From: Paraburkholderia sp. Tr-20389
Lineage (GTDB): Bacteria; Pseudomonadota; Gammaproteobacteria; Burkholderiales; Burkholderiaceae
Direction: 5' to 3'
DNA length: 64,000 bases
Assembly (NCBI RefSeq): GCF_017104565.1
Contig: NZ_JAAGPD010000048.1
Span: forward strand, 19,957-83,956
Part shown: piece after piece, positions 1 through 64,000 of the stretch
Position numbering within the stretch: position 1 is the first letter of the stretch
Layout of the letters: each line of letters begins with the position of its first letter
The notes under the pieces: model-generated
What the model saw: only the letters and a program-made list of their open reading frames with translations
Database searches by the model: none
What the model was told of the DNA's origin: nothing
Made by a program: the position numbers and the translations under genes

Positions 1-118
1 CGTACGGTCTTATGCCATTGCCGTCATTTCTGAAACGATCCGGTGCGGTGGCGCGGGTTGTTCTGACCGTGCGCAGCCCATACATTCCCTCCATCGCCAA
101 TTTTCACGGGAGAGTCAG

Positions 119-826
119 ATGATCAGGATCCGTCGTTCCGACGAGCGTGGCCACGCCAACCACGGCTGGCTGAACGCGAAGCACAGCTTTTCGTTCGCCG
201 ACTACTACGATCCCGAGCACATGCATTTCGGTCCGCTGCGCGTGATCAACGAGGATCGGATCGCCGCGGGGCAGGGCTTCGGCACGCACGGCCATCGCGA
301 CATGGAAATCGTCACTTATGTACTCGACGGCGCATTGTCGCACCGCGACAGCCTCGGCAACGGCTCGACGATCCGTCCGGGCGACGTGCAGCGGATGAGC
401 GCGGGAACGGGTGTGATGCACAGCGAGTTCAATGGCTCTCAGGACGACCCGCTGCATCTGCTGCAGATCTGGATCATTCCGAAGCGCACGGGCGATGCAC
501 CCGGCTACGAGGAAAAGCGCTTCGAAGACGCCGACAAGCGCGGCCGGCTGCGGGTTGTGGCGTCGCCGGAAGGTCGCGACGGTTCGGTGACGATTCACGC
601 CGATGCGTCGATCCATGCGGGTCTGTTCGATGGTGCGGAACGCGCCGAGTATGCGCTCGATGCGGGGCGCCAGGCGTATGTGCACGTCGCGCGCGGCGCC
701 GTCACCGTCAACGGCGAGGCGCTGAAAGCAGGCGATGCCGCGATGGTCACCGATGCCACCCGCGTCACCGTCGAAAACGGCGAAGGCGCGGAAGTGCTGC
801 TCTTCGATCTGGGACAGTTGCGGTAA
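119..826 (+). CDS. Pirin family protein (bicupin, YhhW-like)
   Basis: A 235-residue protein of the pirin family, cytoplasmic bicupins that bind one iron; several members oxidise quercetin and others act as redox sensors or transcription cofactors. The N-terminal cupin carries the pirin metal ligands: His57 and His59 in GTHGHRDMEIVTYVLDG, and His101 and Glu103 in GVMHSEF. A second cupin half follows from about residue 130. Length is typical of short bacterial pirins. The ATG at 119 has a GGGAG ribosome site just upstream. It is a single gene closed by the hairpin at 866-903. The substrate cannot be told from sequence. Confidence 0.93.
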   Translation: MIRIRRSDERGHANHGWLNAKHSFSFADYYDPEHMHFGPLRVINEDRIAAGQGFGTHGHRDMEIVTYVLDGALSHRDSLGNGSTIRPGDVQRMSAGTGVMHSEFNGSQDDPLHLLQIWIIPKRTGDAPGYEEKRFEDADKRGRLRVVASPEGRDGSVTIHADASIHAGLFDGAERAEYALDAGRQAYVHVARGAVTVNGEALKAGDAAMVTDATRVTVENGEGAEVLLFDLGQLR

Positions 827-865
827 CCGGAAAGCCTTGCCTTGATCCATAGGGACGTAGCATGA

Positions 866-903
866 AAAACGCCACGGAAGTTGTCTTCCGTGGCGTTTTC
901 CTT
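866..903. terminator. Bidirectional rho-independent terminator
   Basis: AAAACGCCACGGAAG and its reverse complement flank a TTGT loop, with A-rich and T-rich flanks, so it can work in both directions. It lies between the convergent pirin gene and the Spy/CpxP-like gene. Confidence 0.9.
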
Positions 904-923
904 TTTACGGCCGATCCGACTTA

Positions 924-1472
924 TCACGGCTTCACAGCGGAAGCCGCCGCGTCGCCGCGATGCTTTTCCCAACGCTCGCGCATCTTGTCATGACGCTGCT
1001 CCATCTTCGCGAAGTGCTGCTTGAGCGCGGTGCTGACGGTGGTCTTCTGCTGGTCGTTCAGACCGTTGTAGAAGTTGAGCCATGCCGTTGCCGTCTGTTC
1101 GCGCAGTTGCGCATCCTTCTGCTCGATTTGCTGATGCGAGGCGTGCATCGCGTTCAGGTCGAGGATCGGCTGCTGCTGCAACTGCTTGAACTGCTGGCGC
1201 ATCTGCTCGTGATTTGCGCGTTCGGCCTCATGGCTCTGCTTCATCGTGTCGAGCGCGGCCTGCCATGACTTTTCCTGGTCCGCGTTCAGCTTCAGTTGCC
1301 CGTGCAACTGGTTCAGTTCCTTCATGAAGCCGCCATGATGCCAGCCCGGACCGCCGTGGCCCATGCCAGGACCGCCGGGGCCGTCCGACGGCTGCGCGGC
1401 GAAGGCAGACCCGAGACTCAATGCAAGCGATGCAGCGGCAACGGCGAGAAAGCGTGATGTTTTTTTGGACAT
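924..1472 (-). CDS. Spy/CpxP family periplasmic protein
   Basis: A 182-residue secreted protein. Residues 1-25 are a signal peptide ending SAFA-A, followed by a Gly/His-rich linker (GMGHGGPGWHHGG) and a helical, Gln-rich body with two LxxxQ-type elements (LNADQEKSW, LNDQQKTT) typical of the LTXXQ/Spy-CpxP family. Known members are ATP-independent periplasmic chaperones or envelope-stress and metal sensors. It is divergent from the OmpR-EnvZ pair and shares its upstream region, which holds CpxR-box-like repeats (1596-1639). The His-rich linker might bind metal, which is inference. The family call is firm; the role is not. Confidence 0.82.
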   Translation of the reverse strand: MSKKTSRFLAVAAASLALSLGSAFAAQPSDGPGGPGMGHGGPGWHHGGFMKELNQLHGQLKLNADQEKSWQAALDTMKQSHEAERANHEQMRQQFKQLQQQPILDLNAMHASHQQIEQKDAQLREQTATAWLNFYNGLNDQQKTTVSTALKQHFAKMEQRHDKMRERWEKHRGDAAASAVKP

Positions 1473-1595
1473 TACTGTGCTCCTTGATCAACTAGCCGAC
1501 GATGCCGCCCGTCTCGAAGGTGAACCGGCGTGCATTCGGTAAGGCACAGCGTAGAGGCATCGAACGAAGGCCGTGTTACGCGTATCCTCGCGGAA

Positions 1596-1639
1596 GTTAC
1601 GCGACATTACGTGCGCCTTTCGCGGTAACACCCGGTAAC
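1596..1639. promoter_or_regulatory. Two CpxR/OmpR-box-like direct repeats
   Basis: On the plus strand, GTAAC-N5-GTAAC lies at 1625-1639. On the minus strand, GTAAT-N5-GTAAC lies at 1610-1596. A further GTTACG is at 1575. Ten-bp phased direct repeats suit tandem binding by an OmpR/PhoB-class regulator. The spacing copies the CpxR consensus GTAAA-N5-GTAAA, with the last base changed. They lie between the Spy-like gene and ompR, so one site may serve each direction. Confidence 0.45.
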
Positions 1640-1695
1640 CCTTTCGGGGCCGGGTGGAGCGGAAACGCCTCGGGGCGCGCGTTACACTTCGAGAC

Positions 1696-2421
1696 ATGGC
1701 TACTCAAATTCTTGTCGTCGACGACGACGTCGAACTGCGCGACCTGCTGCGCGACTATCTGGCTCGCCAAGGCATCGAGGTTTCGGTGCTGCATGACGCC
1801 AGTTCCCTGGAACGCCGTATCGAGCGCGAACGGCCGGATCTGATCGTGCTCGATCTGATGATGCCGGGTGTCGACGGCCTCACGGCGCTGCGCAAGCTGC
1901 GTGCGTCGGGCGACGATATTCCCGTCATCATGCTCACCGCGCGCGCCGACGACGTGGACCGCATCGTCGGATTGGAACTCGGTGCGGACGATTACCTCGG
2001 CAAGCCGTTCAACCCGCGTGAACTGCTGGCGCGGGTGCAGGCGGTGTTGCGCCGCCGCAAGACGCTGCCGTCGGCGGCGGCGCCCGAGCAGCGCGAGCCG
2101 TTTGCGTTTGGCCGCTTCACGCTGGACTTCCAGTCGCGCACGCTGCATCAGGAGGGCAAGCCGCTCACGCTGTCGGGCAGCGAATTCGCGCTGCTCAAGA
2201 TTTTCGTCAACAACCCGATGCGCACGCTCACCCGCGAACGTCTGCTCGAACTGCTGCACGGCCCCGAGTACGACGGTACCGACCGCGGCATCGACGTGCA
2301 GGTATGGCGCCTGCGCCGCATTCTCGAAACCGATCCGTCGGTGCCGCGCTTCATCCAGACAGTGCGCGGACGCGGGTATGTGTTCGTCCCGGATGGCGAG
2401 CAACATGCGTCGTCCAATTGA
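1696..2421 (+). CDS. ompR: OmpR family response regulator
   Basis: A 241-residue DNA-binding response regulator. Receiver domain residues 4-117 carry the acidic pair Asp10/Asp11, phosphoacceptor Asp53 (VLDLMMPG), Thr81 and Lys103 (GKPFNPRELLAR, almost as in E. coli OmpR). The C-terminal winged helix (about 140-235) ends with the usual VRGRGYVF. The start is the ATG at 1696, giving MATQILVVDDD; an ATG 42 bases upstream only adds a non-conserved tail. It overlaps the kinase gene by 17 bases, so the two are translationally coupled. The family member that responds to osmolarity is the closest match, but the regulon here is not established. Confidence 0.9.
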   Translation: MATQILVVDDDVELRDLLRDYLARQGIEVSVLHDASSLERRIERERPDLIVLDLMMPGVDGLTALRKLRASGDDIPVIMLTARADDVDRIVGLELGADDYLGKPFNPRELLARVQAVLRRRKTLPSAAAPEQREPFAFGRFTLDFQSRTLHQEGKPLTLSGSEFALLKIFVNNPMRTLTRERLLELLHGPEYDGTDRGIDVQVWRLRRILETDPSVPRFIQTVRGRGYVFVPDGEQHASSN

Positions 2422-3745
2422 TTCGTTGTTCGGGCGGCTCGCGCTGCTCGTGGTGTGCGTGTTGCTGGTGTCGCATTTCGCGTGGTACCTGCTGGTCCGC
2501 TTCGAACGGAATCAGTCGCAGACGCGCTATGCCGTCGAAGAGGCCGTGTTCCTCGTCGACGCGGTGCGCGATCACGTAAGACGCGAGCCGGATCAGCCGC
2601 TGCCGTCGCGCGTGCGCCTCGTCGATCCCGCCAGCACCGACGTCCCGCCCGAAGTGCCCAACCTGCCCGCGCCGCTCAATCGTTTCGTCGACGACGTGCG
2701 CGATCGTCTGCCCACCTCGACGCAGGTGCGCGTCGGCACGCCCGGCAAGCCGCCCACGCTGTGGGTGCGCGCGGCGAGCGACGCCAGCTGGATCGTCGTG
2801 CCCGTGCAGCCGCTGCGTCCGCCGCGCTCGCTCGACCGGATGGTGCTGTGGCTCGGCATCATTTTCTCGGCGGGCGTGATGGCGGCGCTGTTCGCCGCGT
2901 GGCAGCTACAGCAGCCGTTGCGCTCGCTGGCGCAGGCGGTCAGCCGTTTCGGGCGCGGTTTGCCCGTGCCGCCCGTGCGCGAGCGCGGTCCGCGGGAGTT
3001 GCGGCAACTGACGCACGGCTTCAACCAGATGGTGCAGGAAGTCGCGCGCACCGAGCATGACCGCGCGGTGATGCTGGCGGGCGTCGCGCACGATCTGAAG
3101 ACGCCGCTTGCGCGTCTGCGGTTGCGCGCCGAGATGATGGAAGAAGCGAAGATGCGCGACGGCGTCGTGCGCGACGTGGATTCGATGACGCACATCGTCG
3201 AGCAGTTTCTGGTGTTCGCGCACGACGGCGCGGATCGCAGCGAACCCGTCGAAGTGGACGGCCAGTGCGAGCGCGTGGTGCGCAGCTATCGGGCCGTTTC
3301 GGGCGGCGCGCCGACCGTGCAGACCGATCTGCGCGCCGGCGACGGGTTCAGGCTGCCGGCCGCAACGCTCGACCGCATCCTGTCCAATCTGCTCGACAAC
3401 GCGCATGCGTACGGCGCGCCGCCCGTCGTCGTCGCGACGGCGCGCACGCCGCAAGGCTTCACGCTGACGGTCACCGACAACGGCAGCGGCATTGCCGCAC
3501 AGGATCTGATCAACGCGAGCCGTCCGTTCGTGCGGCTCGATCCGGCGCGCGGCGGCAATGGGCATAGCGGTCTCGGCCTGGCGATCGTCGAGCGGCTCGT
3601 GCGGCGTGCGGGCGGCGAATGGCAGATCGGCAACAACGATACGGCGAGCGGCGCGGCGAACGGCGGGCGCGGCTTGCGCGTGCTGATGACGTTCCCGCTG
3701 GAATCGGTGTCGCGTACAGCGGCGGCGTCGGAAAGCGTCTGGTGA
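2405..3745 (+). CDS. envZ: EnvZ-like sensor histidine kinase
   Basis: A 446-residue inner-membrane sensor kinase paired with the upstream OmpR. A transmembrane helix at about 10-31 and another at about 146-168 enclose a periplasmic domain of about 110 residues. Then come HAMP (about 167-220), the HisKA dimerisation domain with His229 in VAHDLKTPLAR, and HATPase with N box NLLDNAHAY, G1 DNGSGI and G2 HSGLGLAIVERL. All catalytic motifs are present. The start at 2405 lies inside ompR. The periplasmic loop is proline-rich (PPEVPNLPAPLNRF), as in betaproteobacterial EnvZ homologues. Confidence 0.9.
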   Translation: MRRPIDSLFGRLALLVVCVLLVSHFAWYLLVRFERNQSQTRYAVEEAVFLVDAVRDHVRREPDQPLPSRVRLVDPASTDVPPEVPNLPAPLNRFVDDVRDRLPTSTQVRVGTPGKPPTLWVRAASDASWIVVPVQPLRPPRSLDRMVLWLGIIFSAGVMAALFAAWQLQQPLRSLAQAVSRFGRGLPVPPVRERGPRELRQLTHGFNQMVQEVARTEHDRAVMLAGVAHDLKTPLARLRLRAEMMEEAKMRDGVVRDVDSMTHIVEQFLVFAHDGADRSEPVEVDGQCERVVRSYRAVSGGAPTVQTDLRAGDGFRLPAATLDRILSNLLDNAHAYGAPPVVVATARTPQGFTLTVTDNGSGIAAQDLINASRPFVRLDPARGGNGHSGLGLAIVERLVRRAGGEWQIGNNDTASGAANGGRGLRVLMTFPLESVSRTAAASESVW

Positions 3746-3784
3746 GTGCATGTGCCGCGCAGTCCATCTGCGCGGCGTTGCAAG

Positions 3785-3846
3785 AAAGAAGAAGAAAGAG
3801 AAGAAGCGGGGCGGACATCACGCGAGATCTCGCGTGAGACCCCGCT
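3785..3846 (-). terminator. Hairpin terminator for the small minus-strand gene
   Basis: A 20-bp perfect palindrome (3818-3837) sits inside GCGGGG/CCCCGC arms (3805-3846). Read on the minus strand it is followed by a long T/C-rich tract. It lies just past the stop of the 88-residue gene; the plus strand has no T-run. Confidence 0.6.
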
Positions 3847-3863
3847 CGGAACAGCAATGCGCT

Positions 3864-4130
3864 CTACTCGGTGAAGAGCGTGTTGAGCGCGGCGGCGGCT
3901 TCGCTGTCCACCGTGTTCCACGTCACCGTGTCGGCCTCGAAGATGTAGTGCGTCGTGTACTTGCCAAGACGCGCGAGGATTTCCTCCTGTATCACTTCGG
4001 GCGCCACGTCCAGTTTCAGATACCACGCGGTCGACGACAGGCGCGTCTGAAACGCGCCGTACTCTGCGAGCAGATGATCGAAGGCGTCAGCGTCCTGATC
4101 GCGGCAGACGATGACCAGATTTCCCTTCAT
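3864..4130 (-). CDS. Small orphan protein, possible Cas2/SinR-like fold
   Basis: An 88-residue protein I cannot assign to a family with certainty. The order is strand (GNLVIVCRD), helix (AFDHLLAEYGAFQ), strand pair (STAWYLKLD), helix (VIQEEILARLGKY), strand (THYIFEAD), then a Trp-containing segment. This resembles the small ferredoxin-like SinR/Cas2-type proteins (strand, helix around 'S-x-W', helix, strand), but no cas genes or repeats are nearby. The start at 4130 has an AGG-rich leader (GGAGGTTCGC). It is transcribed alone, convergent with envZ. The coding call is good; the fold is inference. Confidence 0.6.
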   Translation of the reverse strand: MKGNLVIVCRDQDADAFDHLLAEYGAFQTRLSSTAWYLKLDVAPEVIQEEILARLGKYTTHYIFEADTVTWNTVDSEAAAALNTLFTE

Positions 4131-4292
4131 GCGAACCTCCGGGGGAGCGAAAAGCGGTGATCACAACTTTCGTACGAAAGCCGATGATACCTGCTTGTGC
4201 TTCGCTTGCCCGGCGGCGTCGACACGCGCGATGCCACGCGCATCGCTGCGCATCGTTTCCTTTTTGCAATCGGGTTCGACTGAAGCTGCCGG

Positions 4293-5972
4293 TCACCACG
4301 CGCTGGCGGGCGCGCGTGTGGGCGGTGCGGTGTCGTCGGGCGGCACCGCTTCGCTGCGGTCGCGGCCACCCTGTTTCGCGGCGTAGAGCGCCTGGTCGGC
4401 GCGGCTGATGATGCGCTCGGGCAGATCTTCCGCCGACAGTTCCGTGATGCCGATGCTCACGCTCAAGCCCACCGACTGCGGCAGCTTCGTCGACGGCATT
4501 GTTTTCAGCCGCACGCGCAGGCGTTCGACCACTTCGAGGCCGGTGCCGAGCGCCGTGGTGGGCAGCAGGATGCCGAATTCTTCGCCGCCCAGCCGTCCGA
4601 TCGCGTCGCTGCCGCGCAGTTCGGTGCGGCAGGTGTCGACGAAATGTTCGAGCGCCCGGTCGCCGGCCGCGTGCCCGAAGCGGTCGTTGATCTGCTTGAA
4701 GTGATCGAGGTCGGCGATCGCCATGCACAGCGGTTCGCCCGTCGCGCGGGCCCGCTCGATCTCATGACGCAGCAGGTCGAGGAAGTAGCGCCGCGACAGC
4801 GCACCCGTCAGCGCATCGTGACGGGCTTCCGCCGACAGCAGCGTGTTCGCCGACTGCAGTTGCTCGGCGAGCACACGGGTCGCGCGGTGATGGCGCCGCT
4901 CGCGCAGATACGACACGGTGATCACCCACGCGAGCGCCACCGTGCCCGCGAGCGTCAGGAACACGAGCAGATGATCGCGCTTGTGATTGCGCATCAGCTC
5001 GGGCCATGCGACGAGCGGATCGACGAGATGCGCCGACAGACCGGAGTTCAGTCCGCTGCGCGACTGATAGAGCGTCGGGATCGGCTGGCCGGGCATGTCG
5101 TACAGCTGGTCGGCGATCTCGGTGGGCACCCACGGCGCATCGCCGCGCACCTGGCTCTTCACGGGCTGAATCTGAACGGCCGGAAACTGCTCGCGGTGAT
5201 AGGTGCTCATGCGTTCGGCCGGCTTCATCTGCGTGACGCGCGAGTTGGGCATTGCCTGGCCTTCGAGCGCGGCGTTGTGCGCCATGATGATCACGCCGTT
5301 GTCGTCGGTGACGAAGGTGCCCGAGTGCGCGACCCAGTGGCGCAGCCGCGCGATGCCGACCTTGGCGACGATCGCGCCGACCAGCAGCCCGTCGTCGTAC
5401 ACGGGCGCGGAGATGAAGATGCCCGGCTCGCCGCTCATGCGGCCGACGCCGTAGGCTTCGCCGAAGGCGCCGAGCAGGGCGTTGGTCAGATAGCTGCGCG
5501 AGCGCATGTCGAGGCCGACGAACGAATGCGCGTTCTGCGCGTTGCTCGCGGCGACGCACAGGCCGTTGGCGTTGACCAGCCAGATGATGTCGAGGCCCGA
5601 GAAGCCCTGGGCGTCCCGCAAAAAGCCGTCGATGCCCGCCAGTTCCGGGGATTTCAACAGGTCCTCGCGGTGCGCGGGTTCCAGGTCGATGCCTGAAGCG
5701 GCATAATTCTGCGAATGCGTCAGCGCCTGCTGAATCACGCCGAGTTCGGCCATCGTCGCGGGTATGGCCCGGGACATTGCCAGGTCGCTCGCGATCACTT
5801 CGGCCATGTTGTAGACGATCGAGGCGGACATTTGCCGCTGCTGGCGCAGTGCAGTGTCCAGTTCTTGCTGTACCATCCGGTCCGCGACCAGGCCGGATGC
5901 GAACCAGCATGCGAGCACGACCAGTACGAAACTGGCCGGTCCCAATGCCTGGCGCAAGGTTGTCCTTTTCAT
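4293..5972 (-). CDS. Membrane-bound diguanylate cyclase
   Basis: A 559-residue protein making cyclic di-GMP from two GTP. Helix at 11-33, a large periplasmic Cache-like sensor region (about 34-333, with PAS-like strands such as IIWLVNANGLCVAAS and IFISAPVYDDGLLVGAIVAKVG), helix at 334-356, then a GGDEF domain from about 388. The active-site motif is GGEEF (462-466), a common active variant. The inhibitory RxxD lies exactly five residues before it (RGSD, 453-456), so product feedback is likely. The start MKRTTLRQ at 5972 is preferred because the helix follows at once; an in-frame ATG at 6023 would add 17 residues. Confidence 0.88.
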   Translation of the reverse strand: MKRTTLRQALGPASFVLVVLACWFASGLVADRMVQQELDTALRQQRQMSASIVYNMAEVIASDLAMSRAIPATMAELGVIQQALTHSQNYAASGIDLEPAHREDLLKSPELAGIDGFLRDAQGFSGLDIIWLVNANGLCVAASNAQNAHSFVGLDMRSRSYLTNALLGAFGEAYGVGRMSGEPGIFISAPVYDDGLLVGAIVAKVGIARLRHWVAHSGTFVTDDNGVIIMAHNAALEGQAMPNSRVTQMKPAERMSTYHREQFPAVQIQPVKSQVRGDAPWVPTEIADQLYDMPGQPIPTLYQSRSGLNSGLSAHLVDPLVAWPELMRNHKRDHLLVFLTLAGTVALAWVITVSYLRERRHHRATRVLAEQLQSANTLLSAEARHDALTGALSRRYFLDLLRHEIERARATGEPLCMAIADLDHFKQINDRFGHAAGDRALEHFVDTCRTELRGSDAIGRLGGEEFGILLPTTALGTGLEVVERLRVRLKTMPSTKLPQSVGLSVSIGITELSAEDLPERIISRADQALYAAKQGGRDRSEAVPPDDTAPPTRAPASAW

Positions 5973-6691
5973 CGACCCTCTGATCCGTCTGACTGATTCA
6001 TGCAACAACGTCTCTCGTTGCAACGCGCCGGCGCTGGGCCGCTCCTGTCGATTCTGGCCGTGCGCCGCACGGAGCCAGGATGATGCGCCGCGCCGCCGTC
6101 CTCGTCGCCGGCGGCCAGCAGATTTCCGCCGCTTTCCGATTTTAACCGCCGCGCGGCCCGACGCCAGTCAGGATTTGCGCGTGCGAAAGTCCCGTGTGGG
6201 GTATTAACGGCCTCTGGCGGCACTTTCTGAATAGCAACAAAGCCAATCGGATGTGGCTCGGGCGCGACGGTCTGGCGAGAGCGGGGCGCAAGCCCGGCGC
6301 TTGCGGCATGTGGCCTGCTGCTTACAGATCGGTTCCGGGAACCATTCAAAGTGACATTTGAATGTCAACGGTTGTTTCTGTCACACAGGTTGTAGTAGTG
6401 TCGTGCCGTCCAAAATGAGGAAAGCTCGCCGGCCTGCTGGCGGCGGCTCGCGCAACACGATCGCGCGAGCCGTGAGTGCAGGCCCGCACGGGGCGCCGCG
6501 CAACGTATTCGTCGCCGGCCAATGCGTATTCAACGCCAACGATTTACCGCGCATTTGCGTTTTGCCATGCCTGAATTCCGCTTTCCGGATCGAACCTCGG
6601 ACCGTCGCGCCGCCGCGACCCATGACGGCGCGGGCGTAGCCAACACGGCTTGCTGCATGGCCGCGTGCCGCCGCGAAGGGAGGGCCGTCTG
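5973..6691. other. Long divergent intergenic region
   Basis: About 700 bases without a convincing gene between the diguanylate cyclase and the ABC permease. Short open frames here lack ribosome sites and recognisable sequence. It holds the inverted repeats near 6331-6367, described separately. No riboswitch or RNA gene was recognised. Confidence 0.5.
6331..6367. promoter_or_regulatory. Cluster of overlapping palindromes, candidate operator
   Basis: GGTTCC-G-GGAACC (6331-6343) is followed by ATTCAAA-N6-TTTGAAT (6344-6363), which overlaps the perfect palindrome TGACATT-TG-AATGTCA (6352-6367). The segment is AT-rich compared with its surroundings. It lies between two divergent genes and could control either. 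The cognate regulator is unknown. Confidence 0.4.
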
Positions 6692-8446
6692 ATGGATCTG
6701 TTCAGCTTTACCCTGAACCGCACCGCCAACGCGTCGGCCTGGCGGGTGCTGCCCAATCGCTGGGACTTCATTGCGTTCCCGCTGATCATCTGCCTGATCG
6801 CGATGGCCGTCGTCGGCTTCCACGAGACGATGGCGCCCATCTCGACGCTGCAGAGCGCGCCCATTTCGCTCGATCCGTCCAATCTCCCCGAGTACGCGCT
6901 GCGCACCACGCTGCGCATGCTCGCCGCGATGGTGGCGTCGCTGGTCTTCACGCTCGTCTACGGCACGCTCGCGGCCAAGAGCCGCCGCGCGGGCCAGGTG
7001 CTCGTGCCGATTCTCGACATCCTGCAGTCGGTGCCCGTGCTCGGCTACATCTCGTTCACGGTGACGTTCTTTCTGGCGCTCTTTCCGTCGCGCGTGCTGG
7101 GCGCCGAACTGGCCGCGATCTTTGCGATCTTCACCAGCCAGGCATGGAACATGACCTTCAGCTTCTATCAGTCGCTGCGCACGGTGCCGCGCGATCTGGA
7201 CGAAGTGTCGAAGGGCTTCCATCTGACGTCGTGGCAGCGCTTCTGGAAGCTGGAAGTGCCGTTCTCGATGCCCGGCCTCATCTGGAACATGATGATGTCG
7301 ATGTCGGGCGGCTGGTTCTTCGTGGTGGCGTCGGAAGCGATCACGGTGGGCAATCACACGATCACGCTGCCGGGCATGGGCTCGTATCTGGCGCAGGCGA
7401 TCACCGAGAAGAACATGCATGCGATCGGGTGGGTGATCCTGACGATGACGGTCGTGATCCTCGCGTACGACCAGTTCCTGTTCCGTCCGCTCGTCGCGTG
7501 GAGCGACAAGTTCCGCATGGAGAACACGAGTTCCGGCGACGCGCCTGAGTCGTGGCTGCTCGACCTGATCCGCCGCACGCGCCTGATTCACCGCCTGCTC
7601 GTGCCGATCGGCTGGATGTTCGCGAAGGCGGCGCGCGTGCCGATCCGCTGGCCGCGAGTCGGGCCCGTCAAGTTTGCGAAGCCGGCTGCGCTCAGGCCGT
7701 CGAAGACGGGCGATATCGTGTGGGCCGTGATCGTCGTGCTGGTGACGGCGTTCGTCGTGTATCGCGTGGTCGCGTATGTGCGCACGGGCGTCACGCTCGA
7801 TGAAGTCGGCCATGTGTTCGTGCTGGGCCTGCTCACGCTGCTGCGCGTGACGTTGCTGATCGCGCTGGCTTCCGTGGTGTGGCTGCCCGTCGGCGTGCTG
7901 ATCGGCCTGCGCCCGGCGCTCGCCGAGAAGATCCAGCCGCTCGCGCAGTTCCTGGCGGCGTTTCCCGCGAACCTGCTGTTCCCGGCGTTCGTGATCGTGA
8001 TCGTCAAGTTCGATCTGAACCCGGACATCTGGCTCTCGCCGCTGATCGTGCTCGGCACGCAGTGGTATATCCTGTTCAACGTGATTGCGGGCGCAAGCGC
8101 CTATCCGAACGACTACAAGGAAGCCGCGAAGAATTTCCGCATTCGCGGCTGGCAATGGTGGCGTCAGGCGATGCTGCCGGGCGTGTTCCCGTACTACGTG
8201 ACGGGCGCGATCACGGCCTCGGGCGGCGCATGGAATGCGAGCATCGTCGCCGAGGCCGTGCAGTGGGGCGATACCAAGGTCGCTGCGCATGGACTCGGCG
8301 CGTACATCGCGCAGTACACGGCGGCGGGCGACTATCCAAAGATCATTCTGGGCATCGCGGTGATGTCCCTGTTCGTGTCCCTCTTCAATCGCGTGTTGTG
8401 GCGTCCGCTGTACGCCTACGCCGAAAGCCGTCTGCGGCTCGATTGA
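6692..8446 (+). CDS. ABC transporter permease, double BPD_transp_1 domain
   Basis: A 584-residue inner-membrane protein of the nitrate/sulfonate/taurine ABC permease class, with two permease units in one chain: about residues 30-275 and 340-580. Each has about six helices and an EAA-type cytoplasmic loop (DEVSKGFHLTSWQRFWKLEVP in the first, YKEAAKNFRIRGWQWWRQAMLP in the second). Family permeases normally carry one unit and dimerise, so this is a fused duplicate. The ATG at 6692 follows AAGGGAGGG. The ATPase gene follows 22 bases downstream. No periplasmic binding protein gene lies nearby, so the substrate is unknown. Confidence 0.88.
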   Translation: MDLFSFTLNRTANASAWRVLPNRWDFIAFPLIICLIAMAVVGFHETMAPISTLQSAPISLDPSNLPEYALRTTLRMLAAMVASLVFTLVYGTLAAKSRRAGQVLVPILDILQSVPVLGYISFTVTFFLALFPSRVLGAELAAIFAIFTSQAWNMTFSFYQSLRTVPRDLDEVSKGFHLTSWQRFWKLEVPFSMPGLIWNMMMSMSGGWFFVVASEAITVGNHTITLPGMGSYLAQAITEKNMHAIGWVILTMTVVILAYDQFLFRPLVAWSDKFRMENTSSGDAPESWLLDLIRRTRLIHRLLVPIGWMFAKAARVPIRWPRVGPVKFAKPAALRPSKTGDIVWAVIVVLVTAFVVYRVVAYVRTGVTLDEVGHVFVLGLLTLLRVTLLIALASVVWLPVGVLIGLRPALAEKIQPLAQFLAAFPANLLFPAFVIVIVKFDLNPDIWLSPLIVLGTQWYILFNVIAGASAYPNDYKEAAKNFRIRGWQWWRQAMLPGVFPYYVTGAITASGGAWNASIVAEAVQWGDTKVAAHGLGAYIAQYTAAGDYPKIILGIAVMSLFVSLFNRVLWRPLYAYAESRLRLD

Positions 8447-8468
8447 GATTCATTGAAGGCATAACGCG

Positions 8469-9815
8469 ATGCAAAATCCGAAAACCGTAACGGCCGCCAC
8501 GCCCGTCCAGACGCCGCCGATGCCCCCGCGCCTCGGCGAAGAAATTCTGCGCGTCAAGGACGTGTGCCGCGGCTTCAACAAGACGCAGGGCGAGCTGCTC
8601 GTTCTGGACGACGCCAATCTGTCGCTGCGCGAGGGTGAGATCGTCGGCCTGCTGGGCCGCTCGGGCTCGGGCAAGTCGACGCTGTTGCGCATCATCGCCG
8701 GGCTGATCGAGCCGACCGACGGCGAAGTGACCTACATGGGCAAGCCGCTCAAAGGCCCCGCCGAAGGTGTCGCGATGGTGTTCCAGACCTTCGCGCTGTT
8801 CCCATGGCTGACCGTGCTGCAGAATGTGGAAGCGGGGCTCGAGGCGCTCGGCGTCGGCGCGCGCGAACGCCGCGAGCGTGCGCTCGCCGCGATCGACCTG
8901 ATCGGTCTCGACGGCTTCGAGAACGCGTATCCGCGCGAGCTGTCGGGCGGTATGCGCCAGCGTGTCGGCTTCGCGCGCGCGCTCGTGGTCGACCCGACGC
9001 TGCTGCTGATGGACGAGCCGTTCTCGGCGCTCGACGTGCTGACGGCCGAAACGCTGCGTACCGATTTGCTGGACCTCTGGACGCAGGGCCGCATGCCGAT
9101 CAAGTCGGTGCTGATCGTCACGCACAACATCGAGGAAGCCGTGTTCATGTGCGACCGGATTCTCGTGCTGTCGTCGAATCCGGGTCGCGTGATCGCCGAG
9201 ATCAAGGTGCCGTTCAAACATCCGCGTAACCGTCTGGACCCGGCGTTCCGCCGTCTCGTCGACGACATCTACGCGAAGATGACGGCGCGTCAGACCGACG
9301 AAAAGACCAAGAAGGGGCTGGAGCTGCACAGCTGGCTGCCGCATGTGTCGACCAACCTGATGGCGGGTCTGATCGAAACGCTCGCCGCCGCGCCGTATCA
9401 CGGCCGCGCGGACATGCCGGAAATCGCGCGCTCGCTGCACCTCGAAGTGGACGATCTGTTCCCGATCGCCGAAGTGCTGCAGCACCTGGGCTTCGCCGAC
9501 GTTCGCGAAGGCGACATCTTCCTGACGCCGCCGGCGCGCGTGTTCGCCGAGTTCGGCACGCAGGAACGCAAGCTGATGTTCGCCGACCACCTGCTCAAGC
9601 ACGTGCCGCTCGCGGCGCGGATCAAGAAGGTGCTGAACGAGCGCCCTGGACACCGTGCACCTCGCGTGCGTTTCGAGCAGGAGCTGGAAGACTTCCTGTC
9701 GGACAGCGCCGCTGAAGAAACGCTCGACGCCGTCATCAACTGGGGCCGTTATGCGGAAATCTTCTCGTACAACGACCAGACGGAAATCTTCAGTCTGGAG
9801 GACGTCGAGTCATGA
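8469..9815 (+). CDS. ABC transporter ATPase with C-terminal AAA-associated domain
   Basis: A 448-residue ATPase partner of the permease. ABC domain at about 25-265: Walker A GRSGSGKST, Q-loop VFQTFALFPWLTV, signature LSGGMRQR, Walker B LLLMDEPFSALD, H-loop THN. From about residue 300 comes the AAA-associated extension (PF09821-type) found on some nitrate/sulfonate-type ATPases, running from LHSWLPHVSTNLMAGLIE to the C terminus. Its role is probably regulatory, which is inference. The start follows an AAGGC leader shortly after the permease stop, so the genes form one operon, closed by the hairpin at 9858-9890. Confidence 0.9.
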   Translation: MQNPKTVTAATPVQTPPMPPRLGEEILRVKDVCRGFNKTQGELLVLDDANLSLREGEIVGLLGRSGSGKSTLLRIIAGLIEPTDGEVTYMGKPLKGPAEGVAMVFQTFALFPWLTVLQNVEAGLEALGVGARERRERALAAIDLIGLDGFENAYPRELSGGMRQRVGFARALVVDPTLLLMDEPFSALDVLTAETLRTDLLDLWTQGRMPIKSVLIVTHNIEEAVFMCDRILVLSSNPGRVIAEIKVPFKHPRNRLDPAFRRLVDDIYAKMTARQTDEKTKKGLELHSWLPHVSTNLMAGLIETLAAAPYHGRADMPEIARSLHLEVDDLFPIAEVLQHLGFADVREGDIFLTPPARVFAEFGTQERKLMFADHLLKHVPLAARIKKVLNERPGHRAPRVRFEQELEDFLSDSAAEETLDAVINWGRYAEIFSYNDQTEIFSLEDVES

Positions 9816-9857
9816 CGCAGGACTGAGTGGCCCGTGCGTTCGCGCTTGCGAGCAATG

Positions 9858-9890
9858 AAAAAGGGGAGCCGCGGCTCCCCTTTGTTCTTC
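9858..9890. terminator. Bidirectional rho-independent terminator
   Basis: AAAGGGGAGCC and its complement around a GC centre, with an A-run on the left and a TTTGTTCTT tract on the right. It separates the ABC operon from the convergent lipoprotein pair. Confidence 0.9.
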
Positions 9891-9912
9891 TCGCGCCGAA
9901 CGACGCGCGGCG

Positions 9913-10467
9913 TTATTGCAGATTGCCCCAGCGATCAACGGCCGGTTCCGCCGATGCCCATTTCCAGTAGCCCTTGTTGTCCTGCTGGCAGGCGCTTGCC
10001 GTGTACCAGTAGACCTTCGAGTCGGGCTTGTCGCCGTCGACGACCGAGAACAGGAACTCCTTGCAGATCGCGAGCGACGATGCGAATGCGCGCGTCACGC
10101 GCACCTGGCCGTGGCCATTTTCGATGGGCAGCTGGTGCTTGACGCTCCAGTCGCGCGTTTCGCCGACGGGCATCGCGCCCGCGAGCGCGGCGATCACGTT
10201 CTGCTGATCGCTGTGCATCACGCGCAGATAGTGCACGACGGCTTCGTCGGTGGCGGCCTGCACGACGATGCCGACGCCGATGCCCACCGCCGGGTTGGCC
10301 GTGACGATACCCGTCGCCGCACCGGCGCCCGCGCCCGCCGCTGCGCCGATCGACGCCGAACTGCAGCCGCTGACGATGGCGCCCGCGCCGATGCACAGCG
10401 CGCTGACCAGCGCGAGCCGCGCGGCCGTCGCAGCGCTTACGCGTCCGAGTATTTCGCGTGCGCTCAT
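9913..10467 (-). CDS. Putative lipoprotein, downstream copy of a tandem pair
   Basis: A 184-residue exported protein. Its hydrophobic signal ends in a lipobox (IVSGC), followed by a Gly/Ala-rich segment (GAAAGAGAGAATG) and a C-terminal domain with two Cys (ICKEF, SACQQD) and the ending WKWASAEPAVDRWGNLQ. It is clearly paralogous to the gene just upstream, which ends WKWASAEPATERWGSLQ. The start at 10467 is fixed by a 4-base ATGA overlap with that gene. I do not recognise a named family. It probably sits in the outer membrane or periplasm, and the pair may act together. Confidence 0.78.
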   Translation of the reverse strand: MSAREILGRVSAATAARLALVSALCIGAGAIVSGCSSASIGAAAGAGAGAATGIVTANPAVGIGVGIVVQAATDEAVVHYLRVMHSDQQNVIAALAGAMPVGETRDWSVKHQLPIENGHGQVRVTRAFASSLAICKEFLFSVVDGDKPDSKVYWYTASACQQDNKGYWKWASAEPAVDRWGNLQ

Positions 10468-11051
10468 TGCAGCGAGCCCCAGCGCTCGGTCGCGGGTTCG
10501 GCCGACGCCCACTTCCACGCGCTGCCGTCACGGCAGATCGACGCGACATAGAACGCGCTCGATGCGGGCACGTTCTTCGTCGCGGTCTTGTCGACGGAGA
10601 ACACGATCTCCTTGCAGTCGAGTTCGCCCGCGCTGATCGTGCGGCTGACGGTCACGCGGCCATGCTCGTCGTCTTCGAGCGGCACCGAATGCGTGATGCT
10701 CCACGGCGCGATCGCGCCGACCGCGAGCGGGCCGGCTGCCACGGCGATGCTGTCCTGAGTGTTGCGATGGATCACGCGTTCCGAGTACTGCACGCCCGCG
10801 CGCGCTGCTGCGACTGCACCAAGGCCGATACCCGTCGCGACAGCGGCATTGTTGGTGACCTTCGCGGCAATGGCCGCGCCGGCGATACCGGCGCCCGCCG
10901 TGGCGCCTTCCGTGTAGAGCGAACTGCAGCCGCTCAGTGCCGAGGCGAGGGCGACAGCCAGTACTGCGAACGGCATGACGCCCGGCAGGTGAGAAGGCCG
11001 ACGGGTTACGGGCTGTGTGGAGTGTTTGTCGCGATGCGTTGCTTTTTGCAT
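10464..11051 (-). CDS. Putative lipoprotein, upstream copy of a tandem pair
   Basis: A 195-residue predicted lipoprotein: basic N terminus (about 25 residues), hydrophobic stretch and lipobox ALSGC, then an Ala/Gly-rich stretch (GAGIAGAAIAAK) and the same C-terminal domain as its neighbour. Shared landmarks are W-S-[IV]-x-H in mid-protein, C-K-E-[IF]-[VL]-F-S-V, and the WKWASAEPA..RWG.LQ end. A good AGGAG stands 13 bases before the ATG at 11051, longer than ideal, so MPFAVL at 10976 remains a possible start. It forms an operon with the downstream paralogue. Confidence 0.75.
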   Translation of the reverse strand: MQKATHRDKHSTQPVTRRPSHLPGVMPFAVLAVALASALSGCSSLYTEGATAGAGIAGAAIAAKVTNNAAVATGIGLGAVAAARAGVQYSERVIHRNTQDSIAVAAGPLAVGAIAPWSITHSVPLEDDEHGRVTVSRTISAGELDCKEIVFSVDKTATKNVPASSAFYVASICRDGSAWKWASAEPATERWGSLQ

Positions 11052-11398
11052 GTGTTCGTCATTGCTCCTGCTCGTGCCTTCGGGCGCCAGGAGCGCGCCG
11101 GCGCGAAGGCAGGGCTACATCTGATTTTTCGCTGCGGCATTGTGCAGGATGCGTTTTGTAATTGGCATAGGGAAAATGCAAGCAATTGCAAAAGATGCTG
11201 CGAGGCCGTGGTCTTTCTGGTTGGGCAGCGAGCAGTTCGCATGCCTGAACGAGGCGCGCGAGGTCGTGCGCGCGGCGTTCAGACGGAGGAGGGAGGCAAC
11301 TTGAATCGAAGCCGCTCACGGAGGCGGCGAAGAGCGGCGCGGCGCAGGAAACGCGCTACGAGCGCGCACATCGGTGCGATGTGCGCGCCGGTGCAAGA
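11052..11398. other. Intergenic region with a strong hairpin
   Basis: No gene seen. An 11-bp perfect stem (GCGCGCACATC, loop GGTGC) lies at 11362-11388, just past the stop of the minus-strand sigma-54 activator. It lacks a T-run, so termination is possible but unproven. The rest presumably holds the lipoprotein promoter. Confidence 0.5.
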
Positions 11399-12454
11399 TC
11401 AATTGTCGTCGGGATTCGACTCTTCGTCGCCGTACGTGCTGAGCCGGTTGTACAGCGTCTTGAGACTGACGCCGAGCGCTTTGGCGGCGCGCCGCTTGTC
11501 GCCGCCGCAGTACTTGAGCGTGCCGAGGATGATCTGCTTCTGCGCATCGGCCAGCGGCGTGCCGATCCACACGCTCATCGAGTCGCCGACGGTGACGGGC
11601 TTCTTCACGCGCGACATCAGATGCGGATGCGGCAATTCCACTGCCTTCTCAGCCAGAATGAACGCGCGATACACCGCGTTCTTCAGCTCGCGTACGTTGC
11701 CCGGCCAGGACCAGGTGCGCAGCGTTTCCATCGAGCGCTTGCTGAAGACCTTGTTCGTGCCTTCCTGGCGATTCAGCTCGTCGAGAAAATGCAGCGCAAG
11801 CAGTTCGCGGTCGCCTTCGCGTTCGCGCAACGGCGGCGCGCGCAGCGGAAACACGGCGAGCCGGTACATCAGGTCTTCGCGCAGTCCGTTTTCCTTGACG
11901 GCGATTGCCGGGTCGCGATTGGTCGCGGCGATCACGCGCACGTCGCCGCGAATCAGCTCGGTGCCGCCGACGCGATAGAAGGTGCCCGTTTCCAGCGCGC
12001 GCAGCAGTTTCACCTGGCGCACGGGCGCCATTTCGGTGATTTCGTCGAGAAACAGCGTGCCGCCGTTTGCGTGCTCGAAATAGCCGATGCGGCCTTGGAC
12101 CGCGCCCGTGAAACTGCCTTTTTCATGGCCGAACAGTTCGGCCTCGATCAGTTCGTCGGGAATCGCGCCGCAATTGACGGCGACGAATGCGCCGCCCTTG
12201 CGTGCGCTGTGCTCGTGAATCGTGCGGGCGATCAACTCCTTGCCCGTGCCCGATTCGCCGATGATGAGCGCGGTCGCGTCTGTCGCGGCCACGCGGTCGA
12301 TCTGTTCGTAGAGATCCAGCATGACGGGCGACGAGCCGAACAGCGTGCCGTAAGACTTCAGTCCCGGGACGTTGTCGACCGCGCGTTGCCTCGCCTGCGA
12401 TGCACCGCCGCCTTCGGCTTCGGTGGCGGGCGAGTCCAGATCGGTTGACGACAT
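11399..12454 (-). CDS. Sigma-54-dependent transcriptional activator without receiver domain
   Basis: A 351-residue bacterial enhancer-binding protein. It opens directly with a short linker and the AAA+ domain (about 38-270): Walker A GESGTGKE (66-73), L1 loop GSFTGA (113-118) where GAFTGA is usual, Walker B GTLFLDEI, arginine-finger region REDLMYRL. A Fis-type helix-turn-helix ends the protein (RRAAKALGVSLKTLYNRL). With no input domain it may be constitutive or controlled by partner proteins. Start at 12454 (MSSTDLDSP); an upstream in-frame ATG at 12544 adds an unconserved tail. The C terminus closely resembles that of the activator at 13855. Confidence 0.88.
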   Translation of the reverse strand: MSSTDLDSPATEAEGGGASQARQRAVDNVPGLKSYGTLFGSSPVMLDLYEQIDRVAATDATALIIGESGTGKELIARTIHEHSARKGGAFVAVNCGAIPDELIEAELFGHEKGSFTGAVQGRIGYFEHANGGTLFLDEITEMAPVRQVKLLRALETGTFYRVGGTELIRGDVRVIAATNRDPAIAVKENGLREDLMYRLAVFPLRAPPLREREGDRELLALHFLDELNRQEGTNKVFSKRSMETLRTWSWPGNVRELKNAVYRAFILAEKAVELPHPHLMSRVKKPVTVGDSMSVWIGTPLADAQKQIILGTLKYCGGDKRRAAKALGVSLKTLYNRLSTYGDEESNPDDN

Positions 12455-12522
12455 AGCGAAGGGTGTCCTGTGCAATTTCGGATAGGTGTCGTGAATGGCG
12501 CAGGCCAGTATCGAGTGCGTGG

Positions 12523-12562
12523 ATTGCCTTGTAGAGTGGTCCACTATCTCATAAAAGGCAAT
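12523..12562. promoter_or_regulatory. Nested inverted repeats, candidate operator
   Basis: Outer arms ATTGCCTT (12523-12530) and AAGGCAAT (12555-12562) enclose AGTGG-T-CCACT (12535-12545). The site lies about 70-110 bases upstream of the receiverless activator start, in its promoter region. The binding protein is unknown. Confidence 0.4.
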
Positions 12563-12661
12563 TTAACCACTGGCGCGCCATTTCCGGCAAGGCGCATGCA
12601 AGTTTGGGCGTTCGCTGGCAATTCGCAAACGTTGGCGTACGATCGACACGCGATGCCGGCA

Positions 12662-12696
12662 AAACTTGCATCGATGCGAAAAGCATCGGCAAGTTT
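12662..12696. other. Strong stem-loop in divergent intergenic region
   Basis: AAACTTGC-AT-CGATGC, loop GAAAA, then GCATCG-GCAAGTTT: 14 paired bases with a two-base bulge. GCAAGTTT recurs at 12598-12605, so the octamer occurs three times (two direct, one inverted). It lies between divergent genes, so it is not an obvious terminator; it may be an operator set or part of an RNA. Confidence 0.4.
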
Positions 12697-12783
12697 GTCC
12701 GCCTTTCAAAGTCCTTTGCACTGTGGATCGGCGCCGCTGTGGCGCGGAACTCGGCCGGCGCGCATGGATCGCATCAGGGCGCC

Positions 12784-12799
12784 GGGAACGACCGTTGCG
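12784..12799 (+). promoter_or_regulatory. Candidate sigma-54 promoter before the DUF883 gene
   Basis: GG (12785-12786), ten bases, then GC (12797-12798): GGGAACG-ACCG-TTGCG against the consensus TGGCACG-N4-TTGCW. The invariant GG and GC have the correct spacing. It is about 115 bases before the ATG at 12916, in a gap flanked by two sigma-54 activators. Confidence 0.4.
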
Positions 12800-12915
12800 A
12801 AGTACGTTCAAGGCACGAAGGCTGCCTTCAGGGTACGAGGGCTGCCACATGACGCCGGAACCGACCCCCGTCGAAACAGGACAAATCCGGTCCCCGCGCC
12901 AAAAAGGAGATTGCG

Positions 12916-13233
12916 ATGACGGAAACCACTGAACAGCTCGCCTTGGGCCGACAAAAAATTGTCCAGGATCTCAGCGTGCTGTTGACCGATTCGGAAGAAA
13001 TGCTGCGGCTTGCGGCGGCCGTGCCGGGTGAAGGTATCGAGGCATTGCGCGGGCGGCTTCGCACGCATGTCGATTCCGTGCAGCACGCGCTCGCCGATGC
13101 GCAGACCTCCGCGCAGCGGCGCTACCGCAGCGCGACCGTCCAGACGGAGCGCTACGTGCGCCAGAACCCGTGGCAATCGCTGGGCGTTGCGGCTGGAATC
13201 GGCTTCTTGCTCGGCATGCTCGCTGCGCGCTGA
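12916..13233 (+). CDS. DUF883 / ElaB-YqjD family membrane-anchored protein
   Basis: A 105-residue protein: soluble amphipathic helices (about 1-80) then a single C-terminal membrane helix with the family ending NPWQSLGVAAGIGFLLGMLAAR. E. coli relatives ElaB and YqjD are tail-anchored inner-membrane proteins made in stationary phase, and YqjD binds ribosomes. The start at 12916 follows AAGGAG. A sigma-54-like promoter lies upstream and a second small membrane protein follows 68 bases downstream, so they are probably cotranscribed. A stress role is inferred from the family. Confidence 0.88.
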   Translation: MTETTEQLALGRQKIVQDLSVLLTDSEEMLRLAAAVPGEGIEALRGRLRTHVDSVQHALADAQTSAQRRYRSATVQTERYVRQNPWQSLGVAAGIGFLLGMLAAR

Positions 13234-13301
13234 ACTGCGCCGACGCGCGGTGCGGTTCGGTGCGCAGCGCCTATCCCATTCACGACAACCAGGAGTTCAA
13301 G

Positions 13302-13553
13302 ATGGCACGACCCAAAATCGGCGTATTCGGCGCTCTGTTCGCCGTGGGCGGCGTATTGGCATGGCGCTGGGTGCAAAAACAGCGCGCTGGGCAGCAGCCG
13401 CTCGCGCGCGATCTGACACGTTGGGAAGGCGAGGGCGGCTCGGTGACGGATCCCGCGCAACCGGCGCCGGGCTCCGAGATGGCGCCGGCGACGCATCTGC
13501 GTAACGGCAACGGGGCCGATCACGGCGATGCCTGGCCGTTTCCGCGAAGCTGA
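13302..13553 (+). CDS. Small membrane-anchored protein
   Basis: An 83-residue protein with one N-terminal hydrophobic helix (IGVFGALFAVGGVLAWRWV, about 6-24) and a polar, disordered tail rich in Gly, Pro and Asp. No named family recognised. The ATG at 13302 is set by an AGGAG six bases upstream; longer in-frame extensions lack a ribosome site. The gene follows the DUF883 protein closely and is probably in the same transcript, so a shared envelope or stress role is plausible. Confidence 0.65.
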   Translation: MARPKIGVFGALFAVGGVLAWRWVQKQRAGQQPLARDLTRWEGEGGSVTDPAQPAPGSEMAPATHLRNGNGADHGDAWPFPRS

Positions 13554-13604
13554 GCCTCCCGTCCGCGGCGCGGCGGACGTTCGTGCGCCGCGCTCTATGC
13601 GAAG

Positions 13605-13635
13605 TTGATGTTTTTTCGATATGAGGCCGTATAAT
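13605..13635 (+). promoter_or_regulatory. Possible sigma-70 promoter of the response regulator
   Basis: TTGATG (13605-13610), a 19-base spacer, and a perfect TATAAT (13630-13635) in a locally AT-rich stretch about 220 bases before the ATG at 13855. The spacer is longer than ideal. Confidence 0.35.
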
Positions 13636-13854
13636 GAGCAAAAACCACAACAATACGTGCCACCACTAGAAAAAATTACGTCAATTGTTGCGTGGATGCG
13701 TTAATTCGGAAAGTCTTTCCGGTGAGGCGTCCGCCGACGCGAGGCAGGCGTATGCTTGGATTCGCGGCGCGCGGACGCTTTTGCCGTTGCGACTTGCCGG
13801 CGGAACGCACGCCGCGCGTGTTTACTTTCAGCACTTACGAGCTTTCCATACGCG

Positions 13855-15261
13855 ATGCCACATGTATTGATTGTCGATGACGATTCGAGCACCCGCGAAG
13901 CGCTTGCGGCGATCATCGCGGAAGACGGGCTGACGACGGCGACGGCAGGCGACCTGCGCGAAGCACGCATCCAGCTCGTGCGGCAGATGCCGGACGTCGT
14001 GTTTACCGATCTGAAGCTGCCCGACGGCACGGGCGTCGACCTGTTCGAAGATCTCGATCCGCGTTCGGGCGTCGAGTTCGTCGTGATCACAGGACACGCC
14101 ACGGTGGAATCCGCCGTGAGCGCGCTCAAGATGGGCGCCGCCGACTACCTCGTGAAGCCGATCAACATGCAGCGCGTGAAGGCGATCCTCGCGCGTCTGC
14201 CGCGTGCGGGCGACCTGAAGGCCGAAATCGGCACGCTGCGCGGCGAGCTTCGGCGCATGGGCCGCTTCGGGCTGATGCTCGGCAACTCGGCCGTGATGCA
14301 GCAGGTGTACGACCAGATCAGCCGCGTTGCGCCCACGGCCGCGTCGGTGATGCTGGTCGGCGAATCGGGCACGGGCAAGGAAGTCGCTGCGCAGACGCTG
14401 CATCAGTTGAGCCTGCGCCGCAAGCACGCGTTCCTCGCCGTTAACTGCGGGGCAATCTCGCCGAACCTGATCGAATCGGAAATGTTCGGCCACGAGCGTG
14501 GCGCGTTCACGGGCGCGGACCGTCAGCACAAGGGCTATTTCGAGCGCGCGAACGGCGGCACGCTGTTCCTCGACGAAATCACCGAAATGCCGATCGAGCT
14601 GCAGGTGAAACTGCTGCGCGTGCTGGAGACGGGCATGTTCATGCGCGTCGGCACGACGAAGGAGATCGAGACGGACGTGCGCCTGATCGCCGCGACCAAC
14701 CGCGATCCCGAGCAGGCCGTGCTGGAAGGCAAGCTGCGTCTCGACCTGTATCACCGCCTGAACGTGTTCCCGATTAGCCTGCCGCCGCTGCGCGAACGGG
14801 GCAAGGATGTCGAACTGCTCGCGCAGTCGTTCCTCGACGAACTGAACGAGCAGCACGGTACGAAGAAGCACTTTCCGCCCGCCGTGCGGGAGATGCTGCT
14901 GTCCTACCCGTGGCCGGGTAACGTGCGCGAGCTGAAGAACTACGTGCAGCGCGCGCACATCATGTCCGGCACGGATTCGGACAGCACGGCCACGGTGCCG
15001 CTGCAGATTTCGCTGTCGAAGCCGACGGCGGGTACGGCGATCACGATTCCGTTCGGCACCTCGCTCGCCGAAGCCGACCGTCAGCTGATTCTGGCGACGC
15101 TCGAGCAATGTGGCGGCGTCAAGACGCGCGCCGCGGAGATTCTCGGCATCAGCCTGAAGACGCTCTACAACCGGCTCGTCGAGTACGGCAACGATGCGGG
15201 CCGCGCCGAAGGCGACGACGTCAGCGACGAGCCGCAAGCGCTCGGCAAAGCCGACGCCTGA
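13855..15261 (+). CDS. Sigma-54-dependent response regulator (NtrC class)
   Basis: A 468-residue activator with three domains. Receiver at 3-115 (Asp8-Asp10, phosphoacceptor Asp52, Lys101), AAA+ at about 140-375 (Walker A GESGTGKE 169-176, L1 loop GAFTGA 216-221, Walker B GTLFLDEI) and a Fis-type helix-turn-helix at the end (TRAAEILGISLKTLYNRL). When phosphorylated such proteins open sigma-54 promoters. Start at 13855 (MPHVLIVDDD) because the receiver begins there. No kinase gene adjoins it. Sigma-54-like promoters precede the next gene and otsA, suggesting local targets. Confidence 0.92.
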   Translation: MPHVLIVDDDSSTREALAAIIAEDGLTTATAGDLREARIQLVRQMPDVVFTDLKLPDGTGVDLFEDLDPRSGVEFVVITGHATVESAVSALKMGAADYLVKPINMQRVKAILARLPRAGDLKAEIGTLRGELRRMGRFGLMLGNSAVMQQVYDQISRVAPTAASVMLVGESGTGKEVAAQTLHQLSLRRKHAFLAVNCGAISPNLIESEMFGHERGAFTGADRQHKGYFERANGGTLFLDEITEMPIELQVKLLRVLETGMFMRVGTTKEIETDVRLIAATNRDPEQAVLEGKLRLDLYHRLNVFPISLPPLRERGKDVELLAQSFLDELNEQHGTKKHFPPAVREMLLSYPWPGNVRELKNYVQRAHIMSGTDSDSTATVPLQISLSKPTAGTAITIPFGTSLAEADRQLILATLEQCGGVKTRAAEILGISLKTLYNRLVEYGNDAGRAEGDDVSDEPQALGKADA

Positions 15262-15319
15262 GCGCGTGGAACGAATCGCGTGGTATTGGCGCCGCCCGTC
15301 CCGACGGACGGCGTCAAAA

Positions 15320-15335
15320 CGGCACATGCCTTGCT
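15320..15335 (+). promoter_or_regulatory. Strong candidate sigma-54 promoter
   Basis: CGGCACA-TGCC-TTGCT matches the -24/-12 consensus TGGCACG-N4-TTGCW at 10 of 12 fixed positions, with exact GG-N10-GC spacing. Transcription would start near 15346, about 57 bases before the ATG at 15403. Both this site and the one before otsA are preceded by CAAAAC. Confidence 0.6.
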
Positions 15336-15402
15336 GATTTGAGTTCGAGCAGTCGAAAGCGCCCAGGCGACGACGACAGCGAACGAAAACAGGGAGCCCA
15401 TC

Positions 15403-15630
15403 ATGCCGGATCACGACGCCGTCTTCGATATCTACGCGCACCGCCCCGAGCCCACCATTCCTGAGTCGCCGCCCGAGCCGGGGCCGGAGCAGCCGGGTCA
15501 GCCCGACACGGTGCCCGATCCGACGCGCGAACCCGTCGACCCCGATACGCCGGCCATCGGCGATCCGCCGCCGCAACCGTCGCAAACACCGCATACGAAT
15601 GGCGGCATGACGCTGCTTCCCGACCTGTGA
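15403..15630 (+). CDS. Small proline-rich acidic protein
   Basis: A 75-residue protein, very rich in Pro, Asp, Glu and Thr, with no hydrophobic segment; it should be disordered and cytoplasmic. PDT/PDP-type motifs repeat (QPDTVPDPTREPVDPDTP). No family recognised. The ATG at 15403 follows GGGAG with good spacing. It stands directly after the sigma-54 response regulator behind a good -24/-12 promoter, so it is a likely direct target. Its composition suits a hydrophilin-like stress protein, which is inference. Confidence 0.6.
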   Translation: MPDHDAVFDIYAHRPEPTIPESPPEPGPEQPGQPDTVPDPTREPVDPDTPAIGDPPPQPSQTPHTNGGMTLLPDL

Positions 15631-15827
15631 CGCGCCGTTCTTTCGAAGGGCGGTCGCGCGGGCCACATTCAGGGCGACGCCGGCGCAAATCGCGCGCCTG
15701 AAACCTGTACCCGTTACAAAACCGCCGAACTTTTTACCGGCAAATTACGATCGTCGGCCTAGACTTAGGTGATGCGGCCCGGGCGACCCCCCGTCCGGGC
15801 ACAGGCCTTCCCCTGGAGGCGTCCATC

Positions 15828-16040
15828 ATGAGACATCCCGCATTGCGGCGCTCCGCGCGCCATTCGAAGCGCGACCAGCGCCCAGCCAGCGGCACGGGCA
15901 ATCCGCCGAGCGCCCCGGATCCGGCGCACGAGAACCGCGCCGCGCCCGACGCCCCGCCAGACGGGGATCACAACCAGGGCGGCACCCGCCAGGAAGGGCT
16001 GGATTACCAGCGCGACCTGGGCTCCGAACAGGACGCCTGA
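15828..16040 (+). CDS. Small hydrophilic disordered protein
   Basis: A 70-residue protein rich in Arg, Pro, Asp, Gly and Gln, with a basic N terminus (MRHPALRRSARHSKRDQR) and an acidic tail (GLDYQRDLGSEQDA). No hydrophobic segment or known domain. The ATG at 15828 is preceded by CTGGAGG at good spacing, and codon use matches its neighbours. It lies between the small proline-rich gene and otsA in the same direction. Composition and place suggest a stress-associated hydrophilic protein; function unknown. Confidence 0.55.
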   Translation: MRHPALRRSARHSKRDQRPASGTGNPPSAPDPAHENRAAPDAPPDGDHNQGGTRQEGLDYQRDLGSEQDA

Positions 16041-16169
16041 AGTCATTTTTCCGGCCCGTTCGGACCGGTTCGTCGAGCGAAAAATCTGCTGCGCGCATGC
16101 TTGTTGACAGCGTGTTTTTGCTCGTCTGTCACATTTGCATACATTTTTATTCTGCGACTTTCGACAAAA

Positions 16170-16185
16170 CGGCATAGGTCTTGCG
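16170..16185 (+). promoter_or_regulatory. Candidate sigma-54 promoter of otsA
   Basis: CGGCATA-GGTC-TTGCG: exact GG-N10-GC spacing, GGCA and TTGC conserved. It is preceded by CAAAAC, as is the stronger site at 15320. The predicted start is near 16196, about 46 bases before the otsA ATG. Confidence 0.45.
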
Positions 16186-16241
16186 TGCCGTAAGCAAAGT
16201 ATCACCGCATGTACAGTCAACTGAAATGAGGTGGAGCCGCA

Positions 16242-17663
16242 ATGAGCAGATTGATCGTCGTATCAAACCGCGTCGCGCCGACTCAGGAAGGACGCCCCGC
16301 AGCGGGCGGTCTCGCGATCGGAGTGCTGGATGCCCTGAAGGAAACGGGAGGTGTGTGGTTTGGATGGAGTGGCGAGATCGCCGCCGAGCCGTCGACGCCC
16401 GTCATCGAGAAGCAGGGCAACGTGACCTACGCCACCGTGGGACTCACCAAGCGCGACTACGACCAGTACTACCGCGGCTTTTCGAATGCGACGCTGTGGC
16501 CGACCTTCCACTATCGCAACGACCTGTCGCGCTACGACCGGCAGGAATACGCGGGTTATCTGCGGGTGAACGTGACGCTCGCGAAGCAGCTCAAGGAACT
16601 GATCAAGCCCGACGACATCATCTGGGTGCACGACTATCACTTGCTGCCGTTCGCGCGCTGCCTGCGCGATCTCGGCGTGAAGAATCCGATCGGCTTTTTC
16701 CTGCATATCCCGTTTCCCGTGCCGGAAGTGATGCGCACGGTGCCGCCGCACGAAGAACTCGTGAAGTGCATGTGCAGCTATGACGTGGTCGGCTTCCAGA
16801 CAGACGCGGACCGGCAGTCGTTCGTCGACTACATCGAGCGCGGCCACCACGGCACGTCGAGCGACGAGAACATGATTCACGCGTACGGCCGCTTTTTGAA
16901 GGTTGCCGCGTATCCGATCGGCATCTATCCCGATGCGATCGCGAAAGCCGCCGAGCAGTTCACCGACCGCAAGCAGGTGCGCAGCATGCGCGACGCGATG
17001 CGCGGCCGCAAGCTGATCATGAGCGTCGATCGGCTCGACTATTCGAAGGGTCTCGTCGAGCGTTTCCAGGCGTTCGAGCGCCTGCTGCAGAACGCACCAG
17101 GCTGGCATGGCCGCGTGTCGCTCGTGCAGATTGCTCCACCGACGCGCGCCGACGTGCAGACGTACCAGCGCATCCGTCAGAACCTCGAAGGCGAAGCGGG
17201 GCGGATCAACGGCCGCTTCGCGCAGCTCGACTGGACGCCGATCCAGTATCTGAACCGCAAATACGAGCGCAATCTGCTGATGGCGCTGTTCCGTCACTCG
17301 CAGGTCGGCTATGTAACGCCGCTGCGTGACGGGATGAACCTCGTCGCGAAGGAATACGTCGCGTCGCAGGATCCCGCGGATCCCGGCGTGCTGGTGCTCT
17401 CGCAGTTCGCGGGCGCCGCCGAGCAGTTGCCCGGCGCGCTGGTCGTGAATCCGTTCGATCTGTCGCAGATGGCCGAGGCGCTGGAGCGCGCGCTGTCGAT
17501 GCCGCTCGCCGAGCGCCAGGCGCGGCACGCGGACATGATGGCGCCGCTGCGCGTGAACAATCTGTCGGTGTGGCGCGATACGTTCCTCGCCGACTTGCGC
17601 CATGTCGCGACGGCTTCATCGGTGACCGAGAAGGCCGTCAAGCGCGCGGACGTGACAGCGTGA
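16242..17663 (+). CDS. otsA: Trehalose-6-phosphate synthase
   Basis: A 473-residue GT20 glycosyltransferase that joins UDP-glucose and glucose-6-phosphate to trehalose-6-phosphate, the first step of trehalose synthesis for osmotic and desiccation protection. Landmarks: N-terminal VVSNR and the GGLA loop, IWVHDYHLLPFA, donor-site SVDRLDYSKGL, and TPLRDGMNLVAKEYVA near the C terminus. Length matches E. coli OtsA. The start follows GAGGTGG. No otsB phosphatase gene adjoins it. It is preceded by a sigma-54-like promoter and followed by a terminator at 17697. Confidence 0.95.
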   Translation: MSRLIVVSNRVAPTQEGRPAAGGLAIGVLDALKETGGVWFGWSGEIAAEPSTPVIEKQGNVTYATVGLTKRDYDQYYRGFSNATLWPTFHYRNDLSRYDRQEYAGYLRVNVTLAKQLKELIKPDDIIWVHDYHLLPFARCLRDLGVKNPIGFFLHIPFPVPEVMRTVPPHEELVKCMCSYDVVGFQTDADRQSFVDYIERGHHGTSSDENMIHAYGRFLKVAAYPIGIYPDAIAKAAEQFTDRKQVRSMRDAMRGRKLIMSVDRLDYSKGLVERFQAFERLLQNAPGWHGRVSLVQIAPPTRADVQTYQRIRQNLEGEAGRINGRFAQLDWTPIQYLNRKYERNLLMALFRHSQVGYVTPLRDGMNLVAKEYVASQDPADPGVLVLSQFAGAAEQLPGALVVNPFDLSQMAEALERALSMPLAERQARHADMMAPLRVNNLSVWRDTFLADLRHVATASSVTEKAVKRADVTA

Positions 17664-17696
17664 CGTAGCGCGTCTGAAAAGCGCGCGTATTTCCCG

Positions 17697-17727
17697 ACGG
17701 CAGCCCATCGAGGCTGCCGTTTTCGTT
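17697..17727 (+). terminator. Rho-independent terminator after otsA
   Basis: ACGGCAGCC, six-base loop, GGCTGCCGT, then TTTTCGTTT. Confidence 0.85.
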
Positions 17728-17750
17728 TCCAGTCCGCCCAGGCGAAGGCT

Positions 17751-18341
17751 TCAGGCCTGCTGCTGGCTCAACTCGGCGAGCGGCACGGGCGTCTGACGCG
17801 GATCGAAATCCGCCCACTTGCCGCGCTGCCAGCGGCCCGTCGCGCGTTCGATGTCGGCGCCGCCCGCTTCGCGAAGGATGCGCGCCGCGTCCATCTGATT
17901 CTCCGGGCTCACATGCACGGCGACCAGTACCCCCGAGTTGCGCAACTCGTGATGCACGACGTCGTGATGTTCGTGCGGCTGGTTGCGCGCGGAGGCCATC
18001 TTGCCCACGAGCAGGCCCAGATACGCACCGACGCCCGCAGCGATCACGACGACTGGCGTCGATGCTGCAAACGCCGCGAACACCGCGACGCCGATCACGG
18101 CGCCCGCGACGGCGCCGATCGTCATCGCGTGGTGATGGCGATGCAGCGCAGGCGGCGGCGCGGATGAGATCGTGGTGGGTGCGGCTGCGTGTTCGTCGAG
18201 CGAATGGCGCGCGTGCTGGCCGCGCGGATTGACGAAAAACAGCGTGACGTCTTCCCCGAGGAAGCCCTTGTCGAAGAGCGCTTGCGCGGCGTCCTCGGCG
18301 GCGGGGAAGGTGGTGAATCGTCCAGCGACGATGAGTGACAT
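17751..18341 (-). CDS. Glycine-zipper membrane protein of unknown function
   Basis: A 196-residue protein. An N-terminal part (about 1-45) looks like a small alpha/beta domain (SLIVAGRFTTFPAAEDAAQALFDKGF), then a His-rich linker (HRHHHA), then two close hydrophobic helices with small-residue patterns (IGAVAGAVIGVAVFAAFAA and VVIAAGVGAYLGLLVG), then a soluble tail resembling the N-terminal part (VLVAVHVSPENQMDAARILREAGG). It may belong to the broad general-stress-like or DUF1269-like membrane proteins, but I cannot place it. Start at 18341 because AGGGGG precedes it. Convergent with otsA. Confidence 0.72.
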   Translation of the reverse strand: MSLIVAGRFTTFPAAEDAAQALFDKGFLGEDVTLFFVNPRGQHARHSLDEHAAAPTTISSAPPPALHRHHHAMTIGAVAGAVIGVAVFAAFAASTPVVVIAAGVGAYLGLLVGKMASARNQPHEHHDVVHHELRNSGVLVAVHVSPENQMDAARILREAGGADIERATGRWQRGKWADFDPRQTPVPLAELSQQQA

Positions 18342-18486
18342 GGCGCCCCCTATCGTGCAACAAGCGGTGCAAAAAACGGATGTTCGAAGACAGAGCGAAA
18401 CCTTCGCCGGATACCGCGATGGACGGCGGCCGTCGAAGGCTTCGTCTACAAGGATAGGCGGAAAGTGCGCGGGCGGAAGTTGCGCG

Positions 18487-19929
18487 TCACGCGCCCGCGG
18501 GTGTGCTATGCGCGACGCGCAGCATGCTGACGCAGGCGCCCGCGCCCGCAAAGCAGGCTGCCACGTACAGCGCGATCACGGGGCCATGCTGCGGCGCGAT
18601 GCCGAAAATCAGCGCGACCAGCGCCGAGCCGAGCGTCTGCCCGGTCAGGCGCGCAGTGCCGAGCATGCCGCTCGCGCCGCCGCTGCGATGACGCGGCGCG
18701 GCGGACAGCATCGTGCGGTTGTTCGGCGACTGGAAGATGCCGAACCCGAGGCCGCACAGCGCCATGCGCCACACGATGTCGAACGGCGACGGATGCGCGC
18801 CGAGCGTCGCGAGCAGCAGCAGGCCGGCCGCGAGCGCGGCGAGCCCGAGGCCGCCCAGCCAGCCCGCCGAGAGCCGGTCGGACAGCACACCCGACAGCGG
18901 CGCCGCGCCGACGATCACCAGCGGCCACGGCGTCATCAGCAGGCCCGTTTCGACCTGAGACATGCTGAGATTGTTCTGCAGCAGGAACGGCAGCGATACG
19001 AACGCGAGCATCTGCGCGCAGAACGAGCACACGGAGGTGCCCACGGACAGCGCGAAGATGGGAATGCGCAACAGATCGACGGGCAACAGCGGCGCGGACT
19101 GCGTCACCTGCCGCCGCACGAAGAAATAGCCGATCACGACTGCGCCGATCAGTTCGACGGCGACATAGCCGTAACGCTCGCCGTGCCCGAGACCGTCGAC
19201 GGCGAAGATCAGGAGGCCGAACACGAACGCGTTCATCACCGCGCTGGGATAGTCGTATGGCGACGGATGCGGTTCGTTGCGCGGCAGCGCGCGCAGGCCC
19301 ACCGCGACGGCCGCGACGCCGATCGGCACGTTGATCGCGAACAGCCACGGCCAGGTCGCGACGGCGAGGACACCCGACGCGACCGTCGGTCCGACGGCCG
19401 ACGAAATCGCCACGACCATCGCGTTGATCGCGATGCCGCGCCCAAGCCGCGACTTCGGATAGATCATGCGCACCAGCGCCGTATTGACGCTCATGATGCC
19501 CGCCGCGCCGAAGCCCTGAATCACGCGAGCGAGCGCGAGTGTCGGCAGCGACGTGGCGAGCGCGCAGCCGAGCGACGCGACTGTGAACAGCACCAGGCCG
19601 CTCAGATAGACGCGTCGGTAGCCGATACGGTCGCCCAGCGACGACAGCGGCAGCAGCGAGATCGTCACCGACAGTTGGTACGCGTTGACGACCCAGATCG
19701 AGCTTGCGGCGCTCGCGTTCAGGTTGCGCGCGATGGTCGGCAGCGCGACGTTGGCAATCGCGCTATCGAGGACGGCAAGTGTGATGCCGAGCGCGACGAC
19801 GAGAATCGCCCAGTAACGCTGGGGGAGAGGGAGCCCCGGTTCGGCTTCCGGCGCGGCCGCGGCGGAGGTGCCCGCAAATTGCGAGGCGCCCGATGCAGCG
19901 CGGTTGTCCGTCGACGAAGATGCTTGCAT
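18487..19929 (-). CDS. MFS drug efflux transporter, DHA2 family
   Basis: A 480-residue proton-driven exporter with about fourteen hydrophobic helices. Helix 1 carries the DHA2 signature LDSAIANVALPTIARNL, loop 2-3 has GDRIGYRRVYLSG (motif A), and helix 4 has LALARVIQGFGAAGI (motif B). EmrB/QacA-type relatives expel lipophilic drugs, dyes or antibiotics. No membrane-fusion partner or regulator gene adjoins it, so the substrate is open. Start at 19929 (MQASSSTDN); a longer in-frame start adds an Arg-rich tail without a ribosome site. Confidence 0.88.
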   Translation of the reverse strand: MQASSSTDNRAASGASQFAGTSAAAAPEAEPGLPLPQRYWAILVVALGITLAVLDSAIANVALPTIARNLNASAASSIWVVNAYQLSVTISLLPLSSLGDRIGYRRVYLSGLVLFTVASLGCALATSLPTLALARVIQGFGAAGIMSVNTALVRMIYPKSRLGRGIAINAMVVAISSAVGPTVASGVLAVATWPWLFAINVPIGVAAVAVGLRALPRNEPHPSPYDYPSAVMNAFVFGLLIFAVDGLGHGERYGYVAVELIGAVVIGYFFVRRQVTQSAPLLPVDLLRIPIFALSVGTSVCSFCAQMLAFVSLPFLLQNNLSMSQVETGLLMTPWPLVIVGAAPLSGVLSDRLSAGWLGGLGLAALAAGLLLLATLGAHPSPFDIVWRMALCGLGFGIFQSPNNRTMLSAAPRHRSGGASGMLGTARLTGQTLGSALVALIFGIAPQHGPVIALYVAACFAGAGACVSMLRVAHSTPAGA

Positions 19930-20062
19930 TGTGTTGTTGTGATGAGCGGCGGGGCGATCGGGTCCGGGCGGTCGTCGCGCTGTGACGCAGGCCGATCGCG
20001 TCGGCCGGGCGTGCAGCGCGCGGCGCATGCCCGGCAGTGCGGATCCTGGCGATAAGGTGCCG

Positions 20063-20572
20063 CTACTTGAGTTCGTACAGGCCTGTGTACGTGGCCGAAT
20101 CGATTTCGTTCAGATGCGTCATATAGCGGGCGACGGCGTTCGTCGTGTCGGCGGCGAGGGGCAGGTTCGTCACCTTCAGCGCATGAATGCGGAAGATGAA
20201 GCGATGAGGCTTGTCGCCGCGCGTCGGCGCTGCGCCGCCGAAGCCGACCGAGCCGTAGTCATTGCGAAACTGCAGCGCGCCGGACGGCAACAGGCTGCCG
20301 TCCGCCTTGCCCGCGTTGCGCGGCAGCGAGCGCGCGTCGGCAGGGAGGTTGACGACGACCCAGTGCCAGAAACCGCTGCCCGTGGGCGCGTCGGGATCGT
20401 AGACGGTGAGCGCGAGACTTTGCGTATCGGCTGGCGGCGCGTCCCATTGGAGCGCGGGTGAAACGTTCTCGCCGTCGCCCGCGACGCCGAACGATTTGTC
20501 GTTCATCTCCTGCGCCTTCGACATAAAGCCGTTGGCAGGAAAGTCGTCGGACCAGATCCGGAAATCAGCCAT
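20063..20572 (-). CDS. YbhB/YbcL family (PEBP) protein
   Basis: A 169-residue member of the phosphatidylethanolamine-binding/Raf-kinase-inhibitor fold. The conserved ligand-site motifs are present: DPDAPTGSGFWHWVVVNLP and HRFIFRIHAL. There is no signal peptide, so it is cytoplasmic like E. coli YbhB. An AGGAGGCGC ribosome site precedes the ATG at 20572. Bacterial roles remain poorly known. It is a single gene between the MFS pump and vsr. Confidence 0.9.
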   Translation of the reverse strand: MADFRIWSDDFPANGFMSKAQEMNDKSFGVAGDGENVSPALQWDAPPADTQSLALTVYDPDAPTGSGFWHWVVVNLPADARSLPRNAGKADGSLLPSGALQFRNDYGSVGFGGAAPTRGDKPHRFIFRIHALKVTNLPLAADTTNAVARYMTHLNEIDSATYTGLYELK

Positions 20573-20745
20573 CGTGCGCCTCCTTCAGTGGGTGGTTCCA
20601 GGATGGACGGGAGCCGCTGTGAGACCGCATAAGAGACTGCGTTCGAAGCTCCAGTGAGCCAATCGAGTGTAGCACCGGCGCCGTGCAATGTTCGCCGCGC
20701 GGAAAGCGCTGACGGGCTTTCCGTTCACGGTCGCGTGGCGCAATG

Positions 20746-21192
20746 TCAGGCGCGTTCTTCGTGCAGCGGCGCGTCGCCGTGCAGCCAGTCGACCAGCCGT
20801 CGCAGCACGCCGTCGATGTCCCGGTTCGCTCCGCGCAAGGCGCATTCCCACACCGTCGCGACGCGCCAGCCGCTATCGAGCAGCGCGGCCTGCGCTTTCG
20901 CGTCGTTCGCGCGATTGCGGCCGATCTTGTCGCGCCAGAATTCCGGCCGCGTCTGCGGCCATTTGAAGAGATGACAGTCGTGACCGTGCCAGAAACAGCC
21001 GTGTACGAAGATGACGGCGCGATAGCGCGGCAACACGATGTCGGGGCGGCCGGGCAGATCGCGTGCATCAAGCCGGAAACGGAAGCCGCGCCTGTGCAGC
21101 AGGCTGCGGATCAGGATTTCGGGCTTGGTATTGCGTCCGCGAATGCCGGACATCATCCGGCTGCGCGTGGCTGCGTCGACGACGTCGACCAT
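20746..21192 (-). CDS. vsr: Very short patch repair endonuclease
   Basis: A 148-residue mismatch endonuclease that nicks 5' of the T in T:G mismatches left by deamination of 5-methylcytosine in Dcm sites. Family motifs: ATRSRMMSGIRGRNTKPE, the active-site block LPGRPDIVLPRYRAVIFVHGCFWHGHDC (catalytic Asp in GRPD, zinc/metal His and Cys), FWRDKIGRN and GWRVATVWECALRG, all as in E. coli Vsr. The start at 21192 overlaps the dcm stop by one base (TGATG), so translation is coupled. The product removes the mutational cost of the methyltransferase. Confidence 0.93.
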   Translation of the reverse strand: MVDVVDAATRSRMMSGIRGRNTKPEILIRSLLHRRGFRFRLDARDLPGRPDIVLPRYRAVIFVHGCFWHGHDCHLFKWPQTRPEFWRDKIGRNRANDAKAQAALLDSGWRVATVWECALRGANRDIDGVLRRLVDWLHGDAPLHEERA

Positions 21193-22502
21193 CAGGCCGC
21201 CAGCTCTGCCGTCTTCGCCGTCTTCGCCGTCTTCGCGTCGCGCCCGGCGCGCGTCAGCGCGAGCACATGCGGCAGCATGATGCGCGCGACTTCGCGCATC
21301 ACGGGCACCACCACACTGTTGCCGAACTGGCGGTACGCCTGGGTGTCGCTGACGGGGATGCGATACGTGTCGGGAAAGCCCATCAGCCGCGCACACTCGC
21401 GCGGCGTCAGGCGGCGCGGGCGCAGCTTCTCGCCCTGATACACGAGAATCTCGCTGCCGTCCTTGTGATAACGCGCCGAGAGCGTGCGCGTCACGCTTTG
21501 CGGATATGCCATTCCGTAGCCGAAGCCGTTGCCCGCCGCGCGATGCTTGTCGGCGTAGTTCTGCAGATAGGTCCACAGCTTGGGCGTCAGCGTGTATTTC
21601 GGCTGCACGTGGCGTGCGGCGTGATCGAAGAAGCGGTCGCCGTCCCACGGCAGCGCGGGTTCCGTGCCGTCCGTCCGATGCAGGATCGACGCGAGCCGCG
21701 GACCTTCTTCGGGCAGGCGCAGGTCGTCCCACGTAAAGGACGTCTTGCCGCGAAAGCCAACGATGATGATCCGCTCCCGATGCTGCGGCGTGAAATGCGC
21801 GCCGTCGATCACGCGGTAGTGCACCTCATAGCCGAGTTCGTCGCGAAGCGTCTGCAGGATCACGTCGAAGGTGCGGCCTTTATCGTGCGACAGCAGGTTT
21901 TTTACGTTCTCTAGCAGAAACGCAGCAGGACGACGCGTGGCGATGATGCGCGCGACATCGAAGAAGAGCGTGCCTTGCGTCGCGCATTCGAACCCGTGCG
22001 GCCGGCCGAGCGCATTTTTCTTGCTGACGCCCGCGATCGAAAACGGTTGACACGGAAAGCCGCCGAGCAGGATGTCATGCTCGGGGACGGCCTCGGCGGG
22101 AAACGTGACGATGTCGCCGATCAGCGTGTGCTGGGGCGCGGCGTCGCCGGAGTTTTCGCCGAAGTTTTCCCGATAGGTCTTCTGCGAGAAATCGTTCCAC
22201 TCGCTGGTGAACACGCATTGGCCGCCGTGGGCCTCGAAGCCCATGCGGATGCCGCCGATGCCGGCGAACAGGTCGATGAAGTGCACGCGCGATCCGTCGT
22301 CTGCTTGCCGGCCGGCGCTGCGCGCCGTCGCCGCGTGCAGCAGCGCGTGCAGCGCTGGTTCGAGCATCGCGGGACACGGCGTGTCGCCCTTTTCCCAGCG
22401 GCGCACCGTCTTGATGTCCTTGCCGACATGCGCGGCGATTTCTTTTTGTGTGAAGCGGGTGCGCGCCTGCTTCAGCAGTTCAAGCGGTGAAGCCTGAGTC
22501 AC
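21192..22502 (-). CDS. dcm: DNA (cytosine-5) methyltransferase, Dcm type, with N-terminal HTH
   Basis: A 436-residue C5-methyltransferase. Residues 5-45 form an XRE-like helix-turn-helix (TQKEIAAHVGKDIKTVRRWE). The catalytic part starts with FIDLFAGIGGIRMGFE, then nucleophile Cys151 in GGFPCQPFSIAGVSKKN, ENVKNL (198-203), QHRERI and the motif X block RQFGNSVVVPV. From residue 73 on it follows E. coli Dcm closely, including the target-recognition part (GNGFGYGMAYP, SVTRTLSARYHKDG), so CCWGG methylation is predicted. Downstream vsr supports this. The HTH suggests autoregulation; an inverted repeat lies 26-49 bases before the start. No cognate restriction gene is adjacent. Confidence 0.93.
   Translation of the reverse strand: MTQASPLELLKQARTRFTQKEIAAHVGKDIKTVRRWEKGDTPCPAMLEPALHALLHAATARSAGRQADDGSRVHFIDLFAGIGGIRMGFEAHGGQCVFTSEWNDFSQKTYRENFGENSGDAAPQHTLIGDIVTFPAEAVPEHDILLGGFPCQPFSIAGVSKKNALGRPHGFECATQGTLFFDVARIIATRRPAAFLLENVKNLLSHDKGRTFDVILQTLRDELGYEVHYRVIDGAHFTPQHRERIIIVGFRGKTSFTWDDLRLPEEGPRLASILHRTDGTEPALPWDGDRFFDHAARHVQPKYTLTPKLWTYLQNYADKHRAAGNGFGYGMAYPQSVTRTLSARYHKDGSEILVYQGEKLRPRRLTPRECARLMGFPDTYRIPVSDTQAYRQFGNSVVVPVMREVARIMLPHVLALTRAGRDAKTAKTAKTAELAA
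21208..21234. repeat. Three tandem copies of a 9-base unit in the dcm 3' end
   Basis: GCCGTCTTC three times, coding for KTA repeats near the C terminus of Dcm. Changes in copy number would keep the reading frame. Confidence 0.9.
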
Positions 22503-22527
22503 AGGAGTCCTTGCTGGGTATTTTTGC

Positions 22528-22551
22528 GGACATTATGACCTATGAATGTCC
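22528..22551. promoter_or_regulatory. Inverted repeat upstream of dcm, candidate autoregulatory operator
   Basis: GGACATT (22528-22534) and AATGTCC (22545-22551) with a ten-base spacer, 26-49 bases before the dcm start. The segment is AT-rich. GGACA-type half-sites are reported for the SsoII group of methyltransferases that repress their own genes through an N-terminal HTH, though with shorter spacing (from memory). The fused HTH of this Dcm is the obvious candidate to bind here. Confidence 0.5.
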
Positions 22552-22807
22552 CCAATTTGCGACCGTCTGGTGTTATGGGGGCAAATTTTCCCGTGAGGGT
22601 GGGCTCGGGAGAACGCGTCAGGAAGAGGAAAGAGAGAAGGCAGCCCCGGCGACGCGCCAGCTGAGGCTGTCGCTATGTCGCCGGGTGTTCGCGCTGCTGG
22701 CAGCAGCATCGTGGAAGGACGCGCGGCGGGTCAACGAATGTTAAATGCGCGTGGCGCGCCGGGACGGCGGCAGAGCGTGGTGCCGCTGCAGTTCAGTCTC
22801 TGCCGGC
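22552..22807. other. Intergenic region without recognisable gene
   Basis: About 250 bases upstream of dcm and downstream of a small minus-strand gene. Short plus-strand frames here show no ribosome site or known sequence. No RNA gene seen. Confidence 0.4.
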
Positions 22808-23131
22808 TCAGCGTTGTCGACGCACGCGATGGCGATTCGCGTCGCGCGAGGCCGCGGGACGCGCGGTCGGCACGGGCAGCGGCGCCAGCTCCTTCGTGCA
22901 CAGATCGTCGAGTTGCAGCAGCAGGTCGTCGATCGCGCAAAGCTGGGAGTTGGTCAGATGTTCGGCTTCGAGCAACTCGAAGAGGCGCCGGCGCCAGTAG
23001 TCGGCGGGGAGAATCGCCCCACCCAGGTCGCCATGCATCGAAGGCCGCATGACGCGGGCTATGTGCGCGATGTCCTGATCGATCAGAGTCGATTTGAACG
23101 ATCCCGCCGACGAAGTGAGGTAAAGGTCCAT
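22808..23131 (-). CDS. Conserved-looking small hypothetical protein
   Basis: A 107-residue soluble protein: a short beta-type start (MDLYLTSSAGSFKST), a segment with DIAHIARVMRPSMHGDLGGAILPADYWRRRL, two amphipathic helices (FELLEAEHLTNSQLCAIDDLLLQLDDL) and a basic disordered tail (RDANRHRVRRQR). No family recognised. The balanced composition of the first 85 residues and helix patterns favour a real protein. The ribosome site is weak (GCGGGC). Confidence 0.5.
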   Translation of the reverse strand: MDLYLTSSAGSFKSTLIDQDIAHIARVMRPSMHGDLGGAILPADYWRRRLFELLEAEHLTNSQLCAIDDLLLQLDDLCTKELAPLPVPTARPAASRDANRHRVRRQR

Positions 23132-23246
23132 GCCCGCACTACGGCGGGTCTTGGAAAAACTTTAGGGTCAGTCCGAAAATATTTTTGCGCCGTTTGCGCC
23201 TGGTCCGGAGGAATTGCACGGCAACGGGCGGCCGTAAGTGGTCAAC

Positions 23247-23330
23247 TCATGTCAGCGCGAGGGCGAGGCTGCAGGTCAGCACGACGATCATCAGACCGGC
23301 GGCGACTGCGAGATTGTAGGGGTAGGGCAT
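23247..23330 (-). CDS. Possible 27-residue membrane peptide
   Basis: ATG at 23330 opens a frame reading MPYPYNLAVAAGLMIVVLTC then SLALALT: almost entirely one membrane helix, with a short aromatic N terminus. The ribosome site is poor (AGGTTGG). It lies in a 425-base gap with no other candidate gene. Confidence 0.3.
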   Translation of the reverse strand: MPYPYNLAVAAGLMIVVLTCSLALALT

Positions 23331-23557
23331 CGGTCCAACCTGACGTATCCAGGGAGTGACGCAATGATAGGAGGATGCCGCGTGCCCGTCCTCAGACAAA
23401 TGTCGTACTAGGTGGGAGAGCGCACACTGGGTCGCGGCGAACGAGCGGAAGCCTTGTGGGGCGGGCTTTGGGCGCATGCCGGGCGCCTGGTCGTGTGGCT
23501 TTTTCGCGTCGTGGCGCGGCGCCGCTGCCGCGCCACCGCAGGCTTCTGTTGCGCCGC

Positions 23558-23827
23558 TCAGGCCGGCTTGTCGGGATTCGCGCCCGGCTGCGCAGCGCCT
23601 TCGAGAAAGCGGCGCGTCGCCTCGAAGGATTGCAGCATCTGATCCGGCCATGGTGTTTGAAGCATGACGGCTTGATGGTTTTCGAACGCGGTGTTGAGCA
23701 GCTTCGACAGTTCCGGCGAGTTGATGTGGCGCAGCAGTACGCTGACGGCGATGGCCGTCGCCTGGCTGGCGCCCGCCGTTTGCAGCTCGGAAGTGGTGAG
23801 GGCGGCGAGTTGCTTGTTGATGTCCAT
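23558..23827 (-). CDS. Small hypothetical protein
   Basis: An 89-residue soluble helical protein starting MDINKQLAALTTSELQTAGA and ending in a Gly/Pro-rich tail (EGAAQPGANPDKPA). No family recognised. The ATG at 23827 follows AAGGACAT, and the frame has ordinary amino-acid balance, so it is probably real. It is a single gene. Confidence 0.55.
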   Translation of the reverse strand: MDINKQLAALTTSELQTAGASQATAIAVSVLLRHINSPELSKLLNTAFENHQAVMLQTPWPDQMLQSFEATRRFLEGAAQPGANPDKPA

Positions 23828-24058
23828 GGGATGTCCTTCGTTGTTCAGACTGGTGGTGCGCGAAATGCGTAATTTTGTCACGGCCGTGCGGCATCGATGC
23901 GACACGGACGGCGTGCGAACCCGCCGTCCAACCGCACCACACGGGCCCGTTCGCCTTTGACTATCAAAAAAGTGAACGGTGTTTTGGCGATTCCGCTAGT
24001 TTTCTTTGCAGAGCGACCCGGTACACTCGATTCAAATGTTTCCGCTCTGGAGTCGATC

Positions 24059-24178
24059 ATGCTCGCTACCTTCTTTGTGCTCTGGCCGTTTGCCGCCGCG
24101 TCGCTGTTTGCGCTCGCCCGATTCTTCGATCAGCGCGACCAGCAATTCGCCAAGGTTCAGGTAGTGCGCCGTCGATGA
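24059..24178 (+). CDS. Possible 39-residue single-helix membrane protein
   Basis: ATG at 24059, preceded by CTGGAG at good spacing, encodes a short protein with one hydrophobic helix (MLATFFVLWPFAAASLFALA) and a polar, basic tail ending VVRRR. Helix-then-basic-tail is typical of small bacterial membrane proteins. No homologue recognised. Confidence 0.45.
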   Translation: MLATFFVLWPFAAASLFALARFFDQRDQQFAKVQVVRRR

Positions 24179-24264
24179 TCGGCTTTTCGCTGTTTTTGCT
24201 GGAGATGCCGAGACGTGAGGTGGTTTGTCCGTGACGCTGCCGCAATAGCAAGCTCTGTAGCAAA

Positions 24265-24301
24265 CAAAAAACCCGCAAAGCGCGAGCTGTTGCGGGTTTT
24301 T
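24265..24301. terminator. Terminator downstream of tRNA-Arg
   Basis: AAAAAACCCGCAA, 13-base loop, TTGCGGGTTTTT. It lies 26 bases past the 3' end of the minus-strand tRNA and works on either strand. Confidence 0.85.
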
Positions 24302-24326
24302 CATTTGGCGTCGTCCGTTGCCGATG

Positions 24327-24401
24327 TGGTCCCCCCGACAGGAATCGAACCTGTATCTAGCGCTTAGGAGGCACTCGTTCTATCCATTGAACTACGGGGA
24401 G
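24327..24401 (-). tRNA. tRNA-Arg (anticodon CCU)
   Basis: Minus-strand cloverleaf. Acceptor CUCCCCG pairs with CGGGGGG (one U-G), the D arm is GUUC/GAAC, the anticodon stem AGUGC/GCGCU carries loop CUCCUAA with anticodon CCU, and the T arm is ACAGG-UUCGAUU-CCUGU. CCA is encoded at 24329-24327. It reads AGG codons. No integrase lies beside it. Confidence 0.95.
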
Positions 24402-24525
24402 GGGCCGCCGACGAGCGCAGAGTATAGCAAATCGCCCGCTTGCCAAAGCGGCTTTCGGCGTGCGTCTGCATCGCGGCAGGCGCGCCGCGTGGCGCGTCAC
24501 GCGTGGCGCGGCTACCATCGGCGGC

Positions 24526-25266
24526 ATGACCGATCCCCATTACACCGCCCCCCGCCTCGTCGCACTCTACGACGCGCTCAACCCCTTCGCCGCCGATACC
24601 CGCTTCTATCTGGATCTTGCCGCCAGCACGCAAGCGGCGCATGTCGTCGATATCGGCTGCGGCACGGGGCTGCTTGCATGCGAACTGGCCCAGCAAGGCC
24701 ACGCCGTGACGGCAGTGGACCCGTCGCGCGCGATGCTCGACGTCGCGCGCAGAAGACCGGGCGCCGGACAGGTGGCATGGATCGAAGGCGACGCCACGCG
24801 ACTTGGCGCGCTGGACGCCGATCTGGCCGTGATGACGGGGCACGTCGCGCAGGTTTTTCTCGATGACGCCGGCTTCGTTGCCACGTTGGTTGCCGCGCAT
24901 GCAGCATTGCGTCGCGGTGGAAAGCTCGCTTTCGAGAGCCGCAATCCCGTTGTTTCACCGTGGACTACATGGACGCCGCAACAGTCGCGCCGCGTCATCG
25001 ATGACACGCAGCATGGCGCCGTCGAAATCTGGCAGCAACTGGTCGACGTGCAGGCGGGCCGCGTCCGGTTCGACACCGTCTATCGGTTCACCGCTTGTGA
25101 CGACACGGTCGTGTCAACCAGCGAACTGCGCTTCCGCACTCAGACCGAACTCAGCGAAGCACTGCGCAAAGCGGGTTTCAGTGAAATGGAATGGTTCGGC
25201 GACTGGTCCCGCTCGCCCGTCGATGAGACGAGTCGCGAGTTGATCGTGGTCGCCACACGCGGCTGA
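24526..25266 (+). CDS. Class I SAM-dependent methyltransferase
   Basis: A 246-residue soluble methyltransferase. Motif I is VVDIGCGTGLLACELA (about 45-60), followed by the acidic end of strand 2 (VTAVDPSRAMLDVAR) and motif II/III (WIEGDATRLGALDADLAVMTGHVAQVF). The C-terminal part carries strand-rich substrate elements (LRFRTQTELSEALRKAGFSEMEWFGDW). It belongs to the Methyltransf_11/25 type, whose substrates range widely and cannot be told here. Start at 24526 (MTDPHYTAPRL); the upstream in-frame extension is Arg-rich and unconserved. Confidence 0.85.
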   Translation: MTDPHYTAPRLVALYDALNPFAADTRFYLDLAASTQAAHVVDIGCGTGLLACELAQQGHAVTAVDPSRAMLDVARRRPGAGQVAWIEGDATRLGALDADLAVMTGHVAQVFLDDAGFVATLVAAHAALRRGGKLAFESRNPVVSPWTTWTPQQSRRVIDDTQHGAVEIWQQLVDVQAGRVRFDTVYRFTACDDTVVSTSELRFRTQTELSEALRKAGFSEMEWFGDWSRSPVDETSRELIVVATRG

Positions 25267-25283
25267 TGCGGCTCGGCGCACCG

Positions 25284-25325
25284 CCAAAAACGAAGCGGTC
25301 CGTGGGCAGACGACCCACGGACCGC
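25284..25325 (-). terminator. Terminator of the rubredoxin gene
   Basis: GCGGTCCGTGGG, seven-base loop, and its perfect complement (25295-25325). On the minus strand the stem is followed by TTCGTTTTTGG. Confidence 0.85.
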
Positions 25326-25361
25326 TCGACAACAGCAGGCGCTTCTGAACCGAAGCGCCGA

Positions 25362-25547
25362 TCAGAACTCGACGACAGCAAATTCCGCCTTGCCCACGTC
25401 GCACAGCGGGCAGCGCCAGTCCTCCGGGATATCGGCGAAACGCGTACCCGCCGCGATGCCTTCCTCGGGCAGACCTTCCTCTTCGTTGTAGATCCAGCCG
25501 CAAATCAGGCAGACCCAGCTCTTGTATTCGACGATCACTTCACTCAC
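25362..25547 (-). CDS. Rubredoxin
   Basis: A 61-residue one-iron electron carrier. Cys13, Cys16 (CLICG), Cys46 and Cys49 (CPLCD) form the FeS4 site, with the usual WIYNEEEGLPEEGI and FADIPEDWRCP surroundings. Betaproteobacterial rubredoxins often serve alkane hydroxylases or oxidative-stress reductases, but no partner gene is nearby. It is slightly longer than the classic 52-55 residues at both ends. Confidence 0.95.
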   Translation of the reverse strand: MSEVIVEYKSWVCLICGWIYNEEEGLPEEGIAAGTRFADIPEDWRCPLCDVGKAEFAVVEF

Positions 25548-25818
25548 GACACACGCTCTTCATTGATTCAGTGCAAAATCCGCCAATCTGCCCCTTTATT
25601 GTGCATCCGGCGGCGACCCGCAATATTACCGGAATTCGCTGGAAGGCCGACGCCTTTCGGTCCGTTAACAGTTCCAGGCCTGCGCGAAGCGGCGTGTAGT
25701 CGGGCGATGCGCTTGCCGGCGGGCGCGGGTCCAGCGTGTATCCTTTCAGTCCGGTGTCGCCGTGCGCAACGCTGACGCGTGCCGTGCCCGTCGAGCCGCT
25801 TTAGCCAAGGAGAAAACG

Positions 25819-26220
25819 ATGCTGAACAAGAAATGGTGGGCCGGTGCAGCGTGCGCGGGCATGCTGGTCGTGTCGGGCGTGGCGCATGCTGCGGGCGTCT
25901 CCTTCGTCGAGCCGAAGGACGGCGCGACCGTGAGCAATCCCATCCATGTGAAATTTGCCGTCGAAGGCATGAAGATCGCGCCCGCGGGCACGATGACGGA
26001 AGGCGCGGGGCATCATCATCTGATCATCGACGGGCAGCCGCTGCCGAAGGGCGAGGTGATCCCGGCCAACGACAAGTCGCTGCATTTCGGCAAAGGGCAG
26101 ACGGAAACCGAACTCACGCTGCCGCCGGGCGATCACACCCTGACGCTCGATTTCGGCGACGGCGCGCATCGCTCGTATGGTCCGGAAATGAGCAAGACGA
26201 TCACGATTCACGTGAAATGA
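25819..26220 (+). CDS. DUF4399 periplasmic protein
   Basis: A 133-residue exported protein: signal peptide 1-24 ending VAHA-A, then a beta-rich domain with the family pattern VSFVEPKDGATVSNPIHVKFAVEGM, GHHHLIIDGQPLPKGEVIPANDKSLHFGKGQTE and LPPGDHTLTLDFGDGAHRSYGPEMSKTITIHV. The HHH motif may bind metal, which is inference. The ATG at 25819 follows AAGGAG. Some homologues are described as rod-shape-determining-like, a label with little support. Single gene. Confidence 0.85.
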   Translation: MLNKKWWAGAACAGMLVVSGVAHAAGVSFVEPKDGATVSNPIHVKFAVEGMKIAPAGTMTEGAGHHHLIIDGQPLPKGEVIPANDKSLHFGKGQTETELTLPPGDHTLTLDFGDGAHRSYGPEMSKTITIHVK

Positions 26221-26450
26221 TCTGAGGCGCGTTCGGGCGCGAAGCCTGCGCGGCAGCTATCTGCTGCTGCCGCGCACGCCCGGTCGCGAATGGGCGGGCG
26301 CATTCGACGCCGTTAGGGTTCGCAGTCGAAGGCATGCGTGCCGCGTCATTCGTCCTATGCCGTCCTACGGGCCCGCATCCCGTCAGCGTCCATGCTGCCG
26401 ACCGGTACAATGAGCGCTTCCGACTCATCGCTGGTTTCTTCACTTTCCCC

Positions 26451-28376
26451 ATGTCGCTTTACACCATTACGGGCGCGCAACTGGCGTTCGGCCACGTCGC
26501 GCTGCTCGATCACGCGGATTTCTCACTCGAAGCCGGCGAGCGCGTCGGGTTGATCGGCCGTAACGGCGCGGGCAAGTCGTCGCTGCTGAAAATCGTCGCC
26601 GAGCTGGCCAGGCCGGACGACGGGCTGATCACGCGTCAGCAGGATCTCGTCACCGTGTACGTGCCGCAGGAACCCGAATTCGACGGCGACGTAACCGTCT
26701 TCGATACGGTCGCCGCAGGTCTCACGCGCGCGAGCGCGCTGCTCGACGAATACAACACGGTCGCGCACGAACTGGCGGAAACGCCGGAGGGCGCGCAGCA
26801 CGACGCGTTGCTCGCGCGCATGAACACGCTGCAATCGTCGCTCGACGCGACGGATGCCTGGAACTGGCGCACCCGTGTTGCCACGACGCTCGCGCAGATC
26901 GGTCTCGACGGCGACGCGTTGGTGGGCTCGCTGTCGGGCGGCATGCAAAAGCGCGTCGCGCTGGCGCGCGCGCTCGTCGTGCAGCCGGACGTGCTGCTGC
27001 TCGACGAACCGACCAACCATCTGGACTTCGACGGCATCCGCTGGCTGGAAGAGCTGCTGGTCTCCCAGCGCGCCGGCCTGCTGTTCATCACCCACGACCG
27101 CGCGTTTCTCGATCGTGTCGCGACGCGCATCGTCGAGCTGGATCGCGGGCGTCTGCTGTCGTATCCGGGCAATTTCTCCGCGTATCAGACGCGCAAGGCG
27201 CAGCAGCTCGAAGTGGAACGCGTCGAGAACGAGAAGTTCGACAAGCTGCTCGCGCAGGAAGAAGTGTGGATCCGCAAGGGCGTCGAGGCGCGCCGCACGC
27301 GCAGCGTCGGCCGCATCGCACGGCTCGTGCAGATGCGCCACGAGCGCGAAGAACGGCGCAACGTGCAGGGCAACGTGAAGCTCGACGTCGGGCAGGGCGA
27401 AAAGTCCGGCAAGATCGTCGCCGAACTCACGGACGTGACGAAGCGCTACGGCGAGCGCACCGTGGTCGACCGTTTCTCGACGACGGTCATGCGCGGAGAC
27501 AAGATCGGTTTCGTCGGTCCGAACGGCGCGGGCAAGACGACGCTGCTCAAGCTGATTCTCGGCGAACTGCAGCCGGACGACGGCAAGGTGCGCGTCGGCA
27601 CTAACCTCCAGGTCGCTTACTTCGACCAGATGCGCGCGCAGCTCGATCTGGAAAAGAGCCTCGCCGACACGATCAGCCCCGGCAGCGACTGGGTCGAGAT
27701 CAATGGCCAGAAGAAGCACGTGATGAGCTATCTCGGCGACTTCCTGTTCGCGCCCGAGCGCGCGCGTTCGCCTGTCAAGTCGCTGTCGGGCGGCGAGCGC
27801 AACCGCTTGTTGCTGGCGCGTCTTTTTGCCCGGCCGGCCAACGTGCTGGTGCTCGACGAACCGACCAACGACCTCGACATTCCGACGCTCGAACTGCTCG
27901 AAGAACTGCTGACGGACTACGACGGCACGGTGCTGCTGGTGAGTCACGACCGCGCGTTCCTGGACAACGTGGTGACGTCGGTGATCGCGTCGGAAGGCGC
28001 GGGCAAGTGGCGTGAATATGTCGGCGGCTTTACGGACTGGCAGATCCAGCGCGAACGTTCGGAGCAGATCGCGCAACAGGACGCGCCGAAAGAGCCGACG
28101 AAGGAAGCCGCTCCGAAGGAAAGCGCGGCGGGTCGCAATGCGCAGCGCACGGTGAAGCTGTCGTTCAAGGAGCAGCGCGAACTGGAGGCGCTGCCCGAGC
28201 GGATCGCGGCGCTCGAAGCGGAGCAGAAGGCGATCGGCGCGCAGATCGAGGAGGGCTCGATCTTCGTCAAGGACGCGCAGGAAGGTGCCCGGCTGACCGA
28301 GCGCTATGCGGCCATCGACGATGAATTGCTCGTGGCGATCGAGCGGTGGGATGAGTTGGAGAGCAAGAAGAAGTAA
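26451..28376 (+). CDS. uup: ABC-F family ATPase (Uup)
   Basis: A 641-residue soluble protein with two ABC ATPase domains and no membrane segment. First: GRNGAGKSSL, LSGGMQKRVALARAL, VLLLDEPTNHLD. Second: GPNGAGKTTL, LSGGERNRLLLARL, VLVLDEPTNDLD. The interdomain tower (about 240-315) is charged, and the C-terminal tail (about 560-641) is a coiled coil, as in Uup, which binds branched DNA and influences ribosome function and precise transposon excision. Start at 26451 (MSLYTITGAQLAFGH); the 39-residue in-frame extension is not family-like. Confidence 0.93.
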   Translation: MSLYTITGAQLAFGHVALLDHADFSLEAGERVGLIGRNGAGKSSLLKIVAELARPDDGLITRQQDLVTVYVPQEPEFDGDVTVFDTVAAGLTRASALLDEYNTVAHELAETPEGAQHDALLARMNTLQSSLDATDAWNWRTRVATTLAQIGLDGDALVGSLSGGMQKRVALARALVVQPDVLLLDEPTNHLDFDGIRWLEELLVSQRAGLLFITHDRAFLDRVATRIVELDRGRLLSYPGNFSAYQTRKAQQLEVERVENEKFDKLLAQEEVWIRKGVEARRTRSVGRIARLVQMRHEREERRNVQGNVKLDVGQGEKSGKIVAELTDVTKRYGERTVVDRFSTTVMRGDKIGFVGPNGAGKTTLLKLILGELQPDDGKVRVGTNLQVAYFDQMRAQLDLEKSLADTISPGSDWVEINGQKKHVMSYLGDFLFAPERARSPVKSLSGGERNRLLLARLFARPANVLVLDEPTNDLDIPTLELLEELLTDYDGTVLLVSHDRAFLDNVVTSVIASEGAGKWREYVGGFTDWQIQRERSEQIAQQDAPKEPTKEAAPKESAAGRNAQRTVKLSFKEQRELEALPERIAALEAEQKAIGAQIEEGSIFVKDAQEGARLTERYAAIDDELLVAIERWDELESKKK

Positions 28377-28396
28377 GCGCGGCGTGTGAGCAGACG

Positions 28397-28756
28397 TTAT
28401 GGCGTCTGCTCGCGAATTTCCGCGATTTTCTTTTTCAGATCAGGAAGACTACGGGTAATCGTTTGCCAGATCACGCCAGGATCGACCGAGAAATATCCGT
28501 GAGAAATGCGGTTGCGCATCGCATACATCGCTCGCCACGGAATGCCTGCATGCCGGGCTGCGAAATCTGCGTGATTGCATTCGATGTTGTGCGCGGATTC
28601 CCCGATAACCTCTAGATTGCGGATCGCGGCGTCCAACACCAGACGATCGTCGCGGAAGCGCTCTTCAGACATGCCTTGCGTATAACGCTCGATCCACGTG
28701 ATCGCTTCCAGCATGTGATCCAGATAGTCCTGAATTCGCAGTTCGCTCTTTTTCAC
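28397..28756 (-). CDS. hepT: HepT-like toxin (DUF86, HEPN ribonuclease)
   Basis: A 119-residue all-helical HEPN protein. The catalytic RX4H with following Tyr is present: RNRISHGY near residue 83-90, where the Arg and His cleave RNA and the Tyr is the site that MntA AMPylates in studied systems. Upstream, RNLEVIGESAHNI is the usual DUF86 helix. Its ATG overlaps the mntA stop by four bases (ATGA), so it is coupled to the antitoxin. All key residues are present, so the pair is probably functional. Confidence 0.9.
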   Translation of the reverse strand: MKKSELRIQDYLDHMLEAITWIERYTQGMSEERFRDDRLVLDAAIRNLEVIGESAHNIECNHADFAARHAGIPWRAMYAMRNRISHGYFSVDPGVIWQTITRSLPDLKKKIAEIREQTP

Positions 28757-29043
28757 ACAGGTACCGCCTCATTGATCACGTCCGCACGAAATGATTCCGG
28801 TAGCGCCAATGGCGTGAGGACATCGACCGCGACGCCCAGTAGGTCTTCGAGTCGAAGCTGGATTTGAGCGATGTCGAGCAGCGTCGTCTCAGGCGTCGGA
28901 TCGACGAGCAGATCCAGGTCGCTATCTTCGCTGTCTTCGCCCGTGGCAGCCGAGCCGAACACGCGTGCATTGCGGGCGTGATGGTCCGCGACGATGCTTC
29001 GAATCTCGGCGCGATGCTCGCGCATGGCTTCTGAAGGTTTCAC
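28753..29043 (-). CDS. mntA: MntA-like antitoxin, minimal nucleotidyltransferase
   Basis: A 96-residue minimal nucleotidyltransferase. The signature GSX10DXD is intact (GS at about 31, DLD at about 43-45 in SDSDLDLLVD-like context), followed by a further acidic/hydrophobic strand (VAVDVLTPLALP). In the HepT-MntA system this enzyme adds AMP to the toxin and silences it. It is the first gene of the operon, upstream of hepT, the usual order. It starts at 29043 behind a weak ribosome site (GAAGTGAAACC-like leader). Confidence 0.88.
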   Translation of the reverse strand: MKPSEAMREHRAEIRSIVADHHARNARVFGSAATGEDSEDSDLDLLVDPTPETTLLDIAQIQLRLEDLLGVAVDVLTPLALPESFRADVINEAVPV

Positions 29044-29150
29044 TTCGACATCCCGTGAAGGTGGTTTGCTGGCACGAATATACCCAATATGGTGTCCGTG
29101 TGCCTAATGACACAGATTCCCCGTCAATTGTCCTACACCCCTCATCTAAA

Positions 29151-29178
29151 TTGCCCCGCGCATCGAAATCAGTAAAAT
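29151..29178 (+). promoter_or_regulatory. Possible parE promoter
   Basis: TTGCCC (29151-29156), 16-base spacer, TAAAAT (29173-29178): 4/6 and 5/6 matches to the sigma-70 consensus. It leaves a leader of about 215 bases that contains the repeats at 29341-29375. Confidence 0.35.
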
Positions 29179-29340
29179 ACCCGCGGACCTGCTTCCCACG
29201 GTCGTTCCAGCGCACCGCCCGCAAACGGGCCTGCCGGAAACCTTGGAAAGCAGACAGGGCAAACCGAAAACCGCTGCACGCAAGTCGTGCAGCCTACACA
29301 CTCCGTTGTTTCGTTTCGCTTTTTTTGAAAACTCGACGCA

Positions 29341-29375
29341 TTGTCCACGCACCTGTCCACACGACATGTGGACAA
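29341..29375. promoter_or_regulatory. DnaA-box-like repeats before parE
   Basis: TTGTCCACG (29341), CTGTCCACA (29353) and, inverted, TTGTCCACA (29375-29367): one to two mismatches from the DnaA box TTATCCACA. TGTCCACA/TGTGGACA also form an inverted repeat with a five-base spacer. They end 28 bases before the parE ATG. Confidence 0.4.
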
Positions 29376-29402
29376 CGATGAACCGACGGACCCGAGCAAG
29401 CC

Positions 29403-31388
<1,986 letters not shown>

Positions 31389-31442
31389 GCGCGGGCGTGC
31401 ATCGTGCGATGCACGCGCGCCCAACAAGGACACGGAATCTAG

Positions 31443-33764
31443 ATGGACGACAACACTCCCGATCTGTTTACCGAGCCGGCAGCGCCCGAAGGCGATGTGC
31501 TGACGCTCGGCAACTACGCGGAACGCGCATATCTCGACTACGCGGTGAGCGTGGTGAAGGGCCGCGCGCTGCCCGACGTCTGCGACGGCCAGAAGCCCGT
31601 GCAGCGCCGCATCCTGTACGCGATGAACGAGATGGGTCTCGGCGACAACGCGAAGCCGGTGAAGTCGGCGCGCGTGGTCGGCGACGTGCTGGGCAAGTAT
31701 CACCCGCACGGCGACCAGTCGGCGTACGACGCGCTCGTGCGTCTCGCGCAAGACTTCTCGATGCGCTACCCGTTGATCGACGGCCAGGGCAACTTCGGCT
31801 CGCGCGACGGCGACGGCGCAGCGGCGATGCGTTACACGGAAGCGCGCCTCACACCGATCGCGAAGCTGCTGCTCGACGAAATCGACCAGGGCACGGTCGA
31901 TTTCATGCCGAACTACGACGGCTCGTTCGAAGAGCCGAAGCTGTTGCCCGCGCGCCTGCCGTTCGTGCTGCTGAACGGCGCCTCGGGCATCGCGGTCGGT
32001 CTTGCAACGGAAATCCCGTCGCACAATCTGCGCGAAGTCGCGGCGGCCGCCGTCGCGATGATCCGCCATCCGAAGATCACGCACGCCGAACTGATGCAGC
32101 TCGTGCCGGGGCCGGACTTCCCGGGCGGCGGCCAGATCATTTCGAGCGAAGCGGAAATCTCGCAGGCGTATGAAACGGGCCGCGGCAGTCTGAAGGTCCG
32201 TGCGCGCTGGAAGATCGAAGACCTCGCACGCGGCCAGTGGCAACTCGTCATTACCGAATTGCCGCCGAATACCTCCGGTCAGAAGGTGCTCGAAGAGATC
32301 GAGGAGCAGACGAATCCGAAGATCAAGCTCGGCAAGAAGTCGCTGACGCCGGAACAATTGCAGACGAAACAGACGCTGCTCGGTTTGCTCGACGCCGTGC
32401 GCGACGAGTCGGGCAAGGATGCGCCCGTGCGTCTGGTGTTCGAGCCGAAGTCGACCCGTATCGATCAAACCGAGTTCGTCACCACGCTGCTCGCGCATAC
32501 GAGCCTCGAATCGAACGCGACGCTGAACCTCGTGATGGTCGGCGCGGATGGACGTCCGCGTCAGAAAGGCATCGGCGAGATCCTGCACGAGTGGATCGGC
32601 TTCCGCTTCACGACGGTCACGCGCCGCACACAGCATCGTCTGAACAAGGTCAACGACCGGATTCACATCCTCGAAGGCCGGATGATCGTCTTTTTGAATA
32701 TCGACGAAGTCATCCGCATCATCCGCGAATCGGACGAGCCGAAGGCCGCGCTGATCGAAGCGTTCAAGCTGTCCGATCGTCAGGCCGAAGACATTCTTGA
32801 AATCCGGCTGCGTCAGTTGGCGCGTCTGGAAGCCATCAAGATCGAGAAGGAACTGTCCGAACTGCGCGACGAGAAGGCCAGGCTCGAAGAACTGCTCGGC
32901 AGCGAGCCGGCGATGAAGCGGCTGCTCATCAAGGAAATCGAAGCCGACGCGAAGCAATACGGCGACGACCGCCGCACGCTGATCCAGCAGGAAAAGCGCG
33001 CAACGTTCGAAGCGCGCGTGGTCGACGAACCCGTGACCGTCGTCGTGTCGCAGAAGGGCTGGGTGCGTGCGCTGAAGGGCCACGGGCTCGATCCGGCAGG
33101 CTTCACGTTCAAGGCGGGCGACGGTCTCTACGCGGCGTTCCAGTGCCGCACCCCCGATATGCTGATCGCTTGGGGCAGCAAGGGCCGCGTGTATTCCGTC
33201 GCGGTGTCGCAGTTGCCGGGCGGACGCGGCGACGGCGTTCCCGTCACGTCGTTGATCGAGCTCGAATCGGGTACGCATCTGATGCATTACTTCGCGGCAT
33301 CGGCGGAGCAGGCGCTGCTGCTGGCGTCGTCGAACGGCTTCGGCTTTATCGCGAAGGTCGGCGACATGGTGAGCCGCGTGAAGGCCGGCAAGGCATTCAT
33401 GACGATCGACGAGGGCGCGACGCCGCTCGCGCCGATGCCGATGCTGCCCGATGCGACGCAAGTCGCGTGTCTGTCGGGTGGCGGACGTCTGCTGGTGTTC
33501 GGCCTCGACGAGATGAAGACCCTGTCGGGCGGAGGGCGCGGCGTGATCCTGATGGCGCTCGATCCGAACGAAGCACTCACGCAGGCGCTGGCGATCAGCA
33601 AGGCGGGTGTCGTGCTGCAGGGCGTGTACCGCAACAAGCCGACGGAAGAAGAGCTGTCCGGCAAGGCGCTCGAACCGAATGTCGGCAAGCGCGCGCGCAA
33701 GGGCCGTACGCCGGATACGAAGCTGAAAGAGGTGGCGTCGCTGCGTCCGGTGTTGCCGGGCTGA
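31443..33764 (+). CDS. parC: DNA topoisomerase IV subunit A
   Basis: A 773-residue DNA-cleaving subunit of topoisomerase IV. The N-terminal winged helix and tower start [31 protein letters not shown]; the quinolone-resistance region is [45 protein letters not shown] (Ser at the key position), and the catalytic Tyr is in [13 protein letters not shown] long coiled coil ([20 protein letters not shown]) and a C-terminal beta-pinwheel follow. It starts 55 bases after parE, in one operon, and ends before a T-less hairpin at 33774. Confidence 0.96.
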
Positions 33765-33773
33765 CAATGTCAA

Positions 33774-33801
33774 GCGCCGTGAGCGGGGTCTCTCACGGCG
33801 C
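33774..33801 (+). terminator. Stem-loop after parC
   Basis: GCGCCGTGAG, eight-base loop, CTCACGGCGC, directly after the parC stop. There is no T-run, so termination efficiency is uncertain. Confidence 0.45.
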
Positions 33802-33944
33802 AACACATCCCCATAAAAGAAAACAGCGCAGCGAATGAACTGCGCATAATGTCGCGAGTCGAACGCGGTCATTGGCACATGTCAGTGCCGCGCTTTTCGA
33901 CAGGACGTCACGACAGCGCGCTACATCGGGAATGGAAAACAACT

Positions 33945-34403
33945 ATGAACAAGGCGATTGAAGTCGCGCTCTTTCTGCATCTGCTGGGTGTCGCCGTGTG
34001 GATCGGCGGCATGATATTCGCGCATTTCTGTCTGCGTCCGGCACTCGAAGACCTCTCGCCGCAATTGCGGCTGCCGCTGTGGGAGTCGGTGTTCGGCCGC
34101 TTCTTCAACTGGGTCGGCGTCTCCGTGCTCGTCATTCTGCTGACGGGCGGCTTCCTCCTGATGCAATTCGGCGGCGGTCATGCAACGTGGCAGCTTCACG
34201 CGATGGCGGGCATCGGCATCATCATGATGCTTATCTTCGGGCACATCCGCTTCGCGGTCTTCCCGCGCATCCGTCGCGCGGTGCAGGCGCAGAAGTGGCC
34301 CGATGGCGCGCGTGCCGTGGCGACGGTGCGGCGTCTTGTCGTCGTCAATCTCGTGCTGGGCATCGTGACGATAGGCGTGGCGGTGATGTCGCGCGGATTC
34401 TGA
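33945..34403 (+). CDS. CopD-like four-helix membrane protein
   Basis: A 152-residue inner-membrane protein with four hydrophobic helices: residues 5-25 (VALFLHLLGVAVWIGGMIFAH), about 47-68, 80-100 and 125-147. Conserved His in helices 1 and 3 (FLHLLGVAVWIGG, HAMAGIGIIMMLIFGH) is the pattern of CopD/DUF2269-type b-haem or copper-related membrane proteins. The ATG at 33945 opens directly into helix 1; the upstream extension is unlike the family. Single gene with its own terminator at 34436. Confidence 0.78.
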   Translation: MNKAIEVALFLHLLGVAVWIGGMIFAHFCLRPALEDLSPQLRLPLWESVFGRFFNWVGVSVLVILLTGGFLLMQFGGGHATWQLHAMAGIGIIMMLIFGHIRFAVFPRIRRAVQAQKWPDGARAVATVRRLVVVNLVLGIVTIGVAVMSRGF

Positions 34404-34435
34404 GCGCCGTCGCAACGCACACCGAGTTTCAAACA

Positions 34436-34463
34436 AGAAGCGCCGCAAATGCGGCGCTTTCCT
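34436..34463. terminator. Bidirectional terminator
   Basis: AAGCGCCGC-AAAT-GCGGCGCTT followed by TCCTATT, with a fairly A-rich left flank, between the convergent CopD-like and ChrA-family genes. Confidence 0.8.
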
Positions 34464-34490
34464 ATTGGTGGTCTCGTGGGCAACGCCACG

Positions 34491-35726
34491 TCACCCGACG
34501 TGCCCGAAGTACAACCACACGCCGCACGCGACAGCGACCGTCCCATACACCGCGTACACCGGCAGCTTCAGCTTCGCGAAACACACGCCGGCAAACAGCG
34601 CCGTCACGAGATAGGCCGGCTCGAACGGCACATTGCGCACGATCCTCAGCACGGCAACGGCGAGAAATGCCGTCGTCACCGCGCGCAGCACGCGCATGCC
34701 GTGCTCGAAACGCGGATTCGTCTTCAGCTGATGCAGGTGTCGCTGCGCAAGCACGACGAGGCAGCCCGACGGCACGAAGAGGGCGATCGTCGCGATCACC
34801 GCGCCGCGCCATCCGTCGACGAGATAGCCGAAGAACGGCACGACGTTCAGCAGCGGCCCCGGCGACAGAGGCGACAGCGAAAACGCCAGCGTGAACTCGT
34901 TGTCGGTCACGCCGATAGCGGGCGCGACGAACAGCGTCTTCAATACAGGCAGCGCGGAGAAGCCGCCGCCGAACAGCGTCAGTCCCGCGCCCGCGAGGCG
35001 CGGCCACAACAGCGCGAGTTCATAGCGATGCGGCAACGGCAGCGCAAAGATCAGCAGCAGCACGCACAGGCCGATCAGGAGCCGCCAGTCGCCGGCACTC
35101 AGTGTGGTCGACAGACGTGCGCCGCGTGCGTTGCTGCGCACCCAGCCCGACATGAACGCCGCGCCGAGAATGCCGATATAGGCCGCGGGTGTATGCGCGC
35201 CGATCAGCGCAATGCTGCCGAGCACGGCCGCCGCCCATTCGAGCCGGCCGCGCACGAGCGAGCGCGTCTGCTTGTACCAGGTGACGCCGATCAGTGTCGC
35301 GAGCACGACGCTGAAATGATTGAGCAAGGTCTGCGACGCAACTTCGCGCACGAGCGGCGTGCGGTAGAAGACCGCGAACGCCGTCATCAGCATGAAGAAG
35401 GGGAGCACGCTCGCGAGGCCCGCGATCCATGCGCCCGCGCGGCCGCGCAGCACATGACCGAGCTGCACCGCGACGTTGCAGCCGACGGGCCCCGGCACCA
35501 TCCACGCCAGTGCGACGATGTCGGAGAAGGCGAGGCGCGTCAGGCGCTCCTCGCGTTCGACGTAGTGGTTCTCGAGTTGCGCCATCAGCGCCAGTCCGCC
35601 CCAGGAGAGCGCGGACAATCCAAATACGACGCGAAACAGCGTCCAGAGCGGCTCGCGCTCGTTGCATCGCGTGACTTCGTCTGCTGCCGGCGCGTGAAGC
35701 GCCGTCATATGCCGGGCTGGCCGCAT
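34491..35726 (-). CDS. Chromate transporter family (ChrA/CHR) protein
   Basis: A 411-residue membrane protein with two homologous CHR halves, each of about five to six helices. The first has ALSWGGLALMAQLENHYV and VPGPVGCNVAVQLGH; the second has TLFGGGFSALPVLKTLFV and SPLSPGPLLNVVPFFGYLVDGWRGA. The paired GGG/GP motifs are the CHR signature. Long-chain CHR proteins export chromate in resistant strains, but many chromosomal homologues have no proven resistance role. In-frame starts at 35726 and 35708 are both possible. No chrB regulator adjoins it. Confidence 0.85.
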   Translation of the reverse strand: MRPARHMTALHAPAADEVTRCNEREPLWTLFRVVFGLSALSWGGLALMAQLENHYVEREERLTRLAFSDIVALAWMVPGPVGCNVAVQLGHVLRGRAGAWIAGLASVLPFFMLMTAFAVFYRTPLVREVASQTLLNHFSVVLATLIGVTWYKQTRSLVRGRLEWAAAVLGSIALIGAHTPAAYIGILGAAFMSGWVRSNARGARLSTTLSAGDWRLLIGLCVLLLIFALPLPHRYELALLWPRLAGAGLTLFGGGFSALPVLKTLFVAPAIGVTDNEFTLAFSLSPLSPGPLLNVVPFFGYLVDGWRGAVIATIALFVPSGCLVVLAQRHLHQLKTNPRFEHGMRVLRAVTTAFLAVAVLRIVRNVPFEPAYLVTALFAGVCFAKLKLPVYAVYGTVAVACGVWLYFGHVG

Positions 35727-35892
35727 GCGAACACCTGTTGGGCTAGATTCTTATGCGGCGCGCGCCGTCGATGGCCACGACGGCGCGCGCTGAGGTCGTG
35801 CGCGCTCGAGCGGATACGCCCGAATTGCGTTGCTACCGTTCATGCTTCTGGCCGACGCGTCGCCCGCGTCGAATGATGCCCGCGTGCTGCGC

Positions 35893-38268
35893 TCAGACCG
35901 ATTCGTTGCTCGTGCTGGTGCTCGCGGCGTCGCCGATGCTGACGGTGTCGCCGCGGTGCGTGAGATGCGCGCCGTGCGTGCCGCACACGCCAAAGCGTTC
36001 GAGCAGCGCCGGAATACCCTCGGCGGGCACGGGCCGCGAAAACAGGAAACCTTGCGCCTCGATATGGCCGAGTGCGGCGAGCCACGCGATCTGTTCTTCC
36101 GTCTCCGTGCCTTCGACCACGACCGTCAGTCCCAGCGAGCGCGCGAGATTGACGATGGCCGTGACCATCACGCAGACGCTGCGGTCGCCGGGAATGGCCT
36201 GCACGAACGAGCGGTCGACCTTCAGTGTATCGACCGAGAAGCGGTTCAGATACGACAGCGACGAATAGCCGGTGCCGAAGTCGTCGAGCGCGATACGCAC
36301 GCCGAGCCGCTTCAGCGCGAAGATTTTTTCGGAGACGAGATCGGGATACTCCATCATCGCCGTCTCGGTGATTTCGAGTTCGAGGCGGCGCGCGGAGATG
36401 CCCGTTTCCTCGATCGCGTGCGAGATCGTTTCGTACAGGTCGCCGCGCCAGAACTGTACCGCCGAAATATTCACGGCGAGTGACAGCGTGTCGTAACCCT
36501 GTTGCTGCCACTGCGCGAGCTGCCGGCACGCGGTGCGGATCACGAAATCGCCGATGGGCACGATCAGGCCCGTCGATTCCGCCACAGGGATGAACTCGTT
36601 CGCGGGAATCAGGCCGTGCTGCGGATGATTCCAGCGCACGAGCGCCTCGAAGCCGGTGATGCAGCGGCGCGCGAGGTCGATCTTCGGCTGATAGGCGAGG
36701 AAGAGCTGCTGGTCGGCGAGTGCGACGCGCAACTGCTGCTCCCACTTCATCAGATGGTCCGCGCGATGCGACAGATGCGGCGAATAGAACTGGTAGCAGT
36801 TCTTGCCCGCGTCCTTGGCGCTGTACATCGCGAGGTCGGCTTTTTTCAGCAGGTCGATTTCGTTTTCGTTGGCAACCGAGTAGAGCGCGATACCGATGCT
36901 CGCATGCAGTACGAACGAACTGCCGCGCACTTCGAACGGCTTCGCGAATACGTCGATGAGCGCTTCCGCGAGCGTCACCGCGCGCTTCTCGACATCGTCG
37001 CCCTTGATCACGACGACGAACTCGTCGCCGCCGATGCGCGACAGCGCGCCCGCGTCGGCGACGGCATCGGCGAGACGCGCGGCCGTCATTTGCAGCACGA
37101 TGTCGCCGGCGTTGTGGCCGAGCGTGTCGTTGACCGTCTTGAAGTTGTCGAGGTCGATGAAGAGGATCGCGAGACGGCCGACGTTCACGGGTTGTGCCAC
37201 CTCGTGACGCAGACTCTGCAGCGTCGAGTAACGGTTGCGCAGCCCCGTGAGCAGATCGAATTCGACGAGATGCGTCATCTCGCGTTCGCGTCCGAGCAGC
37301 TTGCCGATCAGTCCCGTGGCGACGGCGAAGAAGCCGAGCATCGCAAGCGAGATGAAGCTCGCCATCAACAGATAGACGTTGCGCGTATGGTTGTAGTCCG
37401 CGAATTCTTCGGCCTGCGACAGACCCACGAGCACGCCGAGCGGATAGCCGTCGATATGCCGGTACGACACAATGCGCGTCACGTTGTCGATCGAATCGAC
37501 ATAGGTGCCCGACACGTGCTCCGAAGTGGGATAGACACCCGTCGCCGTGAATACGCCTTGCGCGTGTTCGGAGTTGCCCGTGCGGCGCGCGAGCACGGCG
37601 CCGCTGTCCGAGATCACGGCGATCACGCCGTCGCGGCCGATGGCTGCGTTGTTGTAGAAGTCGCTGGTGAAGTAGCTCGGGTCTTCGGACACCACCACGA
37701 CGCCCGCGAACGAACCGTCCGGATGATTCAGGCGGCGCGTCATCTGCAAGGTCCAGTGGCCGGACACACGGCCGAGCACGGGCTTGCTGATGAACAGCTG
37801 GTCGTCGTTCTCGTGCTCGTGCACCTTGAAGTGTTCGCGATCGGACAGGTCGATCGGCTTCGGATTCGCTTCCGCCGTATTCGCGATCAGCTTGCCATGC
37901 TCGTCGATCAGCGACACCTGCACGAGCGTCTCGCTTTGCACGACGCCTTTTTCGACTGTGCTGGCGAGATCGAAATGACCCGGCGTTTTCTCGAATTCGT
38001 ATTTGACGAAGCGCGTGATCTGATCGACCTGGTGAATCGCCTTCACCGTGTGCTGTTCGAGTGCCGCCGACAGAATGGCGGCCGAGGCCATCGCCTCGCG
38101 GTACGTCGTGTCCCTCTCAACCGACAGCCGCGCGAAGATCACCGTCCAAAGCAGCACGAGCACCAGCACGCCGAGCGCGGGGATCGCGAGCAGCGCGCGT
38201 CGGCGGGTTCCCGCCGGATCGAGGCGGTGCCTGACGTCGCGCGCGGAAGAGAGGCGGAACTGATTCAT
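35893..38268 (-). CDS. Membrane GGDEF-EAL cyclic di-GMP protein with Cache sensor
   Basis: A 791-residue protein. Helix at about 25-46, a periplasmic double-Cache-like region (about 47-300, with SDSGAVLARR and RIVSYRHIDGYPLGVLVGL), helix at about 303-327, then a GGDEF domain with intact IGGDEFVVVI and an EAL domain with GFEALVRWNHPQHG, the metal-site E(I)TETAMM and DDFGTGYSSLSYL. Both halves keep catalytic motifs, so it could make and degrade cyclic di-GMP; the ligand probably sets the balance. No RxxD is seen before GGDEF, so product inhibition is not evident. Single gene. Confidence 0.92.
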   Translation of the reverse strand: MNQFRLSSARDVRHRLDPAGTRRRALLAIPALGVLVLVLLWTVIFARLSVERDTTYREAMASAAILSAALEQHTVKAIHQVDQITRFVKYEFEKTPGHFDLASTVEKGVVQSETLVQVSLIDEHGKLIANTAEANPKPIDLSDREHFKVHEHENDDQLFISKPVLGRVSGHWTLQMTRRLNHPDGSFAGVVVVSEDPSYFTSDFYNNAAIGRDGVIAVISDSGAVLARRTGNSEHAQGVFTATGVYPTSEHVSGTYVDSIDNVTRIVSYRHIDGYPLGVLVGLSQAEEFADYNHTRNVYLLMASFISLAMLGFFAVATGLIGKLLGREREMTHLVEFDLLTGLRNRYSTLQSLRHEVAQPVNVGRLAILFIDLDNFKTVNDTLGHNAGDIVLQMTAARLADAVADAGALSRIGGDEFVVVIKGDDVEKRAVTLAEALIDVFAKPFEVRGSSFVLHASIGIALYSVANENEIDLLKKADLAMYSAKDAGKNCYQFYSPHLSHRADHLMKWEQQLRVALADQQLFLAYQPKIDLARRCITGFEALVRWNHPQHGLIPANEFIPVAESTGLIVPIGDFVIRTACRQLAQWQQQGYDTLSLAVNISAVQFWRGDLYETISHAIEETGISARRLELEITETAMMEYPDLVSEKIFALKRLGVRIALDDFGTGYSSLSYLNRFSVDTLKVDRSFVQAIPGDRSVCVMVTAIVNLARSLGLTVVVEGTETEEQIAWLAALGHIEAQGFLFSRPVPAEGIPALLERFGVCGTHGAHLTHRGDTVSIGDAASTSTSNESV

Positions 38269-38808
38269 CGGCTGGACCGTGACCCTGTGCCTTGCGGCTA
38301 TGCTTGTGTGGCGGTGTGAGCGTTTCTGTTGACTGCGCGAATGTTAAAGCAACCGGCTGTTTCGACGAATTGATACGCCGCAACTGCCGGGTGAAAGCAG
38401 GGGCGTGGTGGCGTGCCAGACCACCCGTTGGTCATCGGTAACGTTTTGATATTACTGAATGGGCATTAATTAAGGAAGGGCTCGCGCATCGGGTATACGC
38501 TCGCCCGCGCGGGCATGCGGCCGATGCCGGGACGCACGCCTCACGCTGTCCGGACAGGCGCGCCAGCCGTGCGTTTGAAGGAAGTCGTCGAAAACCGTCG
38601 GCACGCGGCGTCGCGGGAATGGAAGTTCGACAGCCATCATGTCAACGAGGCCATTCATGCCGTCTGCATGGATGGCCTCGTATGCATTGGGTTGCGAGAC
38701 GGCTTGCGAGATTCTATGTGTGCGCATCGGATGGATTTTTAGAACATCCAGGTGACGCGCACATGTCAATCCCGTCTCACGACATTCATGGCAATGACGC
38801 TCGCCGGT
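38269..38808. other. Intergenic region with a long hairpin
   Basis: About 540 bases without a supported gene. It contains a 14-bp stem (38647-38660 with 38666-38679, one T-G pair, loop CGTCT) without a following T-run. A segment near 38430-38475 is AT-rich. No RNA family was recognised. Confidence 0.45.
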
Positions 38809-39699
38809 TCAGGGCAGACGGAACGTCCCGTCGACGATCGTCACCGATGCGCCGCCGATCCACGTCTTGCCCACCGTGTCGTCGTAACGCACGTAGACGT
38901 CGCCCGCGCGGCCGAGCGCCGTGCCCTGGCGTACCGTGTATTGCATGCCGGGGCGCGCATTCTGCGTGGTCAGCAGCCCGGCGAGCGCGGCATTCGCGCT
39001 GCCCGTCACAGGGTCTTCCCCTACGCCGAGGCCGCCGCCCAGCATCAGGCAGCGCAACTCGTAGTTCGCGGGTCCGTTCGCTTCGTGCGGACCATACGCC
39101 GCGAGACCGCGTGCACCCACCGTCTGCGCGACGCGCGCCAGCGCCGTCGCATCGGGATCGAGCGCGAGGCATGCCGCTGCGGAATTCATACGGACCACGA
39201 GCCATTGCGGACCATTGTCGACGCCGCATGGCCGGGCCGTGTAATCGATTGCATCGCTACGCAGTGCTTCTGCGAGCGCGGCGTATTCGCTGTCGGCAAG
39301 CGGCGTGACACGTGCAGGCGGCGCGGCGAACGACCATACGCCGTCGCGGCCGTCTTCCTGCGTCAATTCGATCAGGCCCACCGCGCATTGCTGCACGAGG
39401 CGGCCGGGCTGCTTCGGCTGATTGCCTGCTTCGCGCCACGCGTGCGCGGTCCCAAGCGTCGGATGGCCGGCGAAGGGCAGCTCGCCGTGTGTCGTGAAGA
39501 TGCGTATGCGGTAATCGGCCGACGGGTCGGTCGGCTTTAACAGGAACGTCGTCTCCGACAGATTCGTCCAGTGCGCGATGGCCTGCATCTTTTCGGTATC
39601 GAGTCCGTCCGCGTCGAAGATTACCGCGAGCGGATTGCCTTTGAACGGCACCGACGTGAACACGTCGACCTGTTTGAAGCGAACGGTTTTCTGTTGCAT
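38809..39699 (-). CDS. PhzF family isomerase
   Basis: A 296-residue protein of the PhzF/diaminopimelate-epimerase-like fold. The N-terminal start FKQVDVFTSVPFKGNPLAVI, catalytic Glu49 in NLSETTFLL, the block FTTHGELPFAGHPTLGTAHA and the C-terminal GVGEDPVTGSANAALAGLL are all present. PhzF makes a phenazine precursor, but most homologues outside phz clusters have unknown substrates, and no phz genes are here. Start at 39699 (MQQKTVRF) because the fold begins there. A terminator at 39763-39804 separates it from the upstream ridA-like gene. Confidence 0.9.
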   Translation of the reverse strand: MQQKTVRFKQVDVFTSVPFKGNPLAVIFDADGLDTEKMQAIAHWTNLSETTFLLKPTDPSADYRIRIFTTHGELPFAGHPTLGTAHAWREAGNQPKQPGRLVQQCAVGLIELTQEDGRDGVWSFAAPPARVTPLADSEYAALAEALRSDAIDYTARPCGVDNGPQWLVVRMNSAAACLALDPDATALARVAQTVGARGLAAYGPHEANGPANYELRCLMLGGGLGVGEDPVTGSANAALAGLLTTQNARPGMQYTVRQGTALGRAGDVYVRYDDTVGKTWIGGASVTIVDGTFRLP

Positions 39700-39762
39700 C
39701 GTCTCGTTCCTGTTCGATGGCTGAGCTTGCGTTGGCGCGCCGCATGAAACGCACGCCCATGA

Positions 39763-39804
39763 AAAACGCCGCCGATGACGCTTTCGCATCATCGACGGCG
39801 TTCC
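39763..39804 (-). terminator. Terminator after the RidA-family gene
   Basis: AACGCCG-C-CGATGA paired with TCATCG-A-CGGCGTT (one mismatch). On the minus strand it is followed by TTTTTC. It closes the operon that starts at 43327. Confidence 0.75.
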
Positions 39805-39868
39805 GGCGTCGGTCTTCGCGCTCGACGAAAGTGTTCGCGACGAACACTTACACGCCGATCGCTGACGC

Positions 39869-40339
39869 TTATTGAACTTCGGCGATCAGTTCGATCTCGA
39901 CGCATGCGCCGAGCGGAATCTGCGCGACGCCGAATGCCGAGCGTGCGTGCTTGCCGCGCTCGCCGAACACGTCGGCGATCAGTTCCGATGCGCCGTTCGT
40001 CACGATGTGCTGCTCGGTGAAATCGAGCGTCGAGTTCACGAGGCTCATCAGCTTGACGACTCGCGTCACGCGGTTCAGGTCGCCGACATGCGCGTGAAGG
40101 GTGGCGAGCAGATCGATCGCGATCGAGCGTGCGGCCGCCTTGCCTTCTTCCGTGCTCAGGTTGTCGCCGAGCTTGCCTGCCCACACCTTGCCGTCCTTCT
40201 TCGCGATGTGGCCGGACAGGTAGACCGTGTTGCCGCTTTGCGCGCTCATCACATAAGCGGCAGCGGGCGCGCCTGCGACGGGCAGTTCGATGCCCAGTTC
40301 CTTCAGCCTGTCATATACATTGACATTGGTTGCAGCCAT
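39869..40339 (-). CDS. RidA/YjgF family protein
   Basis: A 156-residue trimeric-type RidA-superfamily protein; canonical RidA hydrolyses reactive enamine/imine intermediates from PLP enzymes. Features: TVYLSGHIAKKDGKVWAGKLGDNLS, TRVVKLMSLVNSTLDFTEQ and the C-terminal GKHARSAFGVAQIPLGACVEIELIAEV, where the Arg stands near the catalytic position. It is about 25 residues longer than canonical RidA, as in the YjgF_endoribonc-like group. It follows an aminotransferase gene by 111 bases, which fits detoxification of its products. Confidence 0.9.
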   Translation of the reverse strand: MAATNVNVYDRLKELGIELPVAGAPAAAYVMSAQSGNTVYLSGHIAKKDGKVWAGKLGDNLSTEEGKAAARSIAIDLLATLHAHVGDLNRVTRVVKLMSLVNSTLDFTEQHIVTNGASELIADVFGERGKHARSAFGVAQIPLGACVEIELIAEVQ

Positions 40340-40450
40340 GACGTGTCCTCGTCGATGAATGGAAAGAGTCGTTCAGCGTGCGCGCGGCCAAACGGATGCC
40401 GGCGGCGCGCACGATGTCAGCGATGCGTGTTGCGCATCCTACGGCATGTC

Positions 40451-41647
40451 TCAAACACGCGCGCGGATGAGTTCCGCGAGGCGCGCGACGCCTTCGTCGA
40501 TCTTCGCGGGCGGCACGGTCACGAACGACAGGCGCAGCGTATTGTGCTGCGCTTCGTTCGCGAAGAACGGACCGCCCGGCACGAACGCCACATTTTGCGC
40601 GACGGCTTCTTCGAGCAGCTTCATCGAATCGATGTGCTTGGGCAGCGACACCCAGATGAACATGCCGCCTTCGGGACGATTCCACGTGACGCCTTCGGGC
40701 ATGTAGCGTTCGAGCGAGCCGAGCATCGCTTCGCACTGGTCGCGATAGAGCGCGCGAATCTTCGGCACGTGCGTATCGAGGAAGCCGTCCTTCACGACTT
40801 CGTGCACGATGCGCTGCGTGAAGCTCGGCGTGTGCAGGTCGGTTGCCTGCTTTGCCTGCACGAGCTTGAAGTGCAGTTCTTCGGGCGCAATGATGTAGCC
40901 GATGCGCAGGCCCGGCGCGAGCACCTTCGAGAACGAGCCGAGATGCACGATCTGATCGGGCGCCATGGAAAGCATGGTCGGCAGCGGCTCGCCCTTGTAG
41001 TCGAGCGCGCCGTACGGATCGTCTTCGATCACGGGGAAGGGCGCCGACTTCGCGAATTCGGCGAGCGCGCGGCGGCGCTCGACGGGCAGGCGGCGTCCCG
41101 TCGGATTCTGGAAGTTCGGCTGCGCGTACAGGAGGCGCGCGCCCTTCGTCAGTTCGGGCGTGAGGCCTTCGGGGATCAGGCCGCTATCGTCGGTGGGCAC
41201 CTGCACATAGTGCGGCTCGTACATCGAGAACGATTGCAGCGCGCCGAGATACGTCGGCGTTTCGACCAGCACGGGGCTTTCCGGGCAGATCAGCACCTTG
41301 CCGAGCAGATCGAGCGCCTGCTGCGAGCCCGTGGTGATCAGCACCTGCGAAGGACGGATCTGCGCGCCGTTCACCGAATAGCGCTGCGCCACCCATTCGC
41401 GCAGCGGCAGATAGCCTTCCGTCGCGCTGTACTGGAGCGCGGCGGCGGGCGAATCGCGCAGGATGCGGTCGCTGGCGGCGCGCATTTCCTCGGCCGGGAA
41501 GGTGGCCGGCGACGGCAGACCGCCCGCGAACGAAATGACCTCGGGCCGCTCGGTGACCTTCAGGATTTCGCGGATCGCCGAGCTGGTCAGCTTGCGAGCG
41601 CGTTCGGACAATTGCCAGGTCGGGGCATTGAGGTCGCTTTGATTCAT
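40451..41647 (-). CDS. PLP-dependent aminotransferase, class I/II
   Basis: A 398-residue fold-type I aminotransferase related to the 2-aminoadipate/aromatic (LysN/ARO8) group. Motifs: ISFAGGLPSPATFP near the N terminus, YSATEGYLPLREW, ITTGSQQALDLLGKVL, YAQPNFQNPTGRRLP, EDDPYGAL, and the PLP lysine in HLGSFSKVLAPGLRIGY. It would move an amino group between an amino acid and a 2-oxo acid; the substrate is unknown. It lies between the EamA exporter and the RidA gene, probably in one operon. Confidence 0.92.
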   Translation of the reverse strand: MNQSDLNAPTWQLSERARKLTSSAIREILKVTERPEVISFAGGLPSPATFPAEEMRAASDRILRDSPAAALQYSATEGYLPLREWVAQRYSVNGAQIRPSQVLITTGSQQALDLLGKVLICPESPVLVETPTYLGALQSFSMYEPHYVQVPTDDSGLIPEGLTPELTKGARLLYAQPNFQNPTGRRLPVERRRALAEFAKSAPFPVIEDDPYGALDYKGEPLPTMLSMAPDQIVHLGSFSKVLAPGLRIGYIIAPEELHFKLVQAKQATDLHTPSFTQRIVHEVVKDGFLDTHVPKIRALYRDQCEAMLGSLERYMPEGVTWNRPEGGMFIWVSLPKHIDSMKLLEEAVAQNVAFVPGGPFFANEAQHNTLRLSFVTVPPAKIDEGVARLAELIRARV

Positions 41648-41711
41648 GGTCTCCTCGTCGGTGTAGCAGGAACAGGTGGTCGGTCAAAAGAGAGATTATC
41701 GCGCGAACTGG

Positions 41712-42617
41712 TCAGGCGGCGCGAACCGGCCGTACGGCCGTATGCACGGTGGCCTTGCGGCCCAGCATCACGGTGGCGATCACGGCGGCCGCGAAAATCC
41801 ACGTGATGGGCGTGACGTTCTCGCCGAAGAAGAGCGCGGAGAACGCCATCGTGAAGAAAATCTGCAGCAGTTGCACCTGGCCGACGCGCGCGGTGCCGCC
41901 CATCGCGAGGCCCGCGTACCACGCGAAAAAGCCGATGAACTGCGAGAACAGCGTGACGTAGCCGAACGCGAGCCACGTTTTCAGCGCGACGGGGCCGGGA
42001 TGCGCGACGTGCTGCTCCCAGCCGAGCCAGGCGACGGGCACGAGCAGGAACGGCGCCGACACGACGAGCGCCCAGCAGATCACCTGCCAGCCGCCGATCT
42101 GCCGCGCGAGCCGCGCGCCTTCCGCGTAGCCGAGCGCGCCGATGCCGACGGCGATGAGCATCAGCAGGTCGCCTGCCTGGAACGCGCCGCCGCCCGCCTG
42201 CAGCGCGAACGCGACGACGATCGCGCTGCCCGCGACGGCGCTCGCCCAGAACGCCTTCGACGGCCGTTCGTGCGACAGCCACGCGGCATAGATGGCGACG
42301 CACAGCGGCTGCAAGCCGTTGACGACGGCACCGTGCGACGCGGGTACGGTCTTCATCGCCCACGCGGAAAACACCGGAAACGCGATGATCACGCCCAGCG
42401 ACACGACGGCGAGGCTCTTGATCTGCGGCCATGTGGGCAGTTTTTCGCGGCGCACGGCGAGCAATATGGCCGCGGGAACGGAAGCGGCGAGCGCGCGGCC
42501 CAGGCCGTTCAGCAGTGGGCTGAATTCGGCGACGACGATGCGGGTCATCGGCAGAGTCAGACTGAAGATCATCACGCCGATCAGTCCGAGCAGCATGCCT
42601 TGGGTTTCGCGCTTCAT
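41712..42617 (-). CDS. EamA/DMT family transporter
   Basis: A 301-residue inner-membrane protein of ten helices with two EamA repeats, for example FSLTLPMTRIVVAEFSPLLNGLGRAL and FSQFIGFFAWYAGLAMGGTARVGQVQLLQIFFT. Relatives export amino acids or metabolites. The start is the ATG at 42617 (MKRETQGMLLG); upstream in the same frame is shadow sequence of other genes. It starts 29 bases after the VOC gene and precedes the aminotransferase, consistent with export of an amino-acid-like compound handled by these enzymes. Confidence 0.9.
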   Translation of the reverse strand: MKRETQGMLLGLIGVMIFSLTLPMTRIVVAEFSPLLNGLGRALAASVPAAILLAVRREKLPTWPQIKSLAVVSLGVIIAFPVFSAWAMKTVPASHGAVVNGLQPLCVAIYAAWLSHERPSKAFWASAVAGSAIVVAFALQAGGGAFQAGDLLMLIAVGIGALGYAEGARLARQIGGWQVICWALVVSAPFLLVPVAWLGWEQHVAHPGPVALKTWLAFGYVTLFSQFIGFFAWYAGLAMGGTARVGQVQLLQIFFTMAFSALFFGENVTPITWIFAAAVIATVMLGRKATVHTAVRPVRAA

Positions 42618-42646
42618 TGCTTCTGGTTCTCCATGTAGTGCTTGAT

Positions 42647-43327
42647 TTACCTGAGCGTACGCAGCCCGCCCGGGGTTTCGATGTCGGCGGCGAGGGCAGG
42701 CGCGCCGTCCGTGCTTTCCAGCGCGATCAGCGGTGCTGCGCCGAGCCATTGCAACTGCTGCACGACGATGTCCGCCTGCGGATGCCAGCCCTTCAACGCT
42801 TTCAGCGCGAGGCCGGTTTCCGGCAGAACATCGGACGGATGGCGCGGCGTGTCCCACTGGATCAGCGACGGCACCACGCCGCCGCCCGCGTCCTGCCACG
42901 CCGGGAACGCGCCGTCGTCGGCGACCGTCAGGCTCCACGTGAAATCGCCGCGCGTCATCGGCACGACGGTCGAAATGCGCGCGGGATACTGCTGTTGCCA
43001 CAGCGCCAGATTCTTCGGCCGTTCCACGCGTGCGACCCAATGCGACAGATACGGCCCGCTTTCCAGGCGGGCGTGCGTCGCGGGATCGTCGAGCGCGAAG
43101 AGTCGCGCACGGGCGTTCGCGGGCTCGTCGGCGCCGGGATCGATCGCAATCACTTCCAGATACGCGCCGCCCCACAGGTTCAGCAGCCGGTTGTGCGTGC
43201 GCATCGACGGATGCGCGCCGCCGCCCGAAGGCGCGACGCCGAGCGTGTCGGCGACGTATTGCGTGCCCTCGTCGAGGGTGCGTGCGGAAACAACGAGGTG
43301 ATCGAGTCGAAGCGTGTGTGCTGTCAT
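42647..43327 (-). CDS. VOC / glyoxalase-like (Glyoxalase_3 type) protein
   Basis: A 226-residue protein of the vicinal-oxygen-chelate fold. The N-terminal module begins TLRLDHLVVSARTLDEGTQYVADTLGV with the metal-type His, followed by HPSMRTHNRLLNLWGGAYLEVIAIDPGA with the usual Glu. The C-terminal part (HPSDVLPETGLALKALKGWHPQADIV) is the second module. Reaction unknown. It is the first gene of the minus-strand operon facing the MocR regulator, with repeated operator-like sequences between. Confidence 0.85.
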   Translation of the reverse strand: MTAHTLRLDHLVVSARTLDEGTQYVADTLGVAPSGGGAHPSMRTHNRLLNLWGGAYLEVIAIDPGADEPANARARLFALDDPATHARLESGPYLSHWVARVERPKNLALWQQQYPARISTVVPMTRGDFTWSLTVADDGAFPAWQDAGGGVVPSLIQWDTPRHPSDVLPETGLALKALKGWHPQADIVVQQLQWLGAAPLIALESTDGAPALAADIETPGGLRTLR

Positions 43328-43545
43328 GTCTGCAAGAGGACGGTCGTTCTGCTGGAGGACGCGGCGGCGGGCAACGATCGGTTGCGCACCGGGCGGCCTG
43401 GGTCAATCCGTAAGAATAACCGTTCGGCTTGCGGCCCGGCCATGCGCAGTGCGGCATAGCCGGTGTCAGCGGGGTTTGCGCCGCGATCGGATGGCGCGGG
43501 CAAGCAGGTCGTCGATACGTGGGAAATGCGGAATCTGGAATCAAA

Positions 43546-43602
43546 TGTACCGACAGTGACCGGCACAGTAACGGTACAATCGCTGCGATACTGTTCGGTA
43601 CA
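43546..43602. promoter_or_regulatory. MocR-type operator cluster
   Basis: TGTACCG (43546-43552) faces CGGTACA (43572-43578), and a second direct CGGTACA follows at 43596-43602, 24 bases on. One inverted plus two direct half-sites is the arrangement reported for MocR regulators. The site sits in the divergent promoter between the VOC operon and the mocR gene, about 108-164 bases before the latter. Confidence 0.6.
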
Positions 43603-43709
43603 GTTGTCCTGTCGTCTGATGGACTTCTGTCCGGGTCTCGGGTACAGCCGGTCGTCCCGCTGTGCGCCCAACCCGACGTTGCCCTTGCAGCACACCGCTG
43701 GAGTCCGCC

Positions 43710-45179
43710 ATGTCCGTCCCGCTCGACCTGATTCCCGCCCCACACGATGCCTCGGCGCTCACGCTCGTCGATCAGCTCGTGCAGTGGGCGCGCCGCCGCA
43801 TCGAGGAGCGCGTGTTCCGTCCCGGCATGCGCATGCCGTCGATCCGCAAGCTCGCGCTCGACAAGGGCGTGTCGCGCTTCACGGTCGTCGAGGCGTACGA
43901 GCGGCTCGTGGCACAGGGCTATCTGGATTCGCGGCGCGGCTCGGGTTTTTACGTGCGCGAGCGGCTGGCGGGCGGTCCGCTGCCCATCGAGCGCCGCCTG
44001 TCGGCCCATGAGGCGGCCGAAACCGCGCCCGCGCCCAGCACGATCGACGTCGTCTGGCTGCTGCGCAACATGCTGCACACGTCGACGCGGCCCGAACGCG
44101 GGCCCGGGCTCGGCTATCTGCCGTCGCGCTGGCTCGACGGCGAACTGATCACGGGCGCGCTGCGCACGCTCGGCCGGCAAAGCGGCGCGCAGATGCTCGG
44201 CTTCGGCACGCCACAAGGCTTTCTGCCGCTGCGCCAGCAATTGCAGACGCGGCTCGAGGAACTGGAGATCGGCGCGTCGCCGGAACAGATCGTGCTCGTA
44301 TCGGGCATTACGCAGGCCATCGACCTGATCGCGCGCCTTTACGTGCAGCCGGGCGATGCGGTGATCGTCGGCGATCCGGCGTGGTTCCAGATGTTCGGCC
44401 GCTTCGCGTCGCAAGGCGCGCGGCTCGTCGGCATGCCGTACACGCCCGACGGCCCCGATCTCGACGTGCTGGAAACGCTCGTGCAGACGTGGCGGCCGAA
44501 AATGCTCGTGATCAATTCCGTGCTGCAGAACCCGACGGGCACGTCGCTGACGGCGGCGCAGGCGTTCCGCATCCTGCGGCTCGCGGAGGAATACGACTTC
44601 ATCGTCGTCGAAGACGATATCTACGGCGACCTGTGCCCGCCGGGCTTTCCCGCCACACGCCTCGCGAGCCTCGATCAGCTCAAGCGCGTGATCTATCTGG
44701 GCAGCTTCTCGAAGACGCTCGCAGCGAACCTGCGGGTCGGCTTCATCGCATCGTCGCCGGACGTGGCGAAGGCCGTCACGGACCAGAAAATGCTGGTCGG
44801 CATGACCACTCCGGAACTGAACGAGCGCGTGCTCTACAAGATCCTGACGGAAGGGCACTACCGGCGGCACGTCGAACGGCTGCGCGCGCGGCTCGACACG
44901 GTGCGCGACAAATCCGTGCGGATGCTCGAAAAAACGGGTCTGCGGATGTTCCAGACGCCCGCGGCGGGCATGTTCGTGTGGGCGGACACGGGTGTCGATG
45001 CCGATGCGCTGGCGGCGGCCGGCCACGAGGAAGGGTTTTTGCTGACACCGGGAAGCCTGTTCTCGCCGCAGCAGTCGCCCACCACGTGGATGCGCTTCAA
45101 TGTCGCGAATTGCGGCGATCCGGCGCTGCCGGCGTTTCTGTGCCGCTATCTGGACGGTGTCGCGCGGCGGGCTTCATAA
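43710..45179 (+). CDS. MocR-type transcriptional regulator (GntR HTH plus aminotransferase domain)
   Basis: A 489-residue regulator. Residues about 15-85 are a GntR winged helix (RRIEERVFRPGMRMPSIRKLALDKGVSRFTVVEAYERLVAQGYLDSRRGSGFYV). Residues about 120-485 are a fold-type I aminotransferase domain with NPTGTSLT, EDDIYGDL and the PLP lysine in YLGSFSKTLAANLRVGF. Such proteins sense PLP or amino-compound adducts and usually control the adjacent divergent operon. Start at 43710 behind TGGAG. Target and ligand are unknown; the EamA, aminotransferase and RidA genes are the likely regulon. Confidence 0.92.
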   Translation: MSVPLDLIPAPHDASALTLVDQLVQWARRRIEERVFRPGMRMPSIRKLALDKGVSRFTVVEAYERLVAQGYLDSRRGSGFYVRERLAGGPLPIERRLSAHEAAETAPAPSTIDVVWLLRNMLHTSTRPERGPGLGYLPSRWLDGELITGALRTLGRQSGAQMLGFGTPQGFLPLRQQLQTRLEELEIGASPEQIVLVSGITQAIDLIARLYVQPGDAVIVGDPAWFQMFGRFASQGARLVGMPYTPDGPDLDVLETLVQTWRPKMLVINSVLQNPTGTSLTAAQAFRILRLAEEYDFIVVEDDIYGDLCPPGFPATRLASLDQLKRVIYLGSFSKTLAANLRVGFIASSPDVAKAVTDQKMLVGMTTPELNERVLYKILTEGHYRRHVERLRARLDTVRDKSVRMLEKTGLRMFQTPAAGMFVWADTGVDADALAAAGHEEGFLLTPGSLFSPQQSPTTWMRFNVANCGDPALPAFLCRYLDGVARRAS

Positions 45180-45303
45180 ACCTCTTGAATCCGTGGCGCG
45201 CGCCCCCATTTAACAGCGCAACGTCTGTAACGCGCGCCGTCTACACAGACCGGTTTGGCTTCGAATCCCCGAATCAACCTGCAATAGAAGAGGAACACTG
45301 ACC

Positions 45304-47196
45304 ATGGCACAAGAAACCATGAGCTTCCAGGCAGAAGTGAAACAGCTTCTGCACCTGATGATTCACTCGCTGTACAGCAACAAGGAAATCTTCCTGCGCG
45401 AACTGATTTCGAACGCATCGGACGCGGCGGACAAGCTGCGCTTCGAAGCGATCGAAAACAACGCGCTGTATGAAAGCGATCCGAACCTGCGCATCCGCGT
45501 GTCGTTCGACAAGACCGCCCGCACCATCAGCATCGACGACAACGGCATCGGCATGAGCCGCGACGAGGCGGTCGCGAATCTCGGCACGATCGCGCGCTCG
45601 GGCACGAAGGAATTCTTCGGCAAGCTCTCCGGCGACCAGCAGAAGGACGCGGCGCTGATCGGCCAGTTCGGCGTCGGTTTCTATTCCGGCTTCATCGTCG
45701 CGGACAAGATCACGGTCGAAACGCGCCGCGCGGGTCTGCCCGCAGCGGAAGGCGTGCGCTGGGTGAGCGCGGGCGAAGGCGACTTCTCGGTCGAAACGAT
45801 CGAGCGCGCGCAGCGCGGCACGACGATCACGCTGCATCTGCGCGCCGACGAAGACGAACTGCTGTCCACCTACAAGCTCAAGTCGATCATCCAGAAGTAT
45901 TCGGATCACGTCGCGCTGCCCATCCTGATGCAGAAGGAAGAGTGGGACGCCGAAAAGAGCGAGATGGTCGCGAAGGACGAAGACGAGACCGTCAACCAGG
46001 CGAGCGCGCTGTGGACGCGCGCGAAGAGCGACATCACGGAAGAGCAGTACAAGCAGTTCTATCAGCATCTGTCGCACGATCACCAGGATCCGCTGACGTG
46101 GACGCATAACCGCGTCGAAGGCCGCAGCGAGTACACGCAGTTGCTGTACGTGCCGGCACACGCGCCGTTCGACATGTGGAATCGCGATCATCGCGGCGGC
46201 CTGAAGCTGTACGTGAAGCGCGTTTTCATCATGGACGACGCCGAGCAACTGCTGCCCACGTATCTGCGCTTCGTGAAGGGCGTGGTCGATTCGGCGGATC
46301 TGCCGCTGAACGTGTCGCGCGAACTGCTGCAGGAAAGCCGCGACGTGAAGGCGATCCGCGAAGGCGTGACGAAGCGCGCGCTGTCGATGCTCGAAGAACT
46401 GGCGAACGCGGAAGAAGCCGAAGGCAAAGAAAAGTACACGACCTTCTGGAAGGAATTCGGCCAGGTGCTGAAGGAAGGCATCGGCGAAGACTTCTCGAAC
46501 AAGGAACGCATCGCGAAGCTCGCGCGTTTCGCGTCGACGCACAATGACTCGTCGGAGCAGAACGTGTCGCTGACGGATTACGTCGCGCGCATGAAGCCCG
46601 AGCAGTCGAAGATCTACTACGTCACGGCGGATACGTATCAGGCCGCGAAGAACAGCCCGCACCTCGAAGTGTTCCGCAAGAAGGGCGTCGAAGTGCTGCT
46701 GCTGACGGATCGCGTCGACGAATGGATGCTGTCGTTCCTGACCGAGTTCGACGGCAAGCCGCTGCAAAGCGTCGCGCGCGGCGACCTCGATCTGGGGCAG
46801 CTGAACGATGAAGAAAAAGAGGCGCAGGAGAAGGTCAGCGAAGAGCTGAAGCCGCTGGTCGAGCGCATGAAGGAAGCGCTCAAGGACAAGGCGAAGGACG
46901 TGCGTCTGACGTTCCGCCTGACGGATTCGCCGTCGTGTCTCGTCGCCGACGAAGGCGACATGAGCGGCTACCTGCAGCGCATGCTGAAGGCGGCCGGCCA
47001 GAACGCGCCGACGTTCCATCCGATTCTCGAAGTGAATCCGGAACACGCGCTGGTCAAGAGCCTCGCCGCCGACAACGCGCATTTCGACGACTGGTGCCAT
47101 CTGTTGTTCGACCAGGCGCTGCTTGCGGAAGGCGGCTCGCTCGAAGATCCGGCGAGCTTCGTGAAGCGGACCAATGCGCTGCTGCTGGCGCGCTGA
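45304..47196 (+). CDS. htpG: Molecular chaperone HtpG (Hsp90)
   Basis: A 630-residue cytoplasmic Hsp90. N-terminal ATPase: [53 protein letters not shown]. The middle domain has [11 protein letters not shown] and [18 protein letters not shown], and a C-terminal dimerisation domain follows. Length matches E. coli HtpG; the charged linker of eukaryotic Hsp90 and the MEEVD tail are absent, as expected. The start is set by GAGGAAC. Single gene with a strong terminator. Confidence 0.96.
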
Positions 47197-47222
47197 TGCT
47201 TTAGCTGATTCGCGATGGTGAC

Positions 47223-47252
47223 AATGCGCTGCTTCGGCAGCGCATTTTTTTT
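47223..47252 (+). terminator. Rho-independent terminator after htpG
   Basis: AATGCGCTGC-TTCG-GCAGCGCATT with eight T at the end; the UUCG tetraloop makes it very stable. Confidence 0.93.
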
Positions 47253-47276
47253 GCCTGCGAGGCCGGCCGAAGGAAC

Positions 47277-47543
47277 TCAACGCACCGGCGATCCGCGTTC
47301 ATGATGGCGTACCTGCGCAAGCACCGAACCCGCCAGTTCTTTAGCTTCGGCGCACGCGTGATGATCGGCGAGCACATGCGCGGCGAGCTTGCCGATTGCT
47401 GTGCTCGTCTGTTTGCTGGTGTGATGTTGCGCGAGCGCCGAACCTGCGAGTTCCTTTTCGGTTTTGGACGCGCCGTCGCGTCGTAGCACGATGGCGGCGA
47501 GATGCGCGATGCGGTTCGAGGTGGATTTGTCGTTGGCGATCAA
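47277..47543 (-). CDS. Small hypothetical protein with internal repeat, probable TTG start
   Basis: An 88-residue helical protein. TTG at 47543 is preceded by AGGAG at six bases, while the only upstream ATG frame start (47591) has none, so I prefer TTG. The sequence contains a duplicated unit: KELAGSALAQHH and KELAGSVLAQVRHH, with a middle relative GKLAAHVLADHH. The repeat period is about 20-25 residues. Similar short repeats are common in uncharacterised Burkholderia proteins. Function unknown. Confidence 0.5.
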   Translation of the reverse strand: MIANDKSTSNRIAHLAAIVLRRDGASKTEKELAGSALAQHHTSKQTSTAIGKLAAHVLADHHACAEAKELAGSVLAQVRHHERGSPVR

Positions 47544-47710
47544 TGGAGGCTCCTGGGCGTCGGGATGGAGGGGCGAGCGTCTTGCGCTCACGATCCATGT
47601 TCACGCGTTGCGAGTGGCGCCGGATGCGGACCTGCCTGAAACGCACAGCCGATGGTTCCGCAAAAGTTCGCGGCATATTCACCCGAAAGGTCCGCGTTTT
47701 CCTCGCCCCC

Positions 47711-47716
47711 TATAAT
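47711..47716 (+). promoter_or_regulatory. Perfect -10 box close to the ubiC start
   Basis: TATAAT at 47711-47716 would place transcription start near 47723, next to the ATG at 47724. No clear -35 was found. Confidence 0.3.
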
Positions 47717-47723
47717 GCGGACC

Positions 47724-48416
47724 ATGCCTATCCGTTTCGATGCTGCCGACGCGCACTGGCGCGTCGCGCCCCTCCCAGGTTTCTCGCCCGATCAGAAAGA
47801 CTGGCTCACGCGCGGCGGTTCGCTGACGGCGCACCTGCGCACGCTCGGCGCTGTCGCCGTGCGCGTGACGCGCGAGGCCGTCGACCTGCCGTTCGACGAC
47901 GAATATGGTGCGCTCGGCAGCGCGCCGCGCACGCCCGTGTGGGTGCGTGAAGTGGTGTTATCGGTGGACGGCACGCCGTACGTGGCCGCTCACAGCATCG
48001 TGCCGCTCGCGGCGAGCACGGGTGTCTGGCAGGCGATGCGGCGTCTGCGTACGCGGCCGCTCGCGGAACTGCTGTACAGCGATAGCAGCGTCTCGCGTTC
48101 GTCGCTGGTGAGCCGTCGCGTGACGGCGCGGCATTCACTGTACGGGATCGCTTCGCGCGATATCGAGAACTCACGGCCGCATGCCTTGTTCGCGCGACGC
48201 TCGGTGTTCGAACGCTACGGCGAGCCGTTGATGGTGACGGAAGTCATGCTGCCCGCGTTGTGGGCGCATCTCGCTGCGCGCGATGACGGGTATGCGCGCG
48301 TCCAGCAGCCGGTGCCGCGCGATCACGGTCAGGCGCTCGATCACACGGCATCGCGTGCCGACGTCAACGCGCGGCGCGATGCGAAGGGTGAAGGCAAGCA
48401 TGGAGGCGCACGCTGA
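47724..48416 (+). CDS. ubiC: Chorismate pyruvate-lyase
   Basis: A 230-residue enzyme that splits chorismate into 4-hydroxybenzoate and pyruvate, the first step of ubiquinone synthesis. The fold markers are present: [47 protein letters not shown], a [14 protein letters not shown] segment with [11 protein letters not shown], and [25 protein letters not shown] carrying the catalytic Glu near the end. A disordered tail follows. In-frame ATGs at 47715 and 47724 both precede the family start. The stop overlaps the glycosylase ATG by one base (TGATG). Confidence 0.88.
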
Positions 48417-48889
48417 TGCTGCGCGGCTTTCCACCCGTCGTCGCCGAGAGCACGCATACGCTGATACTCGGCAGCTTTCCGGGTGAAGCGTCGCTCACGG
48501 CGACGCAGTACTACGCGCATCCGCGCAACCAGTTCTGGCGCCTGCTCGGCGCCGTGATCGACGAGCCGCTGCCCGAACTCGATTACCCGACGCGCCTCGA
48601 GCGCGTACTGAAACATGGCATCGGCGTGTGGGATGTGCTGGCCGCGTGCACGCGCGAGGGCAGCCTCGACACGGCGATCCGCAACGCGACGCCGAACGAT
48701 TTCGCGTCGTTCCGCGAGTACGCGCCGCTGCTGAAGAAGGTCTGCTTCAACGGCAAGACGGCGGGGCGCTTTGCGCCCGTCATCGCCGCGGCAGGCTATG
48801 AGACCTTGGTCCTGCCGTCGTCGAGTCCGGCGAACGCGACGCTTTCGTTCGAGCAGAAGTTGGGAGTTTGGCTGCTAGTACTCGATTGA
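48416..48889 (+). CDS. DNA-deoxyinosine/uracil glycosylase family protein with replaced C terminus
   Basis: A 157-residue base-excision glycosylase of the UDG superfamily, family-6-like (hypoxanthine-DNA glycosylase). Motifs: LILGSFPGEASL at the N terminus, YYAHPRNQFWRLLGAVI, GIGVWDVLAACTREGSLD and the C-terminal LPSSSPANATLSF. The last residues here read QKLGVWLLVLD. Two degenerate copies of the same 3' end downstream (50077, 51306) end QKLRLWR.ILT, so the native terminus has been exchanged by insertion of the following cassettes. The catalytic core looks complete. Translation is coupled to ubiC. Confidence 0.85.
   Translation: MLRGFPPVVAESTHTLILGSFPGEASLTATQYYAHPRNQFWRLLGAVIDEPLPELDYPTRLERVLKHGIGVWDVLAACTREGSLDTAIRNATPNDFASFREYAPLLKKVCFNGKTAGRFAPVIAAAGYETLVLPSSSPANATLSFEQKLGVWLLVLD
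48763..48889 (+). repeat. Glycosylase 3'-end repeat, copy A (in the live gene)
   Basis: This is the 3' part of the glycosylase gene that recurs at 50077 and 51306. The identical core includes TTGGTCCTGCCGTC. Similarity fades after the codons for QKL, about 25 bases before the stop. Confidence 0.8.
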
Positions 48890-48947
48890 ATTGAGAGAGC
48901 AGGAAGACATTAGGATTCAATTCGGCCGGAGCCTTGCAGGAGAATGC

Positions 48948-49020
48948 CGAAGTGCGAAGTGCGAAGTGCGAAGTGCGAAGTGCGAAGTGCGAAGTGCGAA
49001 GTGCGAAGTGCGAAGTGCGA
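48948..49020. repeat. Tandem heptamer array, about ten copies of CGAAGTG
   Basis: A perfect 7-base unit repeated about 10.4 times, between the glycosylase stop and the stop of the GIY-YIG gene. The unit length is not a multiple of three, so copy-number changes would shift any frame crossing it. Confidence 0.97.
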
Positions 49021-49068
49021 CGTTTCAGTTACGGGCGTATCGGTTGAGTAGTTCGAAGGGCGGAGAGG

Positions 49069-49926
49069 TCATTTCTTATTCAGCTTGGGGCCTAGTGTTT
49101 CAATGAGCTTGGCTTCAATTTGCAGACGATCGCGCTCATTTTCTGCATTCAATATTGACACTAAGTCCTTGTCCTTATAGTAGCCGCTACTAAAGTGAGC
49201 GGCCATTCTTGTGCGGATGTTGCCGCTCTGCCCAACATACATGATTTCGTCTCGAGTGATGACATATACCGCGCCTGCAGACGGAAGACGTGCTCGCTCT
49301 GAAATATGGATGAAATTGCCAATTGAACGGGCAGGTTGTGCGGCGAATTTCTCCTCGACCAGTAGTGCTTGCAACCGTGCAAGCTCGGCCTGTGCGGTTG
49401 AGTACGTGTTAAGTAGGAGATGGTGATTTTGGCGGATTCGCTCGATCTCGATTTTGGTGGCTTCTATCGCCGGAAGAAATAAACTCTCCCTTTCGTGTGC
49501 AACCGAGCTCAGATACTCGTGAAGCATTGAGCGAATGCTGTTCAGTAGGTTGTGTTCGCGGGTGATATGCTTGTCAAGCGCTGGATTGATCTTGTCTTTC
49601 TCGGCGGCGGTACAACGATTGGCCGACATATATTTGTAGGCTTCGGCATTCGCCTCGATTTCGGCGAGTACGTCATGCATCTTCCCTCTCAATTCCATCC
49701 ACAGGTTACGACTTTCGATTCTCGGCGACGATTCATGTTTCGCGCGATCCTCCGTCCTTTGCGCTTCGCCTAGGGAAAGATCGGTCAGATAGCGATAAGG
49801 AGCGAACGGATTTTGTGTCTTCAAATCCCAATTGCTTACCGTGAAAAGGTGGGTCGCCTCAAATTCACGGAGTTCATTCTCCGTGCGAACGACATCGCGG
49901 TGCGCATGCTGTAGGGTGGTCGACAT
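49069..49926 (-). CDS. GIY-YIG nuclease domain protein with long helical N terminus
   Basis: A 285-residue protein. The C-terminal 68 residues are a GIY-YIG nuclease: GAVYVI (218-223), MYVGQS (229-234), Arg238/Arg240 in NIRTRMAAH, catalytic-type Glu271/Glu276 in QIEAKLIETLGPKLN and the final Asn. Residues 1-200 are mostly helical, with coiled-coil stretches (LHEYLSSVAHERESLFLPAIEATKIEIERI), and match no family I know. Base composition is AT-richer than the flanks, suggesting transfer. It lies between glycosylase-end copies A and B. A defence or mobile-nuclease role is inferred. ATG at 49926, weak ribosome site. Confidence 0.82.
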   Translation of the reverse strand: MSTTLQHAHRDVVRTENELREFEATHLFTVSNWDLKTQNPFAPYRYLTDLSLGEAQRTEDRAKHESSPRIESRNLWMELRGKMHDVLAEIEANAEAYKYMSANRCTAAEKDKINPALDKHITREHNLLNSIRSMLHEYLSSVAHERESLFLPAIEATKIEIERIRQNHHLLLNTYSTAQAELARLQALLVEEKFAAQPARSIGNFIHISERARLPSAGAVYVITRDEIMYVGQSGNIRTRMAAHFSSGYYKDKDLVSILNAENERDRLQIEAKLIETLGPKLNKK

Positions 49927-50076
49927 GGTGATTGTGTGAAGAGGGGGCGTAGGCGAATAAACTGAATCGGCAGTTTCTAGACGGCGATCGGCGCAGCGGT
50001 CGAACTCGGCTCGCGAACTATTCGAGTCGCTACCGATCTCTTCCTGTTCTCGTAAGGTACAGTAGAGACAAACGGT

Positions 50077-50207
50077 GGGGCGTTATGCGCCGATCATCGC
50101 TGCGGCGGGCTACCAGACCTTGGTCCTGCCGTCTTCCAGCCCCCGCCAATGCTATCCTCTTGTCGACCAAAAATTACGCCTGTGGCGCGGTATTCTTACA
50201 TAACGAA
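50077..50207 (+). pseudogene. Glycosylase 3'-end remnant, copy B
   Basis: It aligns without gaps to the live gene from GGGGCG onward (TGCGCC.ATCATCGC, ACCTTGGTCCTGCCGTC), then to copy C through CCCGCCAATGCTATCCTCT and CCAAAAATT. One inserted C and one lost base shift the frame. The repeat runs over the old junction: where copy C has CACATGACGAA, this copy has TACATAACGAA, so the start codon of the next gene is lost. Similarity to copy C is roughly 85% by eye. Confidence 0.85.
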
Positions 50208-50269
50208 GATGTGGTTATACGTTCCACCGGGCGTGTTTCCGCATTGCGTTCACCTTGAGATAATCTCGA

Positions 50270-51226
50270 ATGGCTTGGCTGGAAATGTCACGAACACCCG
50301 ACGGTCGCCCTCAAGATTGGCGGGTCGGGGATTGTTTTTGGTCGCCACGCAAGAATTCTGCGGGTCGACCGTGGGCCTTTTGGGAGACGATGCAAAAGGT
50401 TCGGGCTGGCGATGTTGTGTTCCATCTTTGTGGGGAATCGAATCGGGCTGCGTTCACGGGTTGTTCCATCGCAGCATCAGACTGTATTCTGCTTGACGAG
50501 GGGCCGGCGGGTCCGAGCGAACTCTACAGGGTCGAACTGACGAATTATCAGTCTTTTCCAAGCCCGTTATTGTTAAAAGATGTTTTTACAGTTAACGACA
50601 ATGGGTTACGCGCATACTTTGAATCCAACCGCAACAAGAGTGCGGACAAGGAGCGGCTCTTTTATGTGATTCAAGCGGGGCGTGTCCAATGTCTAAACGG
50701 TGCGTATCTTTCGTTTATAAGCGACGAACTATTGGCCCTGTTATTTGGTGTTGACGCGCGTGTCACGCCGACCAGTTCTAGCGCTGTTGCGGCGCGCGTT
50801 ACTGCGGGCGTGGTGTTGAGTGAAGTCGCTCGTAGGGTAGGGCAGCAGGGATTCGCTCGCAACGTTAAAGCGAATTTTGGCAACTCTTGTTGCTTTCCTG
50901 GTTGCGCCGTAAGTGACCACCGATTTCTGGTCGGCGCGCACATTGCAAAGTGGGCTGATAACCCGGAGCTTCGCGGAGAAACGTCGAATGGACTGTGCTT
51001 ATGTCTCGTGCATGATAAAGCATTTGAATTAGGTGCTTTCACGCTGGATAAGCAGGCCCGTGTCGTTCTCGGCAAAGGCTCCTTCGGTAGCCCGTGGTTG
51101 ACACCACAATTAGAAGCCGCTGCCGGCAAGCCAATCTTGGCAGGCTCGATCGGTCTTTCACTGGAAGCTCTTGCACATCATTGGCGGGCGCACGGTTTCG
51201 CGTTGGATGCGACCGTGGCACTTTGA
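50270..51226 (+). CDS. Probable modification-dependent restriction endonuclease (EVE/PUA-like plus HNH)
   Basis: A 318-residue protein. The N-terminal half (about 8-135) has the pattern of an EVE/PUA-like modified-base reader: DWRVGDCFWSP, RPWAFWETMQKVRAGDVVFHL, AAFTGCSIAASDCI. The C-terminal HNH nuclease (about 200-262) reads NSCCFPGC, VGAHIAKW with His224, then Asn240 and His249 in SNGLCLCLVHDKAFELGAFTLD. This order matches EVE-HNH type IV enzymes such as VcaM4I, which cut DNA with 5-hydroxymethyl- or 5-methylcytosine. No methyltransferase accompanies it. The start ATG 50270 is the first after an in-frame stop; 50285 is possible. Confidence 0.75.
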   Translation: MAWLEMSRTPDGRPQDWRVGDCFWSPRKNSAGRPWAFWETMQKVRAGDVVFHLCGESNRAAFTGCSIAASDCILLDEGPAGPSELYRVELTNYQSFPSPLLLKDVFTVNDNGLRAYFESNRNKSADKERLFYVIQAGRVQCLNGAYLSFISDELLALLFGVDARVTPTSSSAVAARVTAGVVLSEVARRVGQQGFARNVKANFGNSCCFPGCAVSDHRFLVGAHIAKWADNPELRGETSNGLCLCLVHDKAFELGAFTLDKQARVVLGKGSFGSPWLTPQLEAAAGKPILAGSIGLSLEALAHHWRAHGFALDATVAL

Positions 51227-51305
51227 TGTTGGTAGTGTCAGCTGAGATCGTTGATGAATGGTAGCAGTAGTTTGACTACCGTCCGTACGGTTTGGACAGG
51301 ATATC

Positions 51306-51406
51306 GCTACGGGACCCTGGTCCTGCCGTCGTCGAGCCCCGCCAATGCTATCCTCTCGTTCGACCAAAAATTGCGCCTGTGGCGCGACATCCTCACATGA
51401 CGAAAC
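51306..51406 (+). pseudogene. Glycosylase 3' end, copy C (ancestral junction)
   Basis: The frame is intact for GTLVLPSSSPANAILSF then DQKLRLWRDILT and a TGA that overlaps the next ATG as ATGA (51397-51400). This is what the native end of the glycosylase gene and its coupling to the downstream gene should look like. It is cut off from the gene body by the 2.4-kb insertion. Confidence 0.88.
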
Positions 51407-52314
51407 TGATCAAGCGCGCTTCGGCCGAGGCGCGTGCTTTCCGCAGCAAGCCATCCGCAGGCTCGAAGCAGACCATCTCGCGCGCGAAAACCCGCGCTGC
51501 CCGTGACGAAGATGATTTCGCCGACGTCGCCAAGGCGTCGCTGATCGAAGCGCCGCGCAAGCCGCGTTTCGCGCCCGTCACGTTCTCGGAGGAGGGCGGG
51601 GTGCGCTATCTGCACTTCGGCACGGAATGGGTGCAAGGCGCGATGCGTCTGTCGAAGCCCGATCACATCGAACTCGAATACGCCCAGCAGATGATGGCGT
51701 GGCTGCTGTTCCTCGAAACGCCGAAGCGCATCGTGCAGCTCGGCCTCGGCACCGGCTCGCTGACGAAGTTCGCACATCGCTTCCTGAAGCGCGCGCAGGT
51801 CGAAGCCGTCGAACTGAATCCCGCTGTCGTGATCGCCGCGCGCACGATGTTCAGCCTGCCCGCCGACGACGCGCGCCTCACCGTGCGCGAAACCGATGCG
51901 TGGGAGTTCGTCAACGACCGCGCGAATCACGGCACCGTCGGTGCATTGCAGATCGATCTGTATGACGCGACCGCGCGCGGCCCGGTGCTCGACAGCGTCG
52001 CGTTCTATCGCGCGGCGCGCGCGTGTCTGACACAAGCGGGCGTCGTCACCGTCAACCTGTTCGGCGATCATCCGAGCTTCGTGCGCAACATGAAGCGCCT
52101 GAACGAAGCGTTCGACGGACGCGTCGTCGCGCTGCCCGAGGTGCACGACGGCAACCGCATCGCAATCGCGTTCTCGGGTCCCGCCATCGACGTGCCGTTC
52201 GCGCAGTTGCAGGAACGCGCGAAGCTGATCGAGACGCAGCTCAAGCTGCCCGCACGCAAGTGGGTCAAGGGTCTACAGGAATCGACGGGCCAGAACGGCA
52301 CGTTCTCGATCTGA
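51397..52314 (+). CDS. Spermidine synthase-like methyltransferase-fold protein
   Basis: A 305-residue protein of the polyamine-synthase/Rossmann methyltransferase type. After a basic N-terminal stretch (about 1-45) come RIVQLGLGTGSLTKFAHRF (SAM-type loop), VEAVELNPAVVIAARTMFSLP, ALQIDLYDATARGPVLDSVAFYRAARACL and a C-terminal TVNLFGDHPSFVRNMKRL. Many proteins called spermidine synthase by fold have other substrates; the catalytic DXYD-like segment here is IDLYD. The ATG at 51397 lies in ATGA with glycosylase-end copy C, showing past coupling. It now lies 170 bases after the EVE/HNH gene. Confidence 0.85.
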   Translation: MTKLIKRASAEARAFRSKPSAGSKQTISRAKTRAARDEDDFADVAKASLIEAPRKPRFAPVTFSEEGGVRYLHFGTEWVQGAMRLSKPDHIELEYAQQMMAWLLFLETPKRIVQLGLGTGSLTKFAHRFLKRAQVEAVELNPAVVIAARTMFSLPADDARLTVRETDAWEFVNDRANHGTVGALQIDLYDATARGPVLDSVAFYRAARACLTQAGVVTVNLFGDHPSFVRNMKRLNEAFDGRVVALPEVHDGNRIAIAFSGPAIDVPFAQLQERAKLIETQLKLPARKWVKGLQESTGQNGTFSI

Positions 52315-52685
52315 CGCGCATAGGATCACCGCGCTTCACAACGCTCGCGGCACCCCAGTGAGCCCCGCGCTGGTGCAATACCAGCGCGCCTCGCGCAACC
52401 GCCATGCCCAGTCCGGCATGGCGGCCACCTCTCCCATTCAGCCGGCATCGCGACACGTTGCTCAACGCAGCAACGGATGCGTCCGCTTGCGTATCCGGTC
52501 TCACACTCTGCGACGTTTCGCCTATTGACAACACCGTTGCGTCTAGGGTCACCCCTGCTTGACCGGTCGTTCGCCACTCCGATACTCTTTCGATGCTTTC
52601 GGGGCGCCCACGCAGCTATCCGCCGCTGGGTCCATCAGCCCGCCAGACGCGGGACACAATTCAATAAAAGGAAAGAGGAGACGTC
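52315..52685. other. Intergenic region with two hairpins and a possible promoter
   Basis: Two GC-rich perfect stems follow one another: CGCGCTGGT/ACCAGCGCG (52366-52388) and CGCCATGCC/GGCATGGCG (52400-52423), neither with a T-run. TTGACC (52559-52564), 16 bases, GATACT (52581-52586) is a plausible promoter for the DUF3311-mctP operon. No gene seen. Confidence 0.45.
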
Positions 52686-52910
52686 ATGGCTCACGACGCC
52701 GCCGCCAACAAGGCCAGCAAGCACTGGCTATGGCTGTTGCTGTTACCCTGGATCGCGATGATCTGGGTGCCGTCCTACAACAAGGTCGAACCGCAGCTGT
52801 TCGATTTCCCGTTCTTCTACTGGTATCAGCTCCTGTGGGTGCTGATCAGCGCGGTGATCACCGCGCTCGTGTACTTCAAGACCAAGGCTCCGAAGGGAGG
52901 CGCACGATGA
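52686..52910 (+). CDS. DUF3311 small membrane protein
   Basis: A 74-residue protein with two helices (HWLWLLLLPWIAMIWVPSYN and FYWYQLLWVLISAVITALVYF) and the family WVPSYNKVEP.LFDFPFFYWYQ middle. DUF3311 proteins accompany MctP-type solute:sodium symporters, probably as small subunits. AAGAGGAG precedes the ATG. The stop overlaps the symporter ATG as ATGA. Confidence 0.9.
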   Translation: MAHDAAANKASKHWLWLLLLPWIAMIWVPSYNKVEPQLFDFPFFYWYQLLWVLISAVITALVYFKTKAPKGGAR

Positions 52911-54457
52911 ACGCCACCGCAACCTTCGTCTTCGTTCTGTTCTTCATCGGCGTCACGATTCTCGGCTTCGTCGCCGCGCACTGGCGTCGCGGCGATCTCG
53001 CGCACCTGGAAGAGTGGGGCCTCGGCGGCCGGCGCTTCGGCACGGTCGTCACGTGGTTCCTGCTGGGTGGCGACCTGTATACCGCCTACACCTTCGTGGC
53101 CGTTCCCGCCCTTGTGTTCGGCGCGGGTGCGACCGGTTTTTTCGCGCTGCCCTATACGATCCTGATCTATCCGTTCGCGTTCGTCGTGTTCCCGAAGCTG
53201 TGGAGCATCGCGAAGCGCCAAGGCTACGTGACCTCCGCCGACTTCGTCAGCGCACGCTACGGCAGCCGCATGCTCGCGCTCGCCATCGCCGTGACGGGTA
53301 TCGTCGCGACGATGCCGTACATCGCGCTGCAACTGGTCGGTATCGAAGTGGTGATCGGCGCGCTCGGTTTCGACACGAAGGGTTTCGTCGGCGACCTGCC
53401 GCTCATCATCGCGTTCGCGATTCTCGCCGCGTACACGTACACCTCGGGTCTGCGCGCGCCGGCCATGATCGCCGTCGTGAAGGACGTGCTGATCTACATC
53501 ACGATCGCCGCCGCGATCATCGTGATTCCGCCGCAACTGGGCGGCTTCGGCCATATCTTCAGCGCGGTTCCGCCCGCCAAGCTGCTGCTCAAGGCGCCGG
53601 ACGTTGCGAGCCTGAACGGCTATAGCGCGTACGCGACCCTCGCGGTGGGATCGGCGCTCGCGCTGTTCCTGTATCCGCACTCGGTGACGGCGATTCTGTC
53701 GTCTTCGTCGGGCAACACGATCCGCCGCAACATGGCGATGCTGCCCGCGTACTCGCTGGTGCTCGGTCTGCTTGCGCTGCTTGGCTTCATGGCGCTCGCA
53801 GCAGGCGTGAAGGACATGCCGGAGTTCGCGCCGTACTTCAAGGCCTTCGGTCCGAACTTCGCGGTGCCCGCGCTGTTCCTGCACTTCTTCCCGTCGTGGT
53901 TCGTCGGCGTCGCGTTCGCGGCGATCGGTATCGGCGCGCTGGTGCCGGCCGCGATCATGTCGATTGCAGCCGCGAACCTGTATACGCGCAACATCCACAA
54001 GGAGTTCGTGAACCGCAACATGACGCACGAGCAGGAGACGAACATCGCCAAGCTCGTGTCGCTGATCGTCAAGGTCGGCGCCGTCGCGTTCATTCTCGGC
54101 CTGCCGCTGACGTATGCGATCCAGTTGCAGTTGCTCGGCGGTATCTGGATCATCCAGACGCTGCCCGCGATCGTGCTCGGCCTCTACACGCGCGTGCTCG
54201 ACTATCGCGGTCTGCTGCTCGGCTGGGCGGTGGGCATCGCCGTCGGCACGTGGATGGCGATCTCGCTGAAGCTGGCAGGTTCGATCTATACGATCCACAT
54301 CGGCGGCCTGGCGATTCCGGGTTACGCGGCTGTCTGGTCGCTGATCGTCAACCTCGTGGTGTCGGTCGTGGCGAGCCTGCTGGTGCGTGCATTCGGCATG
54401 AAGCACGCCGAAGACCGCACGCGTCCGGAAGACTATCTGGATGTGCATGAGGCCTGA
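52907..54457 (+). CDS. mctP: Monocarboxylate uptake permease, SSS family (MctP-like)
   Basis: A 516-residue solute:sodium symporter with about thirteen helices. MctP-type features: EEWGLGGRRFGTVVTWFLLGGDLYTAYTFVAVPAL, GYVTSADFVSARYGSR, SALALFLYPHSVTAILSSSSGNTIRRNMAMLPAYS and IGALVPAAIMSIAAANLYTRNI. Rhizobial MctP imports lactate, pyruvate, propionate and alanine; the exact substrate here is not shown. The start at 52907 is fixed by the ATGA overlap with DUF3311. It ends before a good terminator at 54489. Confidence 0.9.
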   Translation: MNATATFVFVLFFIGVTILGFVAAHWRRGDLAHLEEWGLGGRRFGTVVTWFLLGGDLYTAYTFVAVPALVFGAGATGFFALPYTILIYPFAFVVFPKLWSIAKRQGYVTSADFVSARYGSRMLALAIAVTGIVATMPYIALQLVGIEVVIGALGFDTKGFVGDLPLIIAFAILAAYTYTSGLRAPAMIAVVKDVLIYITIAAAIIVIPPQLGGFGHIFSAVPPAKLLLKAPDVASLNGYSAYATLAVGSALALFLYPHSVTAILSSSSGNTIRRNMAMLPAYSLVLGLLALLGFMALAAGVKDMPEFAPYFKAFGPNFAVPALFLHFFPSWFVGVAFAAIGIGALVPAAIMSIAAANLYTRNIHKEFVNRNMTHEQETNIAKLVSLIVKVGAVAFILGLPLTYAIQLQLLGGIWIIQTLPAIVLGLYTRVLDYRGLLLGWAVGIAVGTWMAISLKLAGSIYTIHIGGLAIPGYAAVWSLIVNLVVSVVASLLVRAFGMKHAEDRTRPEDYLDVHEA

Positions 54458-54488
54458 GCGCGCGGCCTGATCTCACGTGTCGCACACG

Positions 54489-54523
54489 AAGCCCGCAGCC
54501 AAAATGCTGCGGGCTTTTTCGTT
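54489..54523 (+). terminator. Rho-independent terminator after mctP
   Basis: AGCCCGCAG, eight-base loop, CTGCGGGCT, then TTTTCGTTT. Confidence 0.9.
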
Positions 54524-54592
54524 TATGCTCGTGCGGTGGCTGTCTCTGCATGCTGGCTCGCGCATGCGCGCCGAACCCACGTGAGATCATCG

Positions 54593-55774
54593 ATGGCTCT
54601 CGCCGATCCGCAACCGAATTCGCCACGCGAGCCGCCTCCGGGCGCGCCGCCGGAAACGAAGGACACCGTCACCGCGCGTCTCGCGCCGCGCCGCACGCGC
54701 ATCGGCCGCCTCGTGCGCGCCGTCACGTCGCCGTATTACCGCTATCGCCACGCAAAGTTCTTCCATAGTCTGCGCGTGGGTCTCGCGATGCTCGTGTCGA
54801 TTCTCGCGACGACGGGTATCGACATTCCGCACGGCATCTGGTCGTCGGTCACGCTGCTGGTGGTGATCGGCGGTTTGCAGCATCACGGCAACATCCGCAA
54901 GAAGGCGGCCGAGCGCGCCGCGGGCACGCTGCTCGGCGCCACGCTCGGTCTCGCGTTGATCCTGCAGCAAAACCTGTTCGATTCGCTGACGCTCACTTAC
55001 GTGCTGATGTCGGTAATCGCCGCGATCTGCGCGTGGTTCGCGATCGGCAGCGCCGGCTATGTCGCGCTGTTGACGGCCATCACGATGTGCATCGTTGCGG
55101 GCCACGGCGACAACATGATCGACACGGGCCTGTGGCGCACGCTGAACGTGCTGATCGGCATCGTGATCGCACTGGCGTTTTCGTTCGCGCTGCCGCTGCA
55201 CGCAACGTACTCGTGGCGCTATCTGCTCGCCGACAATCTGCGCGAGTGCGCGCGCATCTATACGCGGATGATGACGGGCGTGCCGATCGGCGCTGACGAG
55301 CAGGTTGCCGCGTTCATCCGCATGGGGAAGCGGCTCGTGCAGTTGCGCTCGTTGATGCCGTCGGTCGCGAAGGAAATCGATCTGCCCATCACGAAGCTCG
55401 ACGACATCCAGCGCTTGCATCGTTCGATGCTGAGCGCGCTCGAAATGCTGTCGACGGGCACGCTCGCGCATGTCGAACTGCGCGATGCGTTCGCGCAGCA
55501 GTGCGGGGAAGCGGCGGGCGCGGTTCGCATGACGCTGCTCGGCGCCGCTCGCGCATTGCGCTTCGCGGGTGCCACGCATTTCCGTATGCCGGAGGCGGCG
55601 GCGTCATCGGTGTCTTTGGCTTGTCAACCAACGGCGACGCCTGACAAAGAAACAGCCCCTGATTTGCAGGGGCCGTTGTGGCTCTCGCAGCGCTTCGCGG
55701 AGCAGGTGGAGCGCATGCGCGCGATGCTGGCGGCCACGGAAGCGAACTGGAACATCGAAGGCGCGGCGCGCTGA
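54593..55774 (+). CDS. FUSC family membrane protein
   Basis: A 393-residue protein. After a disordered Pro-rich start (about 1-40), residues about 60-215 hold six closely spaced helices with the FUSC pattern (FFHSLRVGLAMLVSILATTGIDIPHGIWSSVTLLVVIGG, KAAERAAGTLLGATLGL, TLNVLIGIVIALAFSFALP). The C-terminal half is soluble and helical. FUSC relatives include aromatic acid (AaeB) and fusaric acid exporters; substrate unknown. No membrane-fusion partner lies nearby. ATG at 54593 with a weak ribosome site. Confidence 0.82.
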   Translation: MALADPQPNSPREPPPGAPPETKDTVTARLAPRRTRIGRLVRAVTSPYYRYRHAKFFHSLRVGLAMLVSILATTGIDIPHGIWSSVTLLVVIGGLQHHGNIRKKAAERAAGTLLGATLGLALILQQNLFDSLTLTYVLMSVIAAICAWFAIGSAGYVALLTAITMCIVAGHGDNMIDTGLWRTLNVLIGIVIALAFSFALPLHATYSWRYLLADNLRECARIYTRMMTGVPIGADEQVAAFIRMGKRLVQLRSLMPSVAKEIDLPITKLDDIQRLHRSMLSALEMLSTGTLAHVELRDAFAQQCGEAAGAVRMTLLGAARALRFAGATHFRMPEAAASSVSLACQPTATPDKETAPDLQGPLWLSQRFAEQVERMRAMLAATEANWNIEGAAR

Positions 55775-55790
55775 GGGCAGCGCTGTTGCC

Positions 55791-56225
55791 TCAGCTCGGA
55801 TGCTTTTCGCCGTCGTGCGGATTGGTGATCATCCACATCACGCCGAATTTGTCGACGACCATGCCGAAGCCCGTGCTCCAGAACGTGGCCTGCCACGGCA
55901 TCACGACGTTGCCGCCTTCCGCCATCGCGTTGAAGGTCTTTTCGCCTTGCGACGGATCGTCGACGGTGATCGACAGACTATAGCCCGTGTGCGTGCCCGG
56001 TGTTTCGTCGCAGTTGCCGTCCGACGCCATCAGTTCCGTCGATCCGATGCGAATCGTGCAATGCATGATCTTGTTTTCGGTGCCGGGACGGATGGGTTGC
56101 TGCGGATTCGGCGGTGCGTCCTTGAAGCGCATCTGGAAGAGCACTTCTGCGCCGAGCTTCTCGCCGTAGAACTTCAGCGCTTCCTCGCAACGGCCATTGA
56201 AGAACAGATAGGGTTGGACTTGCAT
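55791..56225 (-). CDS. PhnB-like VOC family protein
   Basis: A 144-residue protein of the PhnB/DUF1338-like vicinal-oxygen-chelate group: MQVQPYLFFNGRCEEALKFYGEKLGAEVLFQMRF, KIMHCTIRIGSTELMASDGN and FGMVVDKFGVMWMITNP. The usual PhnB features (GRCEEAL.FY, MHC) are all present. These are dimeric small proteins without a proven reaction. The start at 56225 is preferred because the fold begins there, behind AAGGAGACA. Convergent with the FUSC gene, 16 bases apart. Confidence 0.92.
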   Translation of the reverse strand: MQVQPYLFFNGRCEEALKFYGEKLGAEVLFQMRFKDAPPNPQQPIRPGTENKIMHCTIRIGSTELMASDGNCDETPGTHTGYSLSITVDDPSQGEKTFNAMAEGGNVVMPWQATFWSTGFGMVVDKFGVMWMITNPHDGEKHPS

Positions 56226-56350
56226 CGATGTCTCCTTCGTTGACACGCCGTTCGATGCGAAACCGAACGCACGCGTGCCAACGATTGTAGTCGTCGCTGC
56301 AGCGTCGAATGTGAAACTGTGTTGACGGTAGAGCGTGGACCCGCGCACCA

Positions 56351-56390
56351 ACAAAAAGGCGCGCGCAGCCTCGCGGGCCACGCGCGCCTT
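56351..56390 (-). terminator. Terminator of tal
   Basis: AAGGCGCGCG and CGCGCGCCTT arms (56356-56365, 56381-56390). On the minus strand it is followed by TTTTTGTTGG. Confidence 0.85.
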
Positions 56391-56414
56391 CGCGCAAAGA
56401 ATGGACGAAGCGGC

Positions 56415-57368
56415 TTAGCGCAGCGCTTCGATCACCTTTTCGAGCTTGATCGCATCGGCGGCGAACACGCGGATGCCTTCGGAGAGCTTTTCGGTCGCCA
56501 TCGCGTCGTCGTTGACGAGGAAGCGGAACGACGCTTCGTCCGTCGGCACGCGCTCGATATCGGCGCTCTTGCTCGCTTCCGGCGACAGCTTGCGCTCGAT
56601 CTTGTCGTTGCTGTCGTGCAGCTTTTGCAGCAGATCGGGGCTGATCGTCAGCAGATCGCAGCCGGCCAGTTCGAGAATCTGGCTGGTCGTGCGGAAGCTC
56701 GCGCCCATCACTTCCGTCGGATAGCCGAACTTCTTGTAGTACGCGTAGATGCGGCGCACCGACTGCACGCCTGGATCGTTCGCGCCGCCGTCACGCGCTT
56801 CGTCCCAGTTGCTGCCCGCGCTCTTCTTGTACCAGTCGTAGATGCGGCCGACGAACGGCGAGATCAGTTGCGCGCCCGCTTCGGCAGCGGCGACGGCTTG
56901 CGCCAGCGAGAACAGCAGCGTCATGTTGCACTTGATGCCGTCCTTCTGCAGCACTTCGGCGGCGCGGATGCCTTCCCACGTCGACGCGAGCTTGATCAGC
57001 ACGCGCTCGCGGCCGATGCCCTTCGCGTCATACATCTTGATGAGTTCGTGGGCCTTGTCGATCGACGCCTTCGTGTCGAACGACAGGCGGGCGTCAACTT
57101 CCGTCGATACGCGGCCCGGGACGATCTTGAGAATTTCGGTGCCGAAGGCGATCAGCAGGTTGTCGATGATCGCGCCGACGGGCTTCGATGCGTGATCGCG
57201 CACGGTCTTTTCGAGCAGCGGCTTGTATTCGTCCTTCTGCACGGCCTTCAGGACCAGCGACGGATTCGTCGTCGCGTCCTGCGGCTTGTACTGCGCGAGT
57301 TGCTGGAAGTCGCCGGTGTCCGCGACGACCGTGGTGTATTGCTTGAGTTGATCGAGTGCAGTAGTCAT
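56415..57368 (-). CDS. tal: Transaldolase
   Basis: A 317-residue TalB-type transaldolase of the pentose phosphate pathway, moving a dihydroxyacetone unit between sugar phosphates. Motifs: VVADTGDF near the start, [24 protein letters not shown], the Schiff-base Lys in [34 protein letters not shown], and [13 protein letters not shown]. Full length. Start at 57368 ([19 protein letters not shown]); a longer in-frame frame adds an Arg-rich tail. Confidence 0.95.
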
Positions 57369-57646
57369 GTCGAGCCTTCGCTTCGAGGCGCACGCGCGCC
57401 GAGGTCGAGGAAATGATGACGCGGCGCAAGGCCGCCGTGAGCCGCGCGGCGGCCGGGTGCACGCGTCATCTGCGGTGTCCACGTTGCAGCAGGAAATCTT
57501 ACCGTGGAACGCCGCCCGATACTTCTATTCTATGGCGGATCGGATGATGCTGGTTTGACACGGCCGGTTTAGGCAGGGCCGCTTCAGGCTGGGCCGCTTT
57601 GGCAGGCCCGCATCAGGCAGCGCCTGTTTCCCGCAGTTGCGTAGCA

Positions 57647-58858
57647 TCAGCCGCGCCGCGCGTTCAGCACGGCCTGCGTGACCAGCCCGGCGACGAGTCC
57701 CCAGAACGCCGAGCCGATCGACAGCAGCGTGAGGCCCGACGCCGTCACCATGAACGTGACGAGCGCGGCTTCGCGCTGACGTGCATCCTGCATCGCATTC
57801 GTGAGGCCGCTCATGATCGAGCCGAACAGCGCGAGCGCCGCGACCGACACCACCAGCGCTTTCGGCAGCGAGCCGAACAGGGCGGCAATCGTTGCGCCGA
57901 AAATACCCGCGATCAGGTAGAACATGCCGCACCAGACGGCGGCCATATAACGCTTCGTGCGGTCTTCATGTGCTTCGCGTCCCGTGCAGATGGCGGCCGT
58001 GATCGCGGCGAGATTCACGCCGTGCGAGCCGAACGGCGCGAGCAACAGCGAGGCGATGCCCGTCGTCGCGATCAGCGGCGCCGACGGCGTCTGGTAACCG
58101 TCCGCGCGCAGCACGGCGATGCCCGGCACGTTCTGCGACGCCATTGCCACGACGAACAGCGGGATGCCGATGCTGATCACCGCCGACAGCGAGAAGGCAG
58201 GCACTGTCAGCACGGGCACGGCGAAGGCCACATGAAAGCGGCTGAAATCGAGCAGTCCGAGCGCGCCTGCAACCGCTGTGCCGACGACGAGCGTCGCGAC
58301 GATCGCGTAACGCGATGCAAAACGCTTGATGACGAGATACGTGAAGAACATCGCCAGCACGAGCGCGGTCTGGAATTGCGCGGCGCGGAAGATCTCGATG
58401 CCGATTTCGAACAGGATGCCCGCCAGCAGCGCCGCCGCGATGCCCGCCGGAATCCGCTTCATTAGCGTGTCGAACCAGCCGGTCAGGCCGACCAGCGTCA
58501 GCAGCAGCGCGCACACGACGAACGCCCCGACGGCTTCCGGATACGCGACATGCGGCAGCGACGACACGAGCAGCGCCGCGCCCGGCGTCGACCATGCGAC
58601 GACGATGGGCGCGCGAAAGCGCAGCGACAGGCCGATCGTGCAGAGCGCCATGCCCATCGACAGCGCCCAGATCCACGACGAGATCTGCGCATCGGTGAGA
58701 TGCGCGGCGCGGCCGGCCTGGAACATCAGCACGAGCGAACTGGTGTAACCCGTCATCATCGCGACGAAACCGGCGACGATGGAGGACAGCGAGGTATCGG
58801 TGAACGGCCGCAGCGGCGCGCGGTTCGCGCTCGCGTATTCGGGGGAGGAAGAGGTCAT
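57647..58858 (-). CDS. benE: BenE-type benzoate/H+ symporter family transporter
   Basis: A 403-residue membrane protein with about twelve helices. Family features: GFVAMMTGYTSSLVLMFQAGRAAHLTDAQISSW, WSTPGAALLVSSLPHVAYPEAVGAFV, VPAFSLSAVISIGIPLFVVAMASQNVPG and FGSHGVNLAAITAAICTG. BenE imports benzoate in Acinetobacter; benzoate catabolic genes are not in this window, so the substrate is tentative. Start at 58858 behind GAGGAAGAGG; the sequence upstream in frame is not coding-like. Confidence 0.9.
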   Translation of the reverse strand: MTSSSPEYASANRAPLRPFTDTSLSSIVAGFVAMMTGYTSSLVLMFQAGRAAHLTDAQISSWIWALSMGMALCTIGLSLRFRAPIVVAWSTPGAALLVSSLPHVAYPEAVGAFVVCALLLTLVGLTGWFDTLMKRIPAGIAAALLAGILFEIGIEIFRAAQFQTALVLAMFFTYLVIKRFASRYAIVATLVVGTAVAGALGLLDFSRFHVAFAVPVLTVPAFSLSAVISIGIPLFVVAMASQNVPGIAVLRADGYQTPSAPLIATTGIASLLLAPFGSHGVNLAAITAAICTGREAHEDRTKRYMAAVWCGMFYLIAGIFGATIAALFGSLPKALVVSVAALALFGSIMSGLTNAMQDARQREAALVTFMVTASGLTLLSIGSAFWGLVAGLVTQAVLNARRG

Positions 58859-58983
58859 GCTGCGTGTCTCGGTGTGGCGTTGTAGTGTCGCCGGGTAGCG
58901 TGCACGACGGACGTGCGCGAAGCAGCGTCCGGCCGCGGCGGGAAGGGCGCCGCGCTCGTGCCGAAGGCGAAAAGCCTGAGATT

Positions 58984-60159
58984 TTACTTGCTTAGCATAC
59001 GCATCGCCGTTTCGAGGCCGGCGAGCGTGAGCGGATACATGCGGTGGCCCAGCACTTCGCGTATCACCGACACCGACTGCCGGTATTCCCACAAGCCCTC
59101 CGGCTCGGGGTTCAGCCACACGTGATGCGGGTAATGATCGGCGATGCGCCGCAGCCACACGGCGCCCGCCTCGGCATTGTTGTATTCGACCGAGCCGCCC
59201 GGTTGCAGCACTTCGTACGGGCTCATCGTCGCGTCGCCGACGAAGATCAGCTTGTAGTCGGGTGTGAACTTGTGAAGCATGTCCCACGTCGCCAGCCGTT
59301 CAACGTGCCGGCGGCGGTTGTTCTTCCACAGGAAGTCGTAGACGCAGTTGTGGAAATAGTAGAACTCGAGGTGCTTGAATTCCGCCTTCGCCGCCGAGAA
59401 TAGCTCTTCCGTGCGCTTGATGTGATCGTCCATCGATCCGCCGACGTCGAGCAGCATCAGCACCTTCACGTTGTTGTGCCGTTCGGGCACCATCTTGAGG
59501 TCGAGCCAGCCGGCGTTCGCGGCCGTGCTGCGGATCGTGTCGGGTAGATCGAGTTCTTCGGCGGCGCCTTCGCGAGCGAAGCGACGGAGGCGCCGCAACG
59601 CGACCTTGATGTTGCGCGTGCCGATCTCGACCTGATCGTCGTAATCGCGATACGCGCGCTGATCCCACACCTTCACGGCCGTGCGGTTGCCCGACGTGTC
59701 GCCGCCTATGCGGATACCTTCCGGGTTGTAGCCGCCGTTGCCGAACGGGGATGTGCCGCCCGTGCCGATCCACTTGTTGCCGCCTTCGTGACGGCCTTTC
59801 TGTTCGTCGAAAAGTTCTTTCAGGCGCTCCATCAGCTTGTCGAGGCCGCCCATCTTTTCGATCTGCGCTTTTTCCTCCGCGCTCAGATCGCGTTGCAGCT
59901 TCTTTTTCAGCCAGTCGAGCGGCACGTCGAGCGCAAGATCCGCCTTCTGCGCGACGCCGTTGAAATACGCGCCGAACGCCTGATCGAACTTGTCGAAATA
60001 CTGCTCGTCCTTCACGAGCGTCATGCGCGCGAGGTAGTAGAAGTCGTCCAGCGACGGCTGGATCACGCTTTCCTTCAACGCTTCGAGCAGCGTCAGATAT
60101 TCCTTCACGGAGACGGGCAGCTTCGCGGCGCGCAGCGTGTAGAAAAAGTCGATCAGCAT
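58984..60159 (-). CDS. VWA domain (CoxE-like) protein
   Basis: A 391-residue soluble protein. The N-terminal helical part (about 1-110) starts MLIDFFYTLRAAKLPVSVKEYLTLLEAL, followed by a Gly-rich loop (GNKWIGTGGTSPFGNGGYNPEG) and a C-terminal von Willebrand A domain with the MIDAS DxGxS as LDVGGSMDDH and TPDYKLIFVGDATMSPYE. CoxE-type proteins work with MoxR ATPases in metal-centre insertion or enzyme activation. The gene lies 38 bases downstream of such a MoxR gene. The client is unknown. Confidence 0.9.
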   Translation of the reverse strand: MLIDFFYTLRAAKLPVSVKEYLTLLEALKESVIQPSLDDFYYLARMTLVKDEQYFDKFDQAFGAYFNGVAQKADLALDVPLDWLKKKLQRDLSAEEKAQIEKMGGLDKLMERLKELFDEQKGRHEGGNKWIGTGGTSPFGNGGYNPEGIRIGGDTSGNRTAVKVWDQRAYRDYDDQVEIGTRNIKVALRRLRRFAREGAAEELDLPDTIRSTAANAGWLDLKMVPERHNNVKVLMLLDVGGSMDDHIKRTEELFSAAKAEFKHLEFYYFHNCVYDFLWKNNRRRHVERLATWDMLHKFTPDYKLIFVGDATMSPYEVLQPGGSVEYNNAEAGAVWLRRIADHYPHHVWLNPEPEGLWEYRQSVSVIREVLGHRMYPLTLAGLETAMRMLSK

Positions 60160-60197
60160 GCCCTTGTCTCCGGATTTCCGTGTGCTTCGGCCGCCTT

Positions 60198-61040
60198 TCA
60201 GCGGTTATTGCGGTTCATGAACACCAGCCGCTCGAACAGGCTCACGTCCTGTTCGTTCTTCAGCAGCGCGCCGTGCAGCGGCGGCACGATCTGCTTCTGA
60301 TCTTTCGAGCGCAACGCTTCGGGCGGAATGTCTTCCGCCAGCAGCAGCTTGAGCCAGTCGAGCAGTTCGGAGGTGGACGGCTTCTTCTTCAGGCCCGACA
60401 CGTTGCGCAGCTCGAAGAAGCTTTCCATCGCGGCGCGCAGCAGGTCCTGCTTGATGCCGGGATAGTGGACCTCGACGATCTGCTGCATCGTCGACGGGTC
60501 GGGGAACTTGATGTAATGGAAGAAGCAGCGGCGCAGGAACGCGTCGGGCAGTTCCTTCTCGTTGTTCGACGTGATGATGACGAGCGGCCGATGCTTCGCC
60601 TTCACGAGTTCACGCGTTTCGTACACGTAGAACTCCATGCGGTCGAGTTCGCGCAGCAGGTCGTTCGGGAACTCGATGTCGGCCTTGTCGATTTCGTCGA
60701 TCAGCAGCACCGACTGCTGCTCCGACTCGAACGCCTGCCACAGCACGCCCTTCACGATGTAGTTGCGAATGTCTTTCACGCGCTCGTCGCCGAGCTGCGA
60801 ATCGCGCAGACGGGACACGGCGTCGTATTCGTACAGGCCCTGCTGCGCCTTCGTGGTCGATTTGATGTGCCACTGCAGGAGCGGCATGTCGAGGGCCGCC
60901 GCGACTTCCTCCGCGAGCATCGTCTTGCCCGTGCCCGGCTCGCCCTTGATGAGCAGCGGCCGCTTGAGCGTCATCGCGGCATTGACCGCGAGCTTGAGGT
61001 CGTCGGTGGCGACGTATTGCGATGAGCCTTCGAAACGCAT
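60198..61040 (-). CDS. MoxR family AAA+ ATPase
   Basis: A 280-residue AAA+ chaperone-like ATPase. Walker A GEPGTGKT (about 34-41), TTKAQQGLYEYDAVSRLRDSQLG, Walker B VLLIDEIDKADIEFPNDLL, sensor 1 IITSNNEKELPDAFLRRCFFHYI. The family works with VWA-domain partners to mature metalloenzymes. It is first in an operon with the CoxE-like gene. The start at 61040 gives the family N terminus MRFEGSSQYVATDDLKLAV. Confidence 0.93.
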   Translation of the reverse strand: MRFEGSSQYVATDDLKLAVNAAMTLKRPLLIKGEPGTGKTMLAEEVAAALDMPLLQWHIKSTTKAQQGLYEYDAVSRLRDSQLGDERVKDIRNYIVKGVLWQAFESEQQSVLLIDEIDKADIEFPNDLLRELDRMEFYVYETRELVKAKHRPLVIITSNNEKELPDAFLRRCFFHYIKFPDPSTMQQIVEVHYPGIKQDLLRAAMESFFELRNVSGLKKKPSTSELLDWLKLLLAEDIPPEALRSKDQKQIVPPLHGALLKNEQDVSLFERLVFMNRNNR

Positions 61041-61280
61041 GACTGGACGCTCGTTCGGGAAAAATTCCAGTATAAGTCAGAAGCCCTGTTGTGCTCCCGT
61101 GGGCTCGCGTAAGGTGTCAGCCGCGTCGGATGGTGCGCGCGGCGCGTGCAAGAGACGGATTTCCGCATGCGGCAATCTGCCGCGCCAAGCCCGGCGCCGG
61201 ATGTGGCGGGCGCGAGCCGGCGTGCGTGCCGCGCCTTGTCGCGCGGCGCTTTGCCGGCAAGGAGCGCGGGCTCCCTCCGG

Positions 61281-61310
61281 TGGACGCCCGGCGCGGCGTC
61301 GCGGTACAAT
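61281..61310 (+). promoter_or_regulatory. Possible promoter of the cytochrome c genes
   Basis: TGGACG (61281-61286), 18 bases, TACAAT (61305-61310): 4/6 and 5/6 consensus matches, about 100 bases before the ATG at 61414. The rest of the 370-base divergent gap to moxR holds no gene that I can support. Confidence 0.35.
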
Positions 61311-61413
61311 TGGGCCGATTTTTTTGGCCTGCGTGGCAACCCCGACAAGTACAACGGAGCAGGCCGTTGCCTTTTTGGGCGCCCGTTCCCCCTCAAGCCA
61401 GGTTAAAAGAGCT

Positions 61414-61794
61414 ATGAACAGATTCGTCGGCAAACATGTCGTGATCGCAGCGATGTCGGTGCTCGCGGGTTTTGCGGCAACTTCGGCGGCAACCGTGCAG
61501 GCAGCGGATATCGTGGGCAACGCCAAGGCAGGCCAGGGCAAGGTCGCGATGTGTATCGGCTGTCACGGTATTCCAGACTATCGTACGGCCTACCCCGAGG
61601 TGTACCGGGTGCCGATGCTGGGCGGCCAGAATCAGACCTACCTCGAAAACGCGCTGCACGCCTACAAGAAGGGCGATCGCCATTTCGACACGATGCATGC
61701 GATCGCCGTGTCGCTGTCCGACCAGGACATCGCCGACATCGCCGCGTACTACTCGGCGCAGACGTCCTCTTCGAAGAACAATCCCGACAAGTGA
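61414..61794 (+). CDS. Periplasmic c-type cytochrome (class I)
   Basis: A 126-residue exported haem protein. Signal peptide 1-30 ends VQA-A, haem motif CIGCH is at about 47-51, and the distal Met ligand is in YRVPMLGGQ or further on at DTMHAIAVSLSDQDIADIAAYYS, a cytochrome c4/c553-like ending. It transfers electrons in the periplasm, probably toward a terminal oxidase. A second cytochrome gene follows 110 bases later and the two probably form one unit. ATG at 61414 after AAAAGAG. Confidence 0.9.
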   Translation: MNRFVGKHVVIAAMSVLAGFAATSAATVQAADIVGNAKAGQGKVAMCIGCHGIPDYRTAYPEVYRVPMLGGQNQTYLENALHAYKKGDRHFDTMHAIAVSLSDQDIADIAAYYSAQTSSSKNNPDK

Positions 61795-61904
61795 TCGACG
61801 TCGCGTGACAGAGCTCACGTGCTGATCCACTTCGCGGCCGCAACCAGTTTGCATGGGACGGCGGCAGGCGCCAAAGCGCCGGCTCCCGTCGACAAGGAGA
61901 ATCC

Positions 61905-62288
61905 ATGAAGAAGCATCCCCACGCACTTCATACGGTGGTCAAGGCCGCATGCGCGGCGCTCGCGCTGGCCGGTTTTGTCGTCGCATCGAACGCGAACGCG
62001 GCGGATGCCGGCAACGGCAAGGTGCTCTCCGAGAGCCACAACTGCGCGGCCTGCCACGGCCCGAACCTGAACAAGCCCGTGAGCCCCGAATATCCGAAGC
62101 TCGCCGGGCAGCACGCCGACTACGTCTACTGGGCGCTGCGCCAGTATCAGATGGGCACGGGCAACCCGCACCTCGGCCGCAACAACGCGATCATGCAGGC
62201 GCAGGTGCAAAGCCTGTCGCAGGGTGACATGAAGGATCTGGCCGCGTATATCGAATCGCTGAACGGCGATCTGGTGCAGAAGAAGTAA
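61905..62288 (+). CDS. Periplasmic c-type cytochrome (class I)
   Basis: A 127-residue exported monohaem cytochrome. Signal peptide about 1-32 ends NANA-A, and haem motif CAACH lies in SHNCAACHGPNLNKPVSPEYPKLAGQHADYV. The C terminus (NAIMQAQVQSLSQGDMKDLAAYIESLNGDL) includes the likely Met ligand. It is related to the cytochrome just upstream; together they resemble the two halves of a dihaem cytochrome c4 made as separate proteins. AAGGAG precedes the ATG. A very strong terminator follows. Confidence 0.92.
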   Translation: MKKHPHALHTVVKAACAALALAGFVVASNANAADAGNGKVLSESHNCAACHGPNLNKPVSPEYPKLAGQHADYVYWALRQYQMGTGNPHLGRNNAIMQAQVQSLSQGDMKDLAAYIESLNGDLVQKK

Positions 62289-62320
62289 GCTGCCGCACAG
62301 CCAGCCTCGTCGGCCCACGC

Positions 62321-62364
62321 ACCAAAACAAACACCCCGCAAGCGCGGGGTGTTTGTTTTGGTGC
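62321..62364. terminator. Very strong bidirectional terminator
   Basis: A perfect 20-bp inverted repeat (62321-62340 with 62345-62364) around loop AAGC. GC-rich CACCCCGC lies at the tip, and the A/T-rich base supplies U-tracts on both strands. It lies between the cytochrome pair and the convergent DUF1841 gene. Confidence 0.93.
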
Positions 62365-62408
62365 GACGGATTCGTGTGTGGCGGGCGTTCGCGGGGTCAG
62401 TCGCGCCG

Positions 62409-62843
62409 TCAGTCGCGTGATGCCCGTCGCTCGATACGTTGCAGATAGGCGTCCGTGTCGGGCGGCGTATTCGTGCGTTGCGCTTCCCAGATCGTTTCGC
62501 CGAGGCATTCCATGATCGCGTGCTGCGCGTCGTGCGTGGAGCCGAGCCTCGCGGCGAGCCGGTCGTGTGCGGCGCGAATGCCTGGCGGCTGGTCGATCGA
62601 CAACTGCTCGCTGATCGCGAGGTGCATCGACAGATGCAGGAAAGGGTTGGTCTGGCCGCGCTCGGGCGAGTAGTCCTGCGCCGATGCGGCCTCGGGGTCC
62701 GCGAGTTCGGCGTGGTACTCGGGATGCTCGACGATCCAGTCGGCGGCGATCGCTTCAAGCGGCGTCAGGATTTCACCCGCACGCTGTTTGCGCCAGGTGT
62801 CGGTAAAAAAACGGCGGACTTCGTCGCGGCTGGGATTGAACAT
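62409..62843 (-). CDS. DUF1841 family protein
   Basis: A 144-residue soluble helical protein. It matches the family throughout: MFNPSRDEVRRFFTDTWRKQRAG, LTPLEAIAADWIVEHPEYHAEL, NPFLHLSMHLAISEQLSIDQPPGIR and HDAQHAIMECLGETIWEAQR. The conserved His pair in HLSMHLAI suggests a possible metal or active site, which is inference. DUF1841 is common in beta- and gammaproteobacteria; function unknown. Confidence 0.93.
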   Translation of the reverse strand: MFNPSRDEVRRFFTDTWRKQRAGEILTPLEAIAADWIVEHPEYHAELADPEAASAQDYSPERGQTNPFLHLSMHLAISEQLSIDQPPGIRAAHDRLAARLGSTHDAQHAIMECLGETIWEAQRTNTPPDTDAYLQRIERRASRD

Positions 62844-62997
62844 CGATGGGGTTCGGGCAGTAACGGTGTTGATGGCGCGGCGGCTGTCGCTCCAGACTCT
62901 CGACTCGCGCGGAATGTCGATTCATTTTACGCCGCGGCTCGATCGCACGCAGGCGGATGGCGCGCCGCGCGAGCACGGCGAAACCCCGCGCAGCGAA

Positions 62998-63642
62998 TCA
63001 AAGGCCGGGCGGCGGCGTCTTCGGCTTGAACTCGCACAGCGGCTCGATCACGCAATGCCAGCACTCGGGCCGGCGTGCCTTGCACACATAGCGTCCGTGC
63101 AGGATCAGCCAGTGGTGTGCGTCCTGCAGGAACTCGGCGGGCGTGAATTTCTCCAGCGCCACTTCGACAGCGCGCACGTCCTTGCCGGGCGCAAGGCCCG
63201 TTCGATTGGCAACCCGAAAGATGTGCGTATCGACGGCGATGGTCGGCTGGCCGAACGCCGTGTTCAACACGACATTCGCCGTCTTCCGGCCGACGCCGGG
63301 CAGGCTTTCGAGCGCTTCGCGCTCGGCGGGCACTTCGCCCGCGTACTGGTCGAGCAGGATGCGGCACGTCGCGATCACGTTCTTCGCCTTCGTGCGGTAC
63401 AACCCGATGGTCTTGATGTAGTCGGCGACGCCTTCCTCGCCGAGGTCGAACACCTTCCGCGGCGTGTTCGCGACGGGGAACATACGGCGCATCGCCTTGT
63501 TCACGGAGACGTCCGTTGCTTGCGCGGACAACATCACGGCGATCAGCAACTCGAACGGCGTCGTGTATTCCAGCTCCGTCTTCGGATGCGGGTTCAGGCT
63601 TTGGAGCGTCTCGTAGATCGCACGTCGTTTGGTCGCGTTCAT
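62998..63642 (-). CDS. nth: Endonuclease III
   Basis: A 214-residue DNA glycosylase/AP lyase that removes oxidised pyrimidines. Helix-hairpin-helix LPGVGRKTANVVLNTAFG carries the catalytic Lys, and the catalytic Asp is in VDTHIFRVANRTG. The C-terminal 4Fe-4S loop has exactly the E. coli spacing, Cys-X6-Cys-X2-Cys-X5-Cys (CKARRPECWHCVIEPLC). Full length with a short Pro-rich tail. Start at 63642 (MNATKRRAIYETLQSLNPHPKTELEY). It follows the partial upstream gene by nine bases. Confidence 0.96.
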   Translation of the reverse strand: MNATKRRAIYETLQSLNPHPKTELEYTTPFELLIAVMLSAQATDVSVNKAMRRMFPVANTPRKVFDLGEEGVADYIKTIGLYRTKAKNVIATCRILLDQYAGEVPAEREALESLPGVGRKTANVVLNTAFGQPTIAVDTHIFRVANRTGLAPGKDVRAVEVALEKFTPAEFLQDAHHWLILHGRYVCKARRPECWHCVIEPLCEFKPKTPPPGL

Positions 63643-63651
63643 GCGGCGGAG

Positions 63652-63942
63652 TCAGGAGTTTTTAGGTTGATCGTCGTTCTGCCTGGACGTCGATTCGGAA
63701 TTGTCTTCCGCAATGCCTAGCCGGCGACGGCGTGCTTCGACTTCATCGATCTGTGCCTGCGTGTCTGCACTGATGTTGGTCGTGTTCTTCGGCCCCAAGC
63801 CTTGCGCTGCGTTGTCCTCTTTCTTCTTCCGCGCGCGTTCGAGTGCAGCCTGAATGATCGCGCGTTTCTTCGCTTCGACTACACCGTTGTCTGAGATGCT
63901 CCAGAACATGCCGACCAATTTCACTACATTGCTTGAACCCAT
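63652..63942 (-). CDS. Hypothetical protein with RnfB-like C-terminal tail, possibly partial
   Basis: A 96-residue frame whose C-terminal part (KKRAIIQAALERARKKKED, GPKNTTNISADTQAQIDEVEARRRRLG) looks like the charged tail of Burkholderia RnfB electron-transport proteins, which are usually encoded just before nth. The first about 25 residues from the ATG at 63942 (MGSSNVVKLVGMFW) do not look like RnfB. The frame stays open through the window edge, so the true start may lie outside. No iron-sulfur Cys motif is inside the window. Either a truncated rnfB remnant or a separate small gene. Confidence 0.45.
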   Translation of the reverse strand: MGSSNVVKLVGMFWSISDNGVVEAKKRAIIQAALERARKKKEDNAAQGLGPKNTTNISADTQAQIDEVEARRRRLGIAEDNSESTSRQNDDQPKNS

Positions 63943-64000
63943 TACGGAAGCCTCGCCTTGCGGCGATGATCTGCTGTTCTCGGCGGAATTCGATGCGATC

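Follow-up and report, generated by a model that had tools for sequence, protein, structure and literature searches.

Probable recurrent insertion at a glycosylase-spe junction of Paraburkholderia, with the native gene end probably kept as leader of the downstream gene

Where mobility genes are absent, long duplications at insertion sites have no settled explanation. In homology-facilitated illegitimate recombination, DNA is joined through one homologous and one non-homologous junction, with a partial duplication. Insertion with long target duplication is reportedly described in Nobusato et al. 2000. Long variable direct repeats flank its cargo, no mobility gene is present, and the process is often tied to restriction-modification genes (PMC3031569, PMC1643837). 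The Islander report describes tRNA-gene islands in which the target is split, its end is restored by the island and the displaced fragment lies at the far end (PMC4383910), and homology-facilitated illegitimate recombination is a named process of transformation (PMC3784515).

The locus was studied in a 64,000-nt stretch of Paraburkholderia sp. Tr-20389 (the window). It is probably a recurrent insertion site with overlapping functions at the junction of a glycosylase gene and spe, which received two insertions in the window and kept the native gene end as the leader of spe. The DNA-deoxyinosine glycosylase gene (48416..48889, plus strand; NCBIfam TIGR04274, 199.8 bits, cut-off 80) followed its 5' neighbour ubiC, for chorismate lyase (47652..48416, plus strand; Pfam Chor_lyase, 1.6e-22), and the polyamine aminopropyltransferase-like gene spe (51397..52314, plus strand; NCBIfam NF003380, 5.3e-61, 206 bits, below the cut-off of 304) lay downstream. 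Between them were a GIY-YIG nuclease-like gene (49069..49926, minus strand; a Pfam GIY-YIG match under its cut-off, 20.2 vs 22.6 bits, E 7.4e-4) and an HNH endonuclease gene (50270..51226, plus strand; Pfam HNH_2, 2.6e-5, above the cut-off). The GC content of the insert was 0.50-0.55 vs 0.63-0.70 in the flanks. The original prediction placed three copies of the glycosylase 3' end around these two genes, which sequence reading and a repeat search confirmed: copy A, the live 3' end (48758..48889), copy B, a decayed native 3' end extending beyond the spe start (50072..50207), and copy C, the intact native end that is now the spe leader (51306..51400), all on the plus strand. With copy C as query, exactly three places were found in the own genome (E 7e-47, 5e-23 and 5e-10; threshold E<=0.001).

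The predicted states of the copies also held. Copy B aligned to glycosylase nt 343-478 of the empty-site relative L006 (117/135, two gaps), and its decay included two indels and a lost start codon, with ATAACG in place of the spe ATGACG. Copy C aligned gaplessly to L006 from glycosylase nt 380 on (139/152 including the spe start, and 96-99/105 nt identical to the listed near empty-site relatives), and its intact frame and ATGA junction with the downstream gene were confirmed by reading the sequence. The C terminus of copy A differed from the native one and looked imported: its change point from native sequence was nt 404 against L006 and nt 362 against L008, which placed the foreign part from gene nt ~360-404 on, and 20 bases of its last 54 nt were absent from all 12 near relatives. 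Copies B and C matched empty-site relatives and the last codons of copy A did not. Judged from these alignments, the glycosylase gene is chimeric, with a native 5' part and a foreign end. A search of 145 genus genomes gave no donor of end A; the best of 81 matching genomes extended no more than 5 nt beyond the stop codon.

Of the 123 loci that carry the window's allele of the glycosylase, 76 were empty and 44 occupied. As predicted, the glycosylase gene at empty sites ended like copy C, and it overlapped spe in 76/123 loci, 70 times as ATGA. This empty allele corresponded to one copy of the repeat, as insertion with long target duplication would predict. The cargo of occupied loci was varied, as had been anticipated for other strains. 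On a 154-row FastTree tree of spe, with 71/151 inner branches weak and the direction of gain vs loss not readable from it, at least 16 occupancy changes were counted, 7 of them forced by starred branches, and the window fell among 12 empty rows in one starred set. Since the locus of G274, a genome outside the tree with a glycosylase 5' part close to the window's clade, was occupied with other cargo, that clade was not uniformly empty. The pieces adjacent to spe had their best match in empty-type genes (14/14), and internal pieces in genes of occupied or unresolved loci (27/29). Copy B of the window was one of the two exceptions, which is expected if the first insertion left it behind as the native end.

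The retained glycosylase end held the promoter-like motif TGCTATNCT and, in most lineages, also a hairpin 5' of spe. In the window, TGCTATCCT was read directly within copy B (50150-50158, plus strand), and in copy C it formed a putatively functional extended -10-like motif 51 nt 5' of the spe ATG (51346..51354, plus strand). Copy A lacked the TGCTAT motif because its Ala codon is GCG. The motif lay no more than 75 nt before spe in 43/44 occupied loci of the window's allele and in 31/36 occupied loci of a second allele, 5/36 being without it, and its background rate was 8/31461 sequence windows. The Ala codon within the motif was GCT in 76/76 empty-site genes vs 2/44 occupied ones, and GCT made up 71/1515 and 34/816 of the other Ala codons, respectively. 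Codon variation at the 3' end was low in empty genes (0.159 vs 0.356 upstream) and not low in occupied genes (0.429 vs 0.333 upstream). These patterns suggested that TGCTATNCT could act as a promoter-like element of spe. Against this, a sigma-70-type match was not found in the region, and the outgroup loci L249 and L261 were fused or nearly fused, without the motif. Motif survival at spe together with the GCT bias indicated that the duplication was probably selected, one end serving the protein and one spe; the old end probably stays ahead of spe because it carries the on-switch of that gene.

In the window, the hairpin analysis gave a 7-bp stem with a 3-nt loop in the spe leader (51371..51387, plus strand), or part of a minus-strand terminator. 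When counted on the 29 of 54 leaders outside Burkholderia that were picked by eye for a shared type, a choice that favours structure, the hairpin was not above shuffles in 2/5 measures. Part of the second-allele group had a different hairpin, and 0/18 distinct Burkholderia leaders had a stem of at least 5 bp (shuffles 27%). The hairpin sequence was also readable as a minus-strand terminator, and such sites numbered 2 in the region vs 3.4 in shuffles.

Two successive insertions had been predicted, and two rounds fitted the data best. The last glycosylase codons would double as the promoter-like element of spe, and an insertion would survive only where some functional end remains for the glycosylase and the old one for spe. 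The imported DNA would therefore be a glycosylase 3' end plus cargo, making the glycosylase chimeric and leaving the native end behind as the spe leader. The HNH gene may have entered first, with a target duplication of ~100 bp in which B was the left copy and C the right copy, and the GIY-YIG gene would have entered in a second step with the foreign end A, displacing B. B and C differ by 15% (88/104 identical, two indels), which weighs against their presumed common origin in one duplication. The left joining was presumably RecA-type recombination inside the glycosylase gene, and a joining step would also be needed on the right.

Neither nuclease gene clustered with cargo of any other locus, and a search of 145 genus genomes at E<=1e-20 returned the window's own GIY-YIG gene and no other copy. 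The HNH protein had a PADLOC HNH match (8e-20), and its residues 148-267 matched PDB 6yex (E 1.8e-5), the entry named in the VcaM4I paper, with a linker and HNH region like those of VcaM4I; on this homology it resembles a modification-dependent restriction enzyme. Residues 1-147, in which an N-terminal EVE (PUA-like) domain would lie, had no family match, and the predicted structure of the protein was unusable (pLDDT 36). Read qualitatively, the families seen did not bear out the suggested hotspot for defence genes. Among the families listed, most in the cargo of other loci were ordinary (alkyl sulfatase, PNPOx, fimbrial genes and PhoD phosphatase, with a ParA-like ATPase match below its cut-off); some toxin-antitoxin genes also occurred, as did a single nuclease of the YhcG type. 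The Pfam scan covered 120/126 representative cargo proteins in three sets, two of them the first 25 of 84 and the first 25 of 52 families; the sets included proteins from loci where spe was not reached, and 20 proteins were scanned singly. PADLOC was run on 40/126 representative proteins and the window's two, and the 40 matched almost only PDC-S02 candidate-family models, one member matching each.

A conserved 21-bp sequence (TGTCAAAnnGnnCAAAAYaYC) occurred in relatives directly 5' of displaced copies of the glycosylase, which typically began at residue 38. It adjoined glycosylase sequence at 18/20 places in 398 family genomes and, in a shorter form, at 6/10 places in 143 genus genomes, with different cargo on its left; it was nearly confined to the glycosylase locus genome-wide and present in several genera. 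A likeness to it in TTTGGACAGGATATC, which precedes copy C, was set aside as chance. The 21-bp sequence appears to mark one end of a site-specific cassette with an unrecognised enzyme. It is conceivable, if doubtful, that integrase-less Burkholderiaceae cassettes (glycosylase 3' two-thirds, unrelated cargo and 21-bp end) have the NQFW active-site codons (glycosylase nt 112-123) as their precise point of entry, restoring the gene every time and stacking displaced ends through a new enzyme or a host-supplied recombinase. Circles carrying the glycosylase 3' part and cargo, which would join the 21-bp sequence to AAYCAGTTCTGG, would recombine there by an unrecognised recombinase or one acting in trans, and the window copies might be diverged products, a tentative reading with which the clustered left-switch change points agree (L114 nt 123, L120 nt 125, L142 nt 125, L122 nt 126). 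The switches of L120 and L142 may be one common event, and that of L055 was fitted at nt 149, with mismatches dense from nt 130. Against the cassettes, the sequence was found in just 11/85 inserts with no more than one substitution allowed, L055, L122 and L142 were without it, no tyrosine recombinase was found at the locus in the searches made, and the window has its junctions elsewhere and lacks the sequence: its best score was -0.5, whereas shuffles averaged 0.7 and the members shown scored 30-35.

Occupied loci occurred in several genera and direct repeats would excise cleanly, so an ancestral occupied state, from which homologous recombination of the glycosylase end with its downstream copy deleted the cargo of the now empty loci, was considered. 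This is unlikely, given that L240, of another genus, was a fused locus whose coding end contained the motif, that terminal copies were little decayed in some Paraburkholderia (L055 226/248 nt, L142 124/125, both including the spe start) and that the window's nearest tree rows were empty. Islands whose integrases, targeting the glycosylase gene, have since been lost would account for the restored target and displaced fragment, the signature of tRNA-gene islands (PMC4383910). They are quite improbable, as spe, not an attachment site, explains the retained motif and the noted absence of integrase or transposase was borne out within the searches made: PF00589 and rve profiles on the own genome gave nothing at the window locus, among the matches listed, 12/12 genomes had no Phage_integrase on that contig closer than ~50 kb, and phmmer with 14 own-genome queries had no match in six-frame ORFs of 85 inserts, three queries (L273, L278, L285) differing in length from open frames and perhaps being wrong frames. 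Homing enzymes are included in both the GIY-YIG and the HNH fold, and the live end A is unlike the native end, as it might be if either enzyme had cut an empty site and been copied in with flanking DNA. Such free-standing homing seems very improbable beside nuclease genes that do not cluster with cargo elsewhere, two HNH relatives whose 3.9-kb loci hold no glycosylase piece, and the HNH protein's resemblance to a modification-dependent restriction enzyme.

With recurrent insertion as the preferred reading, the overlap of the coding end with the promoter-like element of spe would explain why duplications survive, and displaced ends would form a layered record of insertions. The 21-bp junction sequence of relatives points to an unrecognised gene transfer into one fixed codon. 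A literature search on the glycosylase-spe locus, or on duplication selected in this way, returned nothing but the tRNA-island work, and the promoter-like motif retained with the old end and the 21-bp sequence are new.

As in insertion with long target duplication, cargo at the glycosylase locus lies between long variable repeats of neighbouring sequence with no mobility gene; unlike there, the cargo is mostly not restriction-modification, the window having stand-alone GIY-YIG-like and HNH genes, the repeat has a putative selective reason that can be recognised, and many insertions import a foreign gene end. The tRNA-gene islands share the split gene, the restored end and the displaced fragment at the far end, and differ from this locus, where the target is protein-coding, ~120 codons are restored in relatives and no integrase was found. 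One further known kind of site resembles it in cargo turnover, no integrase found and recombination in a flanking core gene, but here the recombining glycosylase is chimeric, leaves end fragments and overlaps the promoter-like element of spe. With homology-facilitated illegitimate recombination, the locus appears to share one homologous and one non-homologous junction and partial duplication, as judged here from sequence, and it differs in the recurrent and precise right junction of some relatives.

The 3' end of the glycosylase gene (48416-48889; TIGR04274) was detected by the own-genome search (E<=0.001) in only three places: copy A, in which the gene terminates, copy B (50072-50207) and copy C (51306-51400). 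Together with repeat and alignment analysis, this confirmed the original prediction that three copies of the end surround two nuclease genes, and the genes between the copies were GIY-YIG-like and HNH, respectively. Copy C was intact and retained the ATGA overlap with the downstream polyamine aminopropyltransferase-like gene (spe), while copy B carried two indels and lacked the ATG of spe, both as predicted. The GC check that had been proposed gave 0.50-0.55 for the insert versus 0.63-0.70 for the flanks. The window glycosylase tracked near relatives up to nt ~360-404 of the gene and diverged beyond; copy B spanned from nt 343 to 4 nt beyond the stop, i.e. into spe, and copy C began at nt 380. 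The interval that separates copy A from the GIY-YIG gene also contained, at 48948-49020, 10.4 perfect copies of the 7-bp unit CGAAGTG in tandem, a possible slippage tract or junction scar.

The locus was collected from 116 of 118 genus genomes (G012 and G071 were left out) and from 80 named loci, and merging of identical glycosylase genes gave 170 loci. Among the 123 loci with the window-type allele, 76 were empty (glycosylase directly at spe), 44 were occupied by cargo, and spe was not reached in 3. A second glycosylase allele, ~44-54% identical to the window type, was present at the same place in 47 loci (41 occupied, 2 counted as empty with a 30-nt gap, 4 with spe not reached), and short gaps in some of these may be ordinary spacers. 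The ATGA overlap was found in 70 of the 76 empty loci, and 74 of 76 terminated in NA(M/I)LSFDQKLxxWR(D/E)IL, so the anticipated empty sites with a copy C-like end were recovered. The glycosylase ends of occupied loci were variable, and insert length ranged from 112 to 11974 nt. On the spe tree, which held 154 of 170 loci (the remainder had no usable spe), at least 16 occupancy changes were counted, 7 of them forced by starred branches, and the window was the sole occupied row in a starred set of 13. Because G274, a genome met later and absent from this tree, was occupied by a ParA-like cassette and nearest the window's clade by the glycosylase 5' part, a second insertion probably exists in that clade. 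The tree also required at least 10 changes between the two alleles, which indicated that the glycosylase gene itself is swapped between lineages. The site is a real, recurrent insertion site.

Glycosylase pieces, sought by blastx (E<=1e-4), were present in 34 of 85 inserts. Pieces adjoining spe best matched empty-type genes in 14 of 14, and internal pieces best matched genes of occupied or unresolved loci in 27 of 29, some of these matches being weak (27-43% identity); the two exceptions were window copy B and, in locus L114, half of a terminal remnant that has been split. This pattern fits cargo addition beside the glycosylase, in which new cargo would join next to the gene and older ends would be displaced downstream. 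In the window, since B and C have ~100 nt of native sequence in common, the HNH gene would have entered first, with a long target duplication that left both copies, and since A overlaps B by tens of nt of native sequence and is foreign thereafter, its end would derive from later import of a "gene end plus GIY-YIG" unit. The two successive insertions originally proposed for the glycosylase 3' end are well supported.

The motif TGCTATNCT preceded spe at nearly every locus, lying <=75 nt before it in 43 of 44 (window allele) and 31 of 36 (second allele) occupied loci, with a background rate of 8 in 31461 windows. At empty loci it was encoded within glycosylase codons; its Ala codon was GCT in 76/76 empty versus 2/44 occupied loci, and other Ala codons were GCT in 4-5%. 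Of the two GCT occupied loci, L058 retained the motif because its foreign part begins later, and L089 had GCT with the motif absent. Codon variation of the last glycosylase codons was lowered in empty loci only. We infer that TGCTATNCT is a putative extended -10 promoter element of spe; no sigma-70-type match was found in its region. Among 38 outgroup stretches, L240 from another genus was fused with the motif in the coding end, and L249 and L261 were nearly or fully fused with the motif absent. The duplication was likely selected through overlapping functions of the glycosylase end and the spe leader. Recurrent insertion with this overlap, and two rounds in the window, is the best overall explanation and a rather probable one, our confidence being slightly lowered because G274 is occupied and some outgroups have no motif.

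A 7-bp hairpin lay downstream of TGCTATNCT. Among distinct occupied leaders outside Burkholderia (n = 20), 95% had stems >=5 bp versus 42% of shuffles; the corresponding figures were 84% versus 57% in the second-allele group, and 0 of 18 leaders had such a stem in Burkholderia. Across 29 leaders selected for comparison, 91% of pair cells held. Two-sided cells numbered 7 versus 3.6 for shuffled sequences, of which 7 in 500 reached that count; neither pair types nor pairs changed on both sides were more numerous than in the shuffles. This hairpin could be either a structure of the leader or an opposite-strand terminator. Terminator-like hairpins with a T tract were seen on the minus strand at 51373-51385 (in C) and 50176-50188 (in B). 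Another strong hairpin, of GCAAATGCACC TGCATTTGC type, replaced the usual one before spe in 11 loci (L116, L171, L183, L185, L186, L187, L189, L192, L194, L197, L200).

For the cargo, the GIY-YIG gene matched Pfam below cut-off, and a search of 145 genus genomes matched the window's copy alone (E<=1e-20). HNH homologues were found in 3 of 145, and the two besides the window's had no glycosylase piece nearby. Residues 148-267 of the HNH protein matched 6yex, an entry in the VcaM4I paper, which assigns residues 148-309 to the linker and HNH domain (PMC7897488); this agrees with the HNH part of the supposed EVE/HNH endonuclease, and the EVE part was not confirmed. Cargo at other loci was varied, as expected for other strains, and mostly not defence among the families listed, which lends no support to the suggested hotspot of defence genes. 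Twelve loci (L078, L079, L081, L084, L120, L142, L150, L161, L162, L164, L167, L168) carried as cargo a gene for a ParA-like ATPase; its length is typically 231 aa, it is ~81-99% identical between species, and it matches Pfam CbiA below cut-off. A nucleotidyltransferase-domain gene with a 100-144 aa gene without Pfam family recurred in L076, L084 and L190, at a guess a toxin-antitoxin pair.

The boldest explanation of the DNA joining, drawn from relatives, is a site-specific cassette, which we regard as doubtful. The glycosylase was native through nt 123-126 and then foreign in loci L114, L120, L142 and L122, and L055 showed dense mismatches from nt 130 (fitted change point 149); a 3-nt indel raises the later mismatch rate in all of these except L122. 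Many displaced copies started at residue 38, AAYCRGTTYTGG, preceded by TGTCAAAnnGnnCAAAAY, which occurred with <=1 substitution in 11 of 85 inserts, and unrelated cargos, including the ParA-like cassette in many genomes, lay left of the junction sequence. A search of 398 family genomes for a longer junction pattern gave 20 places, of which 18 adjoined glycosylase sequence (16 by blastx, 2 by manual reading). A shorter form was present at 10 places across 143 genus genomes, and 6 of these were at the glycosylase locus. From the junction onward the displaced copy was nearest its own lineage in L114, L116 and L076, and in L114 the junction sequence itself had diverged. The junction sequence was absent from the window, and among the matches listed no phage-type integrase lay within ~50 kb of the locus in 12 of 12 genomes, those present being farther away or on other contigs.

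Recurrent insertion with overlapping functions remains our preferred reading, for a locus on which our literature search found no paper. Earlier reports associate restriction-modification genes with insertion that leaves a long target duplication (PMC3031569, PMC1643837). Hotspots without mobility genes, involving recombination in flanking core genes (PMC5635113), and partial duplications through transformation (PMC3784515) are also known.
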